Source of the DNA: Gemmatimonadota bacterium
GTDB taxonomy: Bacteria; Gemmatimonadota; Gemmatimonadetes; Gemmatimonadales; Gemmatimonadaceae
Assembly: GCA_021413975.1 (NCBI GenBank)
Contig: JAIOPJ010000054.1
Location: 186,001-250,000, forward strand
Reading direction: 5' to 3'
Length of the DNA: 64,000 nt
The notes beneath the pieces were generated by a model that saw nothing but the letters and a program-made list of their open reading frames with translations, did not search any database and was not told the DNA's origin. Made by a program: the position numbers and the translations under genes. Of the stretch, positions 1 through 64,000 are shown piece after piece (positions within the stretch are counted from its first letter, which is position 1; the number at the start of each line of letters is the position of its first letter).

Positions 1-1
1 C

Positions 2-517
2 GCGCTCGGCGCGCCGCCCGCCGCGGGGGAGCTGCCGGCGTTGGAGTGGACCGTCGACCTGATCCCGTTCGCGCGGCTCTCGCCGTCCCTGGTCAGCCTG
101 CGCGGGACCGGCCAGCCCTGCCTGACGGCCGTGCTCTGCGTGCTGCGGCCCGCGGCGCGCAGCGGTTCGTCCTTCTTCCCCCCGGGGTCACCCGTCGGCT
201 TCGGCTTCACGCCGATCGGACTCACGCGCCGGTTCAACCGCGCGTCGCACGTCGCGCCGTTCGTGGGCGTGACCGGCGGGGCGCTCTGGTTCGACCGGGC
301 GGTGCCGACGACCAAGGCCTCACGCTTCAACTTCACCGCGAGTGCGGAGTTCGGCCTGAGGCTCGGGCCACCCGGCGAACCCGGGATCACGCTGAGCTAC
401 CGTTTCCATCACATCTCGAACGCCGGGACGGCGGGAGAGAACCCCGGCGTCGCCTCGCATCTCTTCTCGGTCGGGATGCACCGGCCGCGCTTCGGCGGTC
501 GACGCGACGGGAAGTGA
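2..517 (+). CDS. PagL-like lipid A 3-O-deacylase / acyloxyacyl hydrolase family, 5' truncated
   Basis: The frame is open from the window edge, so the N-terminus including any signal peptide lies outside. The last 40 residues hold the PagL signature: a His and a Ser two residues later (HHISNAG) followed by an NPG turn, matching the His-Ser pair that removes the 3-O acyl chain of lipid A. The alternating hydrophobic pattern before it suits a small outer-membrane beta-barrel. PagL lowers the inflammatory and membrane-packing properties of LPS at the cell surface. The downstream gene is convergent and only 6 bases away. The family call is good; true substrate is inferred, since barrel relatives of PagL of unknown activity are common. 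Confidence 0.7.
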   Translation, partial: ALGAPPAAGELPALEWTVDLIPFARLSPSLVSLRGTGQPCLTAVLCVLRPAARSGSSFFPPGSPVGFGFTPIGLTRRFNRASHVAPFVGVTGGALWFDRAVPTTKASRFNFTASAEFGLRLGPPGEPGITLSYRFHHISNAGTAGENPGVASHLFSVGMHRPRFGGRRDGK

Positions 518-523
518 GCTCGC

Positions 524-2281
524 TCAGCGCTTCGGCGCCGGAGAGGTGCCGGACGCCGTGCCGGACGCCGTGACGGACGCCGTGCCCGATCCAGCGGGCG
601 CGCGGAAGGTCTCCCGCCCGCCCATGACCGTGAGGACCGGCTTCGCGCGGAGCAACGCCGCCGGGTCCACGCCGATGATCTCCTCCGAGAGCACCACGAA
701 GTCGGCGAGCATCCCCGGTGCGAGCACGCCGAGCTCCTGCTCGCGGAAGGCGGCGTAGGCGGCGTCGCGCGTGTAGTGCCGGAGCGCCGCGTCGAGTCCG
801 ATCCGATGCTCGGGGAACCACCCGCCGGGCGGTGTGCCATCGGGCATCTGCCGCGTCACCGCGATCGAGATGCCGAGCATCGGGTCCATCGAGAAGACGG
901 GATAGTCGCTCCCGAAGGCCTGCACCGCGCCCGCGTCGTCGATCTCGCGGAAGGGCATCGCGTGCGACGCACGCACGGGGCCGAGGATCGGCGCGTAGTT
1001 GGTCAGCGTCGTCTCGTCGGGCCCGGCGAAGATCGCCTGCGACGACGCGATCACGCCGAGTCTCGCGAACCGCGGGATGTCCGCCGGATCGGGGACCTCG
1101 AGATGCTCGACGCGATGTCGGCGGTCGCGCGCGCCATTGCGCGATGCCGCCGCGCCGAACGCGTCGAGCGACATGCGGATCGCCCGGTCGCCGATCGCGT
1201 GCAGCTCCACCTGGATCCCCGCGCTGTCGTAGCGCGTCACGGCCTCGGCGAGTTCCGCATCGGTGAAGCGCGGCAGGCCGGTGCCGCCTCCGATCGCGTA
1301 GGGGGCGAGCATCGCCGCGGTGCCGGCGTCGACGGTGCCGTCGATCATCCCCTTCGCGATCCCGTAGCGGAGCAGGGGGCCTTGCTCGCCGTCGCGCAGC
1401 GCGACGTACGCGCGGAGCGCCGAATCGCTCGCGTCCTTGCCGAACGGCACGGCGATGCGGAAGCGCACGAGCATTGAGTCCTCGGCGATCGCGCGCTTGA
1501 ACGCCCTGGTCTCCGACGGCGAGAGCGCGTTCGCGAGCTGGAGTGCGGTGAGTCCGAACGCTGCGGCGCGATGCATCTCGTACCGGAGCGCGGCGTAGAT
1601 CTCGCCCTCGGAAGGATCGGGGAGTTGGCGGCGCACGAGCGCGCTCGCGGTCTCCTGGAGGAGTCCGGTCGGGGTGCCGTCGGCATCGCGGATGATGGCG
1701 CCGCCGGCGGGCTCCCGCGTCTCGGCACTCACCGCCGCGAGCGAGAGGGCACGCGAGTTGGCGAGTGTCTGGTGGCCATCGCGATCGGTGAGGACCACCG
1801 GCCGGTCCCCGAACGCGCCGTCGAGATAGCGGCGGTGCGCGACGTTCCGCGGGAACATGTCGGGCGTCCAGCCGCGTCCGGTGATCCAGGCGTCGGGCGG
1901 AAGCGTCGTCGCGAACTCCTGCAGACGGCGCACGACCTCGCGCTCGTCGGTGGCGCCCACGAGGTCGGCGGTGCGTCGCGTGGGGAGATGCCAATGCGCG
2001 TCGTGGAAGCCCGGGAGCAGGCGGCGCCCTCCGAGGTCCTCGACGGACGTGGCGGCGCCGGCCAGTGCGCGGACGGTGGCGTCGTCACCGATGGCGATGA
2101 TGCGGTCGCCGCGGATCGCGAGCGCAGTGGCGCCGGAACGGCTGGAGTCGCCCGTCCAGATGCGCGCGTTGACGAGGATGCGATCAGGTGGTGCGTCGCC
2201 GGTGCAGGCGAGCGTGACGGCGGCGAGCAGCGAAACGACGAACGGCGCAGTGGCGCGGCGGGCGGGACGCGGGTTGGTCAT
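524..2281 (-). CDS. amidohydrolase lipoprotein, YtcJ-like
   Basis: A 585-residue member of the amidohydrolase superfamily (YtcJ/AepA-like branch), which hydrolyses amides or esters with a metal-activated water. It begins with a lipoprotein signal, lipobox ending at Cys26, so it is probably tethered in the periplasm. The composite beta-sandwich start is followed by the metal-binding HxH at about residues 96-98 (FHDAHWHL). Further metal His appear in ELHAIG and RVEHLE, and the metal Asp in FGSDYPV. The C-terminus is a disordered Thr/Ala/Ser tail made of a 12-bp tandem repeat. Substrate cannot be predicted; close family members act on cyclic ureas or N-acyl compounds. It is divergent from the sugar dehydrogenase gene 102 bases away. 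Confidence 0.85.
546..581. repeat. 12-bp tandem repeat in the 3' end of the amidohydrolase gene
   Basis: Three consecutive 12-bp units (GTGCCGGACGCC, one with a single change), followed by a partial fourth to about 593. Because 12 is a multiple of three the reading frame is kept; the amidohydrolase tail reads as repeated Gly/Val-Thr-Ala-Ser tetrapeptides. It looks like recent slippage expansion of a disordered C-terminus. Confidence 0.85.
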
Positions 2282-2383
2282 CGGGGAGAGTTATCGCCGG
2301 CGGGGCCGCGTCGGAAGCGGGGCGGGGCATCGACGGCACTCGCGCGACGCGGTATCGTGAGACAGCCTCCTTCCGGGACCGCT

Positions 2384-3535
2384 ATGCGTCCATCCTCACT
2401 GATCCTGCTCGTGGCGATCGTCGGCACCGCCTGCGCCCGCCCTGCGGCGCGTGCCGACCGGCCGGAGATCGCCTCGCCCCAGCCGGAGTCGACCGAGGGC
2501 GTGGTGCGCGCCGAGACCTATGCGACCGGCCTCGTACATCCATGGGCGCTCGCGTTCATGCCCGACGGCCGGCTGCTCGTGACCGAGCGGCCCGGTCGGC
2601 TGCGCATCGTGGGAACCGACGGCACGCTCTCGGCGCCGCTCACGGGCGTGCCCACCGTGAGCGCGGTGGGGCAGGGCGGCCTGCTCGACGTCGCGATCGA
2701 TCCGGCGTTCGCGACCGATCGCCTGGTGTACCTCTCCTTCGCCGAGCCGGACGGTGACCTCGTCGGCACCGCGGTCGCCCGCGGCACGCTCGGCGCGAGT
2801 GGCCTCGAGAACGTGACGGTGATCTATCGTCAGCGACCGAAGGTGAAGGGGAACGGGCACTTCGGCTCGCGCCTCGTGTTCGCCAAGGACGGCACGCTCT
2901 TCATCACGCAGGGCGAGCGGCAGAACTACCGCGACCGTGCGCAGGACCTCCGGCAGGGGCTGGGGAAGTTCATGCGCATCAATCCTGACGGCTCCATCCC
3001 CGCGGACAATCCGTTCGTCGGGCGCGACGACGCCCAGCCCGGGATCTGGTCGTACGGGCATCGCAACGGTCAGGCGGCGGCGCTCGATCCCGTGACGGGC
3101 CAGCTCTGGACGGTCGAGCATGGCGCGCGCGGCGGTGACGAACTGAATCACCCCGAGCGAGGGAGGAACTACGGTTGGCCGGTGATCACCTACGGCCGCG
3201 ACTACTCCGGCGCGTCGATCGGCATCGGCACGGCGAAGGAAGGCATGGAGCAGCCCGTCTACTACTGGGACCCGGTCATCGCGCCGTCGGGCATGACCTT
3301 CTACACCGGGGACGCGATCCCCGGGTGGAAGGGGAGCATCCTCATCGGCTCGATGACGCCGGGTGCGCTCGTGCGCCTCGAACTCAGGGACGGGCGGGTG
3401 GTGAAGGAGGAGCGGTACCTGGGCGACCTGCGGGAGCGGATCCGCGATGTGCAGCAGGGGCCGGACGGGTTCGTGTACGTGGTGACCGACAACCCGAACG
3501 GACGCGTGCTGCGCGTGCGGCCGGTCACTCCCTGA
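2384..3535 (+). CDS. PQQ-dependent aldose sugar dehydrogenase, YliI-like lipoprotein
   Basis: A 383-residue soluble quinoprotein of the glucose/sorbosone dehydrogenase family, oxidising aldoses in the periplasm with PQQ and Ca2+. The ATG at 2384 gives a lipoprotein signal with Cys17 in GTAC; longer in-frame extensions run into the divergent gene and were dropped. Family landmarks visible are the [11 protein letters not shown] start of the six-bladed propeller, the [12 protein letters not shown] segment, [10 protein letters not shown] with the catalytic-type His, the [11 protein letters not shown] motif and the WSYGHRNGQ block. Length is normal for the family. No PQQ biosynthesis genes occur in this window, so the cofactor source is unknown. 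Confidence 0.88.
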
Positions 3536-3575
3536 TCAGCGGCGATCGCGGCGGTCTCTCCGCCCCGGCCGTGCC

Positions 3576-4817
3576 TCAGGTCAGCAGCGCCGTCGCCAGC
3601 CCGAGGAAGAGCCCCATGCTCGCCACGTCGGTCGCCGTGGTGAGGAAGATGCTCGACGCCGTCGCCGGGTCGGCGCCCACGCGGCGGAGCGTGAGCGGGA
3701 TCAATGCACCGGCGATCCCGCTGACCACGCAGCTCGCCGTCATCGCGAGGGCGACGATGCCGGCGAGACCCAGGGCGTTGGCATTCCCCTGCGAGCGCGC
3801 GACGACGAACATGCCGGCTCCCGCGGTGAGTCCCACGAGCGCGCCGTTCACCAATCCGAGCAATGCCTCCTTGGCGACGAGCGCGCGCTCGGTGCCGGCC
3901 TTGAGCTCGCCCAGCGTGAGCCCACGCAGCGTGACGGCGAGCGCCTGACAGCCGGTGTTCCCGGACTGGCCCGCGAGCACCGGCAGGAAGAGCGCCAGGA
4001 TGACCATCTGGTCGAGCGTCTGCTGGAAGATGCCGACCACGCCGGCCGCGAGGAACGCCGTGAGCAGGTTGAGCTGCAGCCAGGGGTGACGGAACCTCAG
4101 GCTGCGCGACCAGGGCGTGAGCAGGCGCTCCTCCTCCGCGACACCGACCATGCGGCCGGGCTGGGCGCTGAACTCGACGGCCTGCTCCTCGAACATCGCA
4201 CTGCCGCGCACCTGACCGACGAGCAGGCCGGCGTCGTCGGTGACCGGGTAGACCGGATAGTGGCGGTGCACGACGAGGCGCATCGCCTCGTCGAGCGGCA
4301 TCGAGGCCTTGAGCGCGAAGACGTCGCGCAGCATGAGGCTCTCGAGCGTCGCGTCGTCGTCCTCGGAGACGACGAGGTCGCGCATGGTCACGACGCCGAC
4401 GATGCGGCCCGCGTCGTCGAGGACGAAGAGGTAGGTGAGCATCACCCGCTTGGCGAGCTCGCGCACCCGCTGCGTGGCCTGTCGCACGGTCTCGCGCGGA
4501 CGGAAGATCGCCGGCGTCGGCTCCATCAGCCGCCCGATGCTGTCCTCCGCGAACGTGAGGTTGCGCGACCACTGCGCCGTGACCTCGTGCGGTGCGATCG
4601 CGAACATCGACGTGCGGCGCTCGGGTTCGAGCTCCGGGATGATGTCGCTCGCGACCGACGGATTGATCTGTTGCAGCACCTCGGCCATGAGCGCGTCGGG
4701 GTACTGCTCGAGCGCGTCCGCGGCCTCGGCGGGACCGAGCTTCACGATCTGCGAGGCGAGGCGGTCGGCCTCGCCGGGGTTCGCGGACTTCACGCCGCGC
4801 GGCTTCCCTTCGTCCAC
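3576..4817 (-). CDS. mgtE: MgtE-family magnesium transporter
   Basis: Mg2+ channel/transporter of the inner membrane. With this start it has 413 residues: an MgtE_N helical superhelix (to about 125), two CBS domains (about 130-255) that gate the channel by sensing Mg2+, and a C-terminal membrane domain of about five helices (from 270) with the conserved LPVLAGQSGNTGCQ segment. I chose GTG at 4817 because GGAGCAGG lies just upstream and the protein then begins where the family does; an in-frame ATG at 4928 would add 37 atypical residues and overlap the divergent gene. An aspartate-rich CBS region fits cation sensing. It faces the convergent sugar dehydrogenase. Confidence 0.85.
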   Translation of the reverse strand: MDEGKPRGVKSANPGEADRLASQIVKLGPAEAADALEQYPDALMAEVLQQINPSVASDIIPELEPERRTSMFAIAPHEVTAQWSRNLTFAEDSIGRLMEPTPAIFRPRETVRQATQRVRELAKRVMLTYLFVLDDAGRIVGVVTMRDLVVSEDDDATLESLMLRDVFALKASMPLDEAMRLVVHRHYPVYPVTDDAGLLVGQVRGSAMFEEQAVEFSAQPGRMVGVAEEERLLTPWSRSLRFRHPWLQLNLLTAFLAAGVVGIFQQTLDQMVILALFLPVLAGQSGNTGCQALAVTLRGLTLGELKAGTERALVAKEALLGLVNGALVGLTAGAGMFVVARSQGNANALGLAGIVALAMTASCVVSGIAGALIPLTLRRVGADPATASSIFLTTATDVASMGLFLGLATALLT

Positions 4818-4926
4818 AGCCCTGCTCCGGTAGAGGGTCGTCTGCGGGGAGGAAGATGGGCGATGCACGCGAGCGACGACAGGGGAGCGCCTCGCCAATC
4901 GCGAGCCATTCGCCGACATTATTGCC

Positions 4927-6012
4927 ATGCGTCGTCCTGCGGTGGTCCTCCTCGCCCTGCTCCTGCTCGGCCTCGTCTACCTCGCCGCCTGGCCGGTGCC
5001 GGTGTCGCCGGTCGCGTGGACGGCACCGGCGAACCCCGGACTCGTCGGTGCGTTCGCCGCGGACTCCGCGCTCTCGGGTCTCACGGCGCTGAGCCTCGGC
5101 GGCCACCAGGGCCCCGAGAGCGTGGCGCGCGACCGGGCCGGCCGCATCTACGTCTCCACGCGCGACGGCACGATCCTGCGCTTCGCTCCCGACGCCGGCG
5201 TCGGCGACCCGGCCCAAGCCTGGGCGAACACCGGTGGCCGTCCGCTGGGCCTCGTGTTCGACACGGCGGGCACGCTCTTCGTCACCGATGGCGAGCGCGG
5301 TCTCCTCGCCGTCGACACCAGCGGCGCGGTGCGTCTGCTCGCCGACTCCGCCGACGGCACGCGGATCGAGTTCGCCGACGACCTCGACGTCGCCGCGAAC
5401 GGGAAGGTCTACTTCTCCGATGCCTCGACCAAGTTCGGCGTGCGTGCGCAGAGCGACGAGGACGCGAGCCTCCTCGACGTGATCGAGCATGGCGGTCACG
5501 GCCGCCTCATCGAGTGGGACCCGGCGACCGGGAAGGCGACCGTCCTGCTGGCGGGGATCGACTTCGCCAACGGCGTCGCGATGACACCGGACCAACAGGC
5601 GGTGCTGCTCTGCGAGACGGGCCACTACCGGATCCTGCGCGTGGGCGTCGCCGGCGCGGACCGCGGGCGCTCCACCCCCGTCATCGAGGCGCTGCCGGGC
5701 TTCCCCGACAACATCTCGCGCGCCGGCGACGACCGGTACTGGGTCGCGCTCTTCGCGCCGCGCAACGCGCTGCTCGACCGGCTCTCCGGATCGCCGAACC
5801 TGCGGAAGGTGCTGCTGCGCATCCCGCGCGCGCTGCGTCCGAAGGCGGAGGAGTACGGTCACATCATCGTCATCGATGCCAGCGGCAAGGTCCTCGACGA
5901 CCGACAGGATCCCACCGGGAGTTACCCCAAGATGACCGATGTGCTGGAGACCGAGCGGTATCTCTACATCGGGAGCCTGCAGGGCGGCGTGCTGGCGAGG
6001 GTGCCGCGATGA
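4927..6012 (+). CDS. SMP-30/gluconolactonase or strictosidine-synthase-like beta-propeller protein
   Basis: A 361-residue six-bladed propeller protein with an N-terminal membrane anchor or uncleaved signal (hydrophobic residues 6-22). The repeated blade motifs (GRIYVSTRDG, GLVFDTAGTLFVTDG, FADDLDVAANGKVYFSDAS, NGVAMTPD) and the EFADDLDV and FPDNIS elements match the strictosidine-synthase-like/APMAP branch of the SMP-30 family, whose bacterial members are lactonases or arylesterases. Its stop overlaps the next start as ATGA, so it is co-translated with the methyltransferase downstream. The substrate cannot be read from sequence. Confidence 0.78.
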   Translation: MRRPAVVLLALLLLGLVYLAAWPVPVSPVAWTAPANPGLVGAFAADSALSGLTALSLGGHQGPESVARDRAGRIYVSTRDGTILRFAPDAGVGDPAQAWANTGGRPLGLVFDTAGTLFVTDGERGLLAVDTSGAVRLLADSADGTRIEFADDLDVAANGKVYFSDASTKFGVRAQSDEDASLLDVIEHGGHGRLIEWDPATGKATVLLAGIDFANGVAMTPDQQAVLLCETGHYRILRVGVAGADRGRSTPVIEALPGFPDNISRAGDDRYWVALFAPRNALLDRLSGSPNLRKVLLRIPRALRPKAEEYGHIIVIDASGKVLDDRQDPTGSYPKMTDVLETERYLYIGSLQGGVLARVPR

Positions 6013-6773
6013 CCCTGCCCGACACCCGCGCCTACGACGGCGACTTCTATGCCGACCACGCGGAGAGTTCCCCGCGCTCGGCGGCCGCGGTGCTGCCGCT
6101 GGTCTACCGCATCTTCCGGCCGGAGCGCGTGATCGACATCGGTTGCGGTCAGGGCTCGTGGCTCGCCGCCGCCGAACAGTTGGGGAGCACGGTGCTCACC
6201 GGACTCGACGGCCCCTGGGTCGACCGCGCCCAGCTGCGCAGCGCGCGGATCGATTTCCGGCCGACCGACCTCGCCGGCGCGATCACCATCGAGCAGCGCC
6301 ACGATCTCTGCATCTCGGTCGAGGTCGCCGAGCACCTCCCGGCAGCGAGCGCCGACGGGTTCGTGGATGCGCTCTGCGGCGCCGCCGATGTGGTGCTCTT
6401 CAGTGCCGCGGTGCCGCTCCAGGGTGGGACCGAGCATGTGAACGAGGAGCGCGCGTCCCGTTGGGCCGCCAGATTCGGTGCGCGCGGATACGAGTGCTTC
6501 GACCTCGTGCGCGGCGCGGTCTGGGACGACGAGCGCGTGGCCTGGTGGTACCGGCAGAACGCGTTCGTCTACGTGGCGAGGTCGTCACCGCGCTTCGCCG
6601 CGTTCGCGGCCGCTCCGCTCCCGCCTCCGCCACGCGACGTCGTACATCCCGCCGCGTTCGAGGAGAAGGTCGCATGGCTCACCGCCGAGCAGGCGCGCCT
6701 CCGGCAGTGGGTCGAGCATCCGTCGCTCGCTCAGGCGCTGCGTACCGCCTGGCGGGCGATCTCCGGCGGATAG
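6009..6773 (+). CDS. SAM-dependent methyltransferase, class I
   Basis: A 254-residue protein starting at the ATG that overlaps the previous stop by four bases. The class I SAM-binding motif is clear (VIDIGCGQGSWL, about residues 38-49), then an acidic motif II (LTGLDGPWVD) and motif IV around CISVEVAEHLP, typical of Methyltransf_23-type enzymes acting on small molecules or sugar intermediates. The C-terminal 60 residues are proline-rich then helical. The pairing with the propeller protein is suggestive of a joint pathway, but neither substrate is evident. Confidence 0.78.
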   Translation: MTLPDTRAYDGDFYADHAESSPRSAAAVLPLVYRIFRPERVIDIGCGQGSWLAAAEQLGSTVLTGLDGPWVDRAQLRSARIDFRPTDLAGAITIEQRHDLCISVEVAEHLPAASADGFVDALCGAADVVLFSAAVPLQGGTEHVNEERASRWAARFGARGYECFDLVRGAVWDDERVAWWYRQNAFVYVARSSPRFAAFAAAPLPPPPRDVVHPAAFEEKVAWLTAEQARLRQWVEHPSLAQALRTAWRAISGG

Positions 6774-6838
6774 CTCCACGTTCGAAGCGGTCCAGCGCGA
6801 CGTCCACCGTCCTTTCCAGTCGACCCGAGGTACGCCCG

Positions 6839-7261
6839 ATGCCCACGCTCCCGCCGTTCGCCCGTTCGTTCGTCGCCGTGATGGCCGGCATGGTCGTGGC
6901 GGTCACCGTCGTCTCGATCGGCGATCTCGTCGCCGGGACCTTCCACCCGCTGCCGGCCGGATTCGACATGGGCGACATGGCGCAGGTGCGCGCCCACGCC
7001 GCGGCGGCTCCCTTGTCGGCGATGCTGATCGTCCTCGCCGGCTGGATCCTCGGCCCGTTCGCCGGGGGACTCGTGGCGTCCAGGGTCGCCGCGCGGAGCC
7101 GCCGCCAGTACGCCTGGATCATCGCGGGCGTGCTGCTCGCCGCGACACTCGCCAACCTGCGCGCGCTCCCGCATCCGGCGTGGATGGTGGTGGGCGCCCT
7201 GATCGGCGTGCCGGCCGCCGGATGGTCGGCGGCGCGTCTCGCTCCACGCGACGAGGCCTGA
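6839..7261 (+). CDS. small integral membrane protein, unknown function
   Basis: A 140-residue protein with about four predicted membrane helices (residues 12-32, 58-78, 88-105 and 112-128) and a short charged C-terminus. Helices contain glycine-rich packing motifs such as GPFAGGLVASRVAARSRR and GALIGVPAAGW. I do not recognise a named family. The gene stands between the methyltransferase and a convergent lipase, with a hairpin immediately after its stop. Confidence 0.6.
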   Translation: MPTLPPFARSFVAVMAGMVVAVTVVSIGDLVAGTFHPLPAGFDMGDMAQVRAHAAAAPLSAMLIVLAGWILGPFAGGLVASRVAARSRRQYAWIIAGVLLAATLANLRALPHPAWMVVGALIGVPAAGWSAARLAPRDEA

Positions 7262-7287
7262 GGCGATCCCCCCGCCTCGCGATCGCC
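7262..7287. terminator. hairpin between convergent genes
   Basis: Seven-base arms GGCGATC (7262-7268) and GATCGCC (7281-7287) with a 12-base loop fill the whole gap between two convergent stop codons. There is no T tract, so bidirectional termination is inferred from position only. Confidence 0.4.
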
Positions 7288-7288
7288 G

Positions 7289-8131
7289 TCAGGCGGTGCG
7301 TCGCGGGTCGAGCCAGGCGTCGAGCGCGGCGAACACCGGGGTCGCGTCACGCTCGTTGAGGATCTCGTGATAGAGGCCGTCGAAGCACTTCGCGCTGAGT
7401 GCCACGGCCGGCGCCGCCGCCGCGAAGGCGGCGCTCCCGCGCGGAGACACGAGCTTGTCGTCTCCCGCCCACAGCAGCAGTGTCGGCACCGGCCACCGAC
7501 CGGCGCGCGCGAGCACCGCCTTGCCGCCCTTGACCAGCGCGTGGGCGAGCCGGGCCGTGACCCGGTCATGCACGAGCGGATCGTCGATATAGGCCCGCAC
7601 CACCGCGGGGTCGTGCGAGATCCTGGTCGCGTCCAGATGGTTGCTCATCGCGAGGTCTGGGACGAGCGCGAACCCCACCGCCAGTTGCAGTCGCTGGGCG
7701 AAGCCGAGCCCCGCGTCGAGGGCGGGTGACGAGAGCACCAGTGCATCCACCGCGCCGCGCGACTCGGCGACGAACTGCGCCGCGACGAGCCCGCCCATGC
7801 TGTGGCCGAGGAGGACGAAGGGGCGCGCGGGCGAGGCGGCACGCACGGCGGCGATCACGCGCGACAGGTCATCCAGGAGGTCGTCGGCCTCCCTCAGGGC
7901 CCCGCGCTTGCCCGGCGAGGCGCCGTGCCCGCGCTGGTCATAGCCGTGCACGTCCCAGCCGCGCGCGACGAGGTGCGCCGCGACATGGTCATAGCGCCCG
8001 ATGTGCTCGCCGAGACCGTGGACGATCAGCAGGGTCCCGCGCACCTGGCCGACCGCGGGCCAGTGGCGCAGGACGAGGTCGAGCGCGTCACGGGTGCGGA
8101 CGGTCGTCGGAAGGGGCGTGGAGGATGTCAC
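7289..8131 (-). CDS. alpha/beta hydrolase, monoacylglycerol lipase-like
   Basis: A 280-residue serine hydrolase. It shows the HGLGEH oxyanion-side motif near residue 34, the GYDQRGHGAS segment typical of monoacylglycerol lipase and lysophospholipase (hydrolase_4) proteins, and the nucleophile elbow GHSMGG at about residue 110. The acid lies in LLLWAGDDKLVSP and the catalytic His in DGLYHEILNE near the end. No signal peptide, so probably cytoplasmic. It likely hydrolyses monoglycerides or lysolipids. Convergent with the small membrane protein gene. Confidence 0.85.
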   Translation of the reverse strand: MTSSTPLPTTVRTRDALDLVLRHWPAVGQVRGTLLIVHGLGEHIGRYDHVAAHLVARGWDVHGYDQRGHGASPGKRGALREADDLLDDLSRVIAAVRAASPARPFVLLGHSMGGLVAAQFVAESRGAVDALVLSSPALDAGLGFAQRLQLAVGFALVPDLAMSNHLDATRISHDPAVVRAYIDDPLVHDRVTARLAHALVKGGKAVLARAGRWPVPTLLLWAGDDKLVSPRGSAAFAAAAPAVALSAKCFDGLYHEILNERDATPVFAALDAWLDPRRTA

Positions 8132-8239
8132 GATGTGTGCGGCTGGCGTCCGCGGGGGACGCTGGTGAGTTTTCGGGGTAGCACCGGGTAAGATGGCGCG
8201 TGCCGCGCCCTCGTGGACAGGTCTCCGACGGAGTCAGCG

Positions 8240-8539
8240 ATGATCACATACGAGGTCACGGCCACGGTGCGCGACGATCTGCGGTCGCGCTACGAGGTCT
8301 TCATGCGCGAGCGTCACATCCCCGACGTGCTGCTCACGGGGCTCTTCGCGGGTGCGCACTTCTTCCGTGGCGACGACGGTCGGTTCCGGACGCGCTACGA
8401 GCTGGCCGATCGGCCTTCGCTGGAGCGCTACCTCGGGACCCATGCCGCGCGATTGCGGGCCGATCTCGCGGCGCACTTCCCGGAGGGCGTGGAGCTGGCG
8501 CGCGATGTCTGGAGCGAGCTGCGCGCGTGGCCGCATTGA
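8240..8539 (+). CDS. DUF4286 family protein
   Basis: A 99-residue cytoplasmic protein beginning MITYEV, resembling the ferredoxin-like DUF4286 family (dimeric alpha/beta barrel fold): beta strand at the start, the helix YEVFMRERHIPDVL, then FRTRYEL and a C-terminal helical half. Function is unknown. An upstream in-frame start at 8213 would add nine residues that do not look native. The lipase gene downstream begins inside its last codons, implying translational coupling. Confidence 0.65.
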   Translation: MITYEVTATVRDDLRSRYEVFMRERHIPDVLLTGLFAGAHFFRGDDGRFRTRYELADRPSLERYLGTHAARLRADLAAHFPEGVELARDVWSELRAWPH

Positions 8540-9294
8540 GTCCTGGGCCCTTCCGTGCCGTGCTCTGGCGGGTCGTGCTGATGCTCGCGTGGATCGCGCC
8601 CGCACTGCGCGCGCAGGGGCGCACCGCGCCTCCCTCCGCGTGGCCGCACGATCCGCTCGCGCCGCACGAGCTGGTGGTGCTCGCGCACGGCATGGGACGC
8701 ACGCCGGTCTCCATGGCGCCCCTCCGGCGTGCGCTCGAGGCCGAAGGCTACGAGGTGATGAGTTTCCGCTACTCGAGCTACTGCTGCACCATCGCCGAGA
8801 TCGGCGAGCGTCTGCGTCGCGAACTCGCGGCCACGATCGGACCGCAGCACACCCGTGTGCACTTCGTCGGTCACAGCCTCGGCAACATCGTGATCCGCTA
8901 TGTGCTCACGCGCGACACGCTCCCGCCGCGCGTGGGCCGCGTGGTGATGCTCGCGCCGCCCAACCAGGGGGCGCATGCGGCCAACACCTTCGCGCCGATC
9001 GTGGGGTGGCTCCTCCGGCCCGTCTCCGAACTCGGCTCCGACAGCGCCTCGACCGTGCGGCGACTGCCGCGAGTGAAGGACGTGACGATCGGCGTGATCG
9101 CCGGGCGCGACGATCGCACGGTGAAGATCCCCGAGACGCACCTCGCCGAGGAGTCGGCGCATCTCGTGGTGGGGGGCGGGCATTCGTTCATCATGAGCCG
9201 CCGGGACGTCAAGGAGCAGGTGATCGTGTTCCTGCGAACGGGCGCGTTCGCGATGGGCACCTCGGTTCCTGTCGCGACCTCCCGGGTGCCCTGA
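8527..9294 (+). CDS. secreted lipase-like alpha/beta hydrolase
   Basis: A 255-residue hydrolase started at GTG 8527, which overlaps the previous gene by 13 bases and supplies a signal peptide ending near ALRAQ. The oxyanion motif is LAHGMGR, the nucleophile elbow FVGHSLGN is at about residue 118, followed by MLAPPNQGAHAAN, which is typical of triacylglycerol lipases and PGAP1-like esterases. Asp in GRDDRTV and His in GGGHSF complete a plausible triad. It is likely periplasmic and acts on lipid esters. Confidence 0.8.
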   Translation: MAALSPGPFRAVLWRVVLMLAWIAPALRAQGRTAPPSAWPHDPLAPHELVVLAHGMGRTPVSMAPLRRALEAEGYEVMSFRYSSYCCTIAEIGERLRRELAATIGPQHTRVHFVGHSLGNIVIRYVLTRDTLPPRVGRVVMLAPPNQGAHAANTFAPIVGWLLRPVSELGSDSASTVRRLPRVKDVTIGVIAGRDDRTVKIPETHLAEESAHLVVGGGHSFIMSRRDVKEQVIVFLRTGAFAMGTSVPVATSRVP

Positions 9295-9310
9295 GGCCAC
9301 GGAGATCGCC

Positions 9311-9754
9311 GTGACCGCCACTCCAACCACCCGGGGGCTCCCCACTGCCGGCCCGATCCTCGTCTACGACGGCGATTGCGCCTTCTGCTCGCGCAGCGTG
9401 CAGTTCATCCTCCGGCACGACCGGCAGCGCTCGGTCCGCTTCGCCGCGCGTGACGGGGCGGCCGGGCGCGCCGTGCGCGAGCGCCATCCGGCGCTGCTGC
9501 AGGTCGACTCGCTGATCTGGGTCGAGACGCGCGACGGGCAGGAACGGCCGCTCGTGCGGTCGGCGTCCGTGCTCGCGATCGCCGCGTACCTGGGCGGCGG
9601 CTTCGGAGTGTTGGGAAGCCTTGGCCGGCTGATCCCTCGTGCGGCGCGGGACTTCGGATACGACGTGATCGCACGGTTCCGGCGTCGGCTCTCGTTCGGC
9701 GGGGACGCCTGCGTGCTCTTCACGCCCGAGGAGCGTTCGCGCGTACTGGACTGA
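9311..9754 (+). CDS. DCC-family thiol-disulfide oxidoreductase-like protein (DUF393)
   Basis: A 147-residue protein with the family-defining VYDGDCAFCSRSVQF motif near residue 20 (DxxCxxC), a thioredoxin-like fold predicted to act in thiol-disulfide exchange. Start is GTG. Physiological partner unknown. It lies 16 bases after the lipase gene on the same strand and may be in its transcript. Confidence 0.85.
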   Translation: MTATPTTRGLPTAGPILVYDGDCAFCSRSVQFILRHDRQRSVRFAARDGAAGRAVRERHPALLQVDSLIWVETRDGQERPLVRSASVLAIAAYLGGGFGVLGSLGRLIPRAARDFGYDVIARFRRRLSFGGDACVLFTPEERSRVLD

Positions 9755-9800
9755 GCGCTCGCAGCAGGGCCGCCCTGGCCCGGTCGAGCAGCGGCCGAAG

Positions 9801-10103
9801 CTCGCCATCGGCGCTGATACGAACGATGCGTCCGCCTACTCCGCGCTCGGGACGCTCGACGCCTGCGCGCGTGCGCAGCCCATCCCGGACGCGGCGTTGG
9901 TCTGCTTCCGCGCCTTCGCGGCGCAACGCGGGACGGCGATGCCGGTCGGCGCCGAAGCGGATGCGCCGGTGCGTGGACTGCTGGTCCGCACCGTCGCCGG
10001 CGTGGGGTGGGGCAGCGCCGGCCCGTACTCGGTCGAGGCGCGTCTCGATCCCGCTGTGCCCGACGCGACCCAGCGGTTCGGGGAGTTCCCGGGTCGGCCG
10101 TGA
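9801..10103 (+). other. coding-like stretch without a convincing start (remnant or frameshifted gene)
   Basis: The 394 bases between 9755 and 10148 hold no certain gene. One frame, ending in TGA at 10103, has strong GC at third positions and a balanced second position over about 95 codons, including RTVAGVGWGSAGPYSVEARLD, so it looks translated. No ATG or GTG occurs upstream in frame; the first usable start is TTG at 9897, giving 68 residues. Either the N-terminus was lost by a frameshift or this is a decaying gene. I do not recognise the product. Confidence 0.3.
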
Positions 10104-10148
10104 AGGCTCCGGGTTGAACGTGCGGGCGCGGGGTGCGTATCAATCGTG

Positions 10149-11762
10149 ATGCGTTCCGTCGCCCCGACCCCGTATGCCTTCGCACTCGCGCTCCTCGTCG
10201 CCGGAGCGCCGGTCGCGGCACAGTCGCCCGGGCGCGCGCCGCTCACGCCCGACTCCACGCTCGCACCCGGTCCCACCGGAGAGGGCTTCGCCGCGTGGCG
10301 CGCGGCGATCGCCGCGCGCGGACGGACCGGCGCCTCGTTCCTGGTCGACGGCGACCGGTACCAGATCCTCGTCATGACGCCGATGGCTATCGATGCGCTC
10401 GCACAGGACTCGCTCATGGTCAAGGCCACTCGCGGCTGCATGCGGGCGCTCGCGCTCAACGAGGAACAGGTCCTCTACACCGCGCAGGTCGACCCTTGGG
10501 TCGCGTTCGACTCCGCCGCGTATGCGCGGCCGGCGGTCGCTCTCGCCGTCTATCCCAAGGAGCAGCGGCGCTACGACTGCCATGCGGGGAACCTCGCGCG
10601 CTTCGCCGCGATGTCGCGCGGCGCGCTCTACGGGGCGTTCGGCTCCGAGACGCCGCAGGAGATGGTCGGCAGTGTCGAGTTCCGCCGCGACGGACTCGTC
10701 GAGCCGGTCCTCCTCTCCGGCCGTGCGAAGGTCACCAAGGTGACGCACACGCGCCTGCTCGACGACGGCACCGAGCACACCCGCATCTACGTCGATCCGC
10801 AGGCCTTCTCGCCCGACGCCGAGGGCCGCGTACCGCAGCTCGAACTGCATGTGTACAATCCCGTCGATCCGGAGCCCGACGTCATGCGGTTGCCGGAGCG
10901 GCTCGTCCGCGCGGTCTGGCAACAGCTGCTGCCATGGCAGGCACGGGGACTCGACGCCGCCGGCGCCGCGCCGACGCCGCCGCCGATCCACTTCGCGGCG
11001 CCGCGCGACTCGGCGCTCCTCGCCGCGCACGAATCGTACGAGCGCGGCAACATGGGCACGGCCGCGTCCGCGGCGATGACGCGTCTCATGTTCATGCCGC
11101 GGCCGCCGCAGGCGGAGATCCGTAACGCGATGCTCCTCTCGGCCACCGCGTTCACCCTGCGTGGCCGCGACGCCGAGGCCCTCTCGCTCATGACCGACAT
11201 CATGGAGGTCTATCCCTGCCTCACGCTCGCTCCAGAGGCACCGGAGTCCATGCGCGAACTCGTGGTCGCGCTGCGCAAACCCGCCCGCTGTACCGCGATC
11301 CCGCTGCGCGTCATCGCGCTGCGCTCGGTCATCCCGGGCTACGGACAGGCGACGGGCCCCCTGCGCCGCAGGCTCGCGCTCACGGTCTTCATCTCGACTG
11401 CGGCGGCGTATCTCACCGCGGAGCAGTTGCGCGCGTACGGTCGCCGCTCGTACGAGAGCTATCTCGCGTACCGTGGCGGGACCTCTCCGCGCACGTTCAC
11501 GCTCTACGCGCGCGCGCAGAACGCCCGCACCGCGGGCAACGTGCTGACGATCGCCGCCGCGGCGACCTGGATCGGTGCCGGGGTCGAGGCGCTCTGGACG
11601 GAGCATCAGCACGCGCGTCGGCTCGAGGAGGTCCGCGAGGTGGGTCGCAGGGACACCAACGGCTCCGGCGGCCGTCGCGCCGCGGCGGGCGCGCACGGAG
11701 CGCTCGTCATCGCGCCGGCGCTCGCGGCCGATCGGGTCGGTCTCTCGGTGTCGTTCCGATGA
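10149..11762 (+). CDS. secreted protein of unknown function with a C-terminal membrane region
   Basis: A 537-residue protein with a signal peptide (cleavage near VAAQ). The first 280 residues look like an outer-membrane-associated or periplasmic domain with no family I recognise. The C-terminal third has a SVIPGYGQATGPLRRR segment followed by hydrophobic helices, similar to the PG-x-GQ element in DUF5683-type membrane proteins. GTG at 10146 is an alternative start. The stop overlaps the next gene's start (ATGA), so the two unknown proteins are made together and may interact. Confidence 0.65.
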   Translation: MRSVAPTPYAFALALLVAGAPVAAQSPGRAPLTPDSTLAPGPTGEGFAAWRAAIAARGRTGASFLVDGDRYQILVMTPMAIDALAQDSLMVKATRGCMRALALNEEQVLYTAQVDPWVAFDSAAYARPAVALAVYPKEQRRYDCHAGNLARFAAMSRGALYGAFGSETPQEMVGSVEFRRDGLVEPVLLSGRAKVTKVTHTRLLDDGTEHTRIYVDPQAFSPDAEGRVPQLELHVYNPVDPEPDVMRLPERLVRAVWQQLLPWQARGLDAAGAAPTPPPIHFAAPRDSALLAAHESYERGNMGTAASAAMTRLMFMPRPPQAEIRNAMLLSATAFTLRGRDAEALSLMTDIMEVYPCLTLAPEAPESMRELVVALRKPARCTAIPLRVIALRSVIPGYGQATGPLRRRLALTVFISTAAAYLTAEQLRAYGRRSYESYLAYRGGTSPRTFTLYARAQNARTAGNVLTIAAAATWIGAGVEALWTEHQHARRLEEVREVGRRDTNGSGGRRAAAGAHGALVIAPALAADRVGLSVSFR

Positions 11763-12463
11763 CGGGCGCGTCCTCGCAGCGCGTTCGTCCGGGCGGCCGA
11801 CCGCTGCTCCTGGCCCTCGTCCTCGGTGTGACCGTCGCCTGTCACATCGAGGAGCCGTTCGCGCGCACCAACCTCTGGGACGAGAAGGGGAGCGCCACCA
11901 AGACCCTCAGCGGCCCCGACTCGACCTTCTCGATCGGTGACCGCATCCGCGTGACCCTCGTCACCGATCCGCCGCTTCCGCCCGGTGCGCAGTTCGAGTG
12001 GATGTCGATCGGCTCGAGCGACACGGCGGTCCAGGTGTTCCCGTCGGGGGATGGCGAGTTCCTCGTCACGCGGTCGAACGCCGGGTTCGCTCTCGTGCCC
12101 GTCTCGGCGAAGTTCGACCAGTCCGTCGTCGTCAAGCACGTGTGGGTCGGACAACTCGTCGCCTCGCTGGACCTCTTCTGCGGCGCGGGCGTGCCGTGCG
12201 AGACGTCGCCGGTCACGGCCGGCGCGACCTTCGTGGTGCGATCCACCATGAGCGACGCGAACGGGAATGACATCCGTCGGCGCAACGAAGCGATGAAGCG
12301 TGCGGTCACCATCGTGAGCGATCCCGCCGTCGCCTCGGCGGTTCCGACCCTTCCGAACGCCGCCGGGAACTGGACGTTGCGCGCGAACGCGCCGGGGAGC
12401 ACCTGGCTCGTGGTGCGGATGGACCGCGCGACCGACTCCGTGCGCGTCGTCGTCGTGCCTTAG
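11759..12463 (+). CDS. putative lipoprotein, unknown function
   Basis: A 234-residue protein with a lipoprotein signal (LGVTVAC) and a mostly beta-strand body, perhaps two Ig-like domains: one around GDRIRVTLVTD and the last resembling bacterial Ig-like repeats (WTLRANAPGSTWLVVRMD). Two Cys in CGAGVPC may form a disulfide. Translationally coupled to the preceding gene. Its TAG stop is interleaved with the TAA stop of the convergent MocA-like gene in a four-base TTAG. Confidence 0.6.
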   Translation: MTGASSQRVRPGGRPLLLALVLGVTVACHIEEPFARTNLWDEKGSATKTLSGPDSTFSIGDRIRVTLVTDPPLPPGAQFEWMSIGSSDTAVQVFPSGDGEFLVTRSNAGFALVPVSAKFDQSVVVKHVWVGQLVASLDLFCGAGVPCETSPVTAGATFVVRSTMSDANGNDIRRRNEAMKRAVTIVSDPAVASAVPTLPNAAGNWTLRANAPGSTWLVVRMDRATDSVRVVVVP

Positions 12464-13044
12464 GGTGTGAGCCCCGCGTAGTCGTCAGGCGTGTCGATGT
12501 CCCGCAGCGCCTGCTCGGGCCAGTCATGCAGCCCCGCCTCGGCCCGGTGCGCGCGCACCACCGCCTTGCCGCACCCCTCGCCGTGCCACGAGAGCAACTC
12601 GGGCCAGAGCGCGCGCGTGAAGAGCAACGGCGGTGCGAGCACGTCGCCGTAACGCGAGACCTCGAGTGGTGCCGCACCATGCGCGGACGATTCGACGATC
12701 GCGCGCAGCATCGCTTCGGTGACATGCACCATGTCGCTCAGCATCACCACCGTCGCTGTGACCTCGGGGCCGAGCGCTCGGAGCCCGGCGTGCAGGGACG
12801 CGCTGGTGGGGCCGGTGGGGTCCGGGCTCGTGGAGAACGCGACGCCCAGGTCGCCGAGCGCGGCGCGGACGCGATCGCCCTCGTGCCCGAGCACGACGAC
12901 CACCGGCGAGAGCCCTGCGGCGAGCGCGCGCCGCGCGGCACGATGCACCATCGCCTCGCCATCCACGGGCAGCAGCAACTTGTTGCGCCCCATGCGCGTG
13001 GAGGCGCCGGCGGCGAGGATCACCGCCGCGACCCGGGGGCTCAT
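12460..13044 (-). CDS. MocA-like molybdenum cofactor nucleotidyltransferase
   Basis: A 194-residue NTP transferase. The N-terminal signature LAAGASTRMGRNKLLLPVDG is diagnostic for the MobA/MocA family, which attaches CMP or GMP to molybdopterin. The VVVLGHEGD and MLSDMVHV motifs hold nucleotide and Mg2+ contacts. As the last gene of an operon with XdhC and a xanthine-dehydrogenase-family enzyme, the likely job is making molybdopterin cytosine dinucleotide for that hydroxylase. Start overlaps the XdhC stop (ATGA). Confidence 0.85.
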   Translation of the reverse strand: MSPRVAAVILAAGASTRMGRNKLLLPVDGEAMVHRAARRALAAGLSPVVVVLGHEGDRVRAALGDLGVAFSTSPDPTGPTSASLHAGLRALGPEVTATVVMLSDMVHVTEAMLRAIVESSAHGAAPLEVSRYGDVLAPPLLFTRALWPELLSWHGEGCGKAVVRAHRAEAGLHDWPEQALRDIDTPDDYAGLTP

Positions 13045-14096
13045 CCGCCGCTGGTGTGGATCGGAGCGCTCCGCTCCCGCAACGACCGGGGCCGGCGCCC
13101 GCTGCGCACCGCGAGCACCTCGGCCACCACCGCGAGCGCGACCTGCTCCGCGCCGTCGGTCCCGATGTCGAGCCCGACCGGTCCGAAGATCCGTGACTCG
13201 TCCACCGGACCTTCCGAGCGGAGGAGTCCGAGGATGCGGTCCGTGCGCTGCCGGGGACCGAGCACGCCGAGATAGCGCACCGGACTCTGCAGCAGCGCTC
13301 TCAGGTAGTCGGTGTCGTCGGCGAAGTGATGCGTCATCACGACCGCGAAGCTCTCGGGGTCGAGCACCACCCGCTCGCCCAGACGCGCGGCGTCGGTCTC
13401 GACGATCCGTGTGCCCGGCGGGAAGCGCTCGGGCGCGAGCAGCCCGGGACGACGGTCGGCCACGACCACACGGAACCCCACCGCATCGGCGAGGCGTGCG
13501 AGATGTCGCGCGTCGTCGCCGGCGCTGACGATCAACAGGCGCGGCGGGGGCACGAGCACGTCGATGAACAACTCGCGACCGCCGCGCGTCTCGAGCCTCG
13601 ACGCACCAACGCCGACCCAGTCCGCGGCCGCGGCGCCGTGGATCACGCGGCGAACAGCGGCGCGCGTGCCGTCGCCGGCCTCCGCGAGTGCCGCACCGAC
13701 ATCCGTGACGATCACGAACGCCTCCTCGGCCGCGACCAGTCCGCGTTCCTCCGCATGATCGCCCGCCACCGGCTCGATGAGGATCTCGACCTCACCCTCG
13801 CAGCCCACGCCGAGGTCCCAGGCGGCGACCTCGTTCGCTCCGCCGCAGTACGACCGCCGCTCGGCGACCCCCGACGCGATCACGCGCCGCGCCACCTCGC
13901 GCACGTCCTCCTCGAGGCATCCACCGCTCACGTTCCCCGTGATCGCCTCGTCCTCACCCACCACGAGCTTCGCGCCCTCGTGCCGGTACGCCGAGCCGCG
14001 CACCCGGATCACCGTCGCGAGCGCGGCGCGCTTCCCCTCACGGGAGAGCGCGCCGATCGCGTCGAGCACCTGTCGCGTCTCGAGCCACTGCTTCAC
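13041..14096 (-). CDS. XdhC family molybdenum-hydroxylase maturation protein
   Basis: A 351-residue two-domain protein. The N-terminal XdhC/CoxI domain has VRVRGSAYRHEGAKL and the GNVSGGCLEEDV motif. The C-terminal half is a Rossmann-like domain (RLLIVSAGDDARHLARLA) followed by VMTHHFADDTDYL. XdhC proteins bind the molybdenum cofactor, promote its sulfuration and insert it into xanthine-dehydrogenase-type enzymes, exactly the enzyme encoded four bases upstream. Normal full-length architecture. Confidence 0.87.
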   Translation of the reverse strand: MKQWLETRQVLDAIGALSREGKRAALATVIRVRGSAYRHEGAKLVVGEDEAITGNVSGGCLEEDVREVARRVIASGVAERRSYCGGANEVAAWDLGVGCEGEVEILIEPVAGDHAEERGLVAAEEAFVIVTDVGAALAEAGDGTRAAVRRVIHGAAAADWVGVGASRLETRGGRELFIDVLVPPPRLLIVSAGDDARHLARLADAVGFRVVVADRRPGLLAPERFPPGTRIVETDAARLGERVVLDPESFAVVMTHHFADDTDYLRALLQSPVRYLGVLGPRQRTDRILGLLRSEGPVDESRIFGPVGLDIGTDGAEQVALAVVAEVLAVRSGRRPRSLRERSAPIHTSGG

Positions 14097-14100
14097 CGCG

Positions 14101-16380
14101 TCAGCTCCAGCTCAGGTCGTGGCGCGAGAGCGGGAGTGAACGCACGCGCTTGCCGGTCGCGGCGAAGATCGCGTTGGTGAGCGCGGGGATCACCGGCGGC
14201 AGCGCCGGCTCGCCCATGCCGGTGGGCGGGAAGTCGGTGGTGCGGAAGTGCACCTCGACCGGTGGCGCCTCGGTGATGCGCAGCAGTTCGAAATCGTCGA
14301 AGTTGCTCTGCACGGCGCGACCGCCCTCGATCGTGATCTCCTGCTTGAACGCCTCGGCCAGGCCGTCGAGCGCGGCGCCCTGCACCTGTTGCATCGCGCC
14401 GCTCGGATTGATGATCTGGCTGCCGACGTCGCCGGCGACCCAGACCTTCACGACCTTCGCCTCGCCGGACTTGCTCACCGTCACCTCGACCACCTCGGCG
14501 AAGTACCCGCGATGGCTGTAGTGCATGCCCACGCCCATGCCCGATCCCTTGGGCAGGCGCCGAGTGCCCCAGCCGGACTTCTCGGCGACGAGCTGGAGCA
14601 CGCCGCGCATCCGTTCGGCGTTCACCGCCACCGGTGGCGCGCCGGCGGCCGGCGTGATCGTGGCGGCCTGTGCGAGCAGGTCGAGCCGGAACTGCACCGG
14701 ATCCTTCCCCGCCGCGAGCGCGAGCTCGTCGATGAACGACTGATAGACGAATGCGATCGCGTTGCTCGTGGGTGCGCGCAGGAATCCCGTGGGCACACCG
14801 AGCGGCATGGTCGATACGCCGAAGGTGAGGTTGGGGACGAAGCCGATCGGGAACTCGGTGCCGCCGATCGAGGCGGCGGGGGCGAACCGCGTGCCCTCGC
14901 CGAAGGTGACGAAGTGGTTCTCCCAGGCGACGACCTTGCCTCGTGCGTCGACCGCGCCCTTGAGCTTGTGGAATCCGGCAGGCCGGTAGAAGTCGTGCGC
15001 CATGTCGTCCTCGCGCGACCAGGTGAGCTTCACCGGCACGCCGGCCTGCTTGGCGATGAAGGCTGCTTCGATCATGTAGTCGTTGTTGAGCCGACGCCCG
15101 AACCCGCCGCCACCGCGCATCATGTGGATCGCGATGTCGGCCTCGGCGATGCCCATCGTGGTGGCGACGAGCTGCCGGCCAGCCTGCGGGTTCTGCGTCG
15201 GTGCCCAGATCTCCATCTTCCCGTCGGCGAAGCGCGCGGTGCAGTTCTGCGGCTCCAGCGGGGCATGTGCGAGGAAGGGATACTCGTAGTTCGCCTCGAC
15301 GACCTTGGCTGCGCCGGCGAAGGCTGCGGCGACGTCGCCGTCCTTTCGCGCCACGGTCTGCGGGGCCGCCGCGAAGAGCTCTGCGGCCTTGGACGCGAAG
15401 CCGGCGCTCGACTGCTGCGCCGTCGGATGATCGGCCCACGTGACGCGCAGGCGCCGGCGCGCCGACCGCGCATGCCACCACGTCTCCGCGAGGATCGCGA
15501 CGCCGGGCATGAGGCCGGCGAGGTTGGTGGTGCCCTCGACGACGAAGGCCTGCTTGACGCCCGGCAGCTTGAGGATCTCATCGAGGTTGGCGCTCGCGAC
15601 CTTCGCGCCGAAGACCGGTGCCTTCTCGAAGACCGCGTGCAGCATGCCGGGTACGGTCACGTCGATGCCGAAGAGCGGTTGCCCCGTGACGATCTTCCGG
15701 TTGTCGATCCCGGCCGTGAACTTGCCGATGATCCTGAAGTCCTTCGGGTCCTTGAGCGTGACCGTGTTGAGCGCCGGCGGCGTGAGGGTGGCCGCCTTGG
15801 CCGCGAGTTCGCCATAGCTCGCCTTGCGGTTCGACGCGCGGTGCAAGACCACGCCGGCCTCGGTCGTGCAGTCAGCGGCGCTCACGCCCCACGTCTCGGC
15901 CGCGGCGGCCACGAGCATCTGTCGCCCGGCCGCACCGGCGCGGCGGAGCGGTTCCCAGTTGGTCGGTGTGGCGGTGCTGCCGCCGGCGACCTGTCGCCCA
16001 TACGCTGCCTCGTTCGACATCGCCAGCTCGATCGTGATGCTCTCCCACTTCACGTCGAGTTCCTCGGCGATGAGCATCGGCAGCATGGTGCGTATGCCCT
16101 GACCCACCTCGGGGTTCTTCGAGAGGATCGTGATGGTGCCGTTGGCCGCGATCCGGATGAAGGCGTTGGGCATGAACTCGCCGGCGAGCGCGCCGGCGTT
16201 GCCGGGTTGGGCGGCGCCGAGCAGGGCCGGGCCGTCGAAGTCGAGGAAGGTGCCGAGCAGGAGGCCGCCGCCGGCGAGCGACGAGACGCGCAGGAAGTCG
16301 CGGCGGTCGAACCGCGTGTGCGCGGGGGCGTCGGTGCCGGGGGGCACGCCTCGGTCGGTGTCACGGGTGTCGGTGGTCAT
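14101..16380 (-). CDS. molybdopterin-binding large subunit, isoquinoline 1-oxidoreductase-like (xanthine dehydrogenase family)
   Basis: A 759-residue Mo subunit. A twin-arginine signal (FDRRDFLRVSSLAGGG, residues about 22-37) indicates export folded with cofactor; the start at 16380 is used because longer extensions lie in the 2Fe-2S gene's antisense frame. Conserved segments include NPEVGQGIRTMLPML, GGGGFGRRLNNDY and the terminal GEPALPPVIPALTNAIF. Together with the small subunit encoded upstream it forms a periplasmic hydroxylase of the IorAB type that oxidises aldehydes or N-heterocycles. Substrate is not predictable. It belongs to a four-gene minus-strand operon with XdhC and MocA-like maturation proteins. 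Confidence 0.88.
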   Translation of the reverse strand: MTTDTRDTDRGVPPGTDAPAHTRFDRRDFLRVSSLAGGGLLLGTFLDFDGPALLGAAQPGNAGALAGEFMPNAFIRIAANGTITILSKNPEVGQGIRTMLPMLIAEELDVKWESITIELAMSNEAAYGRQVAGGSTATPTNWEPLRRAGAAGRQMLVAAAAETWGVSAADCTTEAGVVLHRASNRKASYGELAAKAATLTPPALNTVTLKDPKDFRIIGKFTAGIDNRKIVTGQPLFGIDVTVPGMLHAVFEKAPVFGAKVASANLDEILKLPGVKQAFVVEGTTNLAGLMPGVAILAETWWHARSARRRLRVTWADHPTAQQSSAGFASKAAELFAAAPQTVARKDGDVAAAFAGAAKVVEANYEYPFLAHAPLEPQNCTARFADGKMEIWAPTQNPQAGRQLVATTMGIAEADIAIHMMRGGGGFGRRLNNDYMIEAAFIAKQAGVPVKLTWSREDDMAHDFYRPAGFHKLKGAVDARGKVVAWENHFVTFGEGTRFAPAASIGGTEFPIGFVPNLTFGVSTMPLGVPTGFLRAPTSNAIAFVYQSFIDELALAAGKDPVQFRLDLLAQAATITPAAGAPPVAVNAERMRGVLQLVAEKSGWGTRRLPKGSGMGVGMHYSHRGYFAEVVEVTVSKSGEAKVVKVWVAGDVGSQIINPSGAMQQVQGAALDGLAEAFKQEITIEGGRAVQSNFDDFELLRITEAPPVEVHFRTTDFPPTGMGEPALPPVIPALTNAIFAATGKRVRSLPLSRHDLSWS

Positions 16381-16388
16381 GGCGGCCC

Positions 16389-16856
16389 CTACTCGTTGTT
16401 CGCGGCGATGGCCGCGGCGCGGTGGATGCCGGCGCGGATGCGCAGGTAGGTCGTGCAGCGGCAGAGGTTGCCGTACATCGCCGAATCGATGTCCTCGTCG
16501 GTGGGCTTGGGATTCTTGGCGAGGAGGTCGGCGGCCTGCATGATCTGGCCGGCCTGGCAGTAGCCGCACTGGGGCACGTCGAGCTCCTGCCACGCGACCT
16601 GCAGCGGGTGCGACGCCTGCGCGTCGAGGCCTTCGATGGTGGTGACCTTCCGGCCGTTCATGGTGCTCGCCGGGAGCTGGCAGCTCCGCACGGCCTCACC
16701 GTTCACGTGCACCGTGCACGCCCCGCAGAAGGACTGGCCGCAGCCGTACTTGGTGCCCTTGAGGTCCAGGACGTCGCGCAGGACCCAGAGGAGGGGCATG
16801 TCGGACGGGACGTCGACCGTGCGCGACGTCCCGTTGACGGAGAAGGTGACCTTCAT
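16389..16856 (-). CDS. 2Fe-2S subunit of molybdenum hydroxylase, IorA-like
   Basis: A 155-residue small subunit with two [2Fe-2S] sites. The plant-type N-terminal cluster is [16 protein letters not shown] plus a Cys in RSCQLP. The C-terminal helical cluster uses CGYCQAG and NLCRC. Start at ATG 16856 is preceded by AGGAG at a good distance. It has no signal peptide, so it probably travels to the periplasm with the Tat-bearing Mo subunit encoded eight bases downstream. It carries electrons from the Mo centre to an acceptor, likely a cytochrome. First gene of the operon. Confidence 0.88.
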
Positions 16857-16976
16857 TGGAGCGGCTCCTGAGAGGGGTCTCACACCAAGTTCGCGCGGCG
16901 GCAGGGGGGCCGCAATGCGAGGGTGGTCCTCAGGGCCGGTCGTGGGGGCCGGGGTGCCGCTCCCGACGCCGGATCC

Positions 16977-17483
16977 TCAGGGCCTCGTCAGGCGATAGGT
17001 GCCGCTGACGGCAGGAGCCGCGGTGAAGAACAGCATCTGCTCGACGGTGCTCAGGACTCCCGGCGTCGTGACCGAGGCGGAGAACGACCGGACGCGTACG
17101 GAGGAGGAGAACGTGAATCCCGGGCCCCCATCGCCCCAGATCCCCTTGTCGAAGACCACTTCACGCCGATCGATGATCCCCGTCAGCGTGATGGTCATGT
17201 AGTAACGCTGTTCCCATCCGCTGTTCCCGTCGATGACGATCCTCGCCGAATCGAGAGTCGTCTCTTCCACGGCGACCCCCACGAAACGCGTGGAGATCAC
17301 GGCGGGAAGATCGGTCCCGTTGGCTTGGTGCATGTACCAGGTGCCCTCGGTCAGGGATCCGGTGATCGGAGGCGTGACACCCCCGGATGTGCCATCGCCG
17401 CAGCCCACGATGAGCGCCAGCACCAGGGCGGACATCACGGTCACTGACGGCGCAAACCGGATCCTCGGGAATCGCATATGCAT
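16977..17483 (-). CDS. putative small lipoprotein, unknown function
   Basis: A 168-residue protein with a lipoprotein signal (LALIVGC) followed by a Gly/Ser/Thr linker and a beta-rich domain with a TEGTWYMHQANGTDLPAV start that recalls lipocalin- or META-like outer-membrane lipoproteins. Start is MHMRF, or two codons later. The upstream region to 17706 is intergenic and contains an AT-rich TATCAT box on this strand at 17538-17543 without a good -35. No recognised family. Confidence 0.6.
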   Translation of the reverse strand: MHMRFPRIRFAPSVTVMSALVLALIVGCGDGTSGGVTPPITGSLTEGTWYMHQANGTDLPAVISTRFVGVAVEETTLDSARIVIDGNSGWEQRYYMTITLTGIIDRREVVFDKGIWGDGGPGFTFSSSVRVRSFSASVTTPGVLSTVEQMLFFTAAPAVSGTYRLTRP

Positions 17484-17706
17484 GTCGCTGGATGGGGGTT
17501 CGCAGAACGTGGGCAGACCTCACCGATCTCCTCATTAATGATACGACCGAGGGCGGTCGGACGTCTCATCCCCGGGGGGCGCTGCGGCGTCGTTCCCGGG
17601 CCGTTGCGACCGGACCGGACGGCCCTCGCGGTCGATGGTCCCCGGGGTGGTCCGCGCCACGTCCTCACGCGAGGATCGCGGCCCGCTAGATTCCGTCGCA
17701 CACTCG

Positions 17707-19176
17707 ATGACTGATCCGCTGTTCCAGGCCTACGTGAGATCGCTCCCCGTCTGGTGGCCCTACGCCGCCGGCACCTTCGTCGCCCTGCTCAGTCTGGCCG
17801 CCACTGCTCACGTCGTGGTGCGCAAGCGCGACGTCCGCGCCGCCATCGGCTGGGTGGGGCTCATCTGGCTCGTCCCGTTCTTCGGCGTCGTGCTCTATGC
17901 CGCCTTCGGGCTCAACCGGATCCAGGTGCGCGCGTCGGAGCTCCACGTCATCCGCCGCCGGCTGCCGATCTCGACCCCGGCCGCACTCAGCATCGCGCGG
18001 CTCGGCACCGCCTCCGCCGTCTCGGCCGACCTGATGCCCCTGGCCCGCCTGAGCGAGAAGCTCTCCGGGCGACCGCTCCTGCGGGGCAACCGCGTGACCT
18101 TCCTGCAGAACGGCGACGAGGCCTACCCGGCGATGCTCGAGGCGATCGCCGGCGCCCGTCGCACCGTCGCCCTCTCGAGCTACATCTTCGGGGACGACCG
18201 CGCCGGCAAGCGTTTCGTCGAGGCGCTCGCGGCGGCCACGGGACGCGGCGTCGACGTCCGCGTGCTCGTCGACGGCTTCGGGGCGCGCTACACCTGGCCG
18301 CCGGTGCACAAGGCGCTGCGCCGCGCCGGCGTGAACACCGAGCTCTTCCTGCCGCGCGTGCGCGAGGCCGGCCTCGCGTTCTTCAACCTCCGCAACCACC
18401 GGAAGATCCTCACCGCCGACGGACGCGTGGCGTTCACCGGCGGCATGAACATCCAGGCGCGCAACATCCACGCCGACGATCCGCCGCACCGTGTGCGCGA
18501 CGTGCACTTCCGGATCGAGGGTCCCCTCGTGGGGCAGCTGCAGGAGGCCTTCGCCGAGGACTGGGCCTTCACCACGCGCGAGGTGCTCGAGGGCCCCGAC
18601 TGGTTCCCGTCGCTCACCGAGGTCGGGGACACGACCGCGCGCGTGATCAGCGACGGGCCGGACGGCGACATCGAGATCATGCGCACCGTGCTATTGGGCG
18701 CCCTGAGCTCGGCGCGCGAGTCGGTGCGGATCGTGACCCCGTACTTCCTCCCCGACCCCGGGATGATCTCCGCACTGGGCGTCGCGGCGTTGCGCGGGGT
18801 GCGCGTCGATATCGTCCTCCCTGAGCACGTGAACATCTGGGTCGCCGGCTGGGCCGCGACGGCGCAGTTCTGGCAGGTCCTGCAACCGGGATGCCGGGTG
18901 CATCTCACGCCGCTCCCGTTCGACCATTCCAAGATCATGGTGGTCGACCGCAAGTGGGCGGCGGTGGGGTCGAGCAACTGGGATCCGCGGAGCCTGCGGC
19001 TCAACTTCGAACTCGACGTCGAGGTGTACTGCACCAAGGTGGCGGTCGCGCTCGACGACCTCGTCGCCGCGCGGATCGCCGAGGCGCGGGAGATCACGCT
19101 CCAGGAGGTCGACGCCCGCGCGATGCCGGTCAAGATCCGCGACGGCGTCGCGCGGTTGCTCTCGCCCTATCTCTGA
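17707..19176 (+). CDS. cls: cardiolipin synthase (phospholipase D family)
   Basis: A 489-residue inner-membrane enzyme that joins two phosphatidylglycerols into cardiolipin. Two N-terminal membrane helices (about 18-38 and 48-68) form the PLDc_N anchor. Two PLD domains each carry an HKD motif: NHRKILTADG near residue 230 and HSKIMVVDRK near 407, each followed by the conserved GG or GSSN element. Length and order match ClsA-type enzymes. Start ATG 17707; a longer frame begins in non-coding upstream sequence. Confidence 0.92.
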   Translation: MTDPLFQAYVRSLPVWWPYAAGTFVALLSLAATAHVVVRKRDVRAAIGWVGLIWLVPFFGVVLYAAFGLNRIQVRASELHVIRRRLPISTPAALSIARLGTASAVSADLMPLARLSEKLSGRPLLRGNRVTFLQNGDEAYPAMLEAIAGARRTVALSSYIFGDDRAGKRFVEALAAATGRGVDVRVLVDGFGARYTWPPVHKALRRAGVNTELFLPRVREAGLAFFNLRNHRKILTADGRVAFTGGMNIQARNIHADDPPHRVRDVHFRIEGPLVGQLQEAFAEDWAFTTREVLEGPDWFPSLTEVGDTTARVISDGPDGDIEIMRTVLLGALSSARESVRIVTPYFLPDPGMISALGVAALRGVRVDIVLPEHVNIWVAGWAATAQFWQVLQPGCRVHLTPLPFDHSKIMVVDRKWAAVGSSNWDPRSLRLNFELDVEVYCTKVAVALDDLVAARIAEAREITLQEVDARAMPVKIRDGVARLLSPYL

Positions 19177-19181
19177 CGGCG

Positions 19182-19673
19182 CTACAGCAGCGCCGACGCG
19201 ATCACGATCACGACGACCACGACGCCGAGCGCGACCTTCATGCCGGTGGCCACCACGCGGCCGATGAGCGCGCCCCACGCCACGCGTCCCGCACGATCAT
19301 GCTCGCCATGCACCGAGTACTCGAGTGCCAATGCTCCGAGGAACGCCCCGGCGAACGACCCGACGATCGATCCCACCATCGGGATCGGCACGCCGACGAT
19401 CGCCCCGACGATCCCGCCGATGAGCGCCCCCCACCCGGCGCGCCGTGAACCGCCGTACTTGGTCGTGTAGCGCGAGGCGAGGCCCCACTCGATCAGTTCG
19501 GCGATCAACGCGAGCACCACGCCGGCGATGATCGCGCCCCAGGACACGCTGGCGGCGGGATCGAACGACTTCCAGAGTCCCACCCCGGCGAGGAAGGCCC
19601 AGGTGCCGGGGAGGCCGACGGCGGTGAGCGGGAGGCTCAACAGGGCGCCGAGTGCAAGGAGGACGATCGTCAC
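19182..19673 (-). CDS. DUF456 family membrane protein
   Basis: A 163-residue protein with five or so glycine-rich hydrophobic helices and the family pattern LPGTWAFLAG, then long GxxxG helices (GALIGGIVGAIVGVPIPMVGSIVG). DUF456 proteins are inner-membrane and of unknown function. I set the start at GTG 19673, because an upstream ATG at 19745 would place a 7-bp repeat array inside the coding sequence. If the repeat is translated, 24 residues are added. The array touches this start codon, so no Shine-Dalgarno sequence is visible. Confidence 0.75.
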   Translation of the reverse strand: MTIVLLALGALLSLPLTAVGLPGTWAFLAGVGLWKSFDPAASVSWGAIIAGVVLALIAELIEWGLASRYTTKYGGSRRAGWGALIGGIVGAIVGVPIPMVGSIVGSFAGAFLGALALEYSVHGEHDRAGRVAWGALIGRVVATGMKVALGVVVVVIVIASALL

Positions 19674-19715
19674 GATGAAGGTTGAAGGTTGAAGGATGGA
19701 GGATGAAAGATGAAC
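19674..19715. repeat. heptanucleotide repeat array, six units
   Basis: Six 7-bp units with period exactly seven, variants of GATGAAG on the plus strand (GATGAAG, GTTGAAG twice, GATGGAG, GATGAAA, GATGAAC). It ends at the start codon of the minus-strand DUF456 gene and is inverted relative to the array at 19743-19777. Confidence 0.85.
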
Positions 19716-19742
19716 TGCTTCGAGCGACTCCGCATGACGTCC

Positions 19743-19777
19743 CATCTTACATCCTTCATCCTCCCACCTTTATCTTC
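19743..19777. repeat. heptanucleotide repeat array, five units (inverted relative to the previous array)
   Basis: Five 7-bp units, variants of CATCCTT on the plus strand (CATCTTA, CATCCTT, CATCCTC, CCACCTT, TATCTTC). It ends five bases before the ATG of the 32-residue peptide. With the array 27 bases away it forms an imperfect inverted repeat across this divergent promoter region. Confidence 0.8.
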
Positions 19778-19782
19778 TGTCG

Positions 19783-19881
19783 ATGTCAACTCGCGTCCGC
19801 CAGACCCTCACCCGCGTCATCGTGATCCAGCTGATCACGCTGGCCCTCCTCTGGCTGCTCCAGCAGCGCTACGCGGGCTGA
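19783..19881 (+). CDS. 32-residue single-helix membrane peptide upstream of symporter
   Basis: A short open frame starting at ATG 19783: residues 1-11 are polar and basic (MSTRVRQTLTR), 12-27 form one hydrophobic helix (VIVIQLITLALLWLLQ), then QQRYAG. Positive charges at the N-terminus predict an inside-start topology. The stop is six bases before the symporter ATG, so the two are almost certainly co-translated. Other sodium:solute symporters have small accessory membrane proteins encoded just upstream (DUF485 with ActP, DUF3311-type with MctP), but this peptide is much shorter than those. Role as an accessory subunit is inference; being translated is also unproven. Confidence 0.55.
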   Translation: MSTRVRQTLTRVIVIQLITLALLWLLQQRYAG

Positions 19882-19887
19882 TCGCGC

Positions 19888-21567
19888 ATGCATTGGGTCA
19901 ACTGGCTGATCGTGGTCGTCTACCTCGTCTTCGTCGTCGGGGACGGGCTGCGTCGCGCGCGCGGGGCGAAGGACATCGAGGCCTACTTCCTCGCCAACCG
20001 TTCGCTGCCCTGGTGGGCGGTCGGCCTCTCGGTGATGGCCACCCAGCTCTCGGCGATCACGCTCATCGGCACCACGGGGCAGGGAGCGACCGACGGCCTC
20101 AAGTTCGTGCAGTTCTACTTCGGCCTGCCGATCGCGATGGTGATCCTCGGCGTCACGATCGTGCCGTTCCTGCACGGGGCCAAGGTCTACACGGCGTACG
20201 AGTACCTCGAGCGGCGCTTCGACGCGCGCACGCGCACGCTCACGAGCCTCCTCTTCCTCGTCTCACGAGGGATGTCGGCCGGCGTCATCATCTCGGCGCC
20301 CGCGGTCGTCCTCTCGGCGATCTTCGGCTGGTCGCTCACCTGGTGCGTCGTCCTGATCGGCGCGCCGACGGTGCTCTATACGGTGATCGGCGGCGTGCAG
20401 GCGGTCACCTGGGCCGACGTGAAGCAGATGTTCGTGATCGTGGGCGCGGTGCTCGCCATGCTCTACGTGCTCGTCACGCGGATGCCGGTCCCGCTCGACG
20501 ACGCCTTCGCGATCGCCGGCGCCGCCGGACGGATGCAGGTCTTCGACTTCTCGTTCGACCTCACCAACCCCTACACGTTCTGGTCGGGGATCATCGGCGG
20601 CACCTTCCTCATGCTGTCGTACTTCGGCACCGACCAGAGCCAGGTGCAGCGGTACCTCACCGCCAAGTCGGTCGACGAGGCGCGCAGTTCGCTGCTCATG
20701 AGCGCCTACTGGAAGATCCCGCTCCAGGCGATGATCCTCCTGCTCGGCGTGCTGGTGTTCCTCTATTACACCTTCCAGCCGACGCCACTCTACTTCAATC
20801 CGACGCACGACCAGGCGATGCGCGCTTCCGCGCCGGCGACCTACGACTCGCTCGAGGCGCGCTACACGATCGTCACGCGCGCGCGCGCGGATGCGGCGCT
20901 CGCGGCGGTGGCGGCGCGCCAGTCGGGTGACGCGGCCGCCACGACCGCCGCACTCGACGCCTACCGCGCGCAGGAGAGCGAGGCCGGGATCGTGCGCACC
21001 GCCGCACTCGCCGCGGTGGGCAAGGTCACCAACGCCCAGACGCGTGACGTGAACTACGTCATCCCGCGCTTCGTCCTCGACCACCTCCCGCTCGGCTTCG
21101 CCGGCATCTTCCTCGCCGCCGTGCTCGCCGCGGCGATGTCGAGCATCGCCGCCGAGCTCAACTCGCTCTCCACCGCCACGGTGGTGGACTTCTACCAGCG
21201 GCACTACAAGCGCGAGGGGAGCGACGCGCACTTCCTGGCCGTCTCCAAGTGGGCGACCGCGATCTGGGGTGTGTTCGCCTGCATCGTCGCGACCTATGCG
21301 GCGACGCTCGGATCGCTGATCGAGGTGGTGAACCGGTTCGGCTCGTTCTTCTATGGATCGATCCTCGGCGTGTTCATCCTCGCGATGATCCCGCGCGCCC
21401 GGGCGCCCGGGGCGTTCGTGGGCCTCATCGCGGGCATGACGACCGTGGGGTTGATCAGTTGGCAGGTGCCGAGCATCGCGTTCCTCTGGCACAACGTGAC
21501 GGGAGCGGTCACCGTGGTCACGGTGGGATTGTTGCTCAGCCTGGCGCCGGCACCGAAGACGACGTAG
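19888..21567 (+). CDS. sodium:solute symporter (SSS family)
   Basis: A 559-residue inner-membrane cotransporter with about 13 helices. It begins at ATG 19888; the family pattern is seen in the first helix and YFLANRSLPWWAVGLSVMATQLSA, including the Na+-site helix break, and in VYTAYEYLERRFDARTRTL. A soluble Ala-rich insert of about 60 residues (roughly 310-370) lies between helices, after the loop with YYTFQPTPLYF, and is larger than in most SSS proteins. The MSSIAAELNSLSTATVVDFYQRHY segment is typical of the SGLT-like branch. The substrate could be a sugar, amino acid or organic acid. Confidence 0.88.
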   Translation: MHWVNWLIVVVYLVFVVGDGLRRARGAKDIEAYFLANRSLPWWAVGLSVMATQLSAITLIGTTGQGATDGLKFVQFYFGLPIAMVILGVTIVPFLHGAKVYTAYEYLERRFDARTRTLTSLLFLVSRGMSAGVIISAPAVVLSAIFGWSLTWCVVLIGAPTVLYTVIGGVQAVTWADVKQMFVIVGAVLAMLYVLVTRMPVPLDDAFAIAGAAGRMQVFDFSFDLTNPYTFWSGIIGGTFLMLSYFGTDQSQVQRYLTAKSVDEARSSLLMSAYWKIPLQAMILLLGVLVFLYYTFQPTPLYFNPTHDQAMRASAPATYDSLEARYTIVTRARADAALAAVAARQSGDAAATTAALDAYRAQESEAGIVRTAALAAVGKVTNAQTRDVNYVIPRFVLDHLPLGFAGIFLAAVLAAAMSSIAAELNSLSTATVVDFYQRHYKREGSDAHFLAVSKWATAIWGVFACIVATYAATLGSLIEVVNRFGSFFYGSILGVFILAMIPRARAPGAFVGLIAGMTTVGLISWQVPSIAFLWHNVTGAVTVVTVGLLLSLAPAPKTT

Positions 21568-21655
21568 GCGGGTTCGCGCGGCCTGCAGCGCTCTCCACGG
21601 ACCGCTGCACAGTGACAGCTTATGCTCCGCTTCACGCATACGCCGCGAATCCGCT

Positions 21656-21667
21656 GCATGTGCATGC
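21656..21667. promoter_or_regulatory. inverted repeat upstream of arginase, possible operator
   Basis: GCATG and CATGC arms separated by TG, with another GCATGC at 21683-21688, both within 60 bases of the arginase start. Regulation by a repressor or activator at this site is conjecture; no -10 box is obvious. Confidence 0.25.
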
Positions 21668-21709
21668 GTCGGCCCACCCTTCGCATGCCCGCCGTGTATC
21701 CTCCGGCCC

Positions 21710-22621
21710 ATGACTTCCATCCGACTCATCGGCGTCCCCATGGACCTCGGCGCCTCGCGCCGCGGTGTCGACATGGGCCCGTCCGCCGTCCGCTACACCG
21801 ACCTGCGCGACCGCCTCGAGAAGCTCGGCTGTCAGGTCGAGGACACCGGGAACGTCCCGGTCCCCTTCCGCGAGGACGCCGCCAAGGGCGCACAACGAGG
21901 CGCCCGCTATCTCGGTGCCATCACCGAGGTCTGCGTCGAGGTCGCGAACCGCACGCGGTCGGCGCTCGAAGCCGGGCAGATCCCGATCGTGCTGGGCGGT
22001 GACCACGCGCTCGCCGCGGGCAGCATCGCCGGTGCCGCCGCGCATCTCGCGGCCAAGGGATCGCATCTGGGTGCCATCTGGGTCGACGCCCATGGTGATC
22101 TCAACACGCCGGCCTCCTCGAGTTCCGGCAACGTGCATGGGATGCCGCTCGCGGCGCTCCTCGGGTACGGCGACAAGGCGATGTCGGGCATCGCCGGCGT
22201 CAAGTCGGCGCTCCGCGGCAGCGACGTCGCGCTCGTCGGTCTCCGTGATCTCGACGGCCCCGAGCGTGCCCACATCAAGAAGTGGGGACTCTCCGCCTTC
22301 TCAATGCGGGCTCTCGACGAGCGCGGGATCCACAAGGTGATGGAGGACGCGATCGCGGTCGCCACCCGCGGGACCGCCGGCATCTGGGTCTCGTTCGACA
22401 TGGACGTGATCGATCCGAGCGAGGCCCCCGGCGTCGGCACGGCGGTGCCCGGCGGCATGACCTACCGCGAGGCGCACCTCGCCATGGAGATGCTCGCCGA
22501 CTCGGGCAAGCTCGTCGGCCTCGACATGGTCGAGGTCAACCCCGTGCTCGACGAACGCAACCGGACCGCCGAGATCGCCTGCGAGCTCATCCTGAGCGCG
22601 ATCGGCAAGCGGATCCTCTGA
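21710..22621 (+). CDS. rocF: arginase
   Basis: A 303-residue ureohydrolase converting arginine to ornithine and urea with a binuclear Mn centre. The metal ligands are visible: His in GGDHALA, the DAHGD cluster in WVDAHGDLNT, and DMD in SFDMDVIDPSEAPG. The NVHGMPLAALLG segment and the SSSGN loop that contacts the alpha-amino group identify arginase rather than agmatinase. Cytoplasmic. Followed 20 bases later by an ornithine cyclodeaminase-type gene, so the pair turns arginine into proline. Confidence 0.92.
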   Translation: MTSIRLIGVPMDLGASRRGVDMGPSAVRYTDLRDRLEKLGCQVEDTGNVPVPFREDAAKGAQRGARYLGAITEVCVEVANRTRSALEAGQIPIVLGGDHALAAGSIAGAAAHLAAKGSHLGAIWVDAHGDLNTPASSSSGNVHGMPLAALLGYGDKAMSGIAGVKSALRGSDVALVGLRDLDGPERAHIKKWGLSAFSMRALDERGIHKVMEDAIAVATRGTAGIWVSFDMDVIDPSEAPGVGTAVPGGMTYREAHLAMEMLADSGKLVGLDMVEVNPVLDERNRTAEIACELILSAIGKRIL

Positions 22622-22641
22622 CCGACATCACCAGACCCCAC

Positions 22642-23748
22642 ATGTCCGAGCCGATCCGCTATCGAGCGCCCGACTTCACGGCGCCGCACCTCGTGAACGC
22701 GCCTGCCGCACGCACCGTCGTCGCCGAGCGCGACGGCGTGCTGCCGGACGGATTCTTCGCGACGACCAATCTCCCGACCTACGTGAAGGGCGCGGACGGC
22801 CGGTGGACGCTGCCCAACGAGCCCCGCATGGACGGCGTGCTCGTGCGCGATGCCCAGGGCGCCTGGTGGGTGCGCGAAGGCCGCCGGGTGAAGCAGGGGG
22901 ATGCGGTCGTGGTCGGCACGGCCGAGGACGGGAGCGAGGGGATGCTCGTGCACTCGAGCGGGTTCGCCGGCGAGGCGGCCGCGCACGGGGACTTCCACTT
23001 CATGAGCAGCCAGGTCTCGCGCGAGAAGCCGATCGACTACCGCGCGATCGCCCGGATGCTCGTCGAGGAGAAGCGCCGCGGCGGGTACACGCTCTGGGTG
23101 ACCGGTCCCGCGCTCGTGCACTCGCGCGCCCGCGACAACCTCGTCTGGTTCATCCGCAACGGTTACGTGCAGGCGCTGCTCGCCGGGAACGCGGTCGCGG
23201 TGCACGACATCGAGGCGGCGATCGTCGGCACCACCCTCGGCATGACGAGCGAGGGCGAGCCCACCGCCGGCGGCCATGCGGCGCACATGCGGGCGATCAA
23301 CGCGGTGCGGCGCGCCGGCTCGATCGCGAAGGCCGTGAAGGCGGGGCTGATCACCGGCGGCATCATGCACGCCTGCACGGTGGAGGAGGTCCCCTATGTG
23401 CTCGGCGGCTCGATCCGCGACGACGGGCCGTTGCCGGACGTGTACACCGACAACGTCGCGGCACAGGAGGCGACGCGGAAGCACACGATCAAGGCGACCA
23501 TGGCCGTCATGATCGCGACCGCGCTCCACTCGATCGCGGTGGGGAATATGCTGCCGGCCTACTATGCCGACGCGACCGGCGAGCTGCACGAGCTGCCGAC
23601 CATCTGCGTGGACGCGAGCGAGTTCCTGGTGAGCAAGCTCAAGGACCGCGGGACGCACCAGGCCGTGGGCGTGGTGACCAACGCGCAGGATTTCATGAGC
23701 ATCCTGCGCGCGGCGGTCGAGCGGGAGGTCGCGGGGGACGTCGGGTAG
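22642..23748 (+). CDS. archaeal-type ornithine cyclodeaminase (TIGR00300/ArgZ C-terminal family)
   Basis: A 368-residue cytoplasmic protein matching the family first called LOR/SDH bifunctional enzyme, now known in methanogens and as the C-terminal part of cyanobacterial ArgZ/AgrE as an NAD-dependent ornithine cyclodeaminase making proline and ammonia. Landmarks include GFFATTNLPTYVKG, FHFMSSQVSREKPID, TGPALVHSRARDNL, LLAGNAVAVHDIEAA and the final SEFLVSKLKDRGTHQAVG. The position right after arginase strongly supports ornithine as substrate. Not related to the mu-crystallin-type OcdA family of most bacteria. Confidence 0.85.
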   Translation: MSEPIRYRAPDFTAPHLVNAPAARTVVAERDGVLPDGFFATTNLPTYVKGADGRWTLPNEPRMDGVLVRDAQGAWWVREGRRVKQGDAVVVGTAEDGSEGMLVHSSGFAGEAAAHGDFHFMSSQVSREKPIDYRAIARMLVEEKRRGGYTLWVTGPALVHSRARDNLVWFIRNGYVQALLAGNAVAVHDIEAAIVGTTLGMTSEGEPTAGGHAAHMRAINAVRRAGSIAKAVKAGLITGGIMHACTVEEVPYVLGGSIRDDGPLPDVYTDNVAAQEATRKHTIKATMAVMIATALHSIAVGNMLPAYYADATGELHELPTICVDASEFLVSKLKDRGTHQAVGVVTNAQDFMSILRAAVEREVAGDVG

Positions 23749-23769
23749 CGGTCGCCGGATCGGCGACCG
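23749..23769. terminator. perfect hairpin between convergent genes
   Basis: Nine-base perfect arms (CGGTCGCCG and CGGCGACCG) around a three-base GAT loop start directly after the stop of the ornithine cyclodeaminase gene and sit before the end of the Rieske gene. No T run on either side, so terminator activity is likely but not certain. Confidence 0.55.
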
Positions 23770-23781
23770 CAGGGAGATCGA

Positions 23782-24315
23782 CTACCCGACGCGCACGCCG
23801 GCCGCGCTCCAGCCTGCGGCGTTCGCCTCGGCATCGATCACGGTGCCGGTGTCGACCACCACCTTGCCGCCTTCGATGCGCACCGCGTAGCGGTCGAGGC
23901 TGCGCGGCGACTTCCCCTGGATGCGCGTCCCCTCGGCCTTGAAGGTGCTCTTGTGCTTCGGGCAGTAGAACCGGTTCTGCTCCGGCTGCCATTGCACCGC
24001 GGTCCCCTTGTGCGGGCACTCGAGGTCGAAGGCGTGCACCATGCCCTGATAGCGGACGAGGATCACCTTGTTCGTGCGGTCGATCGTCGCGCCGTCGCCG
24101 GCGGGGATGCCGTAGCTCACCATGCCCGCCGCCCCGGCACGCCCCGTCGCATACTCGCGTGCGAGGGCATGCAGCGGCGCGGCCGCGCCGGCGATCGCCG
24201 TCAGTGCGGCGACCGCCATGAGTCCGTCGCGCAGGAACGTCCGGCGACCAGTCGTGACCTCGCACTCGTCGGTGCCACAGTCGCCTTCACCTGCTTGCGT
24301 CGCCTCGCGGGACAT
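23782..24315 (-). CDS. Rieske [2Fe-2S] protein with Tat signal
   Basis: A 177-residue exported iron-sulfur protein. The twin-arginine motif is GRRTFLRDG and a hydrophobic segment follows. Rieske cluster ligands are CPHKG at about residue 101 and CPKHKS at about 120, giving the Cys-His/Cys-His set. The cluster lies in a small beta domain at the C-terminal half. Start chosen at 24315 because GAGGAG precedes it. No cytochrome b or oxygenase gene lies nearby, so the electron partner is unknown; it may be part of a soluble periplasmic redox chain. Divergent from the MFS exporter. Confidence 0.85.
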   Translation of the reverse strand: MSREATQAGEGDCGTDECEVTTGRRTFLRDGLMAVAALTAIAGAAAPLHALAREYATGRAGAAGMVSYGIPAGDGATIDRTNKVILVRYQGMVHAFDLECPHKGTAVQWQPEQNRFYCPKHKSTFKAEGTRIQGKSPRSLDRYAVRIEGGKVVVDTGTVIDAEANAAGWSAAGVRVG

Positions 24316-24376
24316 CGGGACTCCTCGACTCGGGTGCATATTGGACTCGGGACCTCATTCAACGTTACCCCGCATC

Positions 24377-25621
24377 ATGCCTATTGTGCCACGACGCGCG
24401 GCGATCGCGTTCATCTTCGTCTCGATGGTGCTCGACATCGTCGCGCTCGGGATCGTGATCCCGGTGCTGCCGCAGCTCATCAAGGGCTTCCTCGGCGGTG
24501 ACACGGCGAGCGCGGCCGCCTGGTTCGGGATCTTCGGGACCGCCTGGGCGGCGATGCAGTTCGTCTTCTCGCCGTTCCTCGGCGCGCTCTCCGACCGCTT
24601 CGGGCGGCGGCCAGTGCTCCTGCTCTCGATCCTCGGCCTCGGGATCGACTATCTGATTATGGCGCTCGCGCCGACGCTCACCTGGCTCTTCTTGGGGCGC
24701 GTGCTCTCGGGAATGACGGCGGCGGGCTTCGCGACCGCCGCGGCCTACATCGCCGACGTCACGCCACCGGAGAAGCGCGCCGGTGCCTACGGCCTCGTCG
24801 GGGCGGCCTGGGGCTTCGGCTTCATCATCGGTCCGGCCATGGGCGGCTACCTCGGCGCGATCGACCTCCGGCTGCCGTTCTTCGTCGCCGGCGGGCTCGC
24901 GTTGCTCAACGCGGCCTATGGGTTCCTCATCCTCCCCGAGTCGCTCCCGCCGGAGAAGCGAGCGCCCTTCCGGCTCGCGCGCGCCAATCCGGTCGGTTCG
25001 CTCACATTGCTCCGAGGACACCCGCAGTTGTTCGGCCTGGCCACGGTGAGCCTGCTCTATCAACTCGCCCACACGGTCTTCCCCAGCGTCTTCGTCCTCT
25101 GGGCCGGCTACGAACTGGGCTGGGATGCGCGCCAGGTGGGACTCGCGCTCGCGGCGGTGGGGGTCGCGGGGGTGACCGTGCAGGGCGGACTCGTGCGGCC
25201 GTTCGTGCGGCGACTCGGCGAACGGCGCGCGCTCGCGATCGGCGCCTTCTTCGGGACCGCCGGCTTCTTCCTGTATGGGGTCGCGGGCACCGTCCCCGTC
25301 TTCTGGATTGGCGCGGCGGTGTACGCGCCGGCCGGATTCTTCAACCCGTCGCTGATTGGGCTCATCTCGCAGCGCGTCGGACCGTCGGAGCAGGGGCAGG
25401 TACAGGGCGCCAACAGCAGCATCATGGGGATCGCCGGGATGATCGGGCCCGGGCTCTTCACCACGGTCTTCGCCTGGTCGATCCGCGAGGGTGCCGGCTG
25501 GCACCTGCCCGGACTCCCGTTCCTGATCGCATCGGCGATGTTCGCCACCGCAGGGTTCCTCGCGCTGCGCGCGACCCGGCACTCCCCGACTGGCGCGGCG
25601 GCCCCCCGTGCGGCATCGTAG
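24377..25621 (+). CDS. MFS transporter, TetA-like drug/metabolite exporter
   Basis: A 414-residue, 12-helix major facilitator protein. Motif A in the loop between helices 2 and 3 reads GALSDRFGRRPVLLLS, and the VLDIVALGIVIPVLPQL first helix is the TetA/multidrug (DHA1) pattern; helix 5 carries GFGFIIGPAMGGYLG (motif C), an antiporter hallmark. It therefore probably exports a small compound in exchange for protons. Substrate unknown. Confidence 0.85.
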   Translation: MPIVPRRAAIAFIFVSMVLDIVALGIVIPVLPQLIKGFLGGDTASAAAWFGIFGTAWAAMQFVFSPFLGALSDRFGRRPVLLLSILGLGIDYLIMALAPTLTWLFLGRVLSGMTAAGFATAAAYIADVTPPEKRAGAYGLVGAAWGFGFIIGPAMGGYLGAIDLRLPFFVAGGLALLNAAYGFLILPESLPPEKRAPFRLARANPVGSLTLLRGHPQLFGLATVSLLYQLAHTVFPSVFVLWAGYELGWDARQVGLALAAVGVAGVTVQGGLVRPFVRRLGERRALAIGAFFGTAGFFLYGVAGTVPVFWIGAAVYAPAGFFNPSLIGLISQRVGPSEQGQVQGANSSIMGIAGMIGPGLFTTVFAWSIREGAGWHLPGLPFLIASAMFATAGFLALRATRHSPTGAAAPRAAS

Positions 25622-25648
25622 CAGTGCAGCCTCACCCGCGCGGAGACG

Positions 25649-25858
25649 ATGATGACATTCACCACTGAGGCCCAGGCGATCTGGGACCAGGTACCCGAAG
25701 CCACGCGCGTACGGCTCCTCGACAGCGGTTTCTGCGCCCACTGCCTGGCCACGCGGCACATGGAACTCGCCGAGGGCGAGATCCGCGGCAAGGAACTCGC
25801 CCTGATCGGGAAGTGCGGGACCTGCGGGCACCGCGTGGTCCGGCTGATCGAGATCTGA
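25649..25858 (+). CDS. small zinc-ribbon protein
   Basis: A 69-residue protein (MM start; the second Met is also possible) with two CxxC knuckles, CAHC and CGTC, separated by 25 residues. That spacing is a typical zinc ribbon. The N-terminal half is a short helix. Cytoplasmic; role unknown, possibly nucleic-acid or protein binding. It sits between the MFS gene and a secreted protein, with two bases to the next start. Confidence 0.65.
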   Translation: MMTFTTEAQAIWDQVPEATRVRLLDSGFCAHCLATRHMELAEGEIRGKELALIGKCGTCGHRVVRLIEI

Positions 25859-25860
25859 CC

Positions 25861-26346
25861 ATGCATCCCTTCGCACGTCTCCGACTGTTCGCCCTGCTCG
25901 TCACGCTGACCCCGCTGGTGGCAGGGGCGCAGCGATGGAGGCCGATCGGCAAGACCGTCACCGGGAACGAGGTCTTCATCGATCCGTCGAGCATCTCCAA
26001 GAAGGACAGCATCATCACCGCGACGGTGCGCGTCGTCTTCAAGGAGCCCACGCCGACTCCCAAGGGACCGATCACGGGCTCGCGCGCGATCGCGATGTTC
26101 AATTGCGCCCGCAAGACCGTCGCCGTGAAGGAGAACATCATCTGGCACGACGAGCGGAAGGGGACGATCTTCGAGAAGCGGACGCCGCGGCAGCCGGGGT
26201 TCGGCCCGGTCTTCACCTCGAACTTCTCGGGCGTGGCGCTCACGTATCTCTGTGCACCGCCGACCCCGGCCGCTCCGACGACCCCGGCAATCCCGCGCCC
26301 GGCCCCGCCTCACATCCCCCCTCTCCTCTCTCGCATCAGAATCTGA
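25861..26346 (+). CDS. secreted protein resembling surface-adhesin E family
   Basis: A 161-residue protein with a signal peptide ending at GAQ. The body has the WRPIGKTVTGNEVFIDPSSI opening and the TVRVVFKEP beta strand followed by a charged hairpin, the pattern of the Adhesin_E-like/CNP1 domain found in exported proteins of unknown role. A single Cys is near the middle and a second is in LTYLCAPP. The C-terminus is a disordered Pro-rich tail. The end overlaps the convergent HhH gene by 11 bases in the palindrome TCAGAATCTGA. Confidence 0.6.
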   Translation: MHPFARLRLFALLVTLTPLVAGAQRWRPIGKTVTGNEVFIDPSSISKKDSIITATVRVVFKEPTPTPKGPITGSRAIAMFNCARKTVAVKENIIWHDERKGTIFEKRTPRQPGFGPVFTSNFSGVALTYLCAPPTPAAPTTPAIPRPAPPHIPPLLSRIRI

Positions 26347-26971
26347 GGAATCGCTCCAACCGCGAGACCTCCTTCGCGCCCACGTACTTCCCGATCTCCT
26401 TCCGGAACTGCTCGGCGCTGCGCCACGGCCGGTACTCCTTGAACTCGCGCAGCATGCGCGGACCGAAGCCGGGGATCGTGTTGAGGTCCTCGTCACTCGC
26501 GGTCGTCGGATCCATGGGGACGAAGACGTACTGCTCCAGTCGCGCGACCTCGTCGGCGGCGACGTACTTCCCGATCTCGCGCCGGAACACCGCGAGGCTC
26601 GCGTAGGGGCGATACTCGAGGAACTCGCGCGTCATGCGCGGCCCCATGCCGGGCACGAGTTGGATCTCCTCGCGCGACGCCGAGTTGAGGTCGACGTGCA
26701 CGAAGAGCTTCGGGTAGAGCTCGACGCGCTGCTCCCTGGTGAGCCTGGGGGCGAGGAATGCATCGTACGAGGTCGCGTTCGCGAACGGCCGGGCGGCGAC
26801 GAGCTCCTTGGCGAGCGCCGCCGTCATCGGCGGGATCGCCCCGATCTCGGCCTCCGTGGCGGAGTTCGCGTCCTTCACGGTGACCGACTTCCCGACCTGG
26901 GCGGCCGCGGGCACGGCGCACAGGATGGCAGCGGCGATCAGAGCCAGCGCACGGGTGCGTTCGCGAGTCAT
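26336..26971 (-). CDS. secreted helix-hairpin-helix protein (ComEA-like) with duplicated domain
   Basis: A 211-residue protein with a signal peptide ending at AAAQ and three helix-hairpin-helix modules, two of them near-duplicates: VDLNSASREEIQLVPGMGP and the later MDPTTASDEDLNTIPGFGP, each followed by an EYRPYASLAVFRREIGKYV-type helix pair. HhH domains bind DNA non-specifically; ComEA uses them to hold incoming DNA in the periplasm. DNA uptake is inferred; no other competence gene is in the window. It shares its transcript with the membrane protein encoded upstream. Confidence 0.78.
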   Translation of the reverse strand: MTRERTRALALIAAAILCAVPAAAQVGKSVTVKDANSATEAEIGAIPPMTAALAKELVAARPFANATSYDAFLAPRLTREQRVELYPKLFVHVDLNSASREEIQLVPGMGPRMTREFLEYRPYASLAVFRREIGKYVAADEVARLEQYVFVPMDPTTASDEDLNTIPGFGPRMLREFKEYRPWRSAEQFRKEIGKYVGAKEVSRLERFLRF

Positions 26972-26972
26972 C

Positions 26973-27413
26973 TCAGTCTTCCTTCTTGGAGAGGGCGGGG
27001 TGGCGGTAGGCGTACAAGAGGCCGAGCAGGCCGAACTGCACCAGCGTCCCGGGCGCGAGCATCGGGGCCTCGCCCCGGATGACCTCGAGCCAGAGGTCGA
27101 GGCCGAGGACGGAGGGATCGAACTCGCGTTCGGCCGCGTAGTTCCCCTTGAGGTGCAGGAACATCCCGATCGGCCCGGCGATCACGAGCAGGAGCATCAC
27201 CGTCTGGAAGGCGCGCAGGCTGCGCTTCTTGCCATCCATCCAGTGCCAGGCGGTCACGATGAGCGTGAGCAGCAACAGGCCGAAGGGGATGAACTGTGGC
27301 GCATCCTCGTAGTGCTCCAGCAGCACGAGCTCGGCGACGAGTCCGGTGGCGCCGATGACGAGTAACACCAGAAGACCGCGGCGGAGCAGGGAGAGCATGT
27401 CGTCGGTCGTCAT
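26973..27413 (-). CDS. membrane protein of unknown function
   Basis: A 146-residue protein started at ATG 27413 with four probable helices (about 13-31, 41-58, 69-90 and 121-136). A QFIPFGLLLLTLIVTAWHWMDGKKRS segment is characteristic of uncharacterised membrane proteins. The stop is one base before the HhH protein start, so they are probably co-translated. The 177 bases upstream to 27590 contain no gene. Confidence 0.65.
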   Translation of the reverse strand: MTTDDMLSLLRRGLLVLLVIGATGLVAELVLLEHYEDAPQFIPFGLLLLTLIVTAWHWMDGKKRSLRAFQTVMLLLVIAGPIGMFLHLKGNYAAEREFDPSVLGLDLWLEVIRGEAPMLAPGTLVQFGLLGLLYAYRHPALSKKED

Positions 27414-27590
27414 GGGAGCCCGTGGAGGGAGGTCGCGGCGGTGGTTGGACGCCGGTCCGGGTTGAACGTACACCAAACGCGTCCCATGTTCACGTTGCCT
27501 CCGGGTCCCGGAGCCGTTCCCACGCATCACGTTCATGTTCGCCGGGTCCCCCGAAGCCGTCGCGAGCGCGCGGGCCGGGTTCGAGACCCG

Positions 27591-28406
27591 CTACGGCCGC
27601 GAGGTCCCGTCGGACGCGAGGCGGCGCAGCGCCACCTCCCCGTTCATCGACCGTGCATGCACCGTGCGTGACCCGGCGCCGAGCACGGCGCGGATGCTGC
27701 GCTTGCTCGGCTGGTCCGTGATCGTCACCGGGAACTCGATCGTCACGCTGCCATTGCCCACGCTGAGATCGACCGCGGCGTCGACCGGTTCGGGCAGGTA
27801 GACGTAGGCGCTACCGTTGAGCGTCGTCGCGATCACCGAGTCGGTGCCCACGAGCGAGGACATGCGGATGTCGACGCTGCCATTGAGCGTCTGGCCGTCG
27901 ACCGGCCCCACGGCGGTCGCCACGCGGACGTCGCCGTTCATGGTGTGCGCCTTCACCGGCGCGCTCGCGGACGCCGTCACGTTCCCGTTGATCCCCTGCA
28001 GGTCGAGCTTCACGCCGGCGGGCACCGTCACCTTGAAGAAGACCTTGGCGTCGGTTCCCTTGCCGTCGACCTTCGCGTTGTAGTTCTCGCGGCTGCAGCT
28101 CCCGTCGCCCCAGACGGCGCAGATGAGCGCATCGTCGCCCTGGCGGCTGCCGGACATCCGGAGCGCCTTGTCAGGGTCCCCCTTCCGCCATTCGATCCGA
28201 GCGCTCACGCGCACGGTGTCGTCGGTGCCGACCGCGACCTCGATGTCGCCGTTCATGGAGCGCACCGCCACGGTCGCGCCGGCCGGGACCCGATCGGACC
28301 ACATGAAGGCATTCTCCCGGACCTGCAACGGACCAGCCTCCTCGTCGCATCCCGCGGTGAGCAGGGTGGCGACGAGGAGGCTGGCGAGGAACGAAGGACG
28401 GCGCAT
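27591..28406 (-). CDS. DUF4097-like beta-solenoid lipoprotein (MNG/LNG repeats)
   Basis: A 271-residue protein with a lipoprotein signal (LLTAGC). Most of the body is a run of short strands each ending in a turn with Asn-Gly: SMNGDI, GINGNV, TMNGDV, TLNGSV, TLNGSA and SMNGEV, spaced about 18-25 residues, predicted to fold as a right-handed beta-helix. A Cys pair in ALICAVWGDGSC occurs in all but one of the three related proteins here. Start set at 28406. Probably surface or periplasmic; function unknown. Third and last DUF4097 gene of the sigma operon. Confidence 0.75.
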   Translation of the reverse strand: MRRPSFLASLLVATLLTAGCDEEAGPLQVRENAFMWSDRVPAGATVAVRSMNGDIEVAVGTDDTVRVSARIEWRKGDPDKALRMSGSRQGDDALICAVWGDGSCSRENYNAKVDGKGTDAKVFFKVTVPAGVKLDLQGINGNVTASASAPVKAHTMNGDVRVATAVGPVDGQTLNGSVDIRMSSLVGTDSVIATTLNGSAYVYLPEPVDAAVDLSVGNGSVTIEFPVTITDQPSKRSIRAVLGAGSRTVHARSMNGEVALRRLASDGTSRP

Positions 28407-28485
28407 CGGGACTCCGAAGTGGGCGATGCCCAATGATACGGCTCCCGGCGGCCCGCGGTTTCTCCCGGGGGCGCTGCCGTCCCGG

Positions 28486-29286
28486 CTAGAGCTTCCGCAA
28501 CCGGATGCTCCCGTTCACGGTGTTGGCGCGCAGGGTCGGGCCCCCCTCGCCGAGCTTGGCCCGGATCCGGCGCGGATTGATCGTGCCGTCGAGCGTGAGC
28601 GGGAAGTCGGACGAGATGCGGCCGTTCACCGTGGAGAGGTTCACGTTGGCGTTCGTATTCGCCGGCAGTTCGATCGTGATCGAGCCGTTCACGGTCTCGT
28701 ACTCGAGTCCCGAGGCATTGCTCGCGGTGGTGCGCACGGTGATGCTGCCGTTCACGGTGGTCGCCTCCACGCGGCCGCCGTTCGAGCGGGCGTCGACATC
28801 GCCATTGACGGTCGTGGCCTCGATGTCCGCCGTCGTCCCGTCGACCACGAGTGCGCCGTTCACCGTGGAAGCCTCGACCTTCGCGGTCGCCGGGATCCGG
28901 ACCACGAAATGCACCGAGACGTCATTGCGGTTGTTCCAGCCGCGGTCGCGGTCCTGGTTGCCATGGTAGCCGCTCTCGTCGCAGGTCGCTCTCTCGCCCC
29001 AGAGCGCGCAGATGATGATGTCGCCGCCGCCGTTGCCGGCCATCCGCGCCTCGATCCGGACGTCCTCCGGGTCGCCCCGGCGCCACCGCTTCTCGGCGCG
29101 CACCTCGACGGTGTTGCCGGTGCCCTGCTCGAAACGCACCTCACCGTTGATGTTGCGGAGGTAGACGGTGCGGCCGCTGCCGAGCTGGCCGCTCCACTTC
29201 CATTCCTTGGTCTCCTGCGCCCCGGCACTGGCCGCTCCGAGCGTGAGCAGGGCCCCGACGAGCATCGCGCGATTCATGATCTGCAT
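28486..29286 (-). CDS. DUF4097 beta-solenoid protein (VNG repeats)
   Basis: A 266-residue secreted protein: signal peptide ending at AGAQ, then a repetitive body with at least six copies of a strand-turn-strand unit centred on TVNG (TVNGAL, TVNGDV, TVNGSI, TVNGSI, TVNGRI, TVNGSI). This is the DUF4097 right-handed solenoid. ATG at 29286 is preceded by GAGGAG and lies two bases after the stop of the upstream paralogue. It shares the ALWGERATC loop with the next paralogue, so the three are duplications. Role unknown. Confidence 0.8.
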   Translation of the reverse strand: MQIMNRAMLVGALLTLGAASAGAQETKEWKWSGQLGSGRTVYLRNINGEVRFEQGTGNTVEVRAEKRWRRGDPEDVRIEARMAGNGGGDIIICALWGERATCDESGYHGNQDRDRGWNNRNDVSVHFVVRIPATAKVEASTVNGALVVDGTTADIEATTVNGDVDARSNGGRVEATTVNGSITVRTTASNASGLEYETVNGSITIELPANTNANVNLSTVNGRISSDFPLTLDGTINPRRIRAKLGEGGPTLRANTVNGSIRLRKL

Positions 29287-29288
29287 GG

Positions 29289-30200
29289 TCACTCCTCTGT
29301 GCCGCGCGCCGGGGCGCGTCGGATGGTGATGTTGCCGCTGAAGGTCTCGGCCGACACGCGTCCGCCGCCCGAGCCGATGTTGAACTGCATCCGCCGGTTG
29401 CGGCGGCCCACGTCCTGGCCCGGCTGCAACGTGAGCGGGAAGTCGCTCGCGATGTTGCCGCTCCAGGTCTCGAGCTCGAGTGAGGCGTTGCCGTTGGGCG
29501 GGATGGTGAGCATGACGTCGCCGGAGTGGGTGTTGAGGCGATAGTCGCCGTCGTTGGCGAAGGACCCGTCATAGCTCACGTCCCCCGACACGGTCTCGGT
29601 GCGGAGCCCGCGTAGCCGCGATCGTCGCGCGACGAGGTTGCCGCTCACCGACTCGGCGTCCAGGTCGCCGCTCACGTCGGTCAGGTCCATCTCGCCGCTG
29701 ACCGTCGAGAGGTCGATCCGCCCCGAGGCCTTGGTGAGCATGATGTCGCCCGAGACGCTCTCGAGTTCGACGACGCCGTTCGCGTCCTCGACCGTGAGCT
29801 GGCCACTCACCGAGTGCGCCTCGACCTCGCTGCCGGTGCCCCGCACGATGATATCGCCCGACACGGAGCTGGCCGTCACGCGCGTGCCGGCGGGGACCGT
29901 GAGCTCGTAGAGCGTCGCTCCCATGCGGTTGTTCACCGAGCGGGCCTCGATCGACACAAGACCGCGGCTGAACGAGGTCTCGAGCCGCCCGCGCTCGATG
30001 GTCGCGAGGATGCGGATCTCGTTCCCCGTGCCGGTCCGCACGCGGATCTCGCCGCTCACGAGTCCGAGGTTCACGCTGCCACCGCGGTCGAAGGTGAAGC
30101 TCGTGTCGACGCGCTGGCGCGAGACCTGCGCCGGCAGCGCGCTGAGCGGGAGGAGGAGTGCGCCGAGGACGACTCGGCGGATGCTGATGTTCGTGTTCAT
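29289..30200 (-). CDS. DUF4097 beta-solenoid protein (VSG repeats)
   Basis: A 303-residue secreted protein with a signal peptide ending at LPAQ and about nine repeats centred on VSGD or VSGE (SSVSGDI, HSVSGQL, ESVSGDI, STVSGEM, TDVSGDL, ESVSGNL, ETVSGDV) plus SG turns to the end. The regular repeat of about 20 residues predicts a stacked beta-helix. It has no lipobox. First DUF4097 gene after the anti-sigma gene, separated by 15 bases. Probably an envelope protein made when the sigma factor is active; no activity is known. Confidence 0.8.
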   Translation of the reverse strand: MNTNISIRRVVLGALLLPLSALPAQVSRQRVDTSFTFDRGGSVNLGLVSGEIRVRTGTGNEIRILATIERGRLETSFSRGLVSIEARSVNNRMGATLYELTVPAGTRVTASSVSGDIIVRGTGSEVEAHSVSGQLTVEDANGVVELESVSGDIMLTKASGRIDLSTVSGEMDLTDVSGDLDAESVSGNLVARRSRLRGLRTETVSGDVSYDGSFANDGDYRLNTHSGDVMLTIPPNGNASLELETWSGNIASDFPLTLQPGQDVGRRNRRMQFNIGSGGGRVSAETFSGNITIRRAPARGTEE

Positions 30201-30215
30201 GGTGGTCTTCCGGTT

Positions 30216-30887
30216 TCAGTCGCCCACCGGCATGGTCGCCGTGGCGCGCAGCAGGGTGAGCTTGGTGCTGTACGACCGCGCGAGTTGCGCGGCGAGGAAC
30301 TGGCTGGCGGGGTCATTGAGCAGGGCCGCGCGGCTCTCGCCGATGGCCTGGTCGATCAGCGTGAGGCTCCGCTCGAGGACCGCGATCGTGCTCGGGTCGA
30401 GCTCGGCGCGGCGCTCGTTCAGCAGGGCCTGCATGGTGCGGATCTCGGCGTCCATCGCGGCGAAGTCGGATTCGTAGGACGCCTGCGTGTACCGCGGCGA
30501 GCCGGCTGGCGCCTCCGTGAGCGCCGCCCGGACCGCCGCGGCGGAGTCGCTCATGCCCGTCGCGACGTCGGAGGGCGACGAGTCGATCCGGTCCGTGGCG
30601 ACGCGCCACGTCACGGCCGAGGAGGCGACCACCAGCACCGCGGCCGCAGCCGCCATGCGAAGTACGGGAGCGCGGAACCACCGGCGTTCGGCGCGGCCGA
30701 GGGCCGTGCCCGACGATGTCACGTTCGCGTCGATCCGCGCTTCGATCCCGGCCCACAGGTCCCGGCTCGGCGTGAGCCGGGGCAGGACCCGCGCCTCGGC
30801 GCTGATCGCGTCGAGCTCGGCCCAGGTGGCCGTGCACTCGCTACAGGCGGCGCGATGCGATTCGTTGGTGAGGTCGTGTTCGGTCAT
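30216..30887 (-). CDS. ZAS-family anti-sigma factor, membrane anchored
   Basis: A 223-residue protein that begins MTEHD. The zinc anti-sigma motif is H-x3-C-x2-C at His11, Cys15 and Cys18. A single membrane helix (about residues 76-95) is followed by a periplasmic region with a predicted coiled coil (residues about 135-190), suited to sensing or interaction with the secreted solenoid proteins encoded next. The start overlaps the sigma stop as ATGA. It should sequester the ECF sigma factor until an envelope signal releases it. Confidence 0.8.
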   Translation of the reverse strand: MTEHDLTNESHRAACSECTATWAELDAISAEARVLPRLTPSRDLWAGIEARIDANVTSSGTALGRAERRWFRAPVLRMAAAAAVLVVASSAVTWRVATDRIDSSPSDVATGMSDSAAAVRAALTEAPAGSPRYTQASYESDFAAMDAEIRTMQALLNERRAELDPSTIAVLERSLTLIDQAIGESRAALLNDPASQFLAAQLARSYSTKLTLLRATATMPVGD

Positions 30888-31447
30888 CGGGTCAGCATCC
30901 TCCTCAAGAGCATCCGGGCGCGGTGCAGCTGCGCCTTGCATCCACCAGCGGTCACGCCGAGCGTTTCGGCGATCTCCTCGTGCGTGTAGCCCTCCACGTC
31001 GTGCAGGACGAAGACCTTCTTCGCCCCCGGCGGCAGTGCGGCGATCGCCCGCTCCAGATCGAGCGAGAGCCCCGGAACGGGGAGCGGACGCACATCGCCG
31101 TAGGGGATGCTGTCCAGGTCCTCGATCCCATCGTCGTGCCGGTCCCGCCGCCGCGACTCGGATTCCCGTTCGTTGAGCACCACGTTCACCGCGAGCCGGT
31201 GGAGCCAAGTGCTGAAGAGCGAGTCCCCGCGAAAGGTGCCGAGCTTCTCCCACGCCCTCACGAAGGCGTCCTGCGTCAGTTCCTCGGCTCTTCCCCGGTC
31301 GCCCACCATGCGGACGCAGACCGAGAAGATCCGGTCGACGTTCTCACGGTAGAGCCGCTCGAAGGCGCGTCGGTCGCCGCTGGCGGCGAGCGTCACGTCG
31401 TCGGAGGGACCGGCGGGGGGAGGGGAGAGGGTCAGTGCGTGGGTCAT
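30884..31447 (-). CDS. ECF-type RNA polymerase sigma factor
   Basis: A 187-residue sigma-70 family protein of the ECF group: region 2 with RLYRENVDRIFSVCVRMVGD and AEELTQDAFVRAWEKL, then region 4 with AIAALPPGAKKVFVLHDVEGYTHEEIAETLGVTAGGCKAQLHRAR. Start 31447. It directs transcription of a regulon that probably includes the four downstream genes and its own operon. The 183 bases upstream contain a perfect GGAACC-A-GGTTCC palindrome, an ECF-like -35 element in both orientations. Confidence 0.88.
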   Translation of the reverse strand: MTHALTLSPPPAGPSDDVTLAASGDRRAFERLYRENVDRIFSVCVRMVGDRGRAEELTQDAFVRAWEKLGTFRGDSLFSTWLHRLAVNVVLNERESESRRRDRHDDGIEDLDSIPYGDVRPLPVPGLSLDLERAIAALPPGAKKVFVLHDVEGYTHEEIAETLGVTAGGCKAQLHRARMLLRRMLTR

Positions 31448-31567
31448 TCGGCGCCGTGTCTTGGCACCGGATAGGATGGGGCGGGGGCCCGAAAGGTTTG
31501 AATCGGGCCCACGTGGGATGCGGGACGTACGGAAAAGCTTATCGTTGGGTGTCCCCCGGGGGCGAAC

Positions 31568-31580
31568 GGAACCAGGTTCC
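31568..31580. promoter_or_regulatory. GGAACC-A-GGTTCC palindrome between divergent genes
   Basis: Perfect 13-bp palindrome with a one-base centre. GGAAC is the common ECF -35 core, present here on both strands, 51 bases before the GTG of the coiled-coil protein and 121 bases before the sigma gene. Autoregulation is inference; a clear -10 at the right distance was not found. Confidence 0.35.
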
Positions 31581-31630
31581 GGTCGCCGACGTAGGGGAAT
31601 ACGGCACCCCGTACCCCGAGGAGAACCACC

Positions 31631-32218
31631 GTGACCGCACTCCCACCACCGATGCAAAGCCCTGCCCGCCCGTCGGCACCGCCACCGATCCCGGCCCTGC
31701 CGGGCGCGCCCGGCGCGGCGACTGGATCAGGGGGGAGCGGTGGAGGGGCCGCGCCCGAAGCGCCGTTGCCGGCGCAGATCTCGCGGGACGCCGCCACGGC
31801 CGCACAGGATGCTGCCACGGCCGCTCGGGATGCCGCCACGCTGGCCCGGGACAACGCGACCGCCATCCGCGACGCACAGGGGACCGGATCCGAGGGATTC
31901 ACCACCAGCACCGGGGTGCCGATCGACCCGGAGGCGATCATCCGCGAGGCGATCCCGATCGTCGGGATGAGCCTCTCCATGATCGTGGTGATCTTCATCG
32001 GCTGGCCGCTCGCGCGCGCGTTCGCGCGTCGGCTCGACCGCCGCACCGAACTGGGCATGGTGAGCGCCGCCGAGCTTCAGCCGCAGATCAGGCAACTGCA
32101 GGAGAGCATCGATACGATGGCGGTCGAGCTCGAGCGGATCAGCGAGTCGCAGCGCTTCCAGGCGAAGCTGCTCGCGGAGCGGCCGCAGGCGCTGCCGGTG
32201 GAGCAGAAGCGCGCCTGA
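31631..32218 (+). CDS. membrane protein with heptad-repeat region, unknown function
   Basis: A 195-residue protein. The N-terminal 50 residues are Pro/Gly/Ala rich. Residues about 53-84 are four seven-residue units of the type DAATAAR, a coiled coil encoded by 21-bp tandem repeats. One membrane helix follows (about 113-130), and the C-terminal third is a second coiled coil (ELQPQIRQLQESIDTM). GTG start has GAGGAGAA before it. Its last 80 bases overlap the tail of the helicase gene on the other strand. Could tether or oligomerise; no family recognised. Confidence 0.55.
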   Translation: MTALPPPMQSPARPSAPPPIPALPGAPGAATGSGGSGGGAAPEAPLPAQISRDAATAAQDAATAARDAATLARDNATAIRDAQGTGSEGFTTSTGVPIDPEAIIREAIPIVGMSLSMIVVIFIGWPLARAFARRLDRRTELGMVSAAELQPQIRQLQESIDTMAVELERISESQRFQAKLLAERPQALPVEQKRA

Positions 32219-34472
32219 GCAGGAGCAGGGGGGTGGCGCGCGCCGTGTCGCGCGCCGCCCGGGCAGGGGCGCCCGCCGCCGCGCCGGCCGACCGGTCCTT
32301 GAGCAACGCGCCGAGCCGCCGAGCGAATGCGGCGTCGTCGGGATCGCGCCGCAGCAGATCGTCGATCCGCGCTTCGCGCGCGGCCTCGAGCGGCAGTGCG
32401 AGAATCCGCAGGATCTCCGCGTGACGCTGTGCGACCACCGGCCGCACCAGCGCGGGGGCGCGCTCGAGCAGCCGCGCGAGGCGCTCCCGCACGCGCTTGA
32501 ATCGTCGCGCGCCGCTCGATCGAGGAACTCCGCCACAGGTCGCGCCCGTGACGTCGAGGGCGAGTCGCCGCGCCAGCACGCGCGCGAGCAGCCGCCGCAC
32601 ACGGCGCGCGGTGATCGCGGACGGACTCCCGTTCGTCCCCGGGCCCCCCTCCGGCGAGAGTGACGCCGCGGATTCCGGGGCGCAGCGGTCGGATGCACGC
32701 AGCACCGAGAGTACCCGACGCGGCGCCGAACTCACGCGCCACCGCGTGCCGTCGTGGACGCCGCAGACGAGCTGCGCCTCATCGCGCTCGTATGCCACGG
32801 AGATGAAGCCGTCGACGCCGGCCAGCATCGTCGCACTGGGGCCGCGCCGCGACTCGAGGCGGCCATGGCCTCTCTCGCGCGGCAGCGGTCCCGTCGCGAG
32901 CCACGTCTCGAGGATGCCGACGATCTCCCCGCGCGCATCGCCCTCGCGCACGGCCAGCCGCCTCAGCCGCGCCTTGCGCGCGAGCCGCGCGCCGAGCCGC
33001 ACGAGCGCACGGGCGCCCGGCGGGGCCGCGAACCAGGTCTCGAGGACCTCGCGCGCGCCGCTCCCCACCCGCACCACGCGCCCGACCCGTTGCTCGAGCC
33101 GTGCAGGCGTCCACGGGAGGTCCGCGTGCAGCACCATTCCCACGCCCTGCATCTCCACGCCCTCGGCCAGGGCGTCGGTGCTGAGCACGAGCCGGATCGC
33201 GCGCGGGTCATGCGCCTCATGCGCCCGCGCCCCGGGACCGATCGCACGCAGCACCTCGTCCCGGCTCCACCGGCCCGAGGCCGCCCGTACCCGCGCGCCC
33301 ACGATCGCCACCACGCCCGGCTCTCCCCGCAGCGCCGAATGGAGCGCGTGTACCGTCTCGGCGTGGCGGGCGAAGGCGACCAGGCGTTGGCCCGGACGAG
33401 ACGCGAGCAGTGCGCGGATGGCGTCGGCGCGCTGCGCCGCATCCCGCGCGCGATGCGGGCCGATCAGATCGCGCAGCATCCGTATCGCCGCGAGGTGCCG
33501 CTCCAGTGCCGCGAGCATCGTACGCGACGTCGCGGCCGCCGGGATTCCCGGGGCCGGAGCAACGAGCAACGGCAGTGCGAGCTGAGTCGCGTCGTCATGC
33601 AGCACCCAATGCCGCAGCGCGGCGTGCGAGGGCATGAGCCCCGCGCGCAGGAGGTCGCCGAGCGCGCCTCCGCGCTGCACACGCCGTCGCAGTGCCGCGT
33701 CGAGGGCCGCAAGGCTCGACTGCCAGGCCATCGCCAGCGACATCACGACGAGCGCGGTCGCCGTGGCGCCTCCGGCAACGGGGATCGGCGGCGGCAACTC
33801 CCGCAATGCCTCGCCGATCCCGTCGATCGCGACATGCGCCACGACCGGTCCGAGGCGTCTCAAGGTCGGTCGACCCTCGCTCACCTCGCGCCGCCGCACC
33901 ACGCACCGACCGAGCTCCGCCGACGTGAGCCGTTCCGCGCGCGACCCCATGAACAGCGCGAGCAGGGCGTCGCGATCGGCCGCCCGGTTCACGACCGGCG
34001 TGGCCGAGAGGAGCAGCACCTTCGCTCCCAGGCACGCGACCGCGGCATTGGCATAGCGTCGCGTGGCGACCGTGCGCAGATGGTGCGCCTCGTCGACGAT
34101 GACGAGATCCGCGGCCTGCTGCGCGCCCCCTCGGCTCAACGCCTCATGGCTCACGAAGACGATCGGCACGGCCGCCCGTTCGGCGGCGGAGCGCCACTGC
34201 GTCCGGAGCGTCGACGGACCGAGGACGAGCACCCGGCCCGCGCCACGCGCCGCGGCGAGCGCGAGGACGGTCTTGCCGGTGCCAGGCGGGTCGGCGAGCA
34301 GCGCACCGCCGAACTCGGCGATCGCCGCGCGGACCTCGCTCAGCGTGCGACGCTGGGCCGGCCGCAGGGTGAAGCCGCCGAGATCGGGACCGCGTCCCCG
34401 CGTCGGGGTCGCCTGAGGCTGTTTCCCCAGCACCGCCGACGCGATGAGCGCGCGCACCTCGCTCGCGGTCAT
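32139..34472 (-). CDS. SNF2-like DEAD/DEAH helicase of an MTase-helicase cassette
   Basis: A 777-residue superfamily 2 helicase. Walker A is DPPGTGKT at residues 61-68, Walker B is DEAH at 127-130, motif III is LLLSATPVVNR, motif V/VI is TDALAEGVEMQGV and LEQRVGRVVRVGSG. The first 45 residues hold a Q-type motif (LRPAQRRT). The last 200 residues are a separate helical domain without a known nuclease. Starts with ATGA overlap on the methylase gene, so it is made from the same mRNA. It resembles the DrmD-type SNF2 helicases that accompany DNA methylases in anti-phage systems; defence is inferred. Confidence 0.8.
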   Translation of the reverse strand: MTASEVRALIASAVLGKQPQATPTRGRGPDLGGFTLRPAQRRTLSEVRAAIAEFGGALLADPPGTGKTVLALAAARGAGRVLVLGPSTLRTQWRSAAERAAVPIVFVSHEALSRGGAQQAADLVIVDEAHHLRTVATRRYANAAVACLGAKVLLLSATPVVNRAADRDALLALFMGSRAERLTSAELGRCVVRRREVSEGRPTLRRLGPVVAHVAIDGIGEALRELPPPIPVAGGATATALVVMSLAMAWQSSLAALDAALRRRVQRGGALGDLLRAGLMPSHAALRHWVLHDDATQLALPLLVAPAPGIPAAATSRTMLAALERHLAAIRMLRDLIGPHRARDAAQRADAIRALLASRPGQRLVAFARHAETVHALHSALRGEPGVVAIVGARVRAASGRWSRDEVLRAIGPGARAHEAHDPRAIRLVLSTDALAEGVEMQGVGMVLHADLPWTPARLEQRVGRVVRVGSGAREVLETWFAAPPGARALVRLGARLARKARLRRLAVREGDARGEIVGILETWLATGPLPRERGHGRLESRRGPSATMLAGVDGFISVAYERDEAQLVCGVHDGTRWRVSSAPRRVLSVLRASDRCAPESAASLSPEGGPGTNGSPSAITARRVRRLLARVLARRLALDVTGATCGGVPRSSGARRFKRVRERLARLLERAPALVRPVVAQRHAEILRILALPLEAAREARIDDLLRRDPDDAAFARRLGALLKDRSAGAAAGAPARAARDTARATPLLLLRRASAPPAAPAAAPRAASPGSAATR

Positions 34473-37400
34473 CCGTCGTTCCATGCGAGCAACGCCGCCA
34501 CGACCCGCCGCTCGATCCCGTAGGCCTCGCATGCGACCCGCACGAGCCGTTCATCGCTCGGCGGTCGGCCGGCGGCGCCCTCGCGCCCGAGCGGCGAGAG
34601 CAGCGCGCGGGCGCGCGGCCAGTCCGTCGGCACGGGCAGGCGCGCACAGGTCCAACCGAGATAACGATGGTAGCCACCTCGTGCCGGCTCGGCGATCGCG
34701 TTGAGCCAGGCGGCGGCGAGCGGCGAGTTGATCAGGGCTGCCAGTGCGTGCGCGTCGTCGGCAACGGTGGTGCGGATCACGTAGCAGGTGTTGAGCGGAA
34801 CGGTGCGGTCGCCGGTCTCGAGGACGAGTGCACGAGGTGATCGTCCGATGTCCCCCCAGACCACGCGCGGCCGATCGCTGCGCGCCGCCTCGGTGCGGAA
34901 GAGCGCCCACCAGCGTGCGCCGCGCGCGTCGCTGCGACCTTCGAGGCGCTGGCGCCACGGCGTGAGCCAGGCGCGCGCGAGTGGCCGCAAGGACTCGGCG
35001 GGAATGCCGCGTGTGTCGTGCGTCCAGATGATCGAGGAGCGCTGCGCCTCCTCGGTGAGCGACCAGGCGCGTACATGCTCACCGCGCGCGAGCGGCCGGA
35101 GATGCGAGGACTCCACGGTGCCGCAGAGCGCCCCGCTGCGTACGGCGACGGCGTCGGAGGGCGCTCGGGTCGCGGAGGCCTCCATCGCGGAGGCCTCCAC
35201 CACGAAGGCCTCGTTGCAACCGCTCTTCACTCCGAGCATCGGTCGGCCGAACGGCGTGTCGGCGAGCGGTCTGCCCGCGGCGGCGAGTGCGTCGAAGCCC
35301 GCGCGCACCGGTGGAGGGATCAGGAGCCAGGGCGCCCCGCGGCTCGCGTCGAGCGCGAGCGACGTCGCCGGCGTGTCCCACGCGCGCGATGCGCCTGTGC
35401 AGTGCAGCGACACGCGTACCGGCGAGCCGCGCAGAGGCGCGCCACGCACCGGCGAGCCGCTCGTGTCCGGGCTGCAGCGCGCGATGAGCGCCGACGGATA
35501 GACCACGGCATCGAAGCCGGCACCTCCGTCCATCCACAGTTCCAACCCCACCAGCGTCGTTCGCCGTCGCAGCAGGTCACGCACCCCACCGCCCGCGAGT
35601 GCGTTCCAGAGCTTCGCGGGCAGCAGGAGCGCGATCACGCCTCCAAGCCGCGTGAGTTGCACTGCGCGCTCGGTGAAGACCGCGGCGAGGTCGGCCTGGG
35701 AGGCGAAGCCGCGCCCGGCGCCCGCGGATTCCGCACCGCTCTCCCACGCCGCCTGGCGGAAGGTCACGAACCGCTCCCTCAAGGCGTCGCGCATGGCCGG
35801 GTCAACGTCATGCGGGCGTACCCATGGCGGGTTGCCGAGCACGAGATCGAAACCCGCCGCCACCTCGGGGAAGTGCGTGGCGAAGGAGAACGGGAGCGCC
35901 CCGCCATCGCGAAGCCGCCGAATGGACGCGCGTTCCCTGCGTAGCGACTCGCGCACCGCGTCGAGTGCTCTCCGTGTGGCCGCGTCGGGCATGCGACGCG
36001 ACTGGAAGAGATCGGGGGCGCGCGCGGCGAGGAGGAGTTCCCGCCGCTCGTGCGTGAGACGTTCGACCCGTCGTGCCGCGGCACCGAGCGCGCGCTTCCG
36101 TTCGGCGACGTCGAGCGCGCGTGCGAGCGTGCGCTTGCGCACTCCGCTGGCGCGCGCGTACCGCAGGCGCATCGGTGCGAGGTCGGCACCGTCGGGGACG
36201 ACGGCCTCGTCGAAGCCTGGTCCGGAGAGTGCGTCTCCTTCGCGTACGTTCCGGTCGAGGTTGGGCAGGGGAGGGAAGTGCATCGGATCGTCGCGATCGT
36301 CCTCCACCACGACGGAGAGCCAGAGCCGCAGTTGGCAGAGCCAGACCGCCGTGGGGTCGATGTCCACGCCGAAGATCGACCTCGTGAGCACCTCGCGTCG
36401 CACCGTGCCGAGGGAACGTGCGTCCCCCTGCGCGATGCGAAGCGCCGCGATCGATTCGAGCGCGTGCACGAGGAAGGCCCCCGACCCGCAGGCGGGGTCG
36501 AGCACGCGGATCGCCTCGAGCCGGCGGTCCCCGCCCGCGGCGGCCAGCGCGGCGAGCGCACGCTCGGTGAGCCGCGAGATCAGGGGGTGCGGCGTGTAGA
36601 ACGCGCCCTGGCGACGACGCGTCTCTCCGGCCATGAGCGACTCGAAGGCGCGGCCCAGCATCTCGGGATCGACGGCGGCGTCGGAGAGCTCGGTCGTGGT
36701 CTCTCGCGCGGTGAGGCGATACCGGGGCAAGAGGTCGCCGATCACCCCGGCGATCGCGTCGTCGGTGAGGCGGAGTCCGCGGCAGCGGGTCTCGACGCCA
36801 CTCCGCTGGAACAGACCGCCGTTGAGGAACGGCACGCGCCCGAATGCGCGCGCCGCGCTCGCACGTCGCGGGACCGGCGTGTTGAGGGTGCCGAAGAAGA
36901 GCGGGTCGAGCAGGCGGTCGTGCAACCGCTCCGCAGCCGCGACCCGCTCCATCTGGTGGCGGAGGAATGCGCGGTCGCGATCGAGCCAGCCCTTGGCCTC
37001 GAGGAACGAGAGGAAGAGCAGGCGCGATGTGGTGAGCAGGGCGATGGTGCGGCGATCGTCGGCATCGGCGCGACCGGCGGCGGTGCGCGCGAGCGTACTC
37101 ACCGCGGACTCGAGGTCACGATAGAAGCGCCGGGTGAGCGCGTCGCGGCCGAGGGTCTCGCGCCAACGCAGGTGCACGAGCGTCGCTGCGCCTGCGGCGC
37201 CGAGGTCAGCCGCGGCCGAGAGCGCCGCGAAGGTCTCCGCATCCGATTCCCGCAGTTGCCTTGCCTCCATCAGCAGGGCGGGCACGGCATCGCGGGACGC
37301 GGCGTCGGGGGCCGCGATCAGCAGTTCGCCGCGCGTGCGGTGCGCCGCGATCACGATCCAATGGAGCTCGGGCGATCGTCGTGCGACGGCGCGGGCGGTG

Positions 37401-37639
37401 GTGGCGATCCGGTCGCGGAGTGCGGGGCCGGCGTCCCACTCCAGGAGCAGCGCCCGCAGGGACTCGCGTCCGGCGGCCACGCGCACCCGGCGAGGAGGGT
37501 CGTCGATGCCGAGTCGTGCGACGTCGCGCGGGAGGATGCGCAGCGGATCGGCGAATCCGAGCGCGGTGGAGAGCGAGGCGAGCGGCGCCTCGTGACCGGC
37601 CGCGGCGAGGAGGCGCGCGGCATCGCGGGTGGTGAGCAC
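34469..37639 (-). CDS. Eco57I/BREX-like adenine DNA methylase, probable defence gene
   Basis: A 1056-residue N6-adenine methylase. Motif I for SAM is VLDPACGSGAFL (379-390), the catalytic NPPW is at 603-606, and the YTP substrate-coupling motif is at about 348-350. Other family landmarks are FLEAKGWL, FLNGGLF and VKSGCNEAFVV before a target-recognition-like C-terminus. The N-terminal 200 residues are not a recognised nuclease. GTG start. Paired with a helicase in a stop-start overlap and without DrmA/B/C, Pgl or BREX genes, so it is either a stand-alone two-gene system or a fragment of one. Known IIG enzymes cut and methylate with one protein; cleavage here is unproven. Confidence 0.8.
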   Translation of the reverse strand: MLTTRDAARLLAAAGHEAPLASLSTALGFADPLRILPRDVARLGIDDPPRRVRVAAGRESLRALLLEWDAGPALRDRIATTARAVARRSPELHWIVIAAHRTRGELLIAAPDAASRDAVPALLMEARQLRESDAETFAALSAAADLGAAGAATLVHLRWRETLGRDALTRRFYRDLESAVSTLARTAAGRADADDRRTIALLTTSRLLFLSFLEAKGWLDRDRAFLRHQMERVAAAERLHDRLLDPLFFGTLNTPVPRRASAARAFGRVPFLNGGLFQRSGVETRCRGLRLTDDAIAGVIGDLLPRYRLTARETTTELSDAAVDPEMLGRAFESLMAGETRRRQGAFYTPHPLISRLTERALAALAAAGGDRRLEAIRVLDPACGSGAFLVHALESIAALRIAQGDARSLGTVRREVLTRSIFGVDIDPTAVWLCQLRLWLSVVVEDDRDDPMHFPPLPNLDRNVREGDALSGPGFDEAVVPDGADLAPMRLRYARASGVRKRTLARALDVAERKRALGAAARRVERLTHERRELLLAARAPDLFQSRRMPDAATRRALDAVRESLRRERASIRRLRDGGALPFSFATHFPEVAAGFDLVLGNPPWVRPHDVDPAMRDALRERFVTFRQAAWESGAESAGAGRGFASQADLAAVFTERAVQLTRLGGVIALLLPAKLWNALAGGGVRDLLRRRTTLVGLELWMDGGAGFDAVVYPSALIARCSPDTSGSPVRGAPLRGSPVRVSLHCTGASRAWDTPATSLALDASRGAPWLLIPPPVRAGFDALAAAGRPLADTPFGRPMLGVKSGCNEAFVVEASAMEASATRAPSDAVAVRSGALCGTVESSHLRPLARGEHVRAWSLTEEAQRSSIIWTHDTRGIPAESLRPLARAWLTPWRQRLEGRSDARGARWWALFRTEAARSDRPRVVWGDIGRSPRALVLETGDRTVPLNTCYVIRTTVADDAHALAALINSPLAAAWLNAIAEPARGGYHRYLGWTCARLPVPTDWPRARALLSPLGREGAAGRPPSDERLVRVACEAYGIERRVVAALLAWNDG

Positions 37640-37676
37640 GCGCGCACGGTGCGGTCACCGGCGCGCGAGGTCGCCA

Positions 37677-38336
37677 TCACTTCATCGCGAGCCGCTCCAC
37701 CACATCGCGCAGGTCCGCGAACTCGTGCAGCCAGTAGGTCGGGCCCGCCGTCTCGAGTTGCGCGCGGCTGAACGGCCCCCAGAGGGCCGCCGCCGTGGCG
37801 ACGCCGGCCGCGTTCCCGGCGTGCACGTCGTGCGTGGAGTCGCCAACGAAGAGCGCGTCCGCGGGCGGCACACCGCCGATCCGCGCCAGCGCATGCAGCA
37901 CCGGCTCGGGGTCCGGCTTGTGCCGCGCCGTGGACTCGATCCCCACGACGGCGGAGAAGCACTCCTCGATCCCGACGAAGGCGAGCGATCGGCGCGCGCC
38001 CACCGCGAGCTTCGACGTCACCACCGCGAGCGGATTCCCCTCGGCGTGCAGGGCGCGCACCATCTCCACGGCACCGGGATAGGCCGTAGTCATCGCATCG
38101 TGGTTGGCGAACTGGAACTCGCGGTAGCGCGCGCGGAGCAGTTCCACGTCGGCGTCATCGCGCGCCCAGCGGCGGAGCATCCCGTCGAGCGGCGTACCGA
38201 TCGCCGCCTTCCACTGGTCGACCGGCGGACGGTGCTCACGGTCGCCGAAGGCGTACTCCATCGACGCCACCAGGAGGCCGATGGAGTCGATGAGCGTGCC
38301 GTCGAGGTCGAAGAGGATCGCGGGTCGCTTGGTCAC
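37677..38336 (-). CDS. HAD-superfamily phosphatase, phosphoglycolate phosphatase-like
   Basis: A 219-residue HAD hydrolase starting at GTG. Motif I is FDLDGTLIDS with the nucleophile Asp, motif II is VVTSKLA, and motif IV is FVGDSTHDVHAG. The small alpha cap and the GIEST-x-RHKPDPEP loop resemble phosphoglycolate phosphatase/pyrophosphatase PpaX-type enzymes. Cytoplasmic; substrate could be phosphoglycolate, pyrophosphate or another sugar phosphate. Transcribed ahead of the methylase-helicase pair but not overlapping. Confidence 0.82.
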   Translation of the reverse strand: MTKRPAILFDLDGTLIDSIGLLVASMEYAFGDREHRPPVDQWKAAIGTPLDGMLRRWARDDADVELLRARYREFQFANHDAMTTAYPGAVEMVRALHAEGNPLAVVTSKLAVGARRSLAFVGIEECFSAVVGIESTARHKPDPEPVLHALARIGGVPPADALFVGDSTHDVHAGNAAGVATAAALWGPFSRAQLETAGPTYWLHEFADLRDVVERLAMK

Positions 38337-38356
38337 TTCAACAATCTAAGCAGTGA

Positions 38357-38391
38357 GATCTTCCATCCTTCATCCTTCGACCTTCATCCTC
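38357..38391. repeat. heptanucleotide repeat array, five units
   Basis: Five 7-bp units on the plus strand (GATCTTC, CATCCTT twice, CGACCTT, CATCCTC), ending at the stop codon of the glycosyltransferase gene and filling its gap to the HAD gene. Same consensus as the arrays around 19.7 kb. Confidence 0.8.
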
Positions 38392-39602
38392 TAGGATGAC
38401 TCGTATCTCCGCCCCTTCCACTCAACCTGGCTCCCCTTCCACGCCGCCTCCGCGCAGATCCCGCTGAAGACCACGCTCGCGAGCGGATGCGACAATCCCC
38501 AGAGCGGATTGAGCCCCGAGAAGGCGTAGACGCCGATCCAGAACAGCAGGTTCACTGCGCCAGCGATCACCCCGAACCAGAGCGCGCCGGTGCCGAGCAC
38601 GCCGAGCAACGCGAGGACGAGAATCACCGTGGGCACGAGCGGCACGAGTGCCGGCAGCGGGAAGATGAAGGGCAGGATCCGGCTCGTGATCGGGCCGAGC
38701 GGCAGGGTATCACGACCGCCGGCGAAGAGGTTCTTCCCCCATCCGCGCCGGATCTCGTCCAACGAGGTGTACATGCGCGTCGAGAGGTGCTCGCGCGCGA
38801 GCAGCATGTGCGCCGCGAGCCCCTGTTCGGTGAAGACCTGCGCCAGCCGGAGGTCCTCGGACACGTGCCCGCGGACCGCGGCATGGCCGCCGATCCGCTC
38901 GTAGGGTTCGCGTCGCACGAGGATGAACTGCCCGTTCGCGATCTTGTCGAGCGGTCGCGTCGATCGGCTCATCGCCTCCAGGCCGCCGTAGCGCGCGAGC
39001 AGCAGCGCGAAGACGCTCGGTTGCACCACCTTCTCCCAGAAGCTCACCATCTCCTGACGCCCGGCGACCGTGAAGAGGTCGGCGCCGCGCGCGAGCACCG
39101 CGTTCACGCTGCGGGGGATCAGTTCGGGGCCATGCGAGGTGTCGGCGTCGGTGAAGCATAGGAGCGGACCGGTGGCCACCTGTGCCCCGGCCTGGCAGGC
39201 CCACTGCTTGCCGAACCAGCCGGGCGCGAGATCGGGGGCGGGGATCACGCGCACCCGCGGCGCCGGCTGCCGGCTCGCGCGCGACTCGCCCGGCACCCGC
39301 CGTGCGGCGGCGTCCTCGGCCGCGATCGCGCGCGCGATGTCGCCGGTGCCGTCGCTGGAATGATCGTCGACCACGATCACCTCGAGCGCAGGGTACGCCG
39401 AGGCGAGCACCGACCGGAGACAGCGCGCGATGTTGGGCGCCTCGTTGCGCGCGGGGATGATCACGCTCACGAGCGGCGCATCGGCGGGCGGCGCGGGCGG
39501 ATACTCGTCGAGCGACCGCGTGTCACGGAACCGCCAGACCACCAGGACGATCGGCGCGCACCACGCGAGCGCCAGCCCGATCGCGAGCCAGTGCCCGGTC
39601 AC
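38391..39602 (-). CDS. membrane glycosyltransferase family 2, HpnB-like
   Basis: A 403-residue GT2 enzyme: an N-terminal membrane helix (about 4-22), the GT-A catalytic domain with VSVIIPARNEAPNI and EVIVVDDHSSDGTGD, the DAD metal motif in FTDADTSH, the ED motif in HVSEDL and an RRGWGKN element; then two to four C-terminal helices. It is closest in style to the hopanoid-associated HpnB/inner-membrane processive glycosyltransferases. Start GTG overlaps the stop of the symporter (GTGA). Donor and acceptor unknown. Confidence 0.8.
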   Translation of the reverse strand: MTGHWLAIGLALAWCAPIVLVVWRFRDTRSLDEYPPAPPADAPLVSVIIPARNEAPNIARCLRSVLASAYPALEVIVVDDHSSDGTGDIARAIAAEDAAARRVPGESRASRQPAPRVRVIPAPDLAPGWFGKQWACQAGAQVATGPLLCFTDADTSHGPELIPRSVNAVLARGADLFTVAGRQEMVSFWEKVVQPSVFALLLARYGGLEAMSRSTRPLDKIANGQFILVRREPYERIGGHAAVRGHVSEDLRLAQVFTEQGLAAHMLLAREHLSTRMYTSLDEIRRGWGKNLFAGGRDTLPLGPITSRILPFIFPLPALVPLVPTVILVLALLGVLGTGALWFGVIAGAVNLLFWIGVYAFSGLNPLWGLSHPLASVVFSGICAEAAWKGSQVEWKGRRYESS

Positions 39603-40846
39603 GCCGGCTCTTGTTCGCCGCGCGCGAGGATCACCGCGGCGGTCATGTGCCCGGTGACGTTGGTCGTGGTGCGGAACATGTCTGGGATGGTGTCGGCGCC
39701 GAGCAGGATGCCGACGCCCTCCACCGGGATCCCCGCCGCCATGAGCACCGGCACCATGATGATGATCGAACCTCCGGGCACGCCCGGCACGGAGAACGAC
39801 GTCACCGTCGCCGTCACCGCGATCGTGAGCAGTTCGGTCGCGCCGAGGTCCACGCCGTAGAGGCGCGCCAGGAAGATCACGCCCACGGTCTGCCCGATGC
39901 CCGCGCCGGCGCGGAACATCGACGAGGCGAGCGGGATCAGGAAGCTCCCGATCGCCGACGGCAGGCGCAGCGTGTCGCGCACGCTCTCGAGCATCGCCGG
40001 GAGGGCCGCGAGCGAGGAGCGGCCGCTGAAGGCGATCGTCTGCGCCGGGAGCGCGGCGCGCGCGAAGGTGCCCAGCGGCACCTTGCCGAGCGCGACGGCC
40101 GCCGGATACAGCACCACGAGGCAGAAGAGGACGCAGATCGCCGAGACGATCACGATGTAGCCGACGATCGCGCCCAGCGCGCCCGTCCCCATCTTCGCCG
40201 CGAGCGGCACGGCCAGCGCGAACACTCCCACGGGGGCGAAGCGCAGGATCGTGCGCACGAGCGCGAGCGAGGCGTCCATCACGCCCTCGACCACGCGCAC
40301 CACGGCGGCGCGACGCTCGGGTGCGACCTGCATGAGCGCGACCGCGAACGCCACCGAGGTGACGATCAACGGGAGCATCGCGGCGTCGGCGGCGGCCTTG
40401 ACCGGGTTCGCGGGGACCAGCGAGACGAGCCACTCGCTCGCCGAGGGGATGTTGCGCGCGCCCTCCGCGGCGGTGGTCGCGCCTCCTGCCACGCCGGCCC
40501 GCAGCGCGTCGACCGAGGCGGGATCGAGCGGGATCAGCGCGAGCAACGGCGTGCCGAGCAGGGCGCCGACCGCGGAAGCCACCGACACCACCAGAATGAA
40601 GAGCCCGATCGCGCGCGCGCCGATCCGGCCCACCGCGCGCGGGTCAGGCGCCGAGGTCACCCCGGAGATCAGGCTCGACACCACCAGCGGGATCACCGTC
40701 ATGCGGATCGCGTAGATGAAGACCGTCCCCACCGGCCCGAGGATCGCGAAGAGGGCAGTCGCCGCGGCCGACTGGTTGCCGGCGAGCGGGATCCCCAGGG
40801 CGAATCCGGCGCCGAGCGCGATGAGCACCTGCAGGGTGAGCGACAT
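39599..40846 (-). CDS. dicarboxylate/amino acid:cation symporter (DAACS)
   Basis: A 415-residue inner-membrane transporter of the GltP/DctA family. It starts MSLTLQVLIALGAGFALGIPL, then the typical helices; the reentrant loops are represented by VVSSLISGVTS and by GRSSLAALPAML, while the terminal domain includes FSVPGVPGGSIIIMVPVL, where the substrate- and sodium-binding loop lies. It imports C4-dicarboxylates or acidic amino acids with Na+ or H+. Upstream gene of an overlapping pair with the glycosyltransferase. Confidence 0.88.
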   Translation of the reverse strand: MSLTLQVLIALGAGFALGIPLAGNQSAAATALFAILGPVGTVFIYAIRMTVIPLVVSSLISGVTSAPDPRAVGRIGARAIGLFILVVSVASAVGALLGTPLLALIPLDPASVDALRAGVAGGATTAAEGARNIPSASEWLVSLVPANPVKAAADAAMLPLIVTSVAFAVALMQVAPERRAAVVRVVEGVMDASLALVRTILRFAPVGVFALAVPLAAKMGTGALGAIVGYIVIVSAICVLFCLVVLYPAAVALGKVPLGTFARAALPAQTIAFSGRSSLAALPAMLESVRDTLRLPSAIGSFLIPLASSMFRAGAGIGQTVGVIFLARLYGVDLGATELLTIAVTATVTSFSVPGVPGGSIIIMVPVLMAAGIPVEGVGILLGADTIPDMFRTTTNVTGHMTAAVILARGEQEPA

Positions 40847-40927
40847 GGCCGAAAGATGGCGCCGTGGCGGCGTGGCGGATACATATGAAGAGCTCCGCTC
40901 GACCCACCTTCATTCCCGACCTCCCCG

Positions 40928-42727
40928 ATGCGCCTCGCCCGTGCCTTCCGTGCGCTCCGCGCCCCCCTCCTGATCGCCTTCGCCGGCGCGATCGTCAACT
41001 CCCCGTTGGCATCGCAGACCCCCGCCGCGCCGCCCGCCGCTGGCCGCGCCAGCACCACCGATCCGCGCGCCGGCCTCCGCGCCGGGCTCTTCGACGCCGG
41101 CACGGCCGTGCGCAACATGCAGCTGATCGCGGAGGTGCACCGGCCGGCGAACTTCACGAATCCGGCCGACTTCGGCGACTTCGGGTTCATCAACGCCGAC
41201 CTGGCCTTCCGCGGCAACCTCGTCTTCCAGGGCGGCTACTACGGCATCCAGATCTGGGACGTGAGCGATGCGCGCAGCCCCAGGCTACGGGCCACGCTCC
41301 CCTGCCCGGGCGGGCAGGGCGACGTCTCGGTGCATGGCGACCTGCTCTTCATGTCGGTCGAGGAGACGCGGGGCCGGCTCGACTGCGGCACGCAGGGCGT
41401 GAAGGAGCCGGTGAGCACCGAGCGCTTCCGCGGCGTGCGGATCTTCGACATCTCGAACCTCGACGCGCCCAAGGTGGTCGCGCAGGTGCAGACCTGCCGC
41501 GGATCGCACACGCACACGCTGCTCTCGAGCCCGCACGACGCGAAGAACCTCTACGTCTATGTCTCCGGCACGAGCGTCGCGCGCCCTGGCGAGGAACTCG
41601 CCGGCTGCGTCGCGAACGAGGCCGACATGTCGGCCAACTCCTCGTACTTCCGGATCGAGGTCATCCGGGTGCCGCTCGCGGCGCCGCAGGAGGCGAACGT
41701 CGTGAACTCGCCGCGCATCTTCGCCGACGCGCGCGGCAACGTCGCGGGACTCTGGCGCGGCGGCAAGATCGCCGAGGGCGCGCAGGAGACCGCGCGCACC
41801 GACATGTGCCATGACATCACCATCTACGCCGAGCTCGATCTCGCGGCCGGCGCCTGCTCGGGCAACGGCATCCTGCTCGACATCAAGGACCCCGCCAACC
41901 CCAAGCGGATCGCCGAGGTGAGCGATCCGAACTTCGCCTACTGGCACTCGGCGACCTTCAACAACGACGCGTCGACCATCCTCTACACCGACGAGTGGGG
42001 TGGCGGCACGGGGCCGCGCTGCCGCGCGACCGACAATCTCCTCTGGGGCGCGAACGCCTACTTCACGCGTGCCGGCCGCACCCTCACGCCGGCCGGCTTC
42101 TACAAGATGCCCGCGGCGCAGACGGCGCAGGAGAACTGCGTCGCGCACAACGGCAACCTCATTCCCGTGCCGGGGCGCGACATCTTCGTGCAGTCGTGGT
42201 ACCAGGGCGGCATCTCGGTGAGCGACTTCACCGATCCCAGGAACGTCCGCGAGATCGCGTACTTCGACCGCGGACCGGTCGATTCCGCGCGGATGGTGCT
42301 CGCCGGGCAGTGGTCGTCGTACTGGTACAACGGGCGCATCTACGGCTCCGAGATCGCGCGCGGGCTCGACGTGCTCGAGCTCGTGCCGAGCGGCGAGCTC
42401 ACGCAGAACGAGATCGACGCCGCCAAGAGCGTCGTGCTCGACGCGAACAATCCGCAGGACCAGCGCCGGATCGTGTGGCCGGCGACGTTCACGGTGGCGC
42501 GCGCGTACTACGACCAGCTCTACCGCTGGAACGGACTGCCGGCGGCGCGCCTCGCGTCGCTCGCGGCCGATCTCGACGCGGCCGAACGGGCGAACGGGGC
42601 CGAACGGAAGCGGCTGCTCGACGCGCTGGGCAAGGCGCTCGACAAGGACGCCACGACGGCCGCCGATGCCAAGCGGGTGCGGGCCATCTCCGGCGTGGTG
42701 AAGGCGATGGCGAAGGCCGCGCGCTGA
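40928..42727 (+). CDS. secreted LVIVD beta-propeller protein
   Basis: A 599-residue secreted protein with a signal peptide ending near LASQ. The body has repeated beta-propeller strands of the LVIVD type (YGIQIWDVSDARSPRL, GVRIFDISNLDAPKVVA, ISVSDFTDPRNVREIAYFDRG). It includes a Cys-rich region and a His in ATLPCPGGQGDVSVHG. The C-terminal 110 residues are an Ala-rich helical tail. LVIVD proteins are periplasmic or extracellular and usually uncharacterised. Upstream bases 40904-40927 resemble degenerate 7-bp repeats before the start. The next gene, an ABC transporter ATPase, starts 14 bases later. Confidence 0.78.
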   Translation: MRLARAFRALRAPLLIAFAGAIVNSPLASQTPAAPPAAGRASTTDPRAGLRAGLFDAGTAVRNMQLIAEVHRPANFTNPADFGDFGFINADLAFRGNLVFQGGYYGIQIWDVSDARSPRLRATLPCPGGQGDVSVHGDLLFMSVEETRGRLDCGTQGVKEPVSTERFRGVRIFDISNLDAPKVVAQVQTCRGSHTHTLLSSPHDAKNLYVYVSGTSVARPGEELAGCVANEADMSANSSYFRIEVIRVPLAAPQEANVVNSPRIFADARGNVAGLWRGGKIAEGAQETARTDMCHDITIYAELDLAAGACSGNGILLDIKDPANPKRIAEVSDPNFAYWHSATFNNDASTILYTDEWGGGTGPRCRATDNLLWGANAYFTRAGRTLTPAGFYKMPAAQTAQENCVAHNGNLIPVPGRDIFVQSWYQGGISVSDFTDPRNVREIAYFDRGPVDSARMVLAGQWSSYWYNGRIYGSEIARGLDVLELVPSGELTQNEIDAAKSVVLDANNPQDQRRIVWPATFTVARAYYDQLYRWNGLPAARLASLAADLDAAERANGAERKRLLDALGKALDKDATTAADAKRVRAISGVVKAMAKAAR

Positions 42728-42741
42728 CGCGCGACCAGCCC

Positions 42742-43482
42742 ATGATCGACGTCGACAAGCTCACCAAGAACTACGGCGACTTCACCGCCGTGGACGGCAT
42801 CTCCTTCTCCGTCGCGCCCGGCGAGGTCCTCGGCCTCGTCGGGCCCAACGGGGCGGGGAAGACGACCACGCTGCGCTGCCTCGCCGGCATCATCGCGCCG
42901 TCGGCCGGCAGCGTGGCGCTCGCCGGGCACGACATGCGCACGGACGGCGTCGCCGCCAAGCGGGCGCTCGCGTTCATCCCCGACGAGCCGCACCTCTTCG
43001 ACCATCTCACGGTCGAGGAGCACCTGCGCTTCATCGCCCGGGTCTTCGGCGTCGCCGACGTGGAGCAGCGGATCGGGCCGGTGCTCGCTGAACTCGAACT
43101 CACCGACAAGCGTCGCTCGCTCCCGGACGAGCTCTCGCGCGGCATGAAACAGAAGCTCGCGATCGCCTGCGGGCTCCTGCACGACCCCACGGCGCTGGTG
43201 CTCGACGAGCCGCTCACCGGACTCGACCCCGGGGGCATGCGGCGCATGCGGGCGACGATCGCCGCGCGTGCCCGCGCCGGCGCTGCCGTGATCCTCTCGT
43301 CGCACCTGCTCACGCTCGTCGAGGAGCTCTGCACCAAGATCTTCGTGATCCGCCGGGGGCGGTGCGTGGCCTACGGATCGCTCGCCGAGATCGTCGGCGC
43401 GCATCCCGAGCTCGCCGGACGCTCGCTCGAGGACGTCTTCCTCGCCCTGACCGGCGAGGGCGAGGGACCGGCCGCGCCGTGA
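42742..43482 (+). CDS. ABC transporter ATP-binding protein (exporter type)
   Basis: A 246-residue ATPase. Walker A is GPNGAGKTTT, the Q loop follows, the signature is LSRGMKQKL, Walker B is ALVLDEPLTGLD and the H loop lies in LSSHLL. The GMKQK form is typical of exporters of the bacteriocin/copper-processing NosF-like and Na+ exporter group. Stop overlaps the start of the permease gene (GTGA), so they form one exporter in the inner membrane. Substrate unknown. Confidence 0.9.
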   Translation: MIDVDKLTKNYGDFTAVDGISFSVAPGEVLGLVGPNGAGKTTTLRCLAGIIAPSAGSVALAGHDMRTDGVAAKRALAFIPDEPHLFDHLTVEEHLRFIARVFGVADVEQRIGPVLAELELTDKRRSLPDELSRGMKQKLAIACGLLHDPTALVLDEPLTGLDPGGMRRMRATIAARARAGAAVILSSHLLTLVEELCTKIFVIRRGRCVAYGSLAEIVGAHPELAGRSLEDVFLALTGEGEGPAAP

Positions 43483-45182
43483 CCGGCGCCCTCTGGTACC
43501 TGATCCGCACCTCGATGCGGAACCAGCTGCGCCGCCAGGCGTCGCGGCTCCGCAACCCGCGCTATGCGGCCGCCTTCGCGCTCGGCATCGTCTACTTCTG
43601 GTTCTTCTTCCTGCGCAACACACGCTCGGGGGCGATGGACGCGAACACCTCCGCCGCGATGCTCGCGTTCGCCGGTCTCGCGGTGCTCGCCTACCTCGCC
43701 TGGTCCTGGGTGTTCGGGACCGATCGCACCGCGCTCGCCTTCACGCGCGCCGAGGTCGCGATCCTCTTCACCGCGCCGGTGAGTCGACGGGGACTGATCC
43801 TCTACAAGCTCGCGCGGTCGCAGCTCGGCATCCTCGTGTCGGTCGCGATCTGGTCGGTGATCCTGAACAGGGCCGGCGACCCGGTCGCGAGCCTCATGCG
43901 CGGCGTCGGTCTCTGGGTCGCGATGAGCACGCTCTCGCTCCATCGGCTGGGGATCGGCCTCTGGCGCGCCGGTGCGACCGAGCACGGCGCGGGCGGCGCG
44001 AAGCGCAGCGTGCCGGCCATGCTCGTCTTCGCCGCGGCGGTAGGCGCCGTGGGTTGGAGCTTCTGGTCGCACTGGGAGTGGGTCGCGGGAGCCGGGGACG
44101 CGACACGCACCTTCGAGGCGGTCCGCGGGATCATCGACCTGCCGCCGGCGGCGATCGTGTTCTATCCCGTGAAGCTCGCCTTCGCGCCCGTGGTGCTGCG
44201 CGAACCGGGGCCGTGGGCGATCGCGCTCCTGCAGGCGCTGCTCCTGCTGGCGCTGCACGTCTGGTGGGTGCTGAGCAGCGACTCGGCGTTCGAGGAGGCG
44301 GCGGCCGCGGCGTCGGAACACCGGGCGAAGGCGCTCGAGCAGATCCGCGCGCGGCGCGGCGGCACCGCACCGGTGTCGGTCAAGTCGACTCGGCGCACCA
44401 TCCCCCTCGCCGCCACGGGCCTGCCCGCGGTGGCGATCGTCTGGAAGAACGCGCTCTGGATGCTGCGCACCAATCAGCTGCGCGCGTTGCTCATCCCGCC
44501 GGTACTGCTCCTGGCCGGGCTCCTCGCGTTCGGCACCGGCGATCCCAAGAGCGGGATCGTCTTCGCGATCCTCAGCGGCATCTTCATCCTCACGCTGTTG
44601 CTCTTCGGTCCGATGAGCATGCGCAACGACCTGCGCAGCGACTTGCTGCATCTCCCAATGCTCAAGACGCTGCCGATCCCGGGGCGCGACGTGGTGCTCG
44701 CGCAGGTCATGAGCGGCGCGCTCTCGGTGGTCGTCTCGCAGGGGCTGCTGGCCTGCGTCGCATACGCGGCGCTCACGCTCTCTCCGGGCTCGTCGCCGGT
44801 TCCGGCGCAGGTCCTCGTGGCCTGTGCGATCGCCGCGCCGATCCTCCTGCTCGCGCTCAATGCCGCGAACTTCACCCTGCACAACGGCGCGGCCCTGCTC
44901 TTCCCCGGCTGGGTGAAGCTCGGTGAGTACGGCCCCGGCGGGATCGAGGCCACGGGGCAGATGATGCTCACGACCGTCGCGACGTTGCTCGGACTCGTGC
45001 TCTTGCTCGTCCTGCCGGCGGTCGCCGGCGGTGTGGGGTACCTCGCCTTCAGCGCCGAGCTGGGCACGGGCGTTCTCATGGGGCTCCTGGTCGCGACCGC
45101 GATCCTCGCCGCGGAGACCTGGTTGATGGTCTCCGGACTCGGGCGCGCGTTCGAGACCGTGGAGCCGACGCAGATCGGCTGA
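43479..45182 (+). CDS. ABC exporter permease
   Basis: A 567-residue inner-membrane protein with about ten helices, from GTG 43479. It starts with a cytosolic basic segment (RTSMRNQLRRQASRLRNPR), then helix pairs, a charged loop with a predicted coiled coil (about 270-300) and the LLFGPMSMRNDLRSDL and NAANFTLHNGAALLFPGW segments. This matches the putative ABC exporter (DUF6297-like/ABC-2) permeases. It pairs with the ATPase encoded by the overlapping gene. Cargo unknown. Confidence 0.72.
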   Translation: MTGALWYLIRTSMRNQLRRQASRLRNPRYAAAFALGIVYFWFFFLRNTRSGAMDANTSAAMLAFAGLAVLAYLAWSWVFGTDRTALAFTRAEVAILFTAPVSRRGLILYKLARSQLGILVSVAIWSVILNRAGDPVASLMRGVGLWVAMSTLSLHRLGIGLWRAGATEHGAGGAKRSVPAMLVFAAAVGAVGWSFWSHWEWVAGAGDATRTFEAVRGIIDLPPAAIVFYPVKLAFAPVVLREPGPWAIALLQALLLLALHVWWVLSSDSAFEEAAAAASEHRAKALEQIRARRGGTAPVSVKSTRRTIPLAATGLPAVAIVWKNALWMLRTNQLRALLIPPVLLLAGLLAFGTGDPKSGIVFAILSGIFILTLLLFGPMSMRNDLRSDLLHLPMLKTLPIPGRDVVLAQVMSGALSVVVSQGLLACVAYAALTLSPGSSPVPAQVLVACAIAAPILLLALNAANFTLHNGAALLFPGWVKLGEYGPGGIEATGQMMLTTVATLLGLVLLLVLPAVAGGVGYLAFSAELGTGVLMGLLVATAILAAETWLMVSGLGRAFETVEPTQIG

Positions 45183-45250
45183 GCAGGCGCGTCGGCGACG
45201 CTGCGTGCGTCGAGCGCGCGATCGGATCCTCTCATGCGAGGCACGAAACG

Positions 45251-45838
45251 ATGCAGCTCCGGTTCTCCCATCGCACCAAGGGCTCGCGCAGGGTGGTCGC
45301 CGCGTGCGTCGTCGTGGCCGTTGCCACGTGTGTAGCCACGTGCGTAGCGACTCCAGTGGCCGCCCAGGGCTCGAGCGTGCGGATCTCGGTCGCCGGCCAT
45401 GGCGCTCCGGTGCTCGTTGATTCCGCCGCGAGCGTCTACACCATCGCGGCGTCGCGTCCCGCCACCTTCGCCGCGACCGCGCGCGCGCTCGCGCAACTCG
45501 GTATCGTCGTCGACCGGCGCGACTCGGTCCGTGGGATCGTCGGCATGACGAACGCACCGAGCAAGAGGACCCTGGCCGGGAAGCGGATGTCGCAGTGGTT
45601 GAACTGCGGCAGCAATCTCATGGGCGCGAACGCCGACAACTGGCGCGTGATCCTCACGGTCTATGCCTTCGTCGACGCCGTCGATTCCACCTCCACGAGC
45701 CTGCGGATCGCGATCCTCGGTGGGGCGCGCGACCTTGCCGGGAGCTCCACCGAGACGGTCCGGTGCGCGAGCACCGGACTGTTCGAGGAAGTGGCGGCGG
45801 AGCGGGTGCGACGGCTGATCGCGGTGCCGGAGCCGTAG
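45251..45838 (+). CDS. secreted protein of unknown function
   Basis: A 195-residue protein with a long signal peptide (VATCVATCVATPVAAQ) whose hydrophobic core holds a 12-bp tandem repeat (about 45325-45360). The mature part has an alpha/beta profile (SVYTIAASRPATFAATARALAQLGI) and a C-terminal SSTETVRCASTGLFE segment, with Cys that may form a disulfide. It resembles DUF4410-like or TonB-linked lipoprotein fragments, but I cannot assign a family. Lies between the permease gene and the second ECF sigma factor. Confidence 0.55.
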   Translation: MQLRFSHRTKGSRRVVAACVVVAVATCVATCVATPVAAQGSSVRISVAGHGAPVLVDSAASVYTIAASRPATFAATARALAQLGIVVDRRDSVRGIVGMTNAPSKRTLAGKRMSQWLNCGSNLMGANADNWRVILTVYAFVDAVDSTSTSLRIAILGGARDLAGSSTETVRCASTGLFEEVAAERVRRLIAVPEP

Positions 45839-45880
45839 GGCGGCGCTCAGTCGGTTTCGACACGGGGCCACCACCGGCGC

Positions 45881-45896
45881 GAGTTCCCGGGAACTC
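45881..45896. promoter_or_regulatory. 16-bp perfect palindrome GAGTTCCCGGGAACTC
   Basis: A perfect palindrome 27 bases before the GTG of the second ECF sigma gene. It contains GGGAAC, an ECF-type -35 element, on both strands. Autoregulatory promoter or operator is inference. Confidence 0.4.
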
Positions 45897-45923
45897 TTGC
45901 GCGCCCCGGCGATTCCGTCCAGC

Positions 45924-46505
45924 GTGACCGCATCCGTGGCCGACTCCCCTCCGCACTCCTTCGACACCGTCGCGCTGCCACACCTGCCGGCGGTGGCCCG
46001 CGTGGCACGCGCCCTCACGCGCGATGCCGTCGACGCCGACGACCTCGTGCAGGAGACCTTCCTGCGCGCGCTCCGCCATTGGAACACCTTCGTCCCGGGT
46101 TCCGATTGCCGGCGCTGGCTCGCCACCATCTGTCGCAATGCCTTCCTCGCTCAGGTGGGCCGCGGCCAGATGGTCACCGCGGTCGAGGACGATGCGCTCG
46201 AGGCGTATGCGGCCGCCGACGCGCATCTCACCGCGCGCGGCGCCGGCTTGAACGATCTGTTCGACCGGTTCGAACTCGGCCCCGCGATCCGCGCGGCGAT
46301 CGCGGCCCTCGACCCCGTCTTCCGCGACGTCGTCACGCTCTCCGATGTCGAAGGCTTCTCGTACGAGGAGATCGCCGAGCTCCTCATGATCCCGCTCGGC
46401 ACCGTGCGTTCGCGTCTCTACCGCGCGCGGCGCCAGCTGCAGGAAACGCTCATCGCGCACGCGATCGACCGCGGCTTCGCTTCCGCCCCCAGGACCACCC
46501 CATGA
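45924..46505 (+). CDS. ECF sigma factor (SigR-like pair with RsrA-like anti-sigma)
   Basis: A 193-residue sigma factor starting at GTG 45924 (TTG at 45897 is possible). Region 2 is LTRDAVDADDLVQETFLRALRHWNTF, region 4 is VFRDVVTLSDVEGFSYEEIAELLMIPLGTVRSRLYRARRQ. It has the long linker between regions typical of ECF12-like/SigR factors. The stop overlaps the anti-sigma gene's ATG. It would switch on a stress regulon, probably including the pair itself; downstream rhodanese and NUDIX genes are candidate members. Confidence 0.85.
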   Translation: MTASVADSPPHSFDTVALPHLPAVARVARALTRDAVDADDLVQETFLRALRHWNTFVPGSDCRRWLATICRNAFLAQVGRGQMVTAVEDDALEAYAAADAHLTARGAGLNDLFDRFELGPAIRAAIAALDPVFRDVVTLSDVEGFSYEEIAELLMIPLGTVRSRLYRARRQLQETLIAHAIDRGFASAPRTTP

Positions 46506-46753
46506 ACACCGTTCCCAGCCGCCTCGAGTGCGAGGAGGTCGTCGTCCGGCTCTGGCCGCACCTCGACGGCACGCTCCCCGAGACCGAGCGCGAGCGCGTG
46601 ATCGCGCACCTGCAGGAGTGCGCCGGGTGCCGCTCGCACTATGACTTCGCGCGCGCGTTCCTCGTCGCCGTGGATCGCGCCGGTCGCGAGGGCTCCGAGT
46701 TCGCGGCGCTCCGGGAACGCGTGAACCGCGCCGTGGCCGCCTCGCGACGCTAG
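46502..46753 (+). CDS. RsrA-like zinc anti-sigma factor
   Basis: An 83-residue soluble protein without a membrane helix. Its metal and redox residues match RsrA spacing: Cys10, His36, Cys40 and Cys43 correspond to Cys11, His37, Cys41 and Cys44 of RsrA, where Cys11 and Cys44 form the disulfide that releases SigR under thiol oxidation. That equality of spacing suggests redox sensing rather than envelope sensing. It starts in an ATGA overlap with the sigma gene. The rest is helical, with the HLQECAGCRSHYDFARAFL block that binds the sigma factor. Confidence 0.78.
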   Translation: MNTVPSRLECEEVVVRLWPHLDGTLPETERERVIAHLQECAGCRSHYDFARAFLVAVDRAGREGSEFAALRERVNRAVAASRR

Positions 46754-46838
46754 CTCCGGGCCGTTCGGCGCGGCCGCGACGGGTGCCGAGCCCCTCGCGG
46801 CCGACGTAACTTGAGGGGTCCCCCAACCAGCCCCCGAG

Positions 46839-47201
46839 ATGCCGAACAAGTCCGGCGCCGACCTCATCACCGAAGCCAAGAGCCGTACACGCCAGGTCTC
46901 CATCGACGAGATCAAGGGTTCGCTCGGTGCCGCCGATGCCCCGCTGCTCCTCGACGTCCGCGAACCACAGGAGACGAATCTCGGTCGCCTCCCCGGCGCG
47001 ATCGTCATCCCGCGCGGCACCATGGAGACGCGGGTCGAGGCCGTCATCCCGCGCGACGCATCGGTCGTGATCTACTGCGCCAGCGACAATCGCTCCGCCC
47101 TCGCCGCCGACACGCTCACGCAGATGGGCTACGCTCAGGTCGCATGGATGAAGGGCGGCTTCAACGGATGGGCCGTTTCCGGCGGACCGGTCGCGAGCTG
47201 A
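46839..47201 (+). CDS. rhodanese-like sulfurtransferase domain protein
   Basis: A 120-residue single rhodanese domain. The active-site loop is YCASDNRS, with the catalytic Cys six residues long like PspE/GlpE-type sulfurtransferases, and the domain starts with LLLDVREPQE and ends with VAWMKGGFNGWA. It moves sulfane sulfur between thiols, usually in cyanide or thiol-stress detoxification. Cytoplasmic, no signal peptide. Placement behind the RsrA-like anti-sigma gene suits a thiol-stress role; it is coupled to the NUDIX gene one base later. Confidence 0.85.
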   Translation: MPNKSGADLITEAKSRTRQVSIDEIKGSLGAADAPLLLDVREPQETNLGRLPGAIVIPRGTMETRVEAVIPRDASVVIYCASDNRSALAADTLTQMGYAQVAWMKGGFNGWAVSGGPVAS

Positions 47202-47202
47202 C

Positions 47203-47799
47203 GTGACCGCCGTGGCGAAGCATCCGCTGGTCGCGCGGCTCGAGCGCGCACTCGCAGGACGCGCGCCGCAGTTGGCCGAGCGCGACGAGCCGTTCAAGGA
47301 AGCCGCCGTCGCACTGATCCTCCGCCCCCGCGAGGACGATGATGCCGACCTGCTCCTCATCCGCCGCGCCGTGCGCGCGGGCGATCCGTGGAGCGGGCAG
47401 ATCGGGTTGCCGGGCGGGCGCTTCGAGCCCGCCGACGCATCGCTCGAGGCGACGGCACTGCGGGAGTCCTTCGAGGAGGTCGGCATCGACCTGCGCACCG
47501 AGGGACTCGTGCTCGGCGCGCTCGACGAGATCCGCCCGCGCACGCCGGTCCTCCCGCCGATCATCGTGCGCCCCTACGTCGTGGTCCTCGACCGGGCGCC
47601 CACCCTCGTGCTCAGCGACGAGGTCGCCGAGGTGCGGTGGGTGCGACTGCGCGAGCTCTTCGTCCCCGGCGCGCGCGTGAACACGACCGTCACGGTGCGG
47701 GAGTACCGCATGCAGGTCGATGCGTACCAGCATGGCGACTTCACCATCTGGGGGATGACCGAACGCATCCTCTCGACCTTCGACGGGCTCTGGCGATGA
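47203..47799 (+). CDS. NUDIX hydrolase, CoA pyrophosphatase-like (NudL/YeaB family)
   Basis: A 198-residue NUDIX enzyme. The NUDIX box is visible in GGRFEPADASLEATALRESF and EEVGID, and the SGQIGLPGG element before it is the CoAse signature of NudL/YeaB-type CoA diphosphatases. GTG start with the upstream stop one base before. Mn2+ or Mg2+ dependent cleavage of CoA or nucleoside diphosphate derivatives is expected. Its TGA overlaps the next ATG. Confidence 0.85.
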   Translation: MTAVAKHPLVARLERALAGRAPQLAERDEPFKEAAVALILRPREDDDADLLLIRRAVRAGDPWSGQIGLPGGRFEPADASLEATALRESFEEVGIDLRTEGLVLGALDEIRPRTPVLPPIIVRPYVVVLDRAPTLVLSDEVAEVRWVRLRELFVPGARVNTTVTVREYRMQVDAYQHGDFTIWGMTERILSTFDGLWR

Positions 47800-48461
47800 C
47801 CGCGTCCGACGCGACGGATCACTCACGCACCGACCTCACTCCCGCCTGGCGCGCGCTCGGCCTCACGGCGGTGGCGTTCGCAGCGGCCTGTCTGGTCGAC
47901 CCCTGGGTCTACCAGCACGTGCACGATCCGAAGGTCTACGAGCGCGATTGGGGCCGCCTGCTGCGCATCATGGGTTTCCTTGGGACGTGGGCCGCCTTGG
48001 CGGTCGCCGTCGCCCTGCACGAAGGGACCGCGCCGGTACGTCGCGCACTCGCGAGGAGGCGCGGCTTCCTGCTCTTCGGCTCGGCCGCGCTCGGCGGGAT
48101 CGTCGCCGAAGTGGGGAAGCTCCTGTTGCGGCGTGAACGGCCGGAAGCACACGACGGTGCGTACGGTTTTCGCGCCTTCGCGGACCACACCTGGAGCACG
48201 TCGGGACTGGCGTTGCCGAGTTCGCACACCCTCGTGGCGATCGGTGGCGCGGCGATGCTCGCGCGCCTCTTCCCGCGTGCGCGCTGGGTGGGGTACACGC
48301 TCGCGGTCGGCTGTGCCGCCACGCGCGTGATGGCGAGAGCGCACTTCCTCAGCGACACCGTGCTCGCGGCCGGACTCGGCTGGCTGGTGGCATTCGCGCT
48401 CACTCGGCGCTGGTCGCCCGCTGACGATGCGATGCGCCGGGACGCGGTGGTACCCGGGTGA
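47796..48461 (+). CDS. PAP2-family membrane phosphatase
   Basis: A 221-residue inner-membrane phosphatase, with five or six helices. The three active-site motifs are present: KLLLRRERP, PSSHT and RVMARAHFLSD (the R-x5-H-x3-D element). Members dephosphorylate phosphatidate, undecaprenyl pyrophosphate or related lipids. ATG start overlaps the NUDIX stop (ATGA). Substrate cannot be told apart from sequence. Confidence 0.85.
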   Translation: MTASDATDHSRTDLTPAWRALGLTAVAFAAACLVDPWVYQHVHDPKVYERDWGRLLRIMGFLGTWAALAVAVALHEGTAPVRRALARRRGFLLFGSAALGGIVAEVGKLLLRRERPEAHDGAYGFRAFADHTWSTSGLALPSSHTLVAIGGAAMLARLFPRARWVGYTLAVGCAATRVMARAHFLSDTVLAAGLGWLVAFALTRRWSPADDAMRRDAVVPG

Positions 48462-48491
48462 CGGTCGTGGCCGTGCCGGGGTAGTCTGGTC

Positions 48492-48950
48492 ATGACGGCC
48501 ACGTCGATCATTCGCGCCGTGCTCCTGTCGAGTCTGCTCGGCTGCGACAGCTCGACCGGCCTCGAGTCCGGAGCGGAGGCTCGGACCCTGGCCGCCGCCG
48601 CGGCCAAGTGGGAAGCCACCGCGACCCCGTCGTACCGGTTCACGCTCCAGCGGTTCTGCGAGTGCCTCTACACCTCACCGTTGCGCGTCACCGTCCGGAA
48701 CGGTGTCGTGTTGCGCGCGCAGGTGATCGACACCGGCGACTTCCTCCTCGATACGGAGCTGGGCGCGGTGCAGACGGTCCCGCAGATCTTCACCATCCTG
48801 GCCCGCGCCCTCGACCTGCCGGCCGCATCGTTCTTCGCCCGCTACGATCCCACGTGGGGATTCCCGACCGAAGCGAGCATCGATCATTCGAGGCAGGTCG
48901 TCGACGACGAGTTCTCATTCCGCCTGAGCGACTTCGCCGCGATCCCCTGA
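48492..48950 (+). CDS. DUF6174-like lipoprotein
   Basis: A 152-residue protein with a lipoprotein signal (SSLLGC). The mature part opens with KWEATATPSYRFTLQRFCEC, the YxFxxxxxCxC pattern typical of DUF6174, and continues with a beta-rich half. Two Cys three apart (FCECL) may coordinate metal or form a disulfide. Function unknown. Confidence 0.65.
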   Translation: MTATSIIRAVLLSSLLGCDSSTGLESGAEARTLAAAAAKWEATATPSYRFTLQRFCECLYTSPLRVTVRNGVVLRAQVIDTGDFLLDTELGAVQTVPQIFTILARALDLPAASFFARYDPTWGFPTEASIDHSRQVVDDEFSFRLSDFAAIP

Positions 48951-48996
48951 AGCGACCGCGGCACAGGCACCGGCACCGGCCCGAACACATGAGAAA

Positions 48997-49018
48997 GGGC
49001 CGCCCGAACGGGCGGCCC
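48997..49018 (-). terminator. strong GC hairpin between convergent genes
   Basis: Ten-base arms with an AA loop (48997-49006 and 49009-49018). Read on the minus strand it is followed by TTTCTC, a short T-rich tract, so it probably terminates the S9 peptidase transcript, and the opposite gene too. Confidence 0.7.
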
Positions 49019-49044
49019 CCTCCCATCTCCCCTCTGCCCTTCGT

Positions 49045-52044
49045 TCACATCGCGATCTTCTTCGGCTCCACCTTCGCCTTGGGATCGAGCAGCGGCTTCC
49101 GCTCGCGCAGGTGCTGTTCCATCTGCAGTCGCGGCACCCCCTCCTGCATCCAGGCCGGCGCCGGCTTCCCCTGGAGGAAGTGGTCGAACCACTCCTGCAT
49201 GCGCACCGCGTAGTCCTTCTGGTTGATCGGCCGCGCGAGACCATGGTTCTCGCCCACGTACTCGAGCAGCACGACGTCCTTCCCGAGCTCGCGCAGGGTG
49301 TTGTAGTACGTGATCCCCTGGTTGAAGTCGACGGCGCCGTCGCGGTCGTTGTGCAGGATCATGAACGGGATGTTGAGATCGTTCGCGAAGCGGTTGGGTG
49401 AGTTGCGCAGGTACGCGTCGGGGTCGCGGGCGTAGCTCGACCGGAACCGCCCCTGGCTCGAGATGAAGATCCCCTGGTTGGTGTTGCCGCTGTTCCAATA
49501 GACCGAGCTGAACATCGAGACCATGTCGGTGAGCGGCGCGCCGGCGATGGCCGTCTTGAAGATGTTCGTCTGCGTCGTGATGAAGCTCGTCTGGTAGCCG
49601 CCCCAGCTGTGGCCCTGCAGCGCCACGTTCGCCGAGTCGACGATGCCCGACGCGATCGCGGCCTTCACCGCCGGCACCACGCACCAGACCGCCGAACGGC
49701 CCGGATCATCCAGCTTGTAGGTGATGTCGGGCATGAAGTACGCGTAGCCGCGCGACGTATAGACGCTGGGATTCGCGTACCGCGTCGCGTTCGGTTGCGC
49801 ATAGGCGTGGAGGCCTTGCGAGAGCCGCTCGTAGATGTACGTGAGCGTCGGGTAGCGCTTCCCCTCCTCGTATCCCGCCGGCAGGAAGAGCGCGCCTTGC
49901 AACTCGTCGCCGTTGTTGTCGCACTTGTAGTTGATCAGCCGCGCGCCCGCACTCCACGCCACCTCGGACTGCTGCGGGTTCGCATCGGTGAGCCGCCGCT
50001 GGTTCGCGAGCCCCGCGTCGGCCACGTACCAGTCTGGGAAGTTCACGAAGGTCTGCCGCGTGAATGCCCAGACCTCGGCGTCGCGTGCGCGCCGGAAGTC
50101 GATCTTGGCATCCTCCCAGGCGAGCGAACGGGCACCGCCACGCTGGGGGTCGATCTGCACGAGCCCCTCCTTCTTAGTGCGCTCGCCGTAGGTCTCGACG
50201 AAGATCGGTCGCGCGAGATCGATCCCGCGCTCCTTGGGGTCGGCGCCCACGCGCTGCTGATACCGCGTCCCCTCGCGCCGTCCGTTCACCGTGATGTTCA
50301 GGGCCGGCCCGGCCGCGACGCTCAGACGCCAGATGTCCCAGTTGTCGCGGACGAACACGAAGCGCGAGTCGCGCGACCATCCGACCGGCGGTCCGACCGG
50401 CGGCTTCACGACGTTGTGGTCGTCCTCGGCGTCCCAGAAGGTCGCCGCCACGCCGTCCGTGAGGCGGCGCGACGACCTCGTCGCGAACTCGTACGCATTC
50501 CAGTGCCCGTCGTCGTACCAGGCCGCGCGTGCGCCGTCGGGTGAGATGAGTCCTGCGAAATTGCCGCCCGGCTCCTGCAACGCCTTGGCGATCACCGAGC
50601 GCTCGCCCGTGAGCACATCGATCGCGTAGAGGTCGCGAAGGCTGCGACCGTCGACGCTCGCCTGACGCTCGTACGGGGTGACGTCGGCGCCGAGGGCCCA
50701 GCGATCCCCGTACCCCACAGTGACCGAGCGCACCGCGTCGTCGGCCAGCTTCACCACCTTCGGCGCCGCCACGTGCCAAGCGGCGAGGTAGCTGAAGCTC
50801 CGGTCCTGCGCCTCTTGCACCTGCTGCGCACTCTGCAGTCGCGGGTCCTTCCAGTGCCAGAGGATCAGCGAGGGCGTCTCCTCGTCCTGCCGCGCGGGTG
50901 CGACCTGTCCGCCGGCCCCGGCCCCCGGTGCGGGCGCATTCGCTCCCGCGCCCACCGGAGCGGCCGTCGAGGCCGGCGGTGCGGGACGCGGCGCGCGCAG
51001 GCCGAAGTAGATCGTGCCCTGCGCGTCGCTCCACTTCGGTGCACGGTCGGCGCTGACCACCAGCCCGCCCGTGATCCCCGCGCTGCGTTCGTGGATCGCC
51101 ACGGTCACCGGCGCTCGCGATGCGAGCCGCGACCAGCCGAGCACCGTCGTCAGGGTGTCCCGGGTCGCCGAGTCGGCGACCGAGCGCAACACCGCGAGCG
51201 CGTCGCCCGTGTCGGCCCACACGAGGCGACGATAGAGCGCCCTCTCGGAGTCGAGCGCCCGGACCACCCCGGTCGCGATCTCGCGCAGTTGCACGCCATT
51301 GCCGAGTTGGTCCCGCTGGTCGAGCGTGTAGGCGAGGAACTGGCCCGCCGCGTCGAAGGCGAACTCACCGACACCGACCAGCGTGATCGGCATGCCACCC
51401 GAGAGATCCACGATCTGGACGACCGAGCCGATCGGTGCGCCGCCGGGCGCGGCCGCACCGACCGCCCCTGCGCCCGCCGCACCACCGGCGACGCCACCCG
51501 CCGGCGCGTCGGGTGGCATGAACTGCAAGGCGAGCGCGTCGGACCGATCACCCGCGAACCGGAAGCTCCGCACACGGTCGAACTCGCGCCTGGTGCCGGT
51601 CGCGAGCTCGATCACGCCGACCTTCGTCGCCAGCGTCCGCCGGTCGCGCCGCGCTTTCTTCGCGTCCTCGGCCTTGGGATACACGGTGTACGCGACCCAG
51701 CGACCGTTACCCGAGATGGCGACGCCACCCGCACCGCCGAATCCGGCCGGCGGCTCGCCGATCGGGACTCGCGTCTCGCTCGCGCCCGCTGCCGTCGACC
51801 GCACGACGAACTCGGCATCTCCTTCGTTCGGCGCGAGTACGTAAGCCATCCAGCGGCCGTCGTTGGAGAGGGTGGGGTTGCGGATCCCCTTCCACGAGAG
51901 GAGGTCCTCCAGAGTCAGGGCACGCTTGGCGGGCGGAGTGGTCGTGGAGGTCGCGACCTGCGCCGACACCGGCGCGGTGGCGAGCAGAGCGAGCGCGACG
52001 AGCGCGCCACCGACATGGAATGTGAGTCGCGGCATGGTCATCAT
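49045..52044 (-). CDS. secreted prolyl oligopeptidase-family (S9) serine peptidase
   Basis: A 999-residue exported peptidase: signal peptide ending at VSAQ, an N-terminal beta-propeller (about 50-700) with WD-like blades and a low-complexity Ala/Pro/Gly region near 370-390, and a C-terminal alpha/beta hydrolase domain. Catalytic Ser is in GHSWGGYQ (about 813), Asp in HNDRDGAVD (about 900) and His in GENHGL (about 934). It cleaves short peptides after proline or acts as a broad dipeptidyl peptidase. ATG 52044 overlaps the stop of the upstream lectin-like gene. Close Met codons 52041 and 52035 are alternative starts. Confidence 0.88.
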   Translation of the reverse strand: MMTMPRLTFHVGGALVALALLATAPVSAQVATSTTTPPAKRALTLEDLLSWKGIRNPTLSNDGRWMAYVLAPNEGDAEFVVRSTAAGASETRVPIGEPPAGFGGAGGVAISGNGRWVAYTVYPKAEDAKKARRDRRTLATKVGVIELATGTRREFDRVRSFRFAGDRSDALALQFMPPDAPAGGVAGGAAGAGAVGAAAPGGAPIGSVVQIVDLSGGMPITLVGVGEFAFDAAGQFLAYTLDQRDQLGNGVQLREIATGVVRALDSERALYRRLVWADTGDALAVLRSVADSATRDTLTTVLGWSRLASRAPVTVAIHERSAGITGGLVVSADRAPKWSDAQGTIYFGLRAPRPAPPASTAAPVGAGANAPAPGAGAGGQVAPARQDEETPSLILWHWKDPRLQSAQQVQEAQDRSFSYLAAWHVAAPKVVKLADDAVRSVTVGYGDRWALGADVTPYERQASVDGRSLRDLYAIDVLTGERSVIAKALQEPGGNFAGLISPDGARAAWYDDGHWNAYEFATRSSRRLTDGVAATFWDAEDDHNVVKPPVGPPVGWSRDSRFVFVRDNWDIWRLSVAAGPALNITVNGRREGTRYQQRVGADPKERGIDLARPIFVETYGERTKKEGLVQIDPQRGGARSLAWEDAKIDFRRARDAEVWAFTRQTFVNFPDWYVADAGLANQRRLTDANPQQSEVAWSAGARLINYKCDNNGDELQGALFLPAGYEEGKRYPTLTYIYERLSQGLHAYAQPNATRYANPSVYTSRGYAYFMPDITYKLDDPGRSAVWCVVPAVKAAIASGIVDSANVALQGHSWGGYQTSFITTQTNIFKTAIAGAPLTDMVSMFSSVYWNSGNTNQGIFISSQGRFRSSYARDPDAYLRNSPNRFANDLNIPFMILHNDRDGAVDFNQGITYYNTLRELGKDVVLLEYVGENHGLARPINQKDYAVRMQEWFDHFLQGKPAPAWMQEGVPRLQMEQHLRERKPLLDPKAKVEPKKIAM

Positions 52045-52703
52045 CTCGCGAAGCAGTAGAAGAGTCCGTTCCCACCGGTCGCCACGAGGTTCTGCTGGCT
52101 GCACCCGCGGGAACCGTGTGCCGAGTTCCAGGACGTCGGTCGTGCACCGCCGCCCTGCCGGTCATGATGCCCCACCATCGCGCTGCCGCTGCCGGCGGTG
52201 TTGCTCGTCCAGTTGCCGCAGGTCGTGTCGAGCGTGTCGATCGCCACGGTGCCGTCGGGAAGGGAGCCGGTGAGGATGTCGTGCGTGTTGGGCGTGTCGC
52301 CGCGCCCGTTCACCGGAGCGCCTTTCTCGTTGAGGCTGGTCTCCTTGCCGAGGAGGTTCTGCTCGCCGTGCAGCTGCGCCAGGTTCGCCGCCACCAGCAC
52401 GCCCTTCGCGTTGTACCATGGTCCCGCGCCGATGCGATCCCGCGCGTTGACCGCCGGCCGTCCGCCCGACGCCGTCGCGCTGAGGTACGCGTGCCATTCA
52501 CGCCCGCGCACGCCGGCCGCCTCCGCGAGCTGGGTGCAGAACCGATCGGCACCGGCGAGCCCCCCGAGAGCGGCTCCGTCGCCCGGTCCGACGCTCGTGA
52601 TGAAGAAGCTCATCGTGCCGGGCTGCGGGGGAGGATCGGCGGCGGCGCCCATCAGAAGGCCGGTCGCGCCCGCGAGGACGGCGAAAGGAAGGAGATGTCG
52701 CAT
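52041..52703 (-). CDS. secreted lectin-like DUF1554 protein
   Basis: A 220-residue secreted protein (start ATG 52703, signal peptide ending in GAAADP). The domain begins with MSFFITSVGPGDGAALGG and continues with LAGADRFCTQLAEAAG and WHAYLS, a C-type-lectin-like fold of the DUF1554 family, with several Cys for disulfides and a C-terminal GGNGLFYCFAR. Such domains occur in secreted or cell-wall proteins. The stop overlaps the S9 peptidase start, so the two are co-translated and may act together outside the cell. Confidence 0.7.
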   Translation of the reverse strand: MRHLLPFAVLAGATGLLMGAAADPPPQPGTMSFFITSVGPGDGAALGGLAGADRFCTQLAEAAGVRGREWHAYLSATASGGRPAVNARDRIGAGPWYNAKGVLVAANLAQLHGEQNLLGKETSLNEKGAPVNGRGDTPNTHDILTGSLPDGTVAIDTLDTTCGNWTSNTAGSGSAMVGHHDRQGGGARPTSWNSAHGSRGCSQQNLVATGGNGLFYCFAR

Positions 52704-52822
52704 CGTGATTCCCGGTGAAGGATTGAGGGATGAGAACATGCCCCACGCGCGCCCGGTTGGGCAATAGATTCCGTTGGGTCCGCCACACTCAACTCCCCGT
52801 CAGACCGGACCGGAGGCCCGCC

Positions 52823-53548
52823 ATGCCGAGACCCAAGCGCATCAGCCGGCCAGTGATGCTGCAGCCCCCGCCGGAGCCCGCCTCCACCGGCCCGCTCACC
52901 GGTCAGGCCGAGGACTACCTCAAGGCGATCTACGAGCTCGAGCAGCGTGGCGCGGCCGCGGGCACCAACGACATCGCCGCGCGCCTCGGCATCGCGGCCG
53001 CGAGCGTGACGGGCATGGTCCAGCGACTTCATCGTCTCGGACTCGTGCGCGCCGAGCGCTATCGCGGTGCGCGCCTCACCCAAGGTGGTCGCGCCGCGGC
53101 ACTCCAGCTGATCCGTCGGCACCGGATCATCGAGTGCTATCTCGTCGAGCGACTCGGCTTCGGCTGGGACGACGTGCACGACGAGGCCGAACGGCTCGAG
53201 CACGCGGCCAGCGACGACCTGATCGCGCGCATGGCGGACGCCATCGGGAACCCGACCGAGGACCCGCATGGCGCCCCGATCCCCACGGCAGCCGGCGAAG
53301 TGGACGAGACGCGGCTGCCCAGCATCGCCGATCTGAACGACGGCGAGAGTGCCACGGTGGTCCGCATGTCCGATCGCGACCCGACCTTCCTGCGCTACCT
53401 GGACGAACTGGGCGTGCGTCCCGGCGCGACCGTGCAAGTCGTTGCCAGAGCACCATTTGATGGCCCGATCACGGTCCGCGTCGGCGCGGTGGAACATGTC
53501 GTGGGAACGACCGCCGCGGAGCAGGTATTCGTCAGGCCAGAAGCCTGA
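52823..53548 (+). CDS. DtxR/MntR-family metal-dependent transcriptional regulator
   Basis: A 241-residue regulator with a winged helix at residues about 27-90 (EDYLKAIYELEQR, then TNDIAARLGIAAASVTGMVQRLH), the dimerisation and metal-binding domain (about 90-160) and a C-terminal FeoA/SH3-like domain (ADLNDGESATVVRMSDRD). In DtxR the primary metal site uses Cys in a CPHG motif; here the position is Asp (EDPHGAP), as in the Mn-responsive MntR/ScaR branch. It likely represses metal-uptake genes when Mn or Fe is plentiful. No such transporter is adjacent. Confidence 0.85.
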   Translation: MPRPKRISRPVMLQPPPEPASTGPLTGQAEDYLKAIYELEQRGAAAGTNDIAARLGIAAASVTGMVQRLHRLGLVRAERYRGARLTQGGRAAALQLIRRHRIIECYLVERLGFGWDDVHDEAERLEHAASDDLIARMADAIGNPTEDPHGAPIPTAAGEVDETRLPSIADLNDGESATVVRMSDRDPTFLRYLDELGVRPGATVQVVARAPFDGPITVRVGAVEHVVGTTAAEQVFVRPEA

Positions 53549-53586
53549 TAGTTCACCTGTTCACCGCTGTACGGAGAAACGCTCAG

Positions 53587-54156
53587 ATGAAGGCCTGGCA
53601 CTCGGCACTCGCGGTCGCACCCTTCCTCGTCGCCGCCGGCGCGGCCATCGCGCCCCGTCCGTTCGTGCGCGACGTCCCGCACTCGCAGATCAACTTCGTC
53701 GCCGAGTCGCAGCTCGTCGACGCGCACGGCACGTTCGATAAGTGGGACGCGGAGATCATGTTCGACGCCGAGCACGTCGAGGCCTCGTCGGTCGTCATCA
53801 CGATCGACGCGAAGAGCATCAACACGCGGATCGCCCAGCGCGACAACCACCTCAAGAGCAACGACTTCTTCGCCACGGACTCGTTCCCGACCATCACGTT
53901 CAAGTCGGCGTACGTCAACGCGCTGGCCGACGACCGCATCAACATCACCGGTGACCTGACGATCCGGGGCCGCACCAAGCGCATCACGATCCCGTCGCGC
54001 CTGGTCTTCTTCGACACGACGCGGAGCATCGGGCGCGTGAAGGGGCAGACGACGATCGACCGCAACGAGTTCGGCGTCTCCTATCAGCCGCCGCTCAACA
54101 GGATCAATCCCGAGATCCAGCTGCAGTTCGACATCTCGTTCAAGGCCAAGCCGTAG
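53587..54156 (+). CDS. YceI-family periplasmic lipid-binding protein
   Basis: A 189-residue secreted protein: signal peptide ending around GAAIA, then the YceI domain, a lipocalin-like eight-stranded barrel that binds isoprenoid-type lipids. Visible patterns are HSQINFVAESQLVDAHGTFDKWD, EASSVVITIDAKSI, DNHLKSNDFFATDSFPTITFKS and LTIRGRTKRITI. Length normal. GGAG-AAA precedes the ATG. It lies 38 bases after the DtxR-type gene and may be in its transcript. Confidence 0.88.
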   Translation: MKAWHSALAVAPFLVAAGAAIAPRPFVRDVPHSQINFVAESQLVDAHGTFDKWDAEIMFDAEHVEASSVVITIDAKSINTRIAQRDNHLKSNDFFATDSFPTITFKSAYVNALADDRINITGDLTIRGRTKRITIPSRLVFFDTTRSIGRVKGQTTIDRNEFGVSYQPPLNRINPEIQLQFDISFKAKP

Positions 54157-54268
54157 GCGACGCGCGGAGTCGGTCGCGGGGCGCTTCGAGACCTGTCGGC
54201 GGACGGGCACCCGTCGCGGTTAACGTTGGGTGCCGTGGAGCGTCTGCCAGACGACCTTTCGCCCTCCC

Positions 54269-55483
54269 ATGCTCACTCCCGCACCCCTGCGCACCGCATC
54301 GCTCGCCGCTGTCCTGATCCTCGCTGCCGCATGCGGCGCGAACGACCTGACGACGACCGCGGTGATCCCGACCGAGCCCACCGTGCCCACCGTGCCGGTG
54401 GTGCCGAGTGTCGACACCGCCGGGGACCGGCTGGTCAGGGCCGCGCTCGACATCGATCCGGCCGCGCTCCCCGACTACGCCGGGCAGAGCTTGCCCGCCT
54501 CCTATACGGCGCAGGTGCTCCAGCGCGAGGACCGCGCCGCCGCGGGCAACCCGATCACCGACGCGGGCGCGACGCTCGGACGCGTGCTCTTCTTCGACCG
54601 CCGGCTCAGCCGCAACGACAGCCTGTCGTGCGCGAGCTGCCATGCGCAGTCGAGCGCCTTCGGGGACACGGCCCAGTTCAGCCTCGGCTTCGAGGGCGTG
54701 GCGCGCGCCGGTGCGCACACCATGCGCCTGGCGAACGCGCGGTTCAATGCGAGTGGCGAGTACTTCTGGGATCGCCGGGCGCCGAGCCTGCAGGCGCAGG
54801 TGATCCAGCCGATCCAGAACACCGTCGAGATGGGCTTCGACGCCGCGCACGGCGGTCTCGCGGCGGCGATCGCGAAGGTGAGCGCGGTGCCGTTCTACGC
54901 GCGGCTCTTCACGCTGGCGTTCGGCAACGCGGCGGTCACCGAGGACCGCGTGCAGCGTGCCCTCGCGCAGTACGTGCGCAGCATCGTCTCGGTGCAGAGT
55001 CGCTGGGACGTCGCGGTCGCGGCCTCAGGCGGCGGCGCGCCGTTCCAGCAGCCGATGCCCGGATTCAGCACGCAGGAATCACGCGGGCAGCAGCTCTTCC
55101 TCGCGCCTCCCCAGGCCAACGGACTCGGCTGCGCCGGGTGCCATGTGCCCCCCACCTTCTCGATCGACCCCAACTCGCGCAGCAACGGGCTCGACGCCGG
55201 CGAGACGCGGATCTTCCGTTCGCCGTCGCTGAAGACCGTCGGCATGGGGAACCGCTATATGCATGACGGACGCCTCGCGACGCTCGAGGAGGTCGTGGAG
55301 TTCTACGACTCGGCGGTGCAGGCGGGACCGGCCCTCGACCCTCGCCTGGCGAACCCCAACGGCACGCCGCGCCGTCTCAATCTGTCGGCGGCGGACAAGG
55401 CGGCCGTGGTCGCGTTCCTCAGGACGCTCCGCGATTCGTCGGTCGTGACCGATCCGCGGTTCCGCGATCCGTTCCGGCGGTGA
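54269..55483 (+). CDS. di-haem cytochrome c peroxidase (MauG/CcpA family) lipoprotein
   Basis: A 404-residue periplasmic lipoprotein (lipobox ending at Cys22). Two haem c motifs: SCASCH near residue 125 and GCAGCH near residue 290, arranged as in bacterial di-haem peroxidases. The LGRVLFFDRRLSRNDSLSCASCH opening and MLLANARFNASG block are typical; GRLATLEEVVEFYDS is the second-domain landmark. Reduces hydrogen peroxide using electrons from a c-type cytochrome, or performs MauG-like oxidation. Start ATG 54269, convergent with the serine hydrolase gene. Confidence 0.87.
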   Translation: MLTPAPLRTASLAAVLILAAACGANDLTTTAVIPTEPTVPTVPVVPSVDTAGDRLVRAALDIDPAALPDYAGQSLPASYTAQVLQREDRAAAGNPITDAGATLGRVLFFDRRLSRNDSLSCASCHAQSSAFGDTAQFSLGFEGVARAGAHTMRLANARFNASGEYFWDRRAPSLQAQVIQPIQNTVEMGFDAAHGGLAAAIAKVSAVPFYARLFTLAFGNAAVTEDRVQRALAQYVRSIVSVQSRWDVAVAASGGGAPFQQPMPGFSTQESRGQQLFLAPPQANGLGCAGCHVPPTFSIDPNSRSNGLDAGETRIFRSPSLKTVGMGNRYMHDGRLATLEEVVEFYDSAVQAGPALDPRLANPNGTPRRLNLSAADKAAVVAFLRTLRDSSVVTDPRFRDPFRR

Positions 55484-55495
55484 CCGGCCGGCGCG

Positions 55496-56905
55496 CTACG
55501 GCTGCCGGGCCAGCGCGCGCAGCCGTGAATGCAGGAACTCGACGCGGCCGCCGGGACTCCGCACGAGCAGCAAGGTGTCCTTCTCGGTCGGCGAATCGAT
55601 GACCACGATGCGCTCGTCACCCACGAGACGCACCGGCAGGTCCTGCGTCCCCTGCAGGAAGCGGAGCGCGCCGTTCCGTTCCGCGAGCGTCAACGTCGTC
55701 CCACCCTGGCTGTAGGTGCCCACGAGCTGCGCGCGTTCGGCGGCCGACGCGTCGCGTTCGGGTGGAAGGGCGGGCGGCTTCGCCGGCGCGATGCCGCCCG
55801 CGCGCTGCGCGACGAGGTCGATCAGTCCCTGCATCGGGGCGCCGCCGCGATTGTCGATCACGATCACCGCGAGCTTCCGGTCGGGGAACATCGTGACCTG
55901 CGCGTCGAATCCATTGATCGCGCCGCCATGCTGCCACACGCGCTCCGCACCGACCACGCCGATGTTGAGCCCGTAGCCGTACCGCACCGTGGTCGATCCG
56001 GGGATCGCCTGGTGCCCGGTCGTCATGCGACGCACCGCCTCCTCGGCCAGCACGCGACGGCCGTCGAGCATGCCGCCGGCCATGAGCGCGATGGTGAATC
56101 GTGCGAGCTCGCCGGCGCTCGCGAAGAGGAAGCCCGCCGTCCACTGGGCGGTGTTCTCGGTGAACGGGCGAACGATCGTGCCGCGGGTCCCGGGCGCACC
56201 GACATGACCCTGCGAGAAATCGTACGTGAGCGCCTCGAGTGGACGGAAGGTCGCGTGCGGCATGCCCATGTTGCGCAACACGAGCTGATCGACCGTCGTC
56301 CCGAATCGCTGCTTCGCCGCCATCTCGGCGACATAGCCGGCCATCGAGTAGCCCGGATTGGAGTACGAGATCACGCGGCCCGGCTCGGTGAAGAAGAGCG
56401 TGTCGTTCACCACGCGCATCACCTCGCCGAGCGCCCCCTCGCCCATCCGGCCGTAGGCGACGGCATTGTCGACCCATCCCGCCGTGTGGGTGAGCAACTG
56501 ATGCGAGGTCACCGCACCGACGCGCTTGCCGGCCAACTCGGGTACGTACGTCGAGATCGGAGCCTGCAGGTCGAGCTTCCCGTCGGCCGCGAGCTGGGTG
56601 AGCGTGGCTGCGGTGATCATCTTGGTCACCGAACCGACGCGGAAGAGCGTCCGGTCGGTGACGACGCGCCCCGACTCGATGTCGGCGACGCCGTAGCCAC
56701 GCGTGTACGCGAGCTTGCCGTCGACGACGACGGCGATCTGCGCCCCCGGAGTCAGGGTGCGCGACATCTCGGCGCGCATCGCGGAGTCGAGCGCGGCCGC
56801 CCACACCGGTGCCGGAGTCGCCGCAGACGCCTGCGCCCGCGCGACTGTCGGAACGGCGAGTGCCAAGATGACGAGGGCGAATGCCCGCGCGGGAACGGTC
56901 TTCAT
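55496..56905 (-). CDS. beta-lactamase-fold serine hydrolase (class C/S12)
   Basis: A 469-residue exported enzyme: signal peptide ending at ARAQ, then the S12 penicillin-binding-like fold. The SxxK nucleophile is SVTK near residue 92, YSN (SYSNPGY) near 176, and HGG (HGGAINGF) near 328, giving the class C triad. The C-terminal 110 residues are an extra beta domain. Members include D-aminopeptidases, esterases and beta-lactamases, so substrate is open. The start at 56905 discards a long upstream frame that is antisense noise. Confidence 0.85.
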   Translation of the reverse strand: MKTVPARAFALVILALAVPTVARAQASAATPAPVWAAALDSAMRAEMSRTLTPGAQIAVVVDGKLAYTRGYGVADIESGRVVTDRTLFRVGSVTKMITAATLTQLAADGKLDLQAPISTYVPELAGKRVGAVTSHQLLTHTAGWVDNAVAYGRMGEGALGEVMRVVNDTLFFTEPGRVISYSNPGYSMAGYVAEMAAKQRFGTTVDQLVLRNMGMPHATFRPLEALTYDFSQGHVGAPGTRGTIVRPFTENTAQWTAGFLFASAGELARFTIALMAGGMLDGRRVLAEEAVRRMTTGHQAIPGSTTVRYGYGLNIGVVGAERVWQHGGAINGFDAQVTMFPDRKLAVIVIDNRGGAPMQGLIDLVAQRAGGIAPAKPPALPPERDASAAERAQLVGTYSQGGTTLTLAERNGALRFLQGTQDLPVRLVGDERIVVIDSPTEKDTLLLVRSPGGRVEFLHSRLRALARQP

Positions 56906-56949
56906 GAGAGTGGCACCTGTGGGATGGGAGAGGATCCCCATCCTACGGC

Positions 56950-58587
56950 TCAGCGCGCGATCGGTGTCACGCGCAGGGTGGTGGCGAGCCAGTCGGCGAG
57001 CGTGCCGAGCACCTCGCTGTCGACGCGTGGATCGGTGAGGTTGCCGTAGCCGCCCGGGAAGCCGCTCGGATCGCGCAGGAACAGGTGATTGTGGTCGACG
57101 AACACCCGTTTCGTGACCTGTCGGTTGCCGCCTGTCACCATTGCCCGCTCGAGCATCGTGGCTTCTTCGGGGCGCACCTGCTGATCGGTGGCGCCCTGGA
57201 GGATGAGCACGGGTTGCTTCACGGCACGGGCCGTTGGCATCGGATCGTACGTCAGGAAGAACTTCATCCAAGGGGCTTTGCCCGACGTCGAGTCGAACGC
57301 CGCACGGGCGGCCGCTGCGGCCGAGTCCTTCGCCGCGGCGCGGATCGCGGTGTCGCCCATGACGAGGTTGCGCACCTGGTAGTCGATGATCTGGCGGCCC
57401 GTGTACGCGGGACCGGCCATGAGCACGATCGCCGCGAGCTTGGCATCGGTGCGCGCGACCATCGGTGCGATCACGCCGCCCTCGGAGTGTCCGACCAGCG
57501 CGATGCGCGCCGGATCGATCTCCGGACGCGTGCGCAGGTACGCGACACCGGCACGGATGTCGTCGGCGAAGTCGGCGCTCGTGCCGTTCACGTCACCGCC
57601 CGATCCGCCCACGCCGCGGTCGTCGAGCCTGAGCACGGCGATCCCGCGACGCCCCAGCGTGTCCGCGACCTGACGGAAGATCCGCACTCCGCCCGCGAAC
57701 GGGAGATACTCGTCGCGGTCCTGCGCGCCGGACCCGGTGATCGTGACCACGGCGGGCACGCTCGCGACCGCGTTGCTCGGTCGGGTGAGGGTCCCGGTGA
57801 GCAGGTGGCCCGCCGGCGTACGCACCGTGACCTCCTCCGCCGTGTAGGGCGCGCCCGCAGGTGCCGAGTAGTCGGCACGGCCGAGCTTGATCGCGTTCGC
57901 GGCGGCACCTTCGAGCACGACGAGCCGCAGCCCCGCCACGGGGATCGTGCCGCCGATGACATTGCCCGCGGCGTCGAGCGCGACGTCGATCACGCTCGTC
58001 GCGACCTTGAACCGGGCGGAGTCGGCGCCGATGAACTCGAGCGAGCCGTCGACCGTGGCACCGCCGGCCATGGCGAAGAGCGGAAGTGCGAGGGAGCGCA
58101 CGCCTCGCGCGCGCGCCATCCGCGCCATCTGTTCGATGATCACGAAGTCGTTGTTGCTCACCGGAAGAGCGCCGGGCCTGGTGCCCAGCCGCATCGACCG
58201 CGAGTTGCCGCCGGCCCGCATCTCCAGGTGCGCGCTGTCGGCGATGATCGTGATGCTCCCGGTCTGCAAGGGCGCCGCGTCGGCCGTGGCGTTGGCGCCG
58301 CGGAACACGAACGACGTCGCCGTGATCGCGTGATCGGGGCCGAGCGTGAACACGAGCTCGATGCTCGGCTGGTTGGGCGACGCGACGATCGCCGTGACCG
58401 AGGAGGCGCTCCGCCGGACCCGTTCGACCGCGATGGTGTCGTTGCCTCGGAGGATCAGGTAAGCGGCAGTGCGCGTCGCGTCCTGCCCGTGCAGCGTGCC
58501 GGCCGTCAGCAGCAGCGTGAGCGGGATGGCCGACAGGAAGACGGCCGCGGGGCTGCGAAGGGCAGGGAATCGGATCAGGTACGACAT
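56950..58587 (-). CDS. secreted alpha/beta hydrolase esterase with N-terminal beta domain
   Basis: A 545-residue exported enzyme (start ATG 58587 with GGAG before it; signal peptide ending at LHGQ). An N-terminal beta domain of about 200 residues precedes the alpha/beta hydrolase. The nucleophile elbow is GHSEGG near residue 365, the oxyanion region is TGSGAQDRDEYLPF, and DHNHLF holds the catalytic His near 498. The DDRGVGGSGG element is the signature of S9-like esterase/acyl-CoA thioesterase-like enzymes of this group. Substrate unknown. Confidence 0.82.
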   Translation of the reverse strand: MSYLIRFPALRSPAAVFLSAIPLTLLLTAGTLHGQDATRTAAYLILRGNDTIAVERVRRSASSVTAIVASPNQPSIELVFTLGPDHAITATSFVFRGANATADAAPLQTGSITIIADSAHLEMRAGGNSRSMRLGTRPGALPVSNNDFVIIEQMARMARARGVRSLALPLFAMAGGATVDGSLEFIGADSARFKVATSVIDVALDAAGNVIGGTIPVAGLRLVVLEGAAANAIKLGRADYSAPAGAPYTAEEVTVRTPAGHLLTGTLTRPSNAVASVPAVVTITGSGAQDRDEYLPFAGGVRIFRQVADTLGRRGIAVLRLDDRGVGGSGGDVNGTSADFADDIRAGVAYLRTRPEIDPARIALVGHSEGGVIAPMVARTDAKLAAIVLMAGPAYTGRQIIDYQVRNLVMGDTAIRAAAKDSAAAAARAAFDSTSGKAPWMKFFLTYDPMPTARAVKQPVLILQGATDQQVRPEEATMLERAMVTGGNRQVTKRVFVDHNHLFLRDPSGFPGGYGNLTDPRVDSEVLGTLADWLATTLRVTPIAR

Positions 58588-58617
58588 GTCAACGTTCTCC
58601 ATTGCGAGTGTCTTGCC

Positions 58618-58809
58618 TCATTCCACTTCGTGCTTCGTGGACTCGTGCGGGGCGGCACCCTTCGACGCCCGCCCCGCGCGCTTCAATGCATCCCGCAGCA
58701 GGTACTCGATCTGCCCGTTCACGCTGCGCAGGTCGTCGGTCGCCCACCGCTGGAGGGCATCCAGCAGCTCGCGGTCGACACGCAACAGGAAGGGCTTCTT
58801 CTCCGCCAC
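58618..58809 (-). CDS. Arc-type ribbon-helix-helix DNA-binding protein
   Basis: A 63-residue protein with the ribbon strand KKPFLLRVDRELLDALQRWA and helices NGQIEYLLRDALKRAG, the MetJ/Arc fold that dimerises to bind an operator. The C-terminus is short and charged. It is 13 bases after the SPFH gene stop on the same strand. Arc-type regulators next to SPFH genes are common, so it may regulate that gene, though autoregulation is inference. Confidence 0.85.
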   Translation of the reverse strand: MAEKKPFLLRVDRELLDALQRWATDDLRSVNGQIEYLLRDALKRAGRASKGAAPHESTKHEVE

Positions 58810-58822
58810 GGCGCGATCACCC

Positions 58823-59692
58823 TCAGGTGTAGAGGGAGCCCGCGTTCACCACCGGCTGGGTCGACCGCTCCGAGCAGAGCACCACGAGCAGGTTGCTCAC
58901 CATCGACGCCTTGCGCTCGTCGTCGAGCGTGACGATCGCGCGCTCGGCGAGCATCGCCAGCGCCATCTGGACCATCCCCACCGCGCCCTCGACGATCTTC
59001 TGCCGCGCCGCGATGATCGCGCTCGCCTGCTGACGCTGCAACATCGCCGCGGCGATCTCGGGGGAGTAGGCGAGGTGCGAGATGCGCGCCTCGATCACCT
59101 CGACGCCGCACTTGAGCAGCCGGTCGACCAGCGCCTTCTCCAGGGCCTGCGAGACCTCGGTGGTGTGCGTCGAGAGCGAGAGCTCGCCGGTGGAGTGCGA
59201 ATCGTAGGGGTACTGCGTGGCGACCGCGCGCAGCGCCGACTCCGACTGCACCGCGACGTACCGCGTGTAGTCGTCGACCTCGAACAGCGCCTCGGCCGAG
59301 TCGATCACCTTCCAGACCACGATCGCGCCGATCTCGATCGGATTGGAGTGGTTGTCGTTCACCTTGAGCTTGGCGGTCTCGAAGTTCCGCACGCGGAGCG
59401 AGATCGCCCTCTTGGTCATGAACGGATTCGCGAACCAGAACCCGTCCTTGGTGACCGAGCCCTTGTACGTGCCGAAGAGCACGAGCGCCTTGGCCTCGTT
59501 CGGGTTCACGATGAAGAGGCCGGCGAAGAGGAAGGACGCGACGGTGAGCACGAGCGTGGCCAACAGGCCGGTCCCCTCGCGCTGCGCCTGGAATTCGCGC
59601 ACCATCATGAACAGTGCGCCGAGGTCGACGGCGATGAGGGTGATGAGGACGCTCAGACCATTCGAGGCGGGGTACGGCTTCTCGCGGTACAT
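58823..59692 (-). CDS. SPFH/Band 7 family protein
   Basis: A 289-residue membrane protein with two N-terminal helices (about 15-33 and 45-62, each hydrophobic) and the SPFH domain with [23 protein letters not shown] and [19 protein letters not shown]. The C-terminal half is helical with [34 protein letters not shown], a stretch that oligomerises into lipid-raft-like rings. Function in bacteria is membrane organisation or protease control. Its own promoter is at 59722-59750, and its mRNA includes the Arc-type gene. Confidence 0.88.
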
Positions 59693-59721
59693 CGTTCGGG
59701 CTCCGGTAGGGTGGTAGCGTT

Positions 59722-59750
59722 ATGATATCACTTCGGTATCGATTCGTCAA
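59722..59750 (-). promoter_or_regulatory. sigma-70 promoter of the SPFH-Arc operon
   Basis: On the minus strand TTGACG (59750-59745), a spacer of exactly 17 bases, then TATCAT (59727-59722), a near-consensus housekeeping promoter in an AT-rich island. The start codon of the SPFH gene is 30 bases downstream. The best conventional promoter in the window. Confidence 0.75.
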
Positions 59751-59798
59751 TACGGCATCTCCCACTTGGGGCCCGCGCACCATAACCTGTTACGCACC

Positions 59799-60671
59799 AT
59801 GAACATCGGCCGACTCGTCCTCTTCGCCGTCGCCGCGCTCGCCCCGGCGTCCGCCGCGCTCGCTCAGGACCACAGCGCGCACGCCGGGCACGCACAGCAG
59901 CCGCTGCGCACCCTCGGCGGCAGCTTCGTATTGCGCGTACTCAACGGGACCGCGATCCCTGCGTCGAACCCCGATGGTTCCGGCTCGATGATCCTCGGCG
60001 GCACGCTCGAGCTGCGTCTCGCGCGTCCGGACAGCGGCCGCATGGCACTGCGATTCCGGTCGAACGTACCGGCGACCGATGAGGCGCGGCTCGACGCCGA
60101 GGGACGGGTGCAGGTGACCGGCGACTCGCTGCTCTTCTGGCCCGACAGCCGCGCGTCACGCCCGCCGGTGCCGATCCGCTTCGCCTGGACCGCCGAGCGC
60201 GCGCTCGACCTGATGCCCGCGCCTGGCGTCGTCTGGAGCTTCACGCGGGCCGCCGACTCCGACACCGCCTTCGCCGGCGTGCAGGCGCGCGGCGCTGCGG
60301 TGATGGGTGTCGATCAGTACACCTCGACGCACGTCTTCGAGCCGCTCGCAGACGGAGGCCGGATCGCGCTGCAGACCGATTCGATCGACACGGCGGGCGA
60401 GGAGACGATCCGCGCGCACATGCGCGACATCGCCGAACGGTTCGCGAAGGGCGATTTCACGCTCCCCGGCATGGTGCATGCCATGCCGAGCGTGCCGGGG
60501 ACCGCCGTCATGACGGCGCGCCGCGCCGCGATCCGCTACGTGGTCGAGTCGCTGCCGCGCGGGGCGCAGGTGCGGATCATCACGCGCGACGCGGAGGCCA
60601 TCAAGGCGGTGCATGAGTTCCTCGCCTTCCAGCGCATGGACCATCGCGCGATGTCGCACGACCCGCGCTGA
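59799..60671 (+). CDS. secreted protein of unknown function with His-rich N-terminus
   Basis: A 290-residue exported protein: signal peptide ending ALAQ, a His-rich segment right after (DHSAHAGHAQQ) and a beta-rich body with strands such as SFVLRVLNGTAIP and ALRFRSNVPATDEA. The C-terminal third has GDFTLPGMVHAMPSVPG and a helix-rich RIITRDAEAIKAVHEFLAFQRMDHR tail. The final 80 residues resemble metal-sensitive domains that appear in copper-related proteins, but I cannot name the family. Divergent from the SPFH gene. Confidence 0.6.
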   Translation: MNIGRLVLFAVAALAPASAALAQDHSAHAGHAQQPLRTLGGSFVLRVLNGTAIPASNPDGSGSMILGGTLELRLARPDSGRMALRFRSNVPATDEARLDAEGRVQVTGDSLLFWPDSRASRPPVPIRFAWTAERALDLMPAPGVVWSFTRAADSDTAFAGVQARGAAVMGVDQYTSTHVFEPLADGGRIALQTDSIDTAGEETIRAHMRDIAERFAKGDFTLPGMVHAMPSVPGTAVMTARRAAIRYVVESLPRGAQVRIITRDAEAIKAVHEFLAFQRMDHRAMSHDPR

Positions 60672-60689
60672 GCGCGCGGGCCGTCCGGC

Positions 60690-60733
60690 GGCGCTACCGC
60701 GGCGCTACCCCGGCGCTACCCCGGCGCTACCGG
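60690..60733. repeat. 11-bp tandem repeat, four units
   Basis: Four copies of GGCGCTACC at 60690, 60701, 60712 and 60723 (period eleven) separated by two G/C bases, in the gap between two convergent genes. The last unit flows into a perfect hairpin. Confidence 0.85.
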
Positions 60734-60736
60734 GGT
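60718..60736. terminator. perfect hairpin in the tandem repeat
   Basis: ACCCCGG and CCGGGGT arms (60718-60724 and 60730-60736) around a CGCTA loop, at the end of the 11-bp repeats and 17 bases from the end of the MFS gene. No T run; terminator function is inferred from its place. Confidence 0.45.
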
Positions 60737-60752
60737 CCGGCCGGCACCGCGC

Positions 60753-62105
60753 TCAGGTGCGGTGCGCCTTCGCGTCCGCCGCGCGCGCGACGCGTTCGCC
60801 CTCGGCCGTGTCGACGAAGAGCAGCACGAAGCCGCCGATGATGAAGAAGACGATCACGCTCAGGATGGCGAGGTTCGACTCGCCGCCGAATCCCGCGACG
60901 ATCCCGAACAGGGCCGGCCCGGCGATCCCGCCGAACTTCTCGAAGACGGAGAAGAAGCCGAAGAACTCGCCGCTCTTGTGGCGGGGGATCATGTTCGCGA
61001 ACATCGACCGGCTGAGCGCCTGCGTGCCGCCCTGCACGAGCCCGATCACCACCGCGAGGGTGTAGAACTCCCGCGTGCTGTCCATGCCGTACGCGAAGAT
61101 GCAGATGCCCGCGTACACCACGATGCCGATCAGCACGCCACGCTTGGCGCCGATGAACTTCGCCAGGTACCCGAAGGCGAAGGCGCAGGGGATCCCCACG
61201 AACTGCACGATCAGGATCGCCGTGATCAGGTCGCTGCGCGGGATCCCCGTCCGGTCGCCCCACTGGGCGGCCATCTTGATGATCGTCTGGATGCCGTCGT
61301 TGTAGATGGTGAACGCGACCATCATCAGGAAGGCTTGCTTGTAGCCGCGCAGTTCGCGCAGCGTCTCGCCGAGCCGCGTGAACGCGACCGCGAACGGATT
61401 GGCGTCGGAGCGCTCGTCGGACTCGATCGTGCGCGCCGGTTCGGGGACCTTGCGCAGCACCGGGATGGAGAAGAGCAGCCACCAGATGCCGACGCTCACG
61501 AACGAGAGCCGCGTGGGGAGGCTCGCCTGCTCGGGGGTGAGCCCTTCTCCGGCGGGGAGCCCGATCAGTCCCGGCGCCTGGATGATCGCGAGGTTGAGCG
61601 CGAGCAGCAGGCCGCCGCCCACGTATCCGAGCGCGTAGCCGGCGGTGGAGACGCGGTCCATCTCCTCCTCGGTCGCGATGTGCGGCAGCAGCGCCTCGTA
61701 GAAGGTCGTGCTCCCGGTCGCGCCGGCGAGCGAGACGACGAGCAGCACGCAGGCGAGCATCACGTCACCCTGGCCGATCAGGAACATCGCCGACGTGGAC
61801 CCGACGCCGAGGATCATGAACCAGCCGAGGAACTTCTTCTTGGCCGCCTTGTAGTCGGCCACCGCCCCGAGGATCGGCGCGAGGATCGCGATCAGCACGG
61901 CGCCGATGGTCTGCGCGAAACTGAACCACTGCGTCTGCTCGACCTTGGTGAGGCCGTGGGCGGCGTACTGGTTGAAGAAGATCGGGAAGACGGCCGCCAT
62001 GATGACCGTCTGGTAGGCCGAGATGCCCCAGTCGTACATCGCCCACGCCCGGAGTTGCGGCGTGTGCAGGCCAAGGTGGTTGAGCAGGCTGCGCTTCTCG
62101 GTCAT
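60753..62105 (-). CDS. MFS transporter, UMF1/Atg22-like
   Basis: A 450-residue major facilitator protein with 12 helices. The start LRAWAMYDWGISAYQTVIMAAVFPIFF is the UMF1 signature, with ADYKAAKKKFLGWFM as the cytosolic motif-A-like loop after helix 2. The central loop is charged (RTIESDERSDANPF) and the second half starts TRLGETLRELRGYKQAFLMMVAF. Bacterial UMF1 homologues are of unknown substrate; related Atg22 proteins export amino acids from vacuoles. ATG start, divergent from the formate/nitrite channel. Confidence 0.82.
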   Translation of the reverse strand: MTEKRSLLNHLGLHTPQLRAWAMYDWGISAYQTVIMAAVFPIFFNQYAAHGLTKVEQTQWFSFAQTIGAVLIAILAPILGAVADYKAAKKKFLGWFMILGVGSTSAMFLIGQGDVMLACVLLVVSLAGATGSTTFYEALLPHIATEEEMDRVSTAGYALGYVGGGLLLALNLAIIQAPGLIGLPAGEGLTPEQASLPTRLSFVSVGIWWLLFSIPVLRKVPEPARTIESDERSDANPFAVAFTRLGETLRELRGYKQAFLMMVAFTIYNDGIQTIIKMAAQWGDRTGIPRSDLITAILIVQFVGIPCAFAFGYLAKFIGAKRGVLIGIVVYAGICIFAYGMDSTREFYTLAVVIGLVQGGTQALSRSMFANMIPRHKSGEFFGFFSVFEKFGGIAGPALFGIVAGFGGESNLAILSVIVFFIIGGFVLLFVDTAEGERVARAADAKAHRT

Positions 62106-62197
62106 CGACGGGGCGGGGAGGGGGGCGTGCGGGCGGTGAGCGGCGCTCGGACGCTGGGGAGAATGCGCCCCGGCCCGTTTGGGCGCAAATTGCGCGC

Positions 62198-63061
62198 ATG
62201 AGCACGAGCCCCGTTCCGCCCCGCACCGAGACGGCCGCCGCCGCCGCGCTCTACGGCTTCGACGCCTTCTCGCCGCAGGAGATCAGTGAACGGATCGAGC
62301 GGATTGGGGTGACGAAGGCCCGACTGCCAATGCATCGCATGGCGATGCTGGGCGCGCTCGCCGGGGGGTTCATCGGGTTCGGCGCGCTCTACTTCATGAT
62401 CGTCGCGTCGGACCCCTCGATGGGCTTCGCCGCGCGCCGCGTGCTAGGCGGCGTGGTCTTCTCGCTCGGGCTCCTGCTCGTGGTCGTCGCCGGCGCGGAG
62501 CTCTTCACAGGGAACAACCTCCTAGTCATGGCATGGGCCGACGGCAGGATCGGCACCGCGGAGTTGCTCCGGAACTGGGGTGTGGTGCTGCTGGCCAACG
62601 CCGCCGGCGCGATCGGGCTCGCCCTGCTCGTGGTCCTCTCGGGTCACCTGGCCATGAACGATTCGGCGGTGGGCGCCGCCTACCTGCGCGTCGCCGAAGC
62701 GAAGGCGTCGATGCCGTTCGCGCGGGCGTTCGTGAGCGGGATCCTCTGCAACGCGCTCGTCTGCCTCGCCGTCTGGATGGCGACCGCCGGCCGGAGCGTG
62801 ATCGACAAGGCGATCGCGATCGTCTTCCCCGTCTCGGCGTTCGTGGCGGCGGGATTCGAGCATAGCGTGGCGAACCTCTTCATCATCCCTGCGGCGATCG
62901 TGTACAAGTGGATGGCCGGGGTCACCGCCGGGGCCGACCACGTGACGATCGCGGGACTCGTCGCGAACCTGGTGCCGGTGGTGCTCGGGAACATCGTCGG
63001 CGGAGGGGTGTTCGTGGCCCTCATCTACCACGTCATCTACAGGCGCGGCCGCAGCGAATGA
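62198..63061 (+). CDS. formate/nitrite transporter family channel
   Basis: A 287-residue FNT-family protein with six helices. Helix 1 is preceded by a 50-residue amphipathic lead. Signature blocks are FTGNNLLVMAWADGRI, FVSGILCNALVCLAVW and GFEHSVANLFIIPAAI, the last holding the pore histidine. Forms a pentameric channel in the inner membrane for formate, nitrite or related anions. Stop overlaps the DUF72 gene ATG, so both are made from one message. Confidence 0.88.
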   Translation: MSTSPVPPRTETAAAAALYGFDAFSPQEISERIERIGVTKARLPMHRMAMLGALAGGFIGFGALYFMIVASDPSMGFAARRVLGGVVFSLGLLLVVVAGAELFTGNNLLVMAWADGRIGTAELLRNWGVVLLANAAGAIGLALLVVLSGHLAMNDSAVGAAYLRVAEAKASMPFARAFVSGILCNALVCLAVWMATAGRSVIDKAIAIVFPVSAFVAAGFEHSVANLFIIPAAIVYKWMAGVTAGADHVTIAGLVANLVPVVLGNIVGGGVFVALIYHVIYRRGRSE

Positions 63062-63870
63062 GCACGCCGCCGGCGATCCGTCTTGGCGCACAGGGGTGGA
63101 ACTATCCGGCGTGGGTCGGGCCGTTCTACCCGCCGCGCACCCGCGCCGCCGACTTCCTGAGCGTCTACGCCAGGGCCTTCGACACCGTCGAGGTCGACTC
63201 GACCTTCTATGCCGTGCCTGCCGCGAAGACCGTGCGCGGCTGGCACGATCGCACGCCCGACGGATTCACCTTCGCGCTCAAGCTGCCGCAGGAGATCACG
63301 CACGAGCTGCGGTTCGTCGAGGCGCAGGAGGTCGCGCAACGCTTCTTCGACGTCGCGCGCGAACTCGGCCCCAAGCTCGGGCCGGTGTTGATCCAGTGCG
63401 GGCCGGACTTCGCCCCGTCGGAGCGCGACGCGCTCGAGGAGTTCCTGTTCCAGCTGCCGGCCGACATCGCGTTCGCGATCGAGTTCCGGCAGAAGGGGTG
63501 GATCAACGAGGAGACGCACGCGCTGCTCACGGCGCGCAACGTGGCCCTGGCGCTCGTCGACGCGCGGTGGATCCCGCGCAAGTGGATGCTCAAGCTCGCC
63601 GAGCGCCCGACCGCACCGCATGCGTACGTGCGATGGATGGGGCCGGACCGTAGCATCACCGACTACTCGCACGTGCAGGTCGACCGCACGGCCGAGATCG
63701 AGTCCTGGGCGGCGATCCTCCCGTCGCTGGCCAAGTCGGTGAAGGTGTACGGCTACGTCAACAATCACTTCTCCGGGCACAGCCCGGCGAACATCCGCGC
63801 GCTCCAACGCGAACTGGGCCAGGTCCCGAAGGACCCGGCCCAGTTGACGGACCAGCTGGGATTCTTCTAG
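63058..63870 (+). CDS. DUF72 family protein
   Basis: A 270-residue protein of the DUF72 TIM-barrel family. It starts GAQGWNYPAWVGPFYPPR, then FDTVEVDSTFYAVPA, LKLPQEITHELRF, VLIQCGPDFAPS and ends with YGYVNNHFSGHSPANIRALQ, all conserved landmarks. Function is unknown, with structural resemblance to endonuclease IV and sugar isomerase-like TIM barrels. Co-translated with the formate/nitrite channel gene (ATGA). Confidence 0.87.
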   Translation: MSTPPAIRLGAQGWNYPAWVGPFYPPRTRAADFLSVYARAFDTVEVDSTFYAVPAAKTVRGWHDRTPDGFTFALKLPQEITHELRFVEAQEVAQRFFDVARELGPKLGPVLIQCGPDFAPSERDALEEFLFQLPADIAFAIEFRQKGWINEETHALLTARNVALALVDARWIPRKWMLKLAERPTAPHAYVRWMGPDRSITDYSHVQVDRTAEIESWAAILPSLAKSVKVYGYVNNHFSGHSPANIRALQRELGQVPKDPAQLTDQLGFF

Positions 63871-63873
63871 CCC

Positions 63874-64000
63874 TCAGGGACGGCGCTTCGGCGGGAAGAT
63901 GAGCGTCACGCCGCCCCTGCTGGCGCAGCGCGCGCGCACGGTGTCGGCCACGATGAAGGTGCCGTCCGCGCACATGAGCGTCGCGTCGGGAGGGGGCGCC
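63874..64000 (-). CDS. DUF3761-like protein, C-terminal fragment
   Basis: The last 127 bases hold a minus-strand frame ending at TGA 63874-63876; its start is beyond the window edge. The visible 41 residues have the DUF3761-type pattern DATLMCADGTFI and RARCASRGGVTLIF, two Cys that likely bind or bridge. It is probably a small secreted protein. Partial; the assignment is tentative. Confidence 0.5.
   Translation of the reverse strand, partial: APPPDATLMCADGTFIVADTVRARCASRGGVTLIFPPKRRP

Follow-up and report, generated by a model that had tools for sequence, protein, structure and literature searches.

Several described bacterial systems place an adenine methylase beside a helicase. In Bacillus subtilis, the m6A methylase DnmA adjoins the helicase YeeB and affects promoters; DnmA has been described as functionally an orphan methylase, and neither phage protection nor a transformation phenotype could be measured for DnmA-YeeB-YeeC in the conditions used (PMC7261158, PMC9973331). 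As cited in PMC9973331, DnmA/YeeB of Vibrio crassostreae is a defence component. ARMADA has a RapA/BrxHII-like helicase and a PglX-like methylase as a gene pair, and protection requires both the helicase and the NPPW motif of the methylase (PMC12458937). In class 1 DISARM, an SNF2-like helicase (DrmD) is found with an adenine methylase, DrmMI (PMC9142583). CamA of Clostridioides difficile is a conserved orphan 6mA regulator (PMC13395437).

Here we describe a gene pair, designated MT and HEL, from a Gemmatimonadaceae MAG (92.7% complete). By sequence, the pair resembles a nuclease-free relative of DnmA-YeeB-YeeC and of the ARMADA/DISARM helicase-methylase module. In the literature searched for methylomes and defence surveys of Gemmatimonadota, nothing on this pair was found, nor any epigenetic work on the phylum.

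Results

The window (the whole stretch of DNA analysed, 64,000 nucleotides) carries both genes on the minus strand. MT (positions 34469–37639) encodes a predicted Eco57I/MmeI-type N6-adenine DNA methyltransferase of 1056 amino acids, whose GTG start is backed by the aligned N-termini of its homologues, and HEL (positions 32139–34472, minus strand) encodes a predicted SNF2-type superfamily 2 dsDNA translocase of 777 amino acids. Both assignments draw on the open reading frames, Pfam, homologues and a structural model. The stop codon of MT and the start codon of HEL overlap in an ATGA (positions 34469–34472, minus strand). Pfam matches above the curated cut-offs were Eco57I, N6_Mtase and MmeI_Mtase for MT, and Helicase_C, ResIII and SNF2-rel_dom for HEL. 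The closest solved folds to the methylase and target-recognition parts of MT were those of CamA and M.BseCI (11–14% identity), and those closest to HEL were SNF2 dsDNA translocases. A sequence-only reading of this DNA had reported the two open reading frames, their motifs, the ATGA overlap and ordinary flanks, and all of these were found in place, the flanks consisting of genes for a HAD phosphatase, a glycosyltransferase, a dicarboxylate symporter, an ECF sigma factor and a DUF4097 protein. A promoter scan of the MT-HEL region gave nothing above chance.

The N-terminal domain of MT (residues 1–145; positions 37205–37639, minus strand) is alpha/beta according to the model secondary structure and occupies the position of the nuclease in type IIG/IIL enzymes. 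It is followed by a helical spacer with an invariant PxLNGGLF block (residues 146–320; positions 36680–37204, minus strand), recognized from weak MmeI_hel and DUF7814 matches, the alignment and the model. The methyltransferase core (residues 321–720; positions 35480–36679, minus strand), contains YTP (348–350), the SAM motif DPACGSGAF (381–389) within LDPACGSGAFL (380–390), and the catalytic NPPW (603–606). A TaqI-like target-recognition region with an SGCN motif at 806–809 (residues 771–1010; positions 34610–35329, minus strand) was assigned by profile and sequence comparison. In HEL, a two-lobed ATPase motor with GTGKT, DEAH, SATP and QRxGR motifs occupies residues 30–505 (positions 32958–34385, minus strand), the DPPGTGKT, DEAH and QRVGR sequences lying at residues 61–68, 127–130 and 461–465, respectively.

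An effector hidden in the N-terminus of MT or the C-terminus of HEL had been postulated, and the alignments spoke against both. A column check of 27 Gemmatimonadota sequences showed no conserved nuclease residues in the N-terminal domain and no conserved D…(D/E)xK set in MT residues 1–160; a D…ExK pattern search and alignment of more distant relatives likewise revealed no common residue set. A hidden nuclease in residues 1–145 was therefore rejected on the basis of these missing residues. Beyond K500 of HEL, not one residue was invariant among the 24 homologues, and a hidden C-terminal effector was rejected on this ground, model confidence being partly low in that part. The HAD_2 phosphatase-like gene, a recurrent neighbour that here lies 37 bp upstream of MT (positions 37677–38336, minus strand), was rejected as a third component and is probably outside the system, since its place varies by Gemmatimonadota lineage between the upstream side of MT and the downstream side of HEL, and it is not shared with Myxococcota. 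In Myxococcota and Acidobacteriota the MT and HEL genes again adjoin, and no third gene was found to accompany them at these loci. No cognate restriction nuclease was found within the pair, and no third gene is common across the phyla. These results support the two genes themselves as the conserved unit.

Among the genomes sampled, MT was present in 124 of 140 from Gemmatimonadaceae and 218 of 395 from the phylum Gemmatimonadota. HEL was found in 144 of 298 genomes and in none of these 144 without MT, a dependence that fits a defence role equally. In about 58 Gemmatimonadota loci inspected, the two genes were almost always adjacent and in the same orientation, with HAD phosphatase, glycosyltransferase, sigma factor, anti-sigma factor and DUF4097 genes as recurring neighbours. 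The MT and rpoB trees had 16 of 22 splits in common, and pairwise identities were correlated (rho 0.80). Sequence comparison thus indicates that in Gemmatimonadaceae the pair is near-universal, largely vertically inherited and in a partly conserved chromosomal setting; clade-wide vertical inheritance is likewise the pattern of core orphan methylases of the Dam/CcrM/CamA type. A mobile-element origin was rejected: no match was found in phages, and the 25 matching plasmid records were all partial and below 60% identity. Absences of the pair were concentrated in reduced genomes (p ~5e-7, with the truncated copy in genome G171 scored as lost and G235 left out), and those examined at the locus level were chromosomal deletions, one of which retains a truncated MT. 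The pair is therefore dispensable: several relatives, most of them with small genomes, have lost it by deletion.

The catalytic NPPW and a DPxxG(S/T)G SAM motif were each kept in all 56 MT homologues, and G64, G66, K67, D127, E128, H130, Q461, R462, G464 and R465 of HEL were invariant in 24 homologues. In the one close pair measured, dN/dS was ~0.13 for MT, 0.18 for HEL and ~0.11 for the target-recognition region of MT, indicating purifying selection. MT and HEL are not chance open reading frames, because they are kept in hundreds of genomes and are under purifying selection in that pair. At a catalytic identity of 0.55–0.65, identity in the target-recognition region was 0.55 for MT, whereas Myxococcota reached 0.46 and distant relatives 0.35, the groups differing in diversity. 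Target recognition is thus much more constrained in MT than in its distant DrmMI/ArmB-like relatives, suggesting that its specificity is probably fixed.

Profile searches confirmed the proposed kinship with DISARM- and BREX-type components and showed that it is partial, with matches to DrmD, DpdE, BrxH, DrmMI and PglX. HEL scored 78.6 bits against NCBIfam DrmD (cut-off 610), MT scored 89 bits against PADLOC DrmMI with only part of MT covered, and the PglX equivalog NF033451 gave 53.6 bits against a cut-off of 400. As the sequence-only reading had held for the window, no drmB- or pglZ-type gene was recognized beside the pair at the loci inspected, and none was detected elsewhere in its own genome by profile searches. 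The MZB domain (PF09369, DrmB/YprA-type) was absent from that genome, which at 92.7% completeness may itself lack a stretch, and present in 2 of 17 genomes of the genus. PglZ (PF08665), which BREX requires, was above the cut-off in none of the 17, and YeeC-type T5orf172 (PF10544) was likewise found in 0/17, the B. subtilis control being positive. These negative profile searches led to the rejection of any DISARM-, BREX- or YeeC-type partner encoded elsewhere in the genome. On this profile and alignment evidence, the pair falls outside DISARM, BREX and type IIG restriction.

In layout the pair resembles DnmA-YeeB-YeeC: in both, the gene for an MmeI-like m6A methylase without nuclease residues comes first and that for a superfamily 2 helicase second, a likeness of type rather than of direct alignment with DnmA and YeeB. 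However, the B. subtilis system includes YeeC (T5orf172/GIY-YIG) and has been described as horizontally acquired, whereas no YeeC-type gene was detected for MT-HEL, a largely vertical family trait. The pairing of genes is as in ARMADA, but ARMADA has an extra YprA-like helicase, ArmC, joined in type II by ArmD, and its helicase gene mostly comes before the methylase gene; here MT precedes HEL, the loci share no third gene and no MZB domain was found in the genome. HEL is also shorter than the helicases of distant helicase-first pairs. MT and HEL belong to the same superfamilies as DrmMI and DrmD of class 1 DISARM, from which they differ in that the DrmB-type domain is missing and HEL falls far below the DrmD cut-off. 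MT shares with MmeI and type IIG/IIL restriction-methylases the order of N-terminal domain, helical spacer, methylase and target-recognition region, but its SNF2 translocase is a separate gene. CamA and M.BseCI, at ~575 amino acids, lack an N-terminal domain and spacer like those of MT. To our knowledge, neither has a helicase partner.

Discussion

Taken together, these results give about an even chance that MT-HEL is a core epigenetic or chromosome-maintenance pair, with a net role that would most likely be comparable to that of CcrM or CamA. A nuclease-free pair would have become fixed in the Gemmatimonadaceae chromosome and been mostly vertically inherited, and would either descend from the helicase-methylase module of DISARM, ARMADA and DnmA-YeeB-YeeC or be its sister. 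MT would place N6-methyladenine at one conserved target sequence, and HEL would move along dsDNA by ATP hydrolysis, probably to strip away bound proteins or to bring MT along and so complete the marking of newly replicated DNA; alternatively, HEL may act on DNA in response to the MT mark. More specifically, and more tentatively, the pair could be a family-wide (perhaps order-wide) DNA-marking machine of Gemmatimonadota that pairs a core 6mA methylase with its own dedicated SNF2-type translocase, the whole being a domesticated relative of the DISARM/ARMADA module. Counting against a core role, the pair is dispensable, and homologues with tested roles outside the phylum include defence components.

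The pair had previously been read as a compact, self-sufficient defence cassette. Its compactness stands, the two genes forming a conserved unit with no drmB or pglZ, but a mobile cassette is now harder to maintain because the pair is near-universal and largely vertical, with a partly conserved setting and unusually constrained target recognition. The main rival, a phage- or plasmid-exclusion system that is resident and passed on vertically, is possible, if on balance somewhat improbable: MT would mark self DNA, and HEL would load on unmarked DNA and stop its replication or transcription without cutting. The relatives of MT and HEL in defence systems favour exclusion, among them the ARMADA proteins (PMC12458937), the components with partial profile matches and a distant helicase-methylase pair (locus L139) that adjoins AbiEii-, BrxL- and PDC-S68-type genes. 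The absence of HEL without MT is what a host-protecting mark would predict, and the concentration of losses in reduced genomes points the same way. However, such inheritance, setting and specificity are unusual for defence genes, no effector was recognized, and, under the conditions used, B. subtilis DnmA-YeeB-YeeC had no phage or transformation phenotype (PMC7261158, PMC9973331).

That the pair is one part of a known, larger system (DISARM, ARMADA, BREX or DnmA-YeeB-YeeC), with the remaining genes at other places in the genome, would accord with the common ancestry of both components, but is very improbable given the MZB, PglZ and T5orf172 results and the Myxococcota and Acidobacteriota pairs that lack a third gene. 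Equally hard to credit is an inert remnant of some restriction or DISARM-like system that merely persists, which would explain the several losses and the lack of a recognized nuclease, DrmB, PglZ or YeeC-type partner but not the catalytic motifs kept in both enzymes across the aligned homologues or the purifying selection in the close pair, target-recognition region included.

The occurrence of relatives that carry the pair and of others that lack it makes both the core and the exclusion readings testable. If the core role is true, the small set of core methylases would gain an adenine-methylation system at clade level that has its own DNA translocase built in, and a defence-type module would be shown in a stable cellular role; alternatively, Gemmatimonadaceae would have kept an anti-phage system almost universally through the whole family.

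The methylase and helicase genes

The gene MT (34469-37639, minus strand) encodes an Eco57I/MmeI-type N6-adenine DNA methyltransferase of 1056 aa, which scores above the Pfam cut-offs for Eco57I, N6_Mtase and MmeI_Mtase and carries LDPACGSGAFL (SAM motif) and NPPW (catalytic in amino-methyltransferases). The adjoining gene HEL (32139-34472, minus strand) encodes a 777-aa SNF2-type translocase with Pfam matches to Helicase_C, ResIII and SNF2-rel_dom and the motifs DPPGTGKT, DEAH and QRVGR. Both open reading frames, their motifs and the ATGA overlap between them were recovered, confirming the anatomy given in the sequence-only reading. The pair lies among genes for an ECF sigma factor, DUF4097 proteins, a HAD phosphatase, a glycosyltransferase and a dicarboxylate symporter, in a draft genome of 3.08 Mb (completeness 92.7%). 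A conserved 195-aa gene without Pfam match (31631-32218), on the strand opposite HEL, overlaps the HEL 3′ end by 80 bases (32139-32218).

Distribution, inheritance and synteny

A phylum-wide search detected MT in 218 of 395 Gemmatimonadota genomes; counted from the phylum table, 124 of 140 genomes of the same family, Gemmatimonadaceae, have it, including one truncated copy (G171). HEL was found in 144 of 298 genomes, never without MT. In 23 genomes with MT, no HEL passed the search threshold; these are partly contig ends or distant copies, and two of them (G038 and G187) actually have HEL adjoining MT. G080 has MT and no HEL match anywhere in its genome. MT is patchy in Myxococcota (33/237 genomes). 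The MT and rpoB trees of 25 genomes had 16 of 22 splits in common, all strong conflicts concerning the placement by rpoB of a distant genome, G199, with G108, and pairwise identities in these genomes correlated with those of rpoB (rho 0.80 for MT, 0.82 for HEL), a pattern of largely vertical inheritance. The picture of a mobile cassette is contradicted by the distribution of the two genes.

Of about 58 loci read, nearly all have HEL after MT in the same orientation. As exceptions, L043 lacks HEL, in L063 (genome G025) about 11.6 kb separates the genes, and a few loci have short gaps between them. Repeated neighbours, in an order that differs by lineage, are HAD, glycosyltransferase, sigma, anti-sigma and DUF4097 genes. 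HEL was seen, mostly adjacent to MT, in 13 of 14 loci from Myxococcota, Acidobacteriota and one deltaproteobacterium, and no other neighbour is common to these 14 loci. The pair picked out in the sequence-only reading is real and is a conserved unit in itself. The helicase gene often precedes the methylase in more distant relatives. In two more distant Gemmatimonadota loci, L118 (5066-5620) and L049, MT and HEL are separated by a small gene (185-193 aa, no Pfam match) that could encode the N-terminal portion of a helicase or else be a third component.

Loss of the pair

In relatives lacking the pair, the locus was located via the upstream glycosyltransferase gene and remnants were sought with the MT profile (six loci read). 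G189 (L217) is closely related, with 82% identity in the flanks and a genome of 2.3 Mb; here a DUF4097 gene comes straight after HAD, and MT and HEL are missing together with the membrane gene, the sigma and anti-sigma genes and one DUF4097 gene. In G171 (2.1 Mb; L222) only MT residues 1-197 remain, before the same DUF4097 gene. The deletion that removes the pair from these two small genomes also takes the ECF sigma factor, the anti-sigma factor and one DUF4097 gene. G263 has HAD and the membrane gene with neither MT nor HEL between them, G173 has HAD and the glycosyltransferase but neither gene of the pair, and only the glycosyltransferase is visible on the short contig of G210. G235 was rejected as a loss, its contig ending inside MT. 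Leaving out G235, losses and remnant were found in 7 of 8 genomes of ≤2.4 Mb vs 9 of 131 larger ones (p ~5e-7, on raw counts uncorrected for completeness and relatedness).

Structure, selection and target recognition

The MT model (mean pLDDT 88.8) is nearest to CamA and M.BseCI, then to MmeI and PglX, and that of HEL (76.2) to SNF2 dsDNA translocases such as Chd1, INO80 and Rad54. MT residues 1-145 form an alpha/beta domain in the model. No conserved nuclease residues were found in this domain and no invariant residue in the C-terminal third of 24 HELs. The effector previously proposed to be hidden in the MT N-terminus or HEL C-terminus is not supported. NPPW is present in 56/56 aligned MTs, and the helicase motifs are invariant across the 24 HELs. 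In one close pair, dN/dS was ~0.13 for MT, ~0.11 for its target-recognition region and ~0.18 for HEL. At catalytic-domain identity of 0.55-0.65, target-recognition identity stood at 0.547 for Gemmatimonadaceae, against 0.458 for Myxococcota and 0.350 for distant DrmMI/ArmB-like relatives, an apparent contrast that is only indicative because the last group is a mixture.

Relation to known systems and possible role

Profile searches of the window's own genome (92.7% complete) found no MZB/DUF1998, PglZ or T5orf172 domain. In a deltaproteobacterial locus (L139, 3743-9018), the distant relative of the methylase (1385 aa) has an AbiEi-like domain at its C-terminus (residues 1156-1377). Next to it comes an AbiEii-like gene, with BrxL-like and PDC-S68-like genes after that.

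Anti-phage activity is known for ARMADA, which comprises a RapA-like helicase, a PglX-like methylase and a YprA-like helicase (PMC12458937). Bacillus subtilis DnmA-YeeB-YeeC combines a helicase and YeeC with an MmeI-like methylase that lacks the nuclease motif; neither transformation nor three phages were seen to be affected, and its authors regard DnmA as functionally an orphan methylase (PMC7261158, PMC9973331). Anti-phage effects of Vibrio crassostreae homologues are cited in PMC9973331. That the Gemmatimonadaceae pair would be a fixed exclusion system is the main rival explanation, which we consider possible though somewhat doubtful. CamA, among the nearest structures to MT, is a conserved orphan regulator (PMC13395437). 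Our first choice, to which we give about an even chance, is that MT and HEL would serve a core role, epigenetic or in maintenance.
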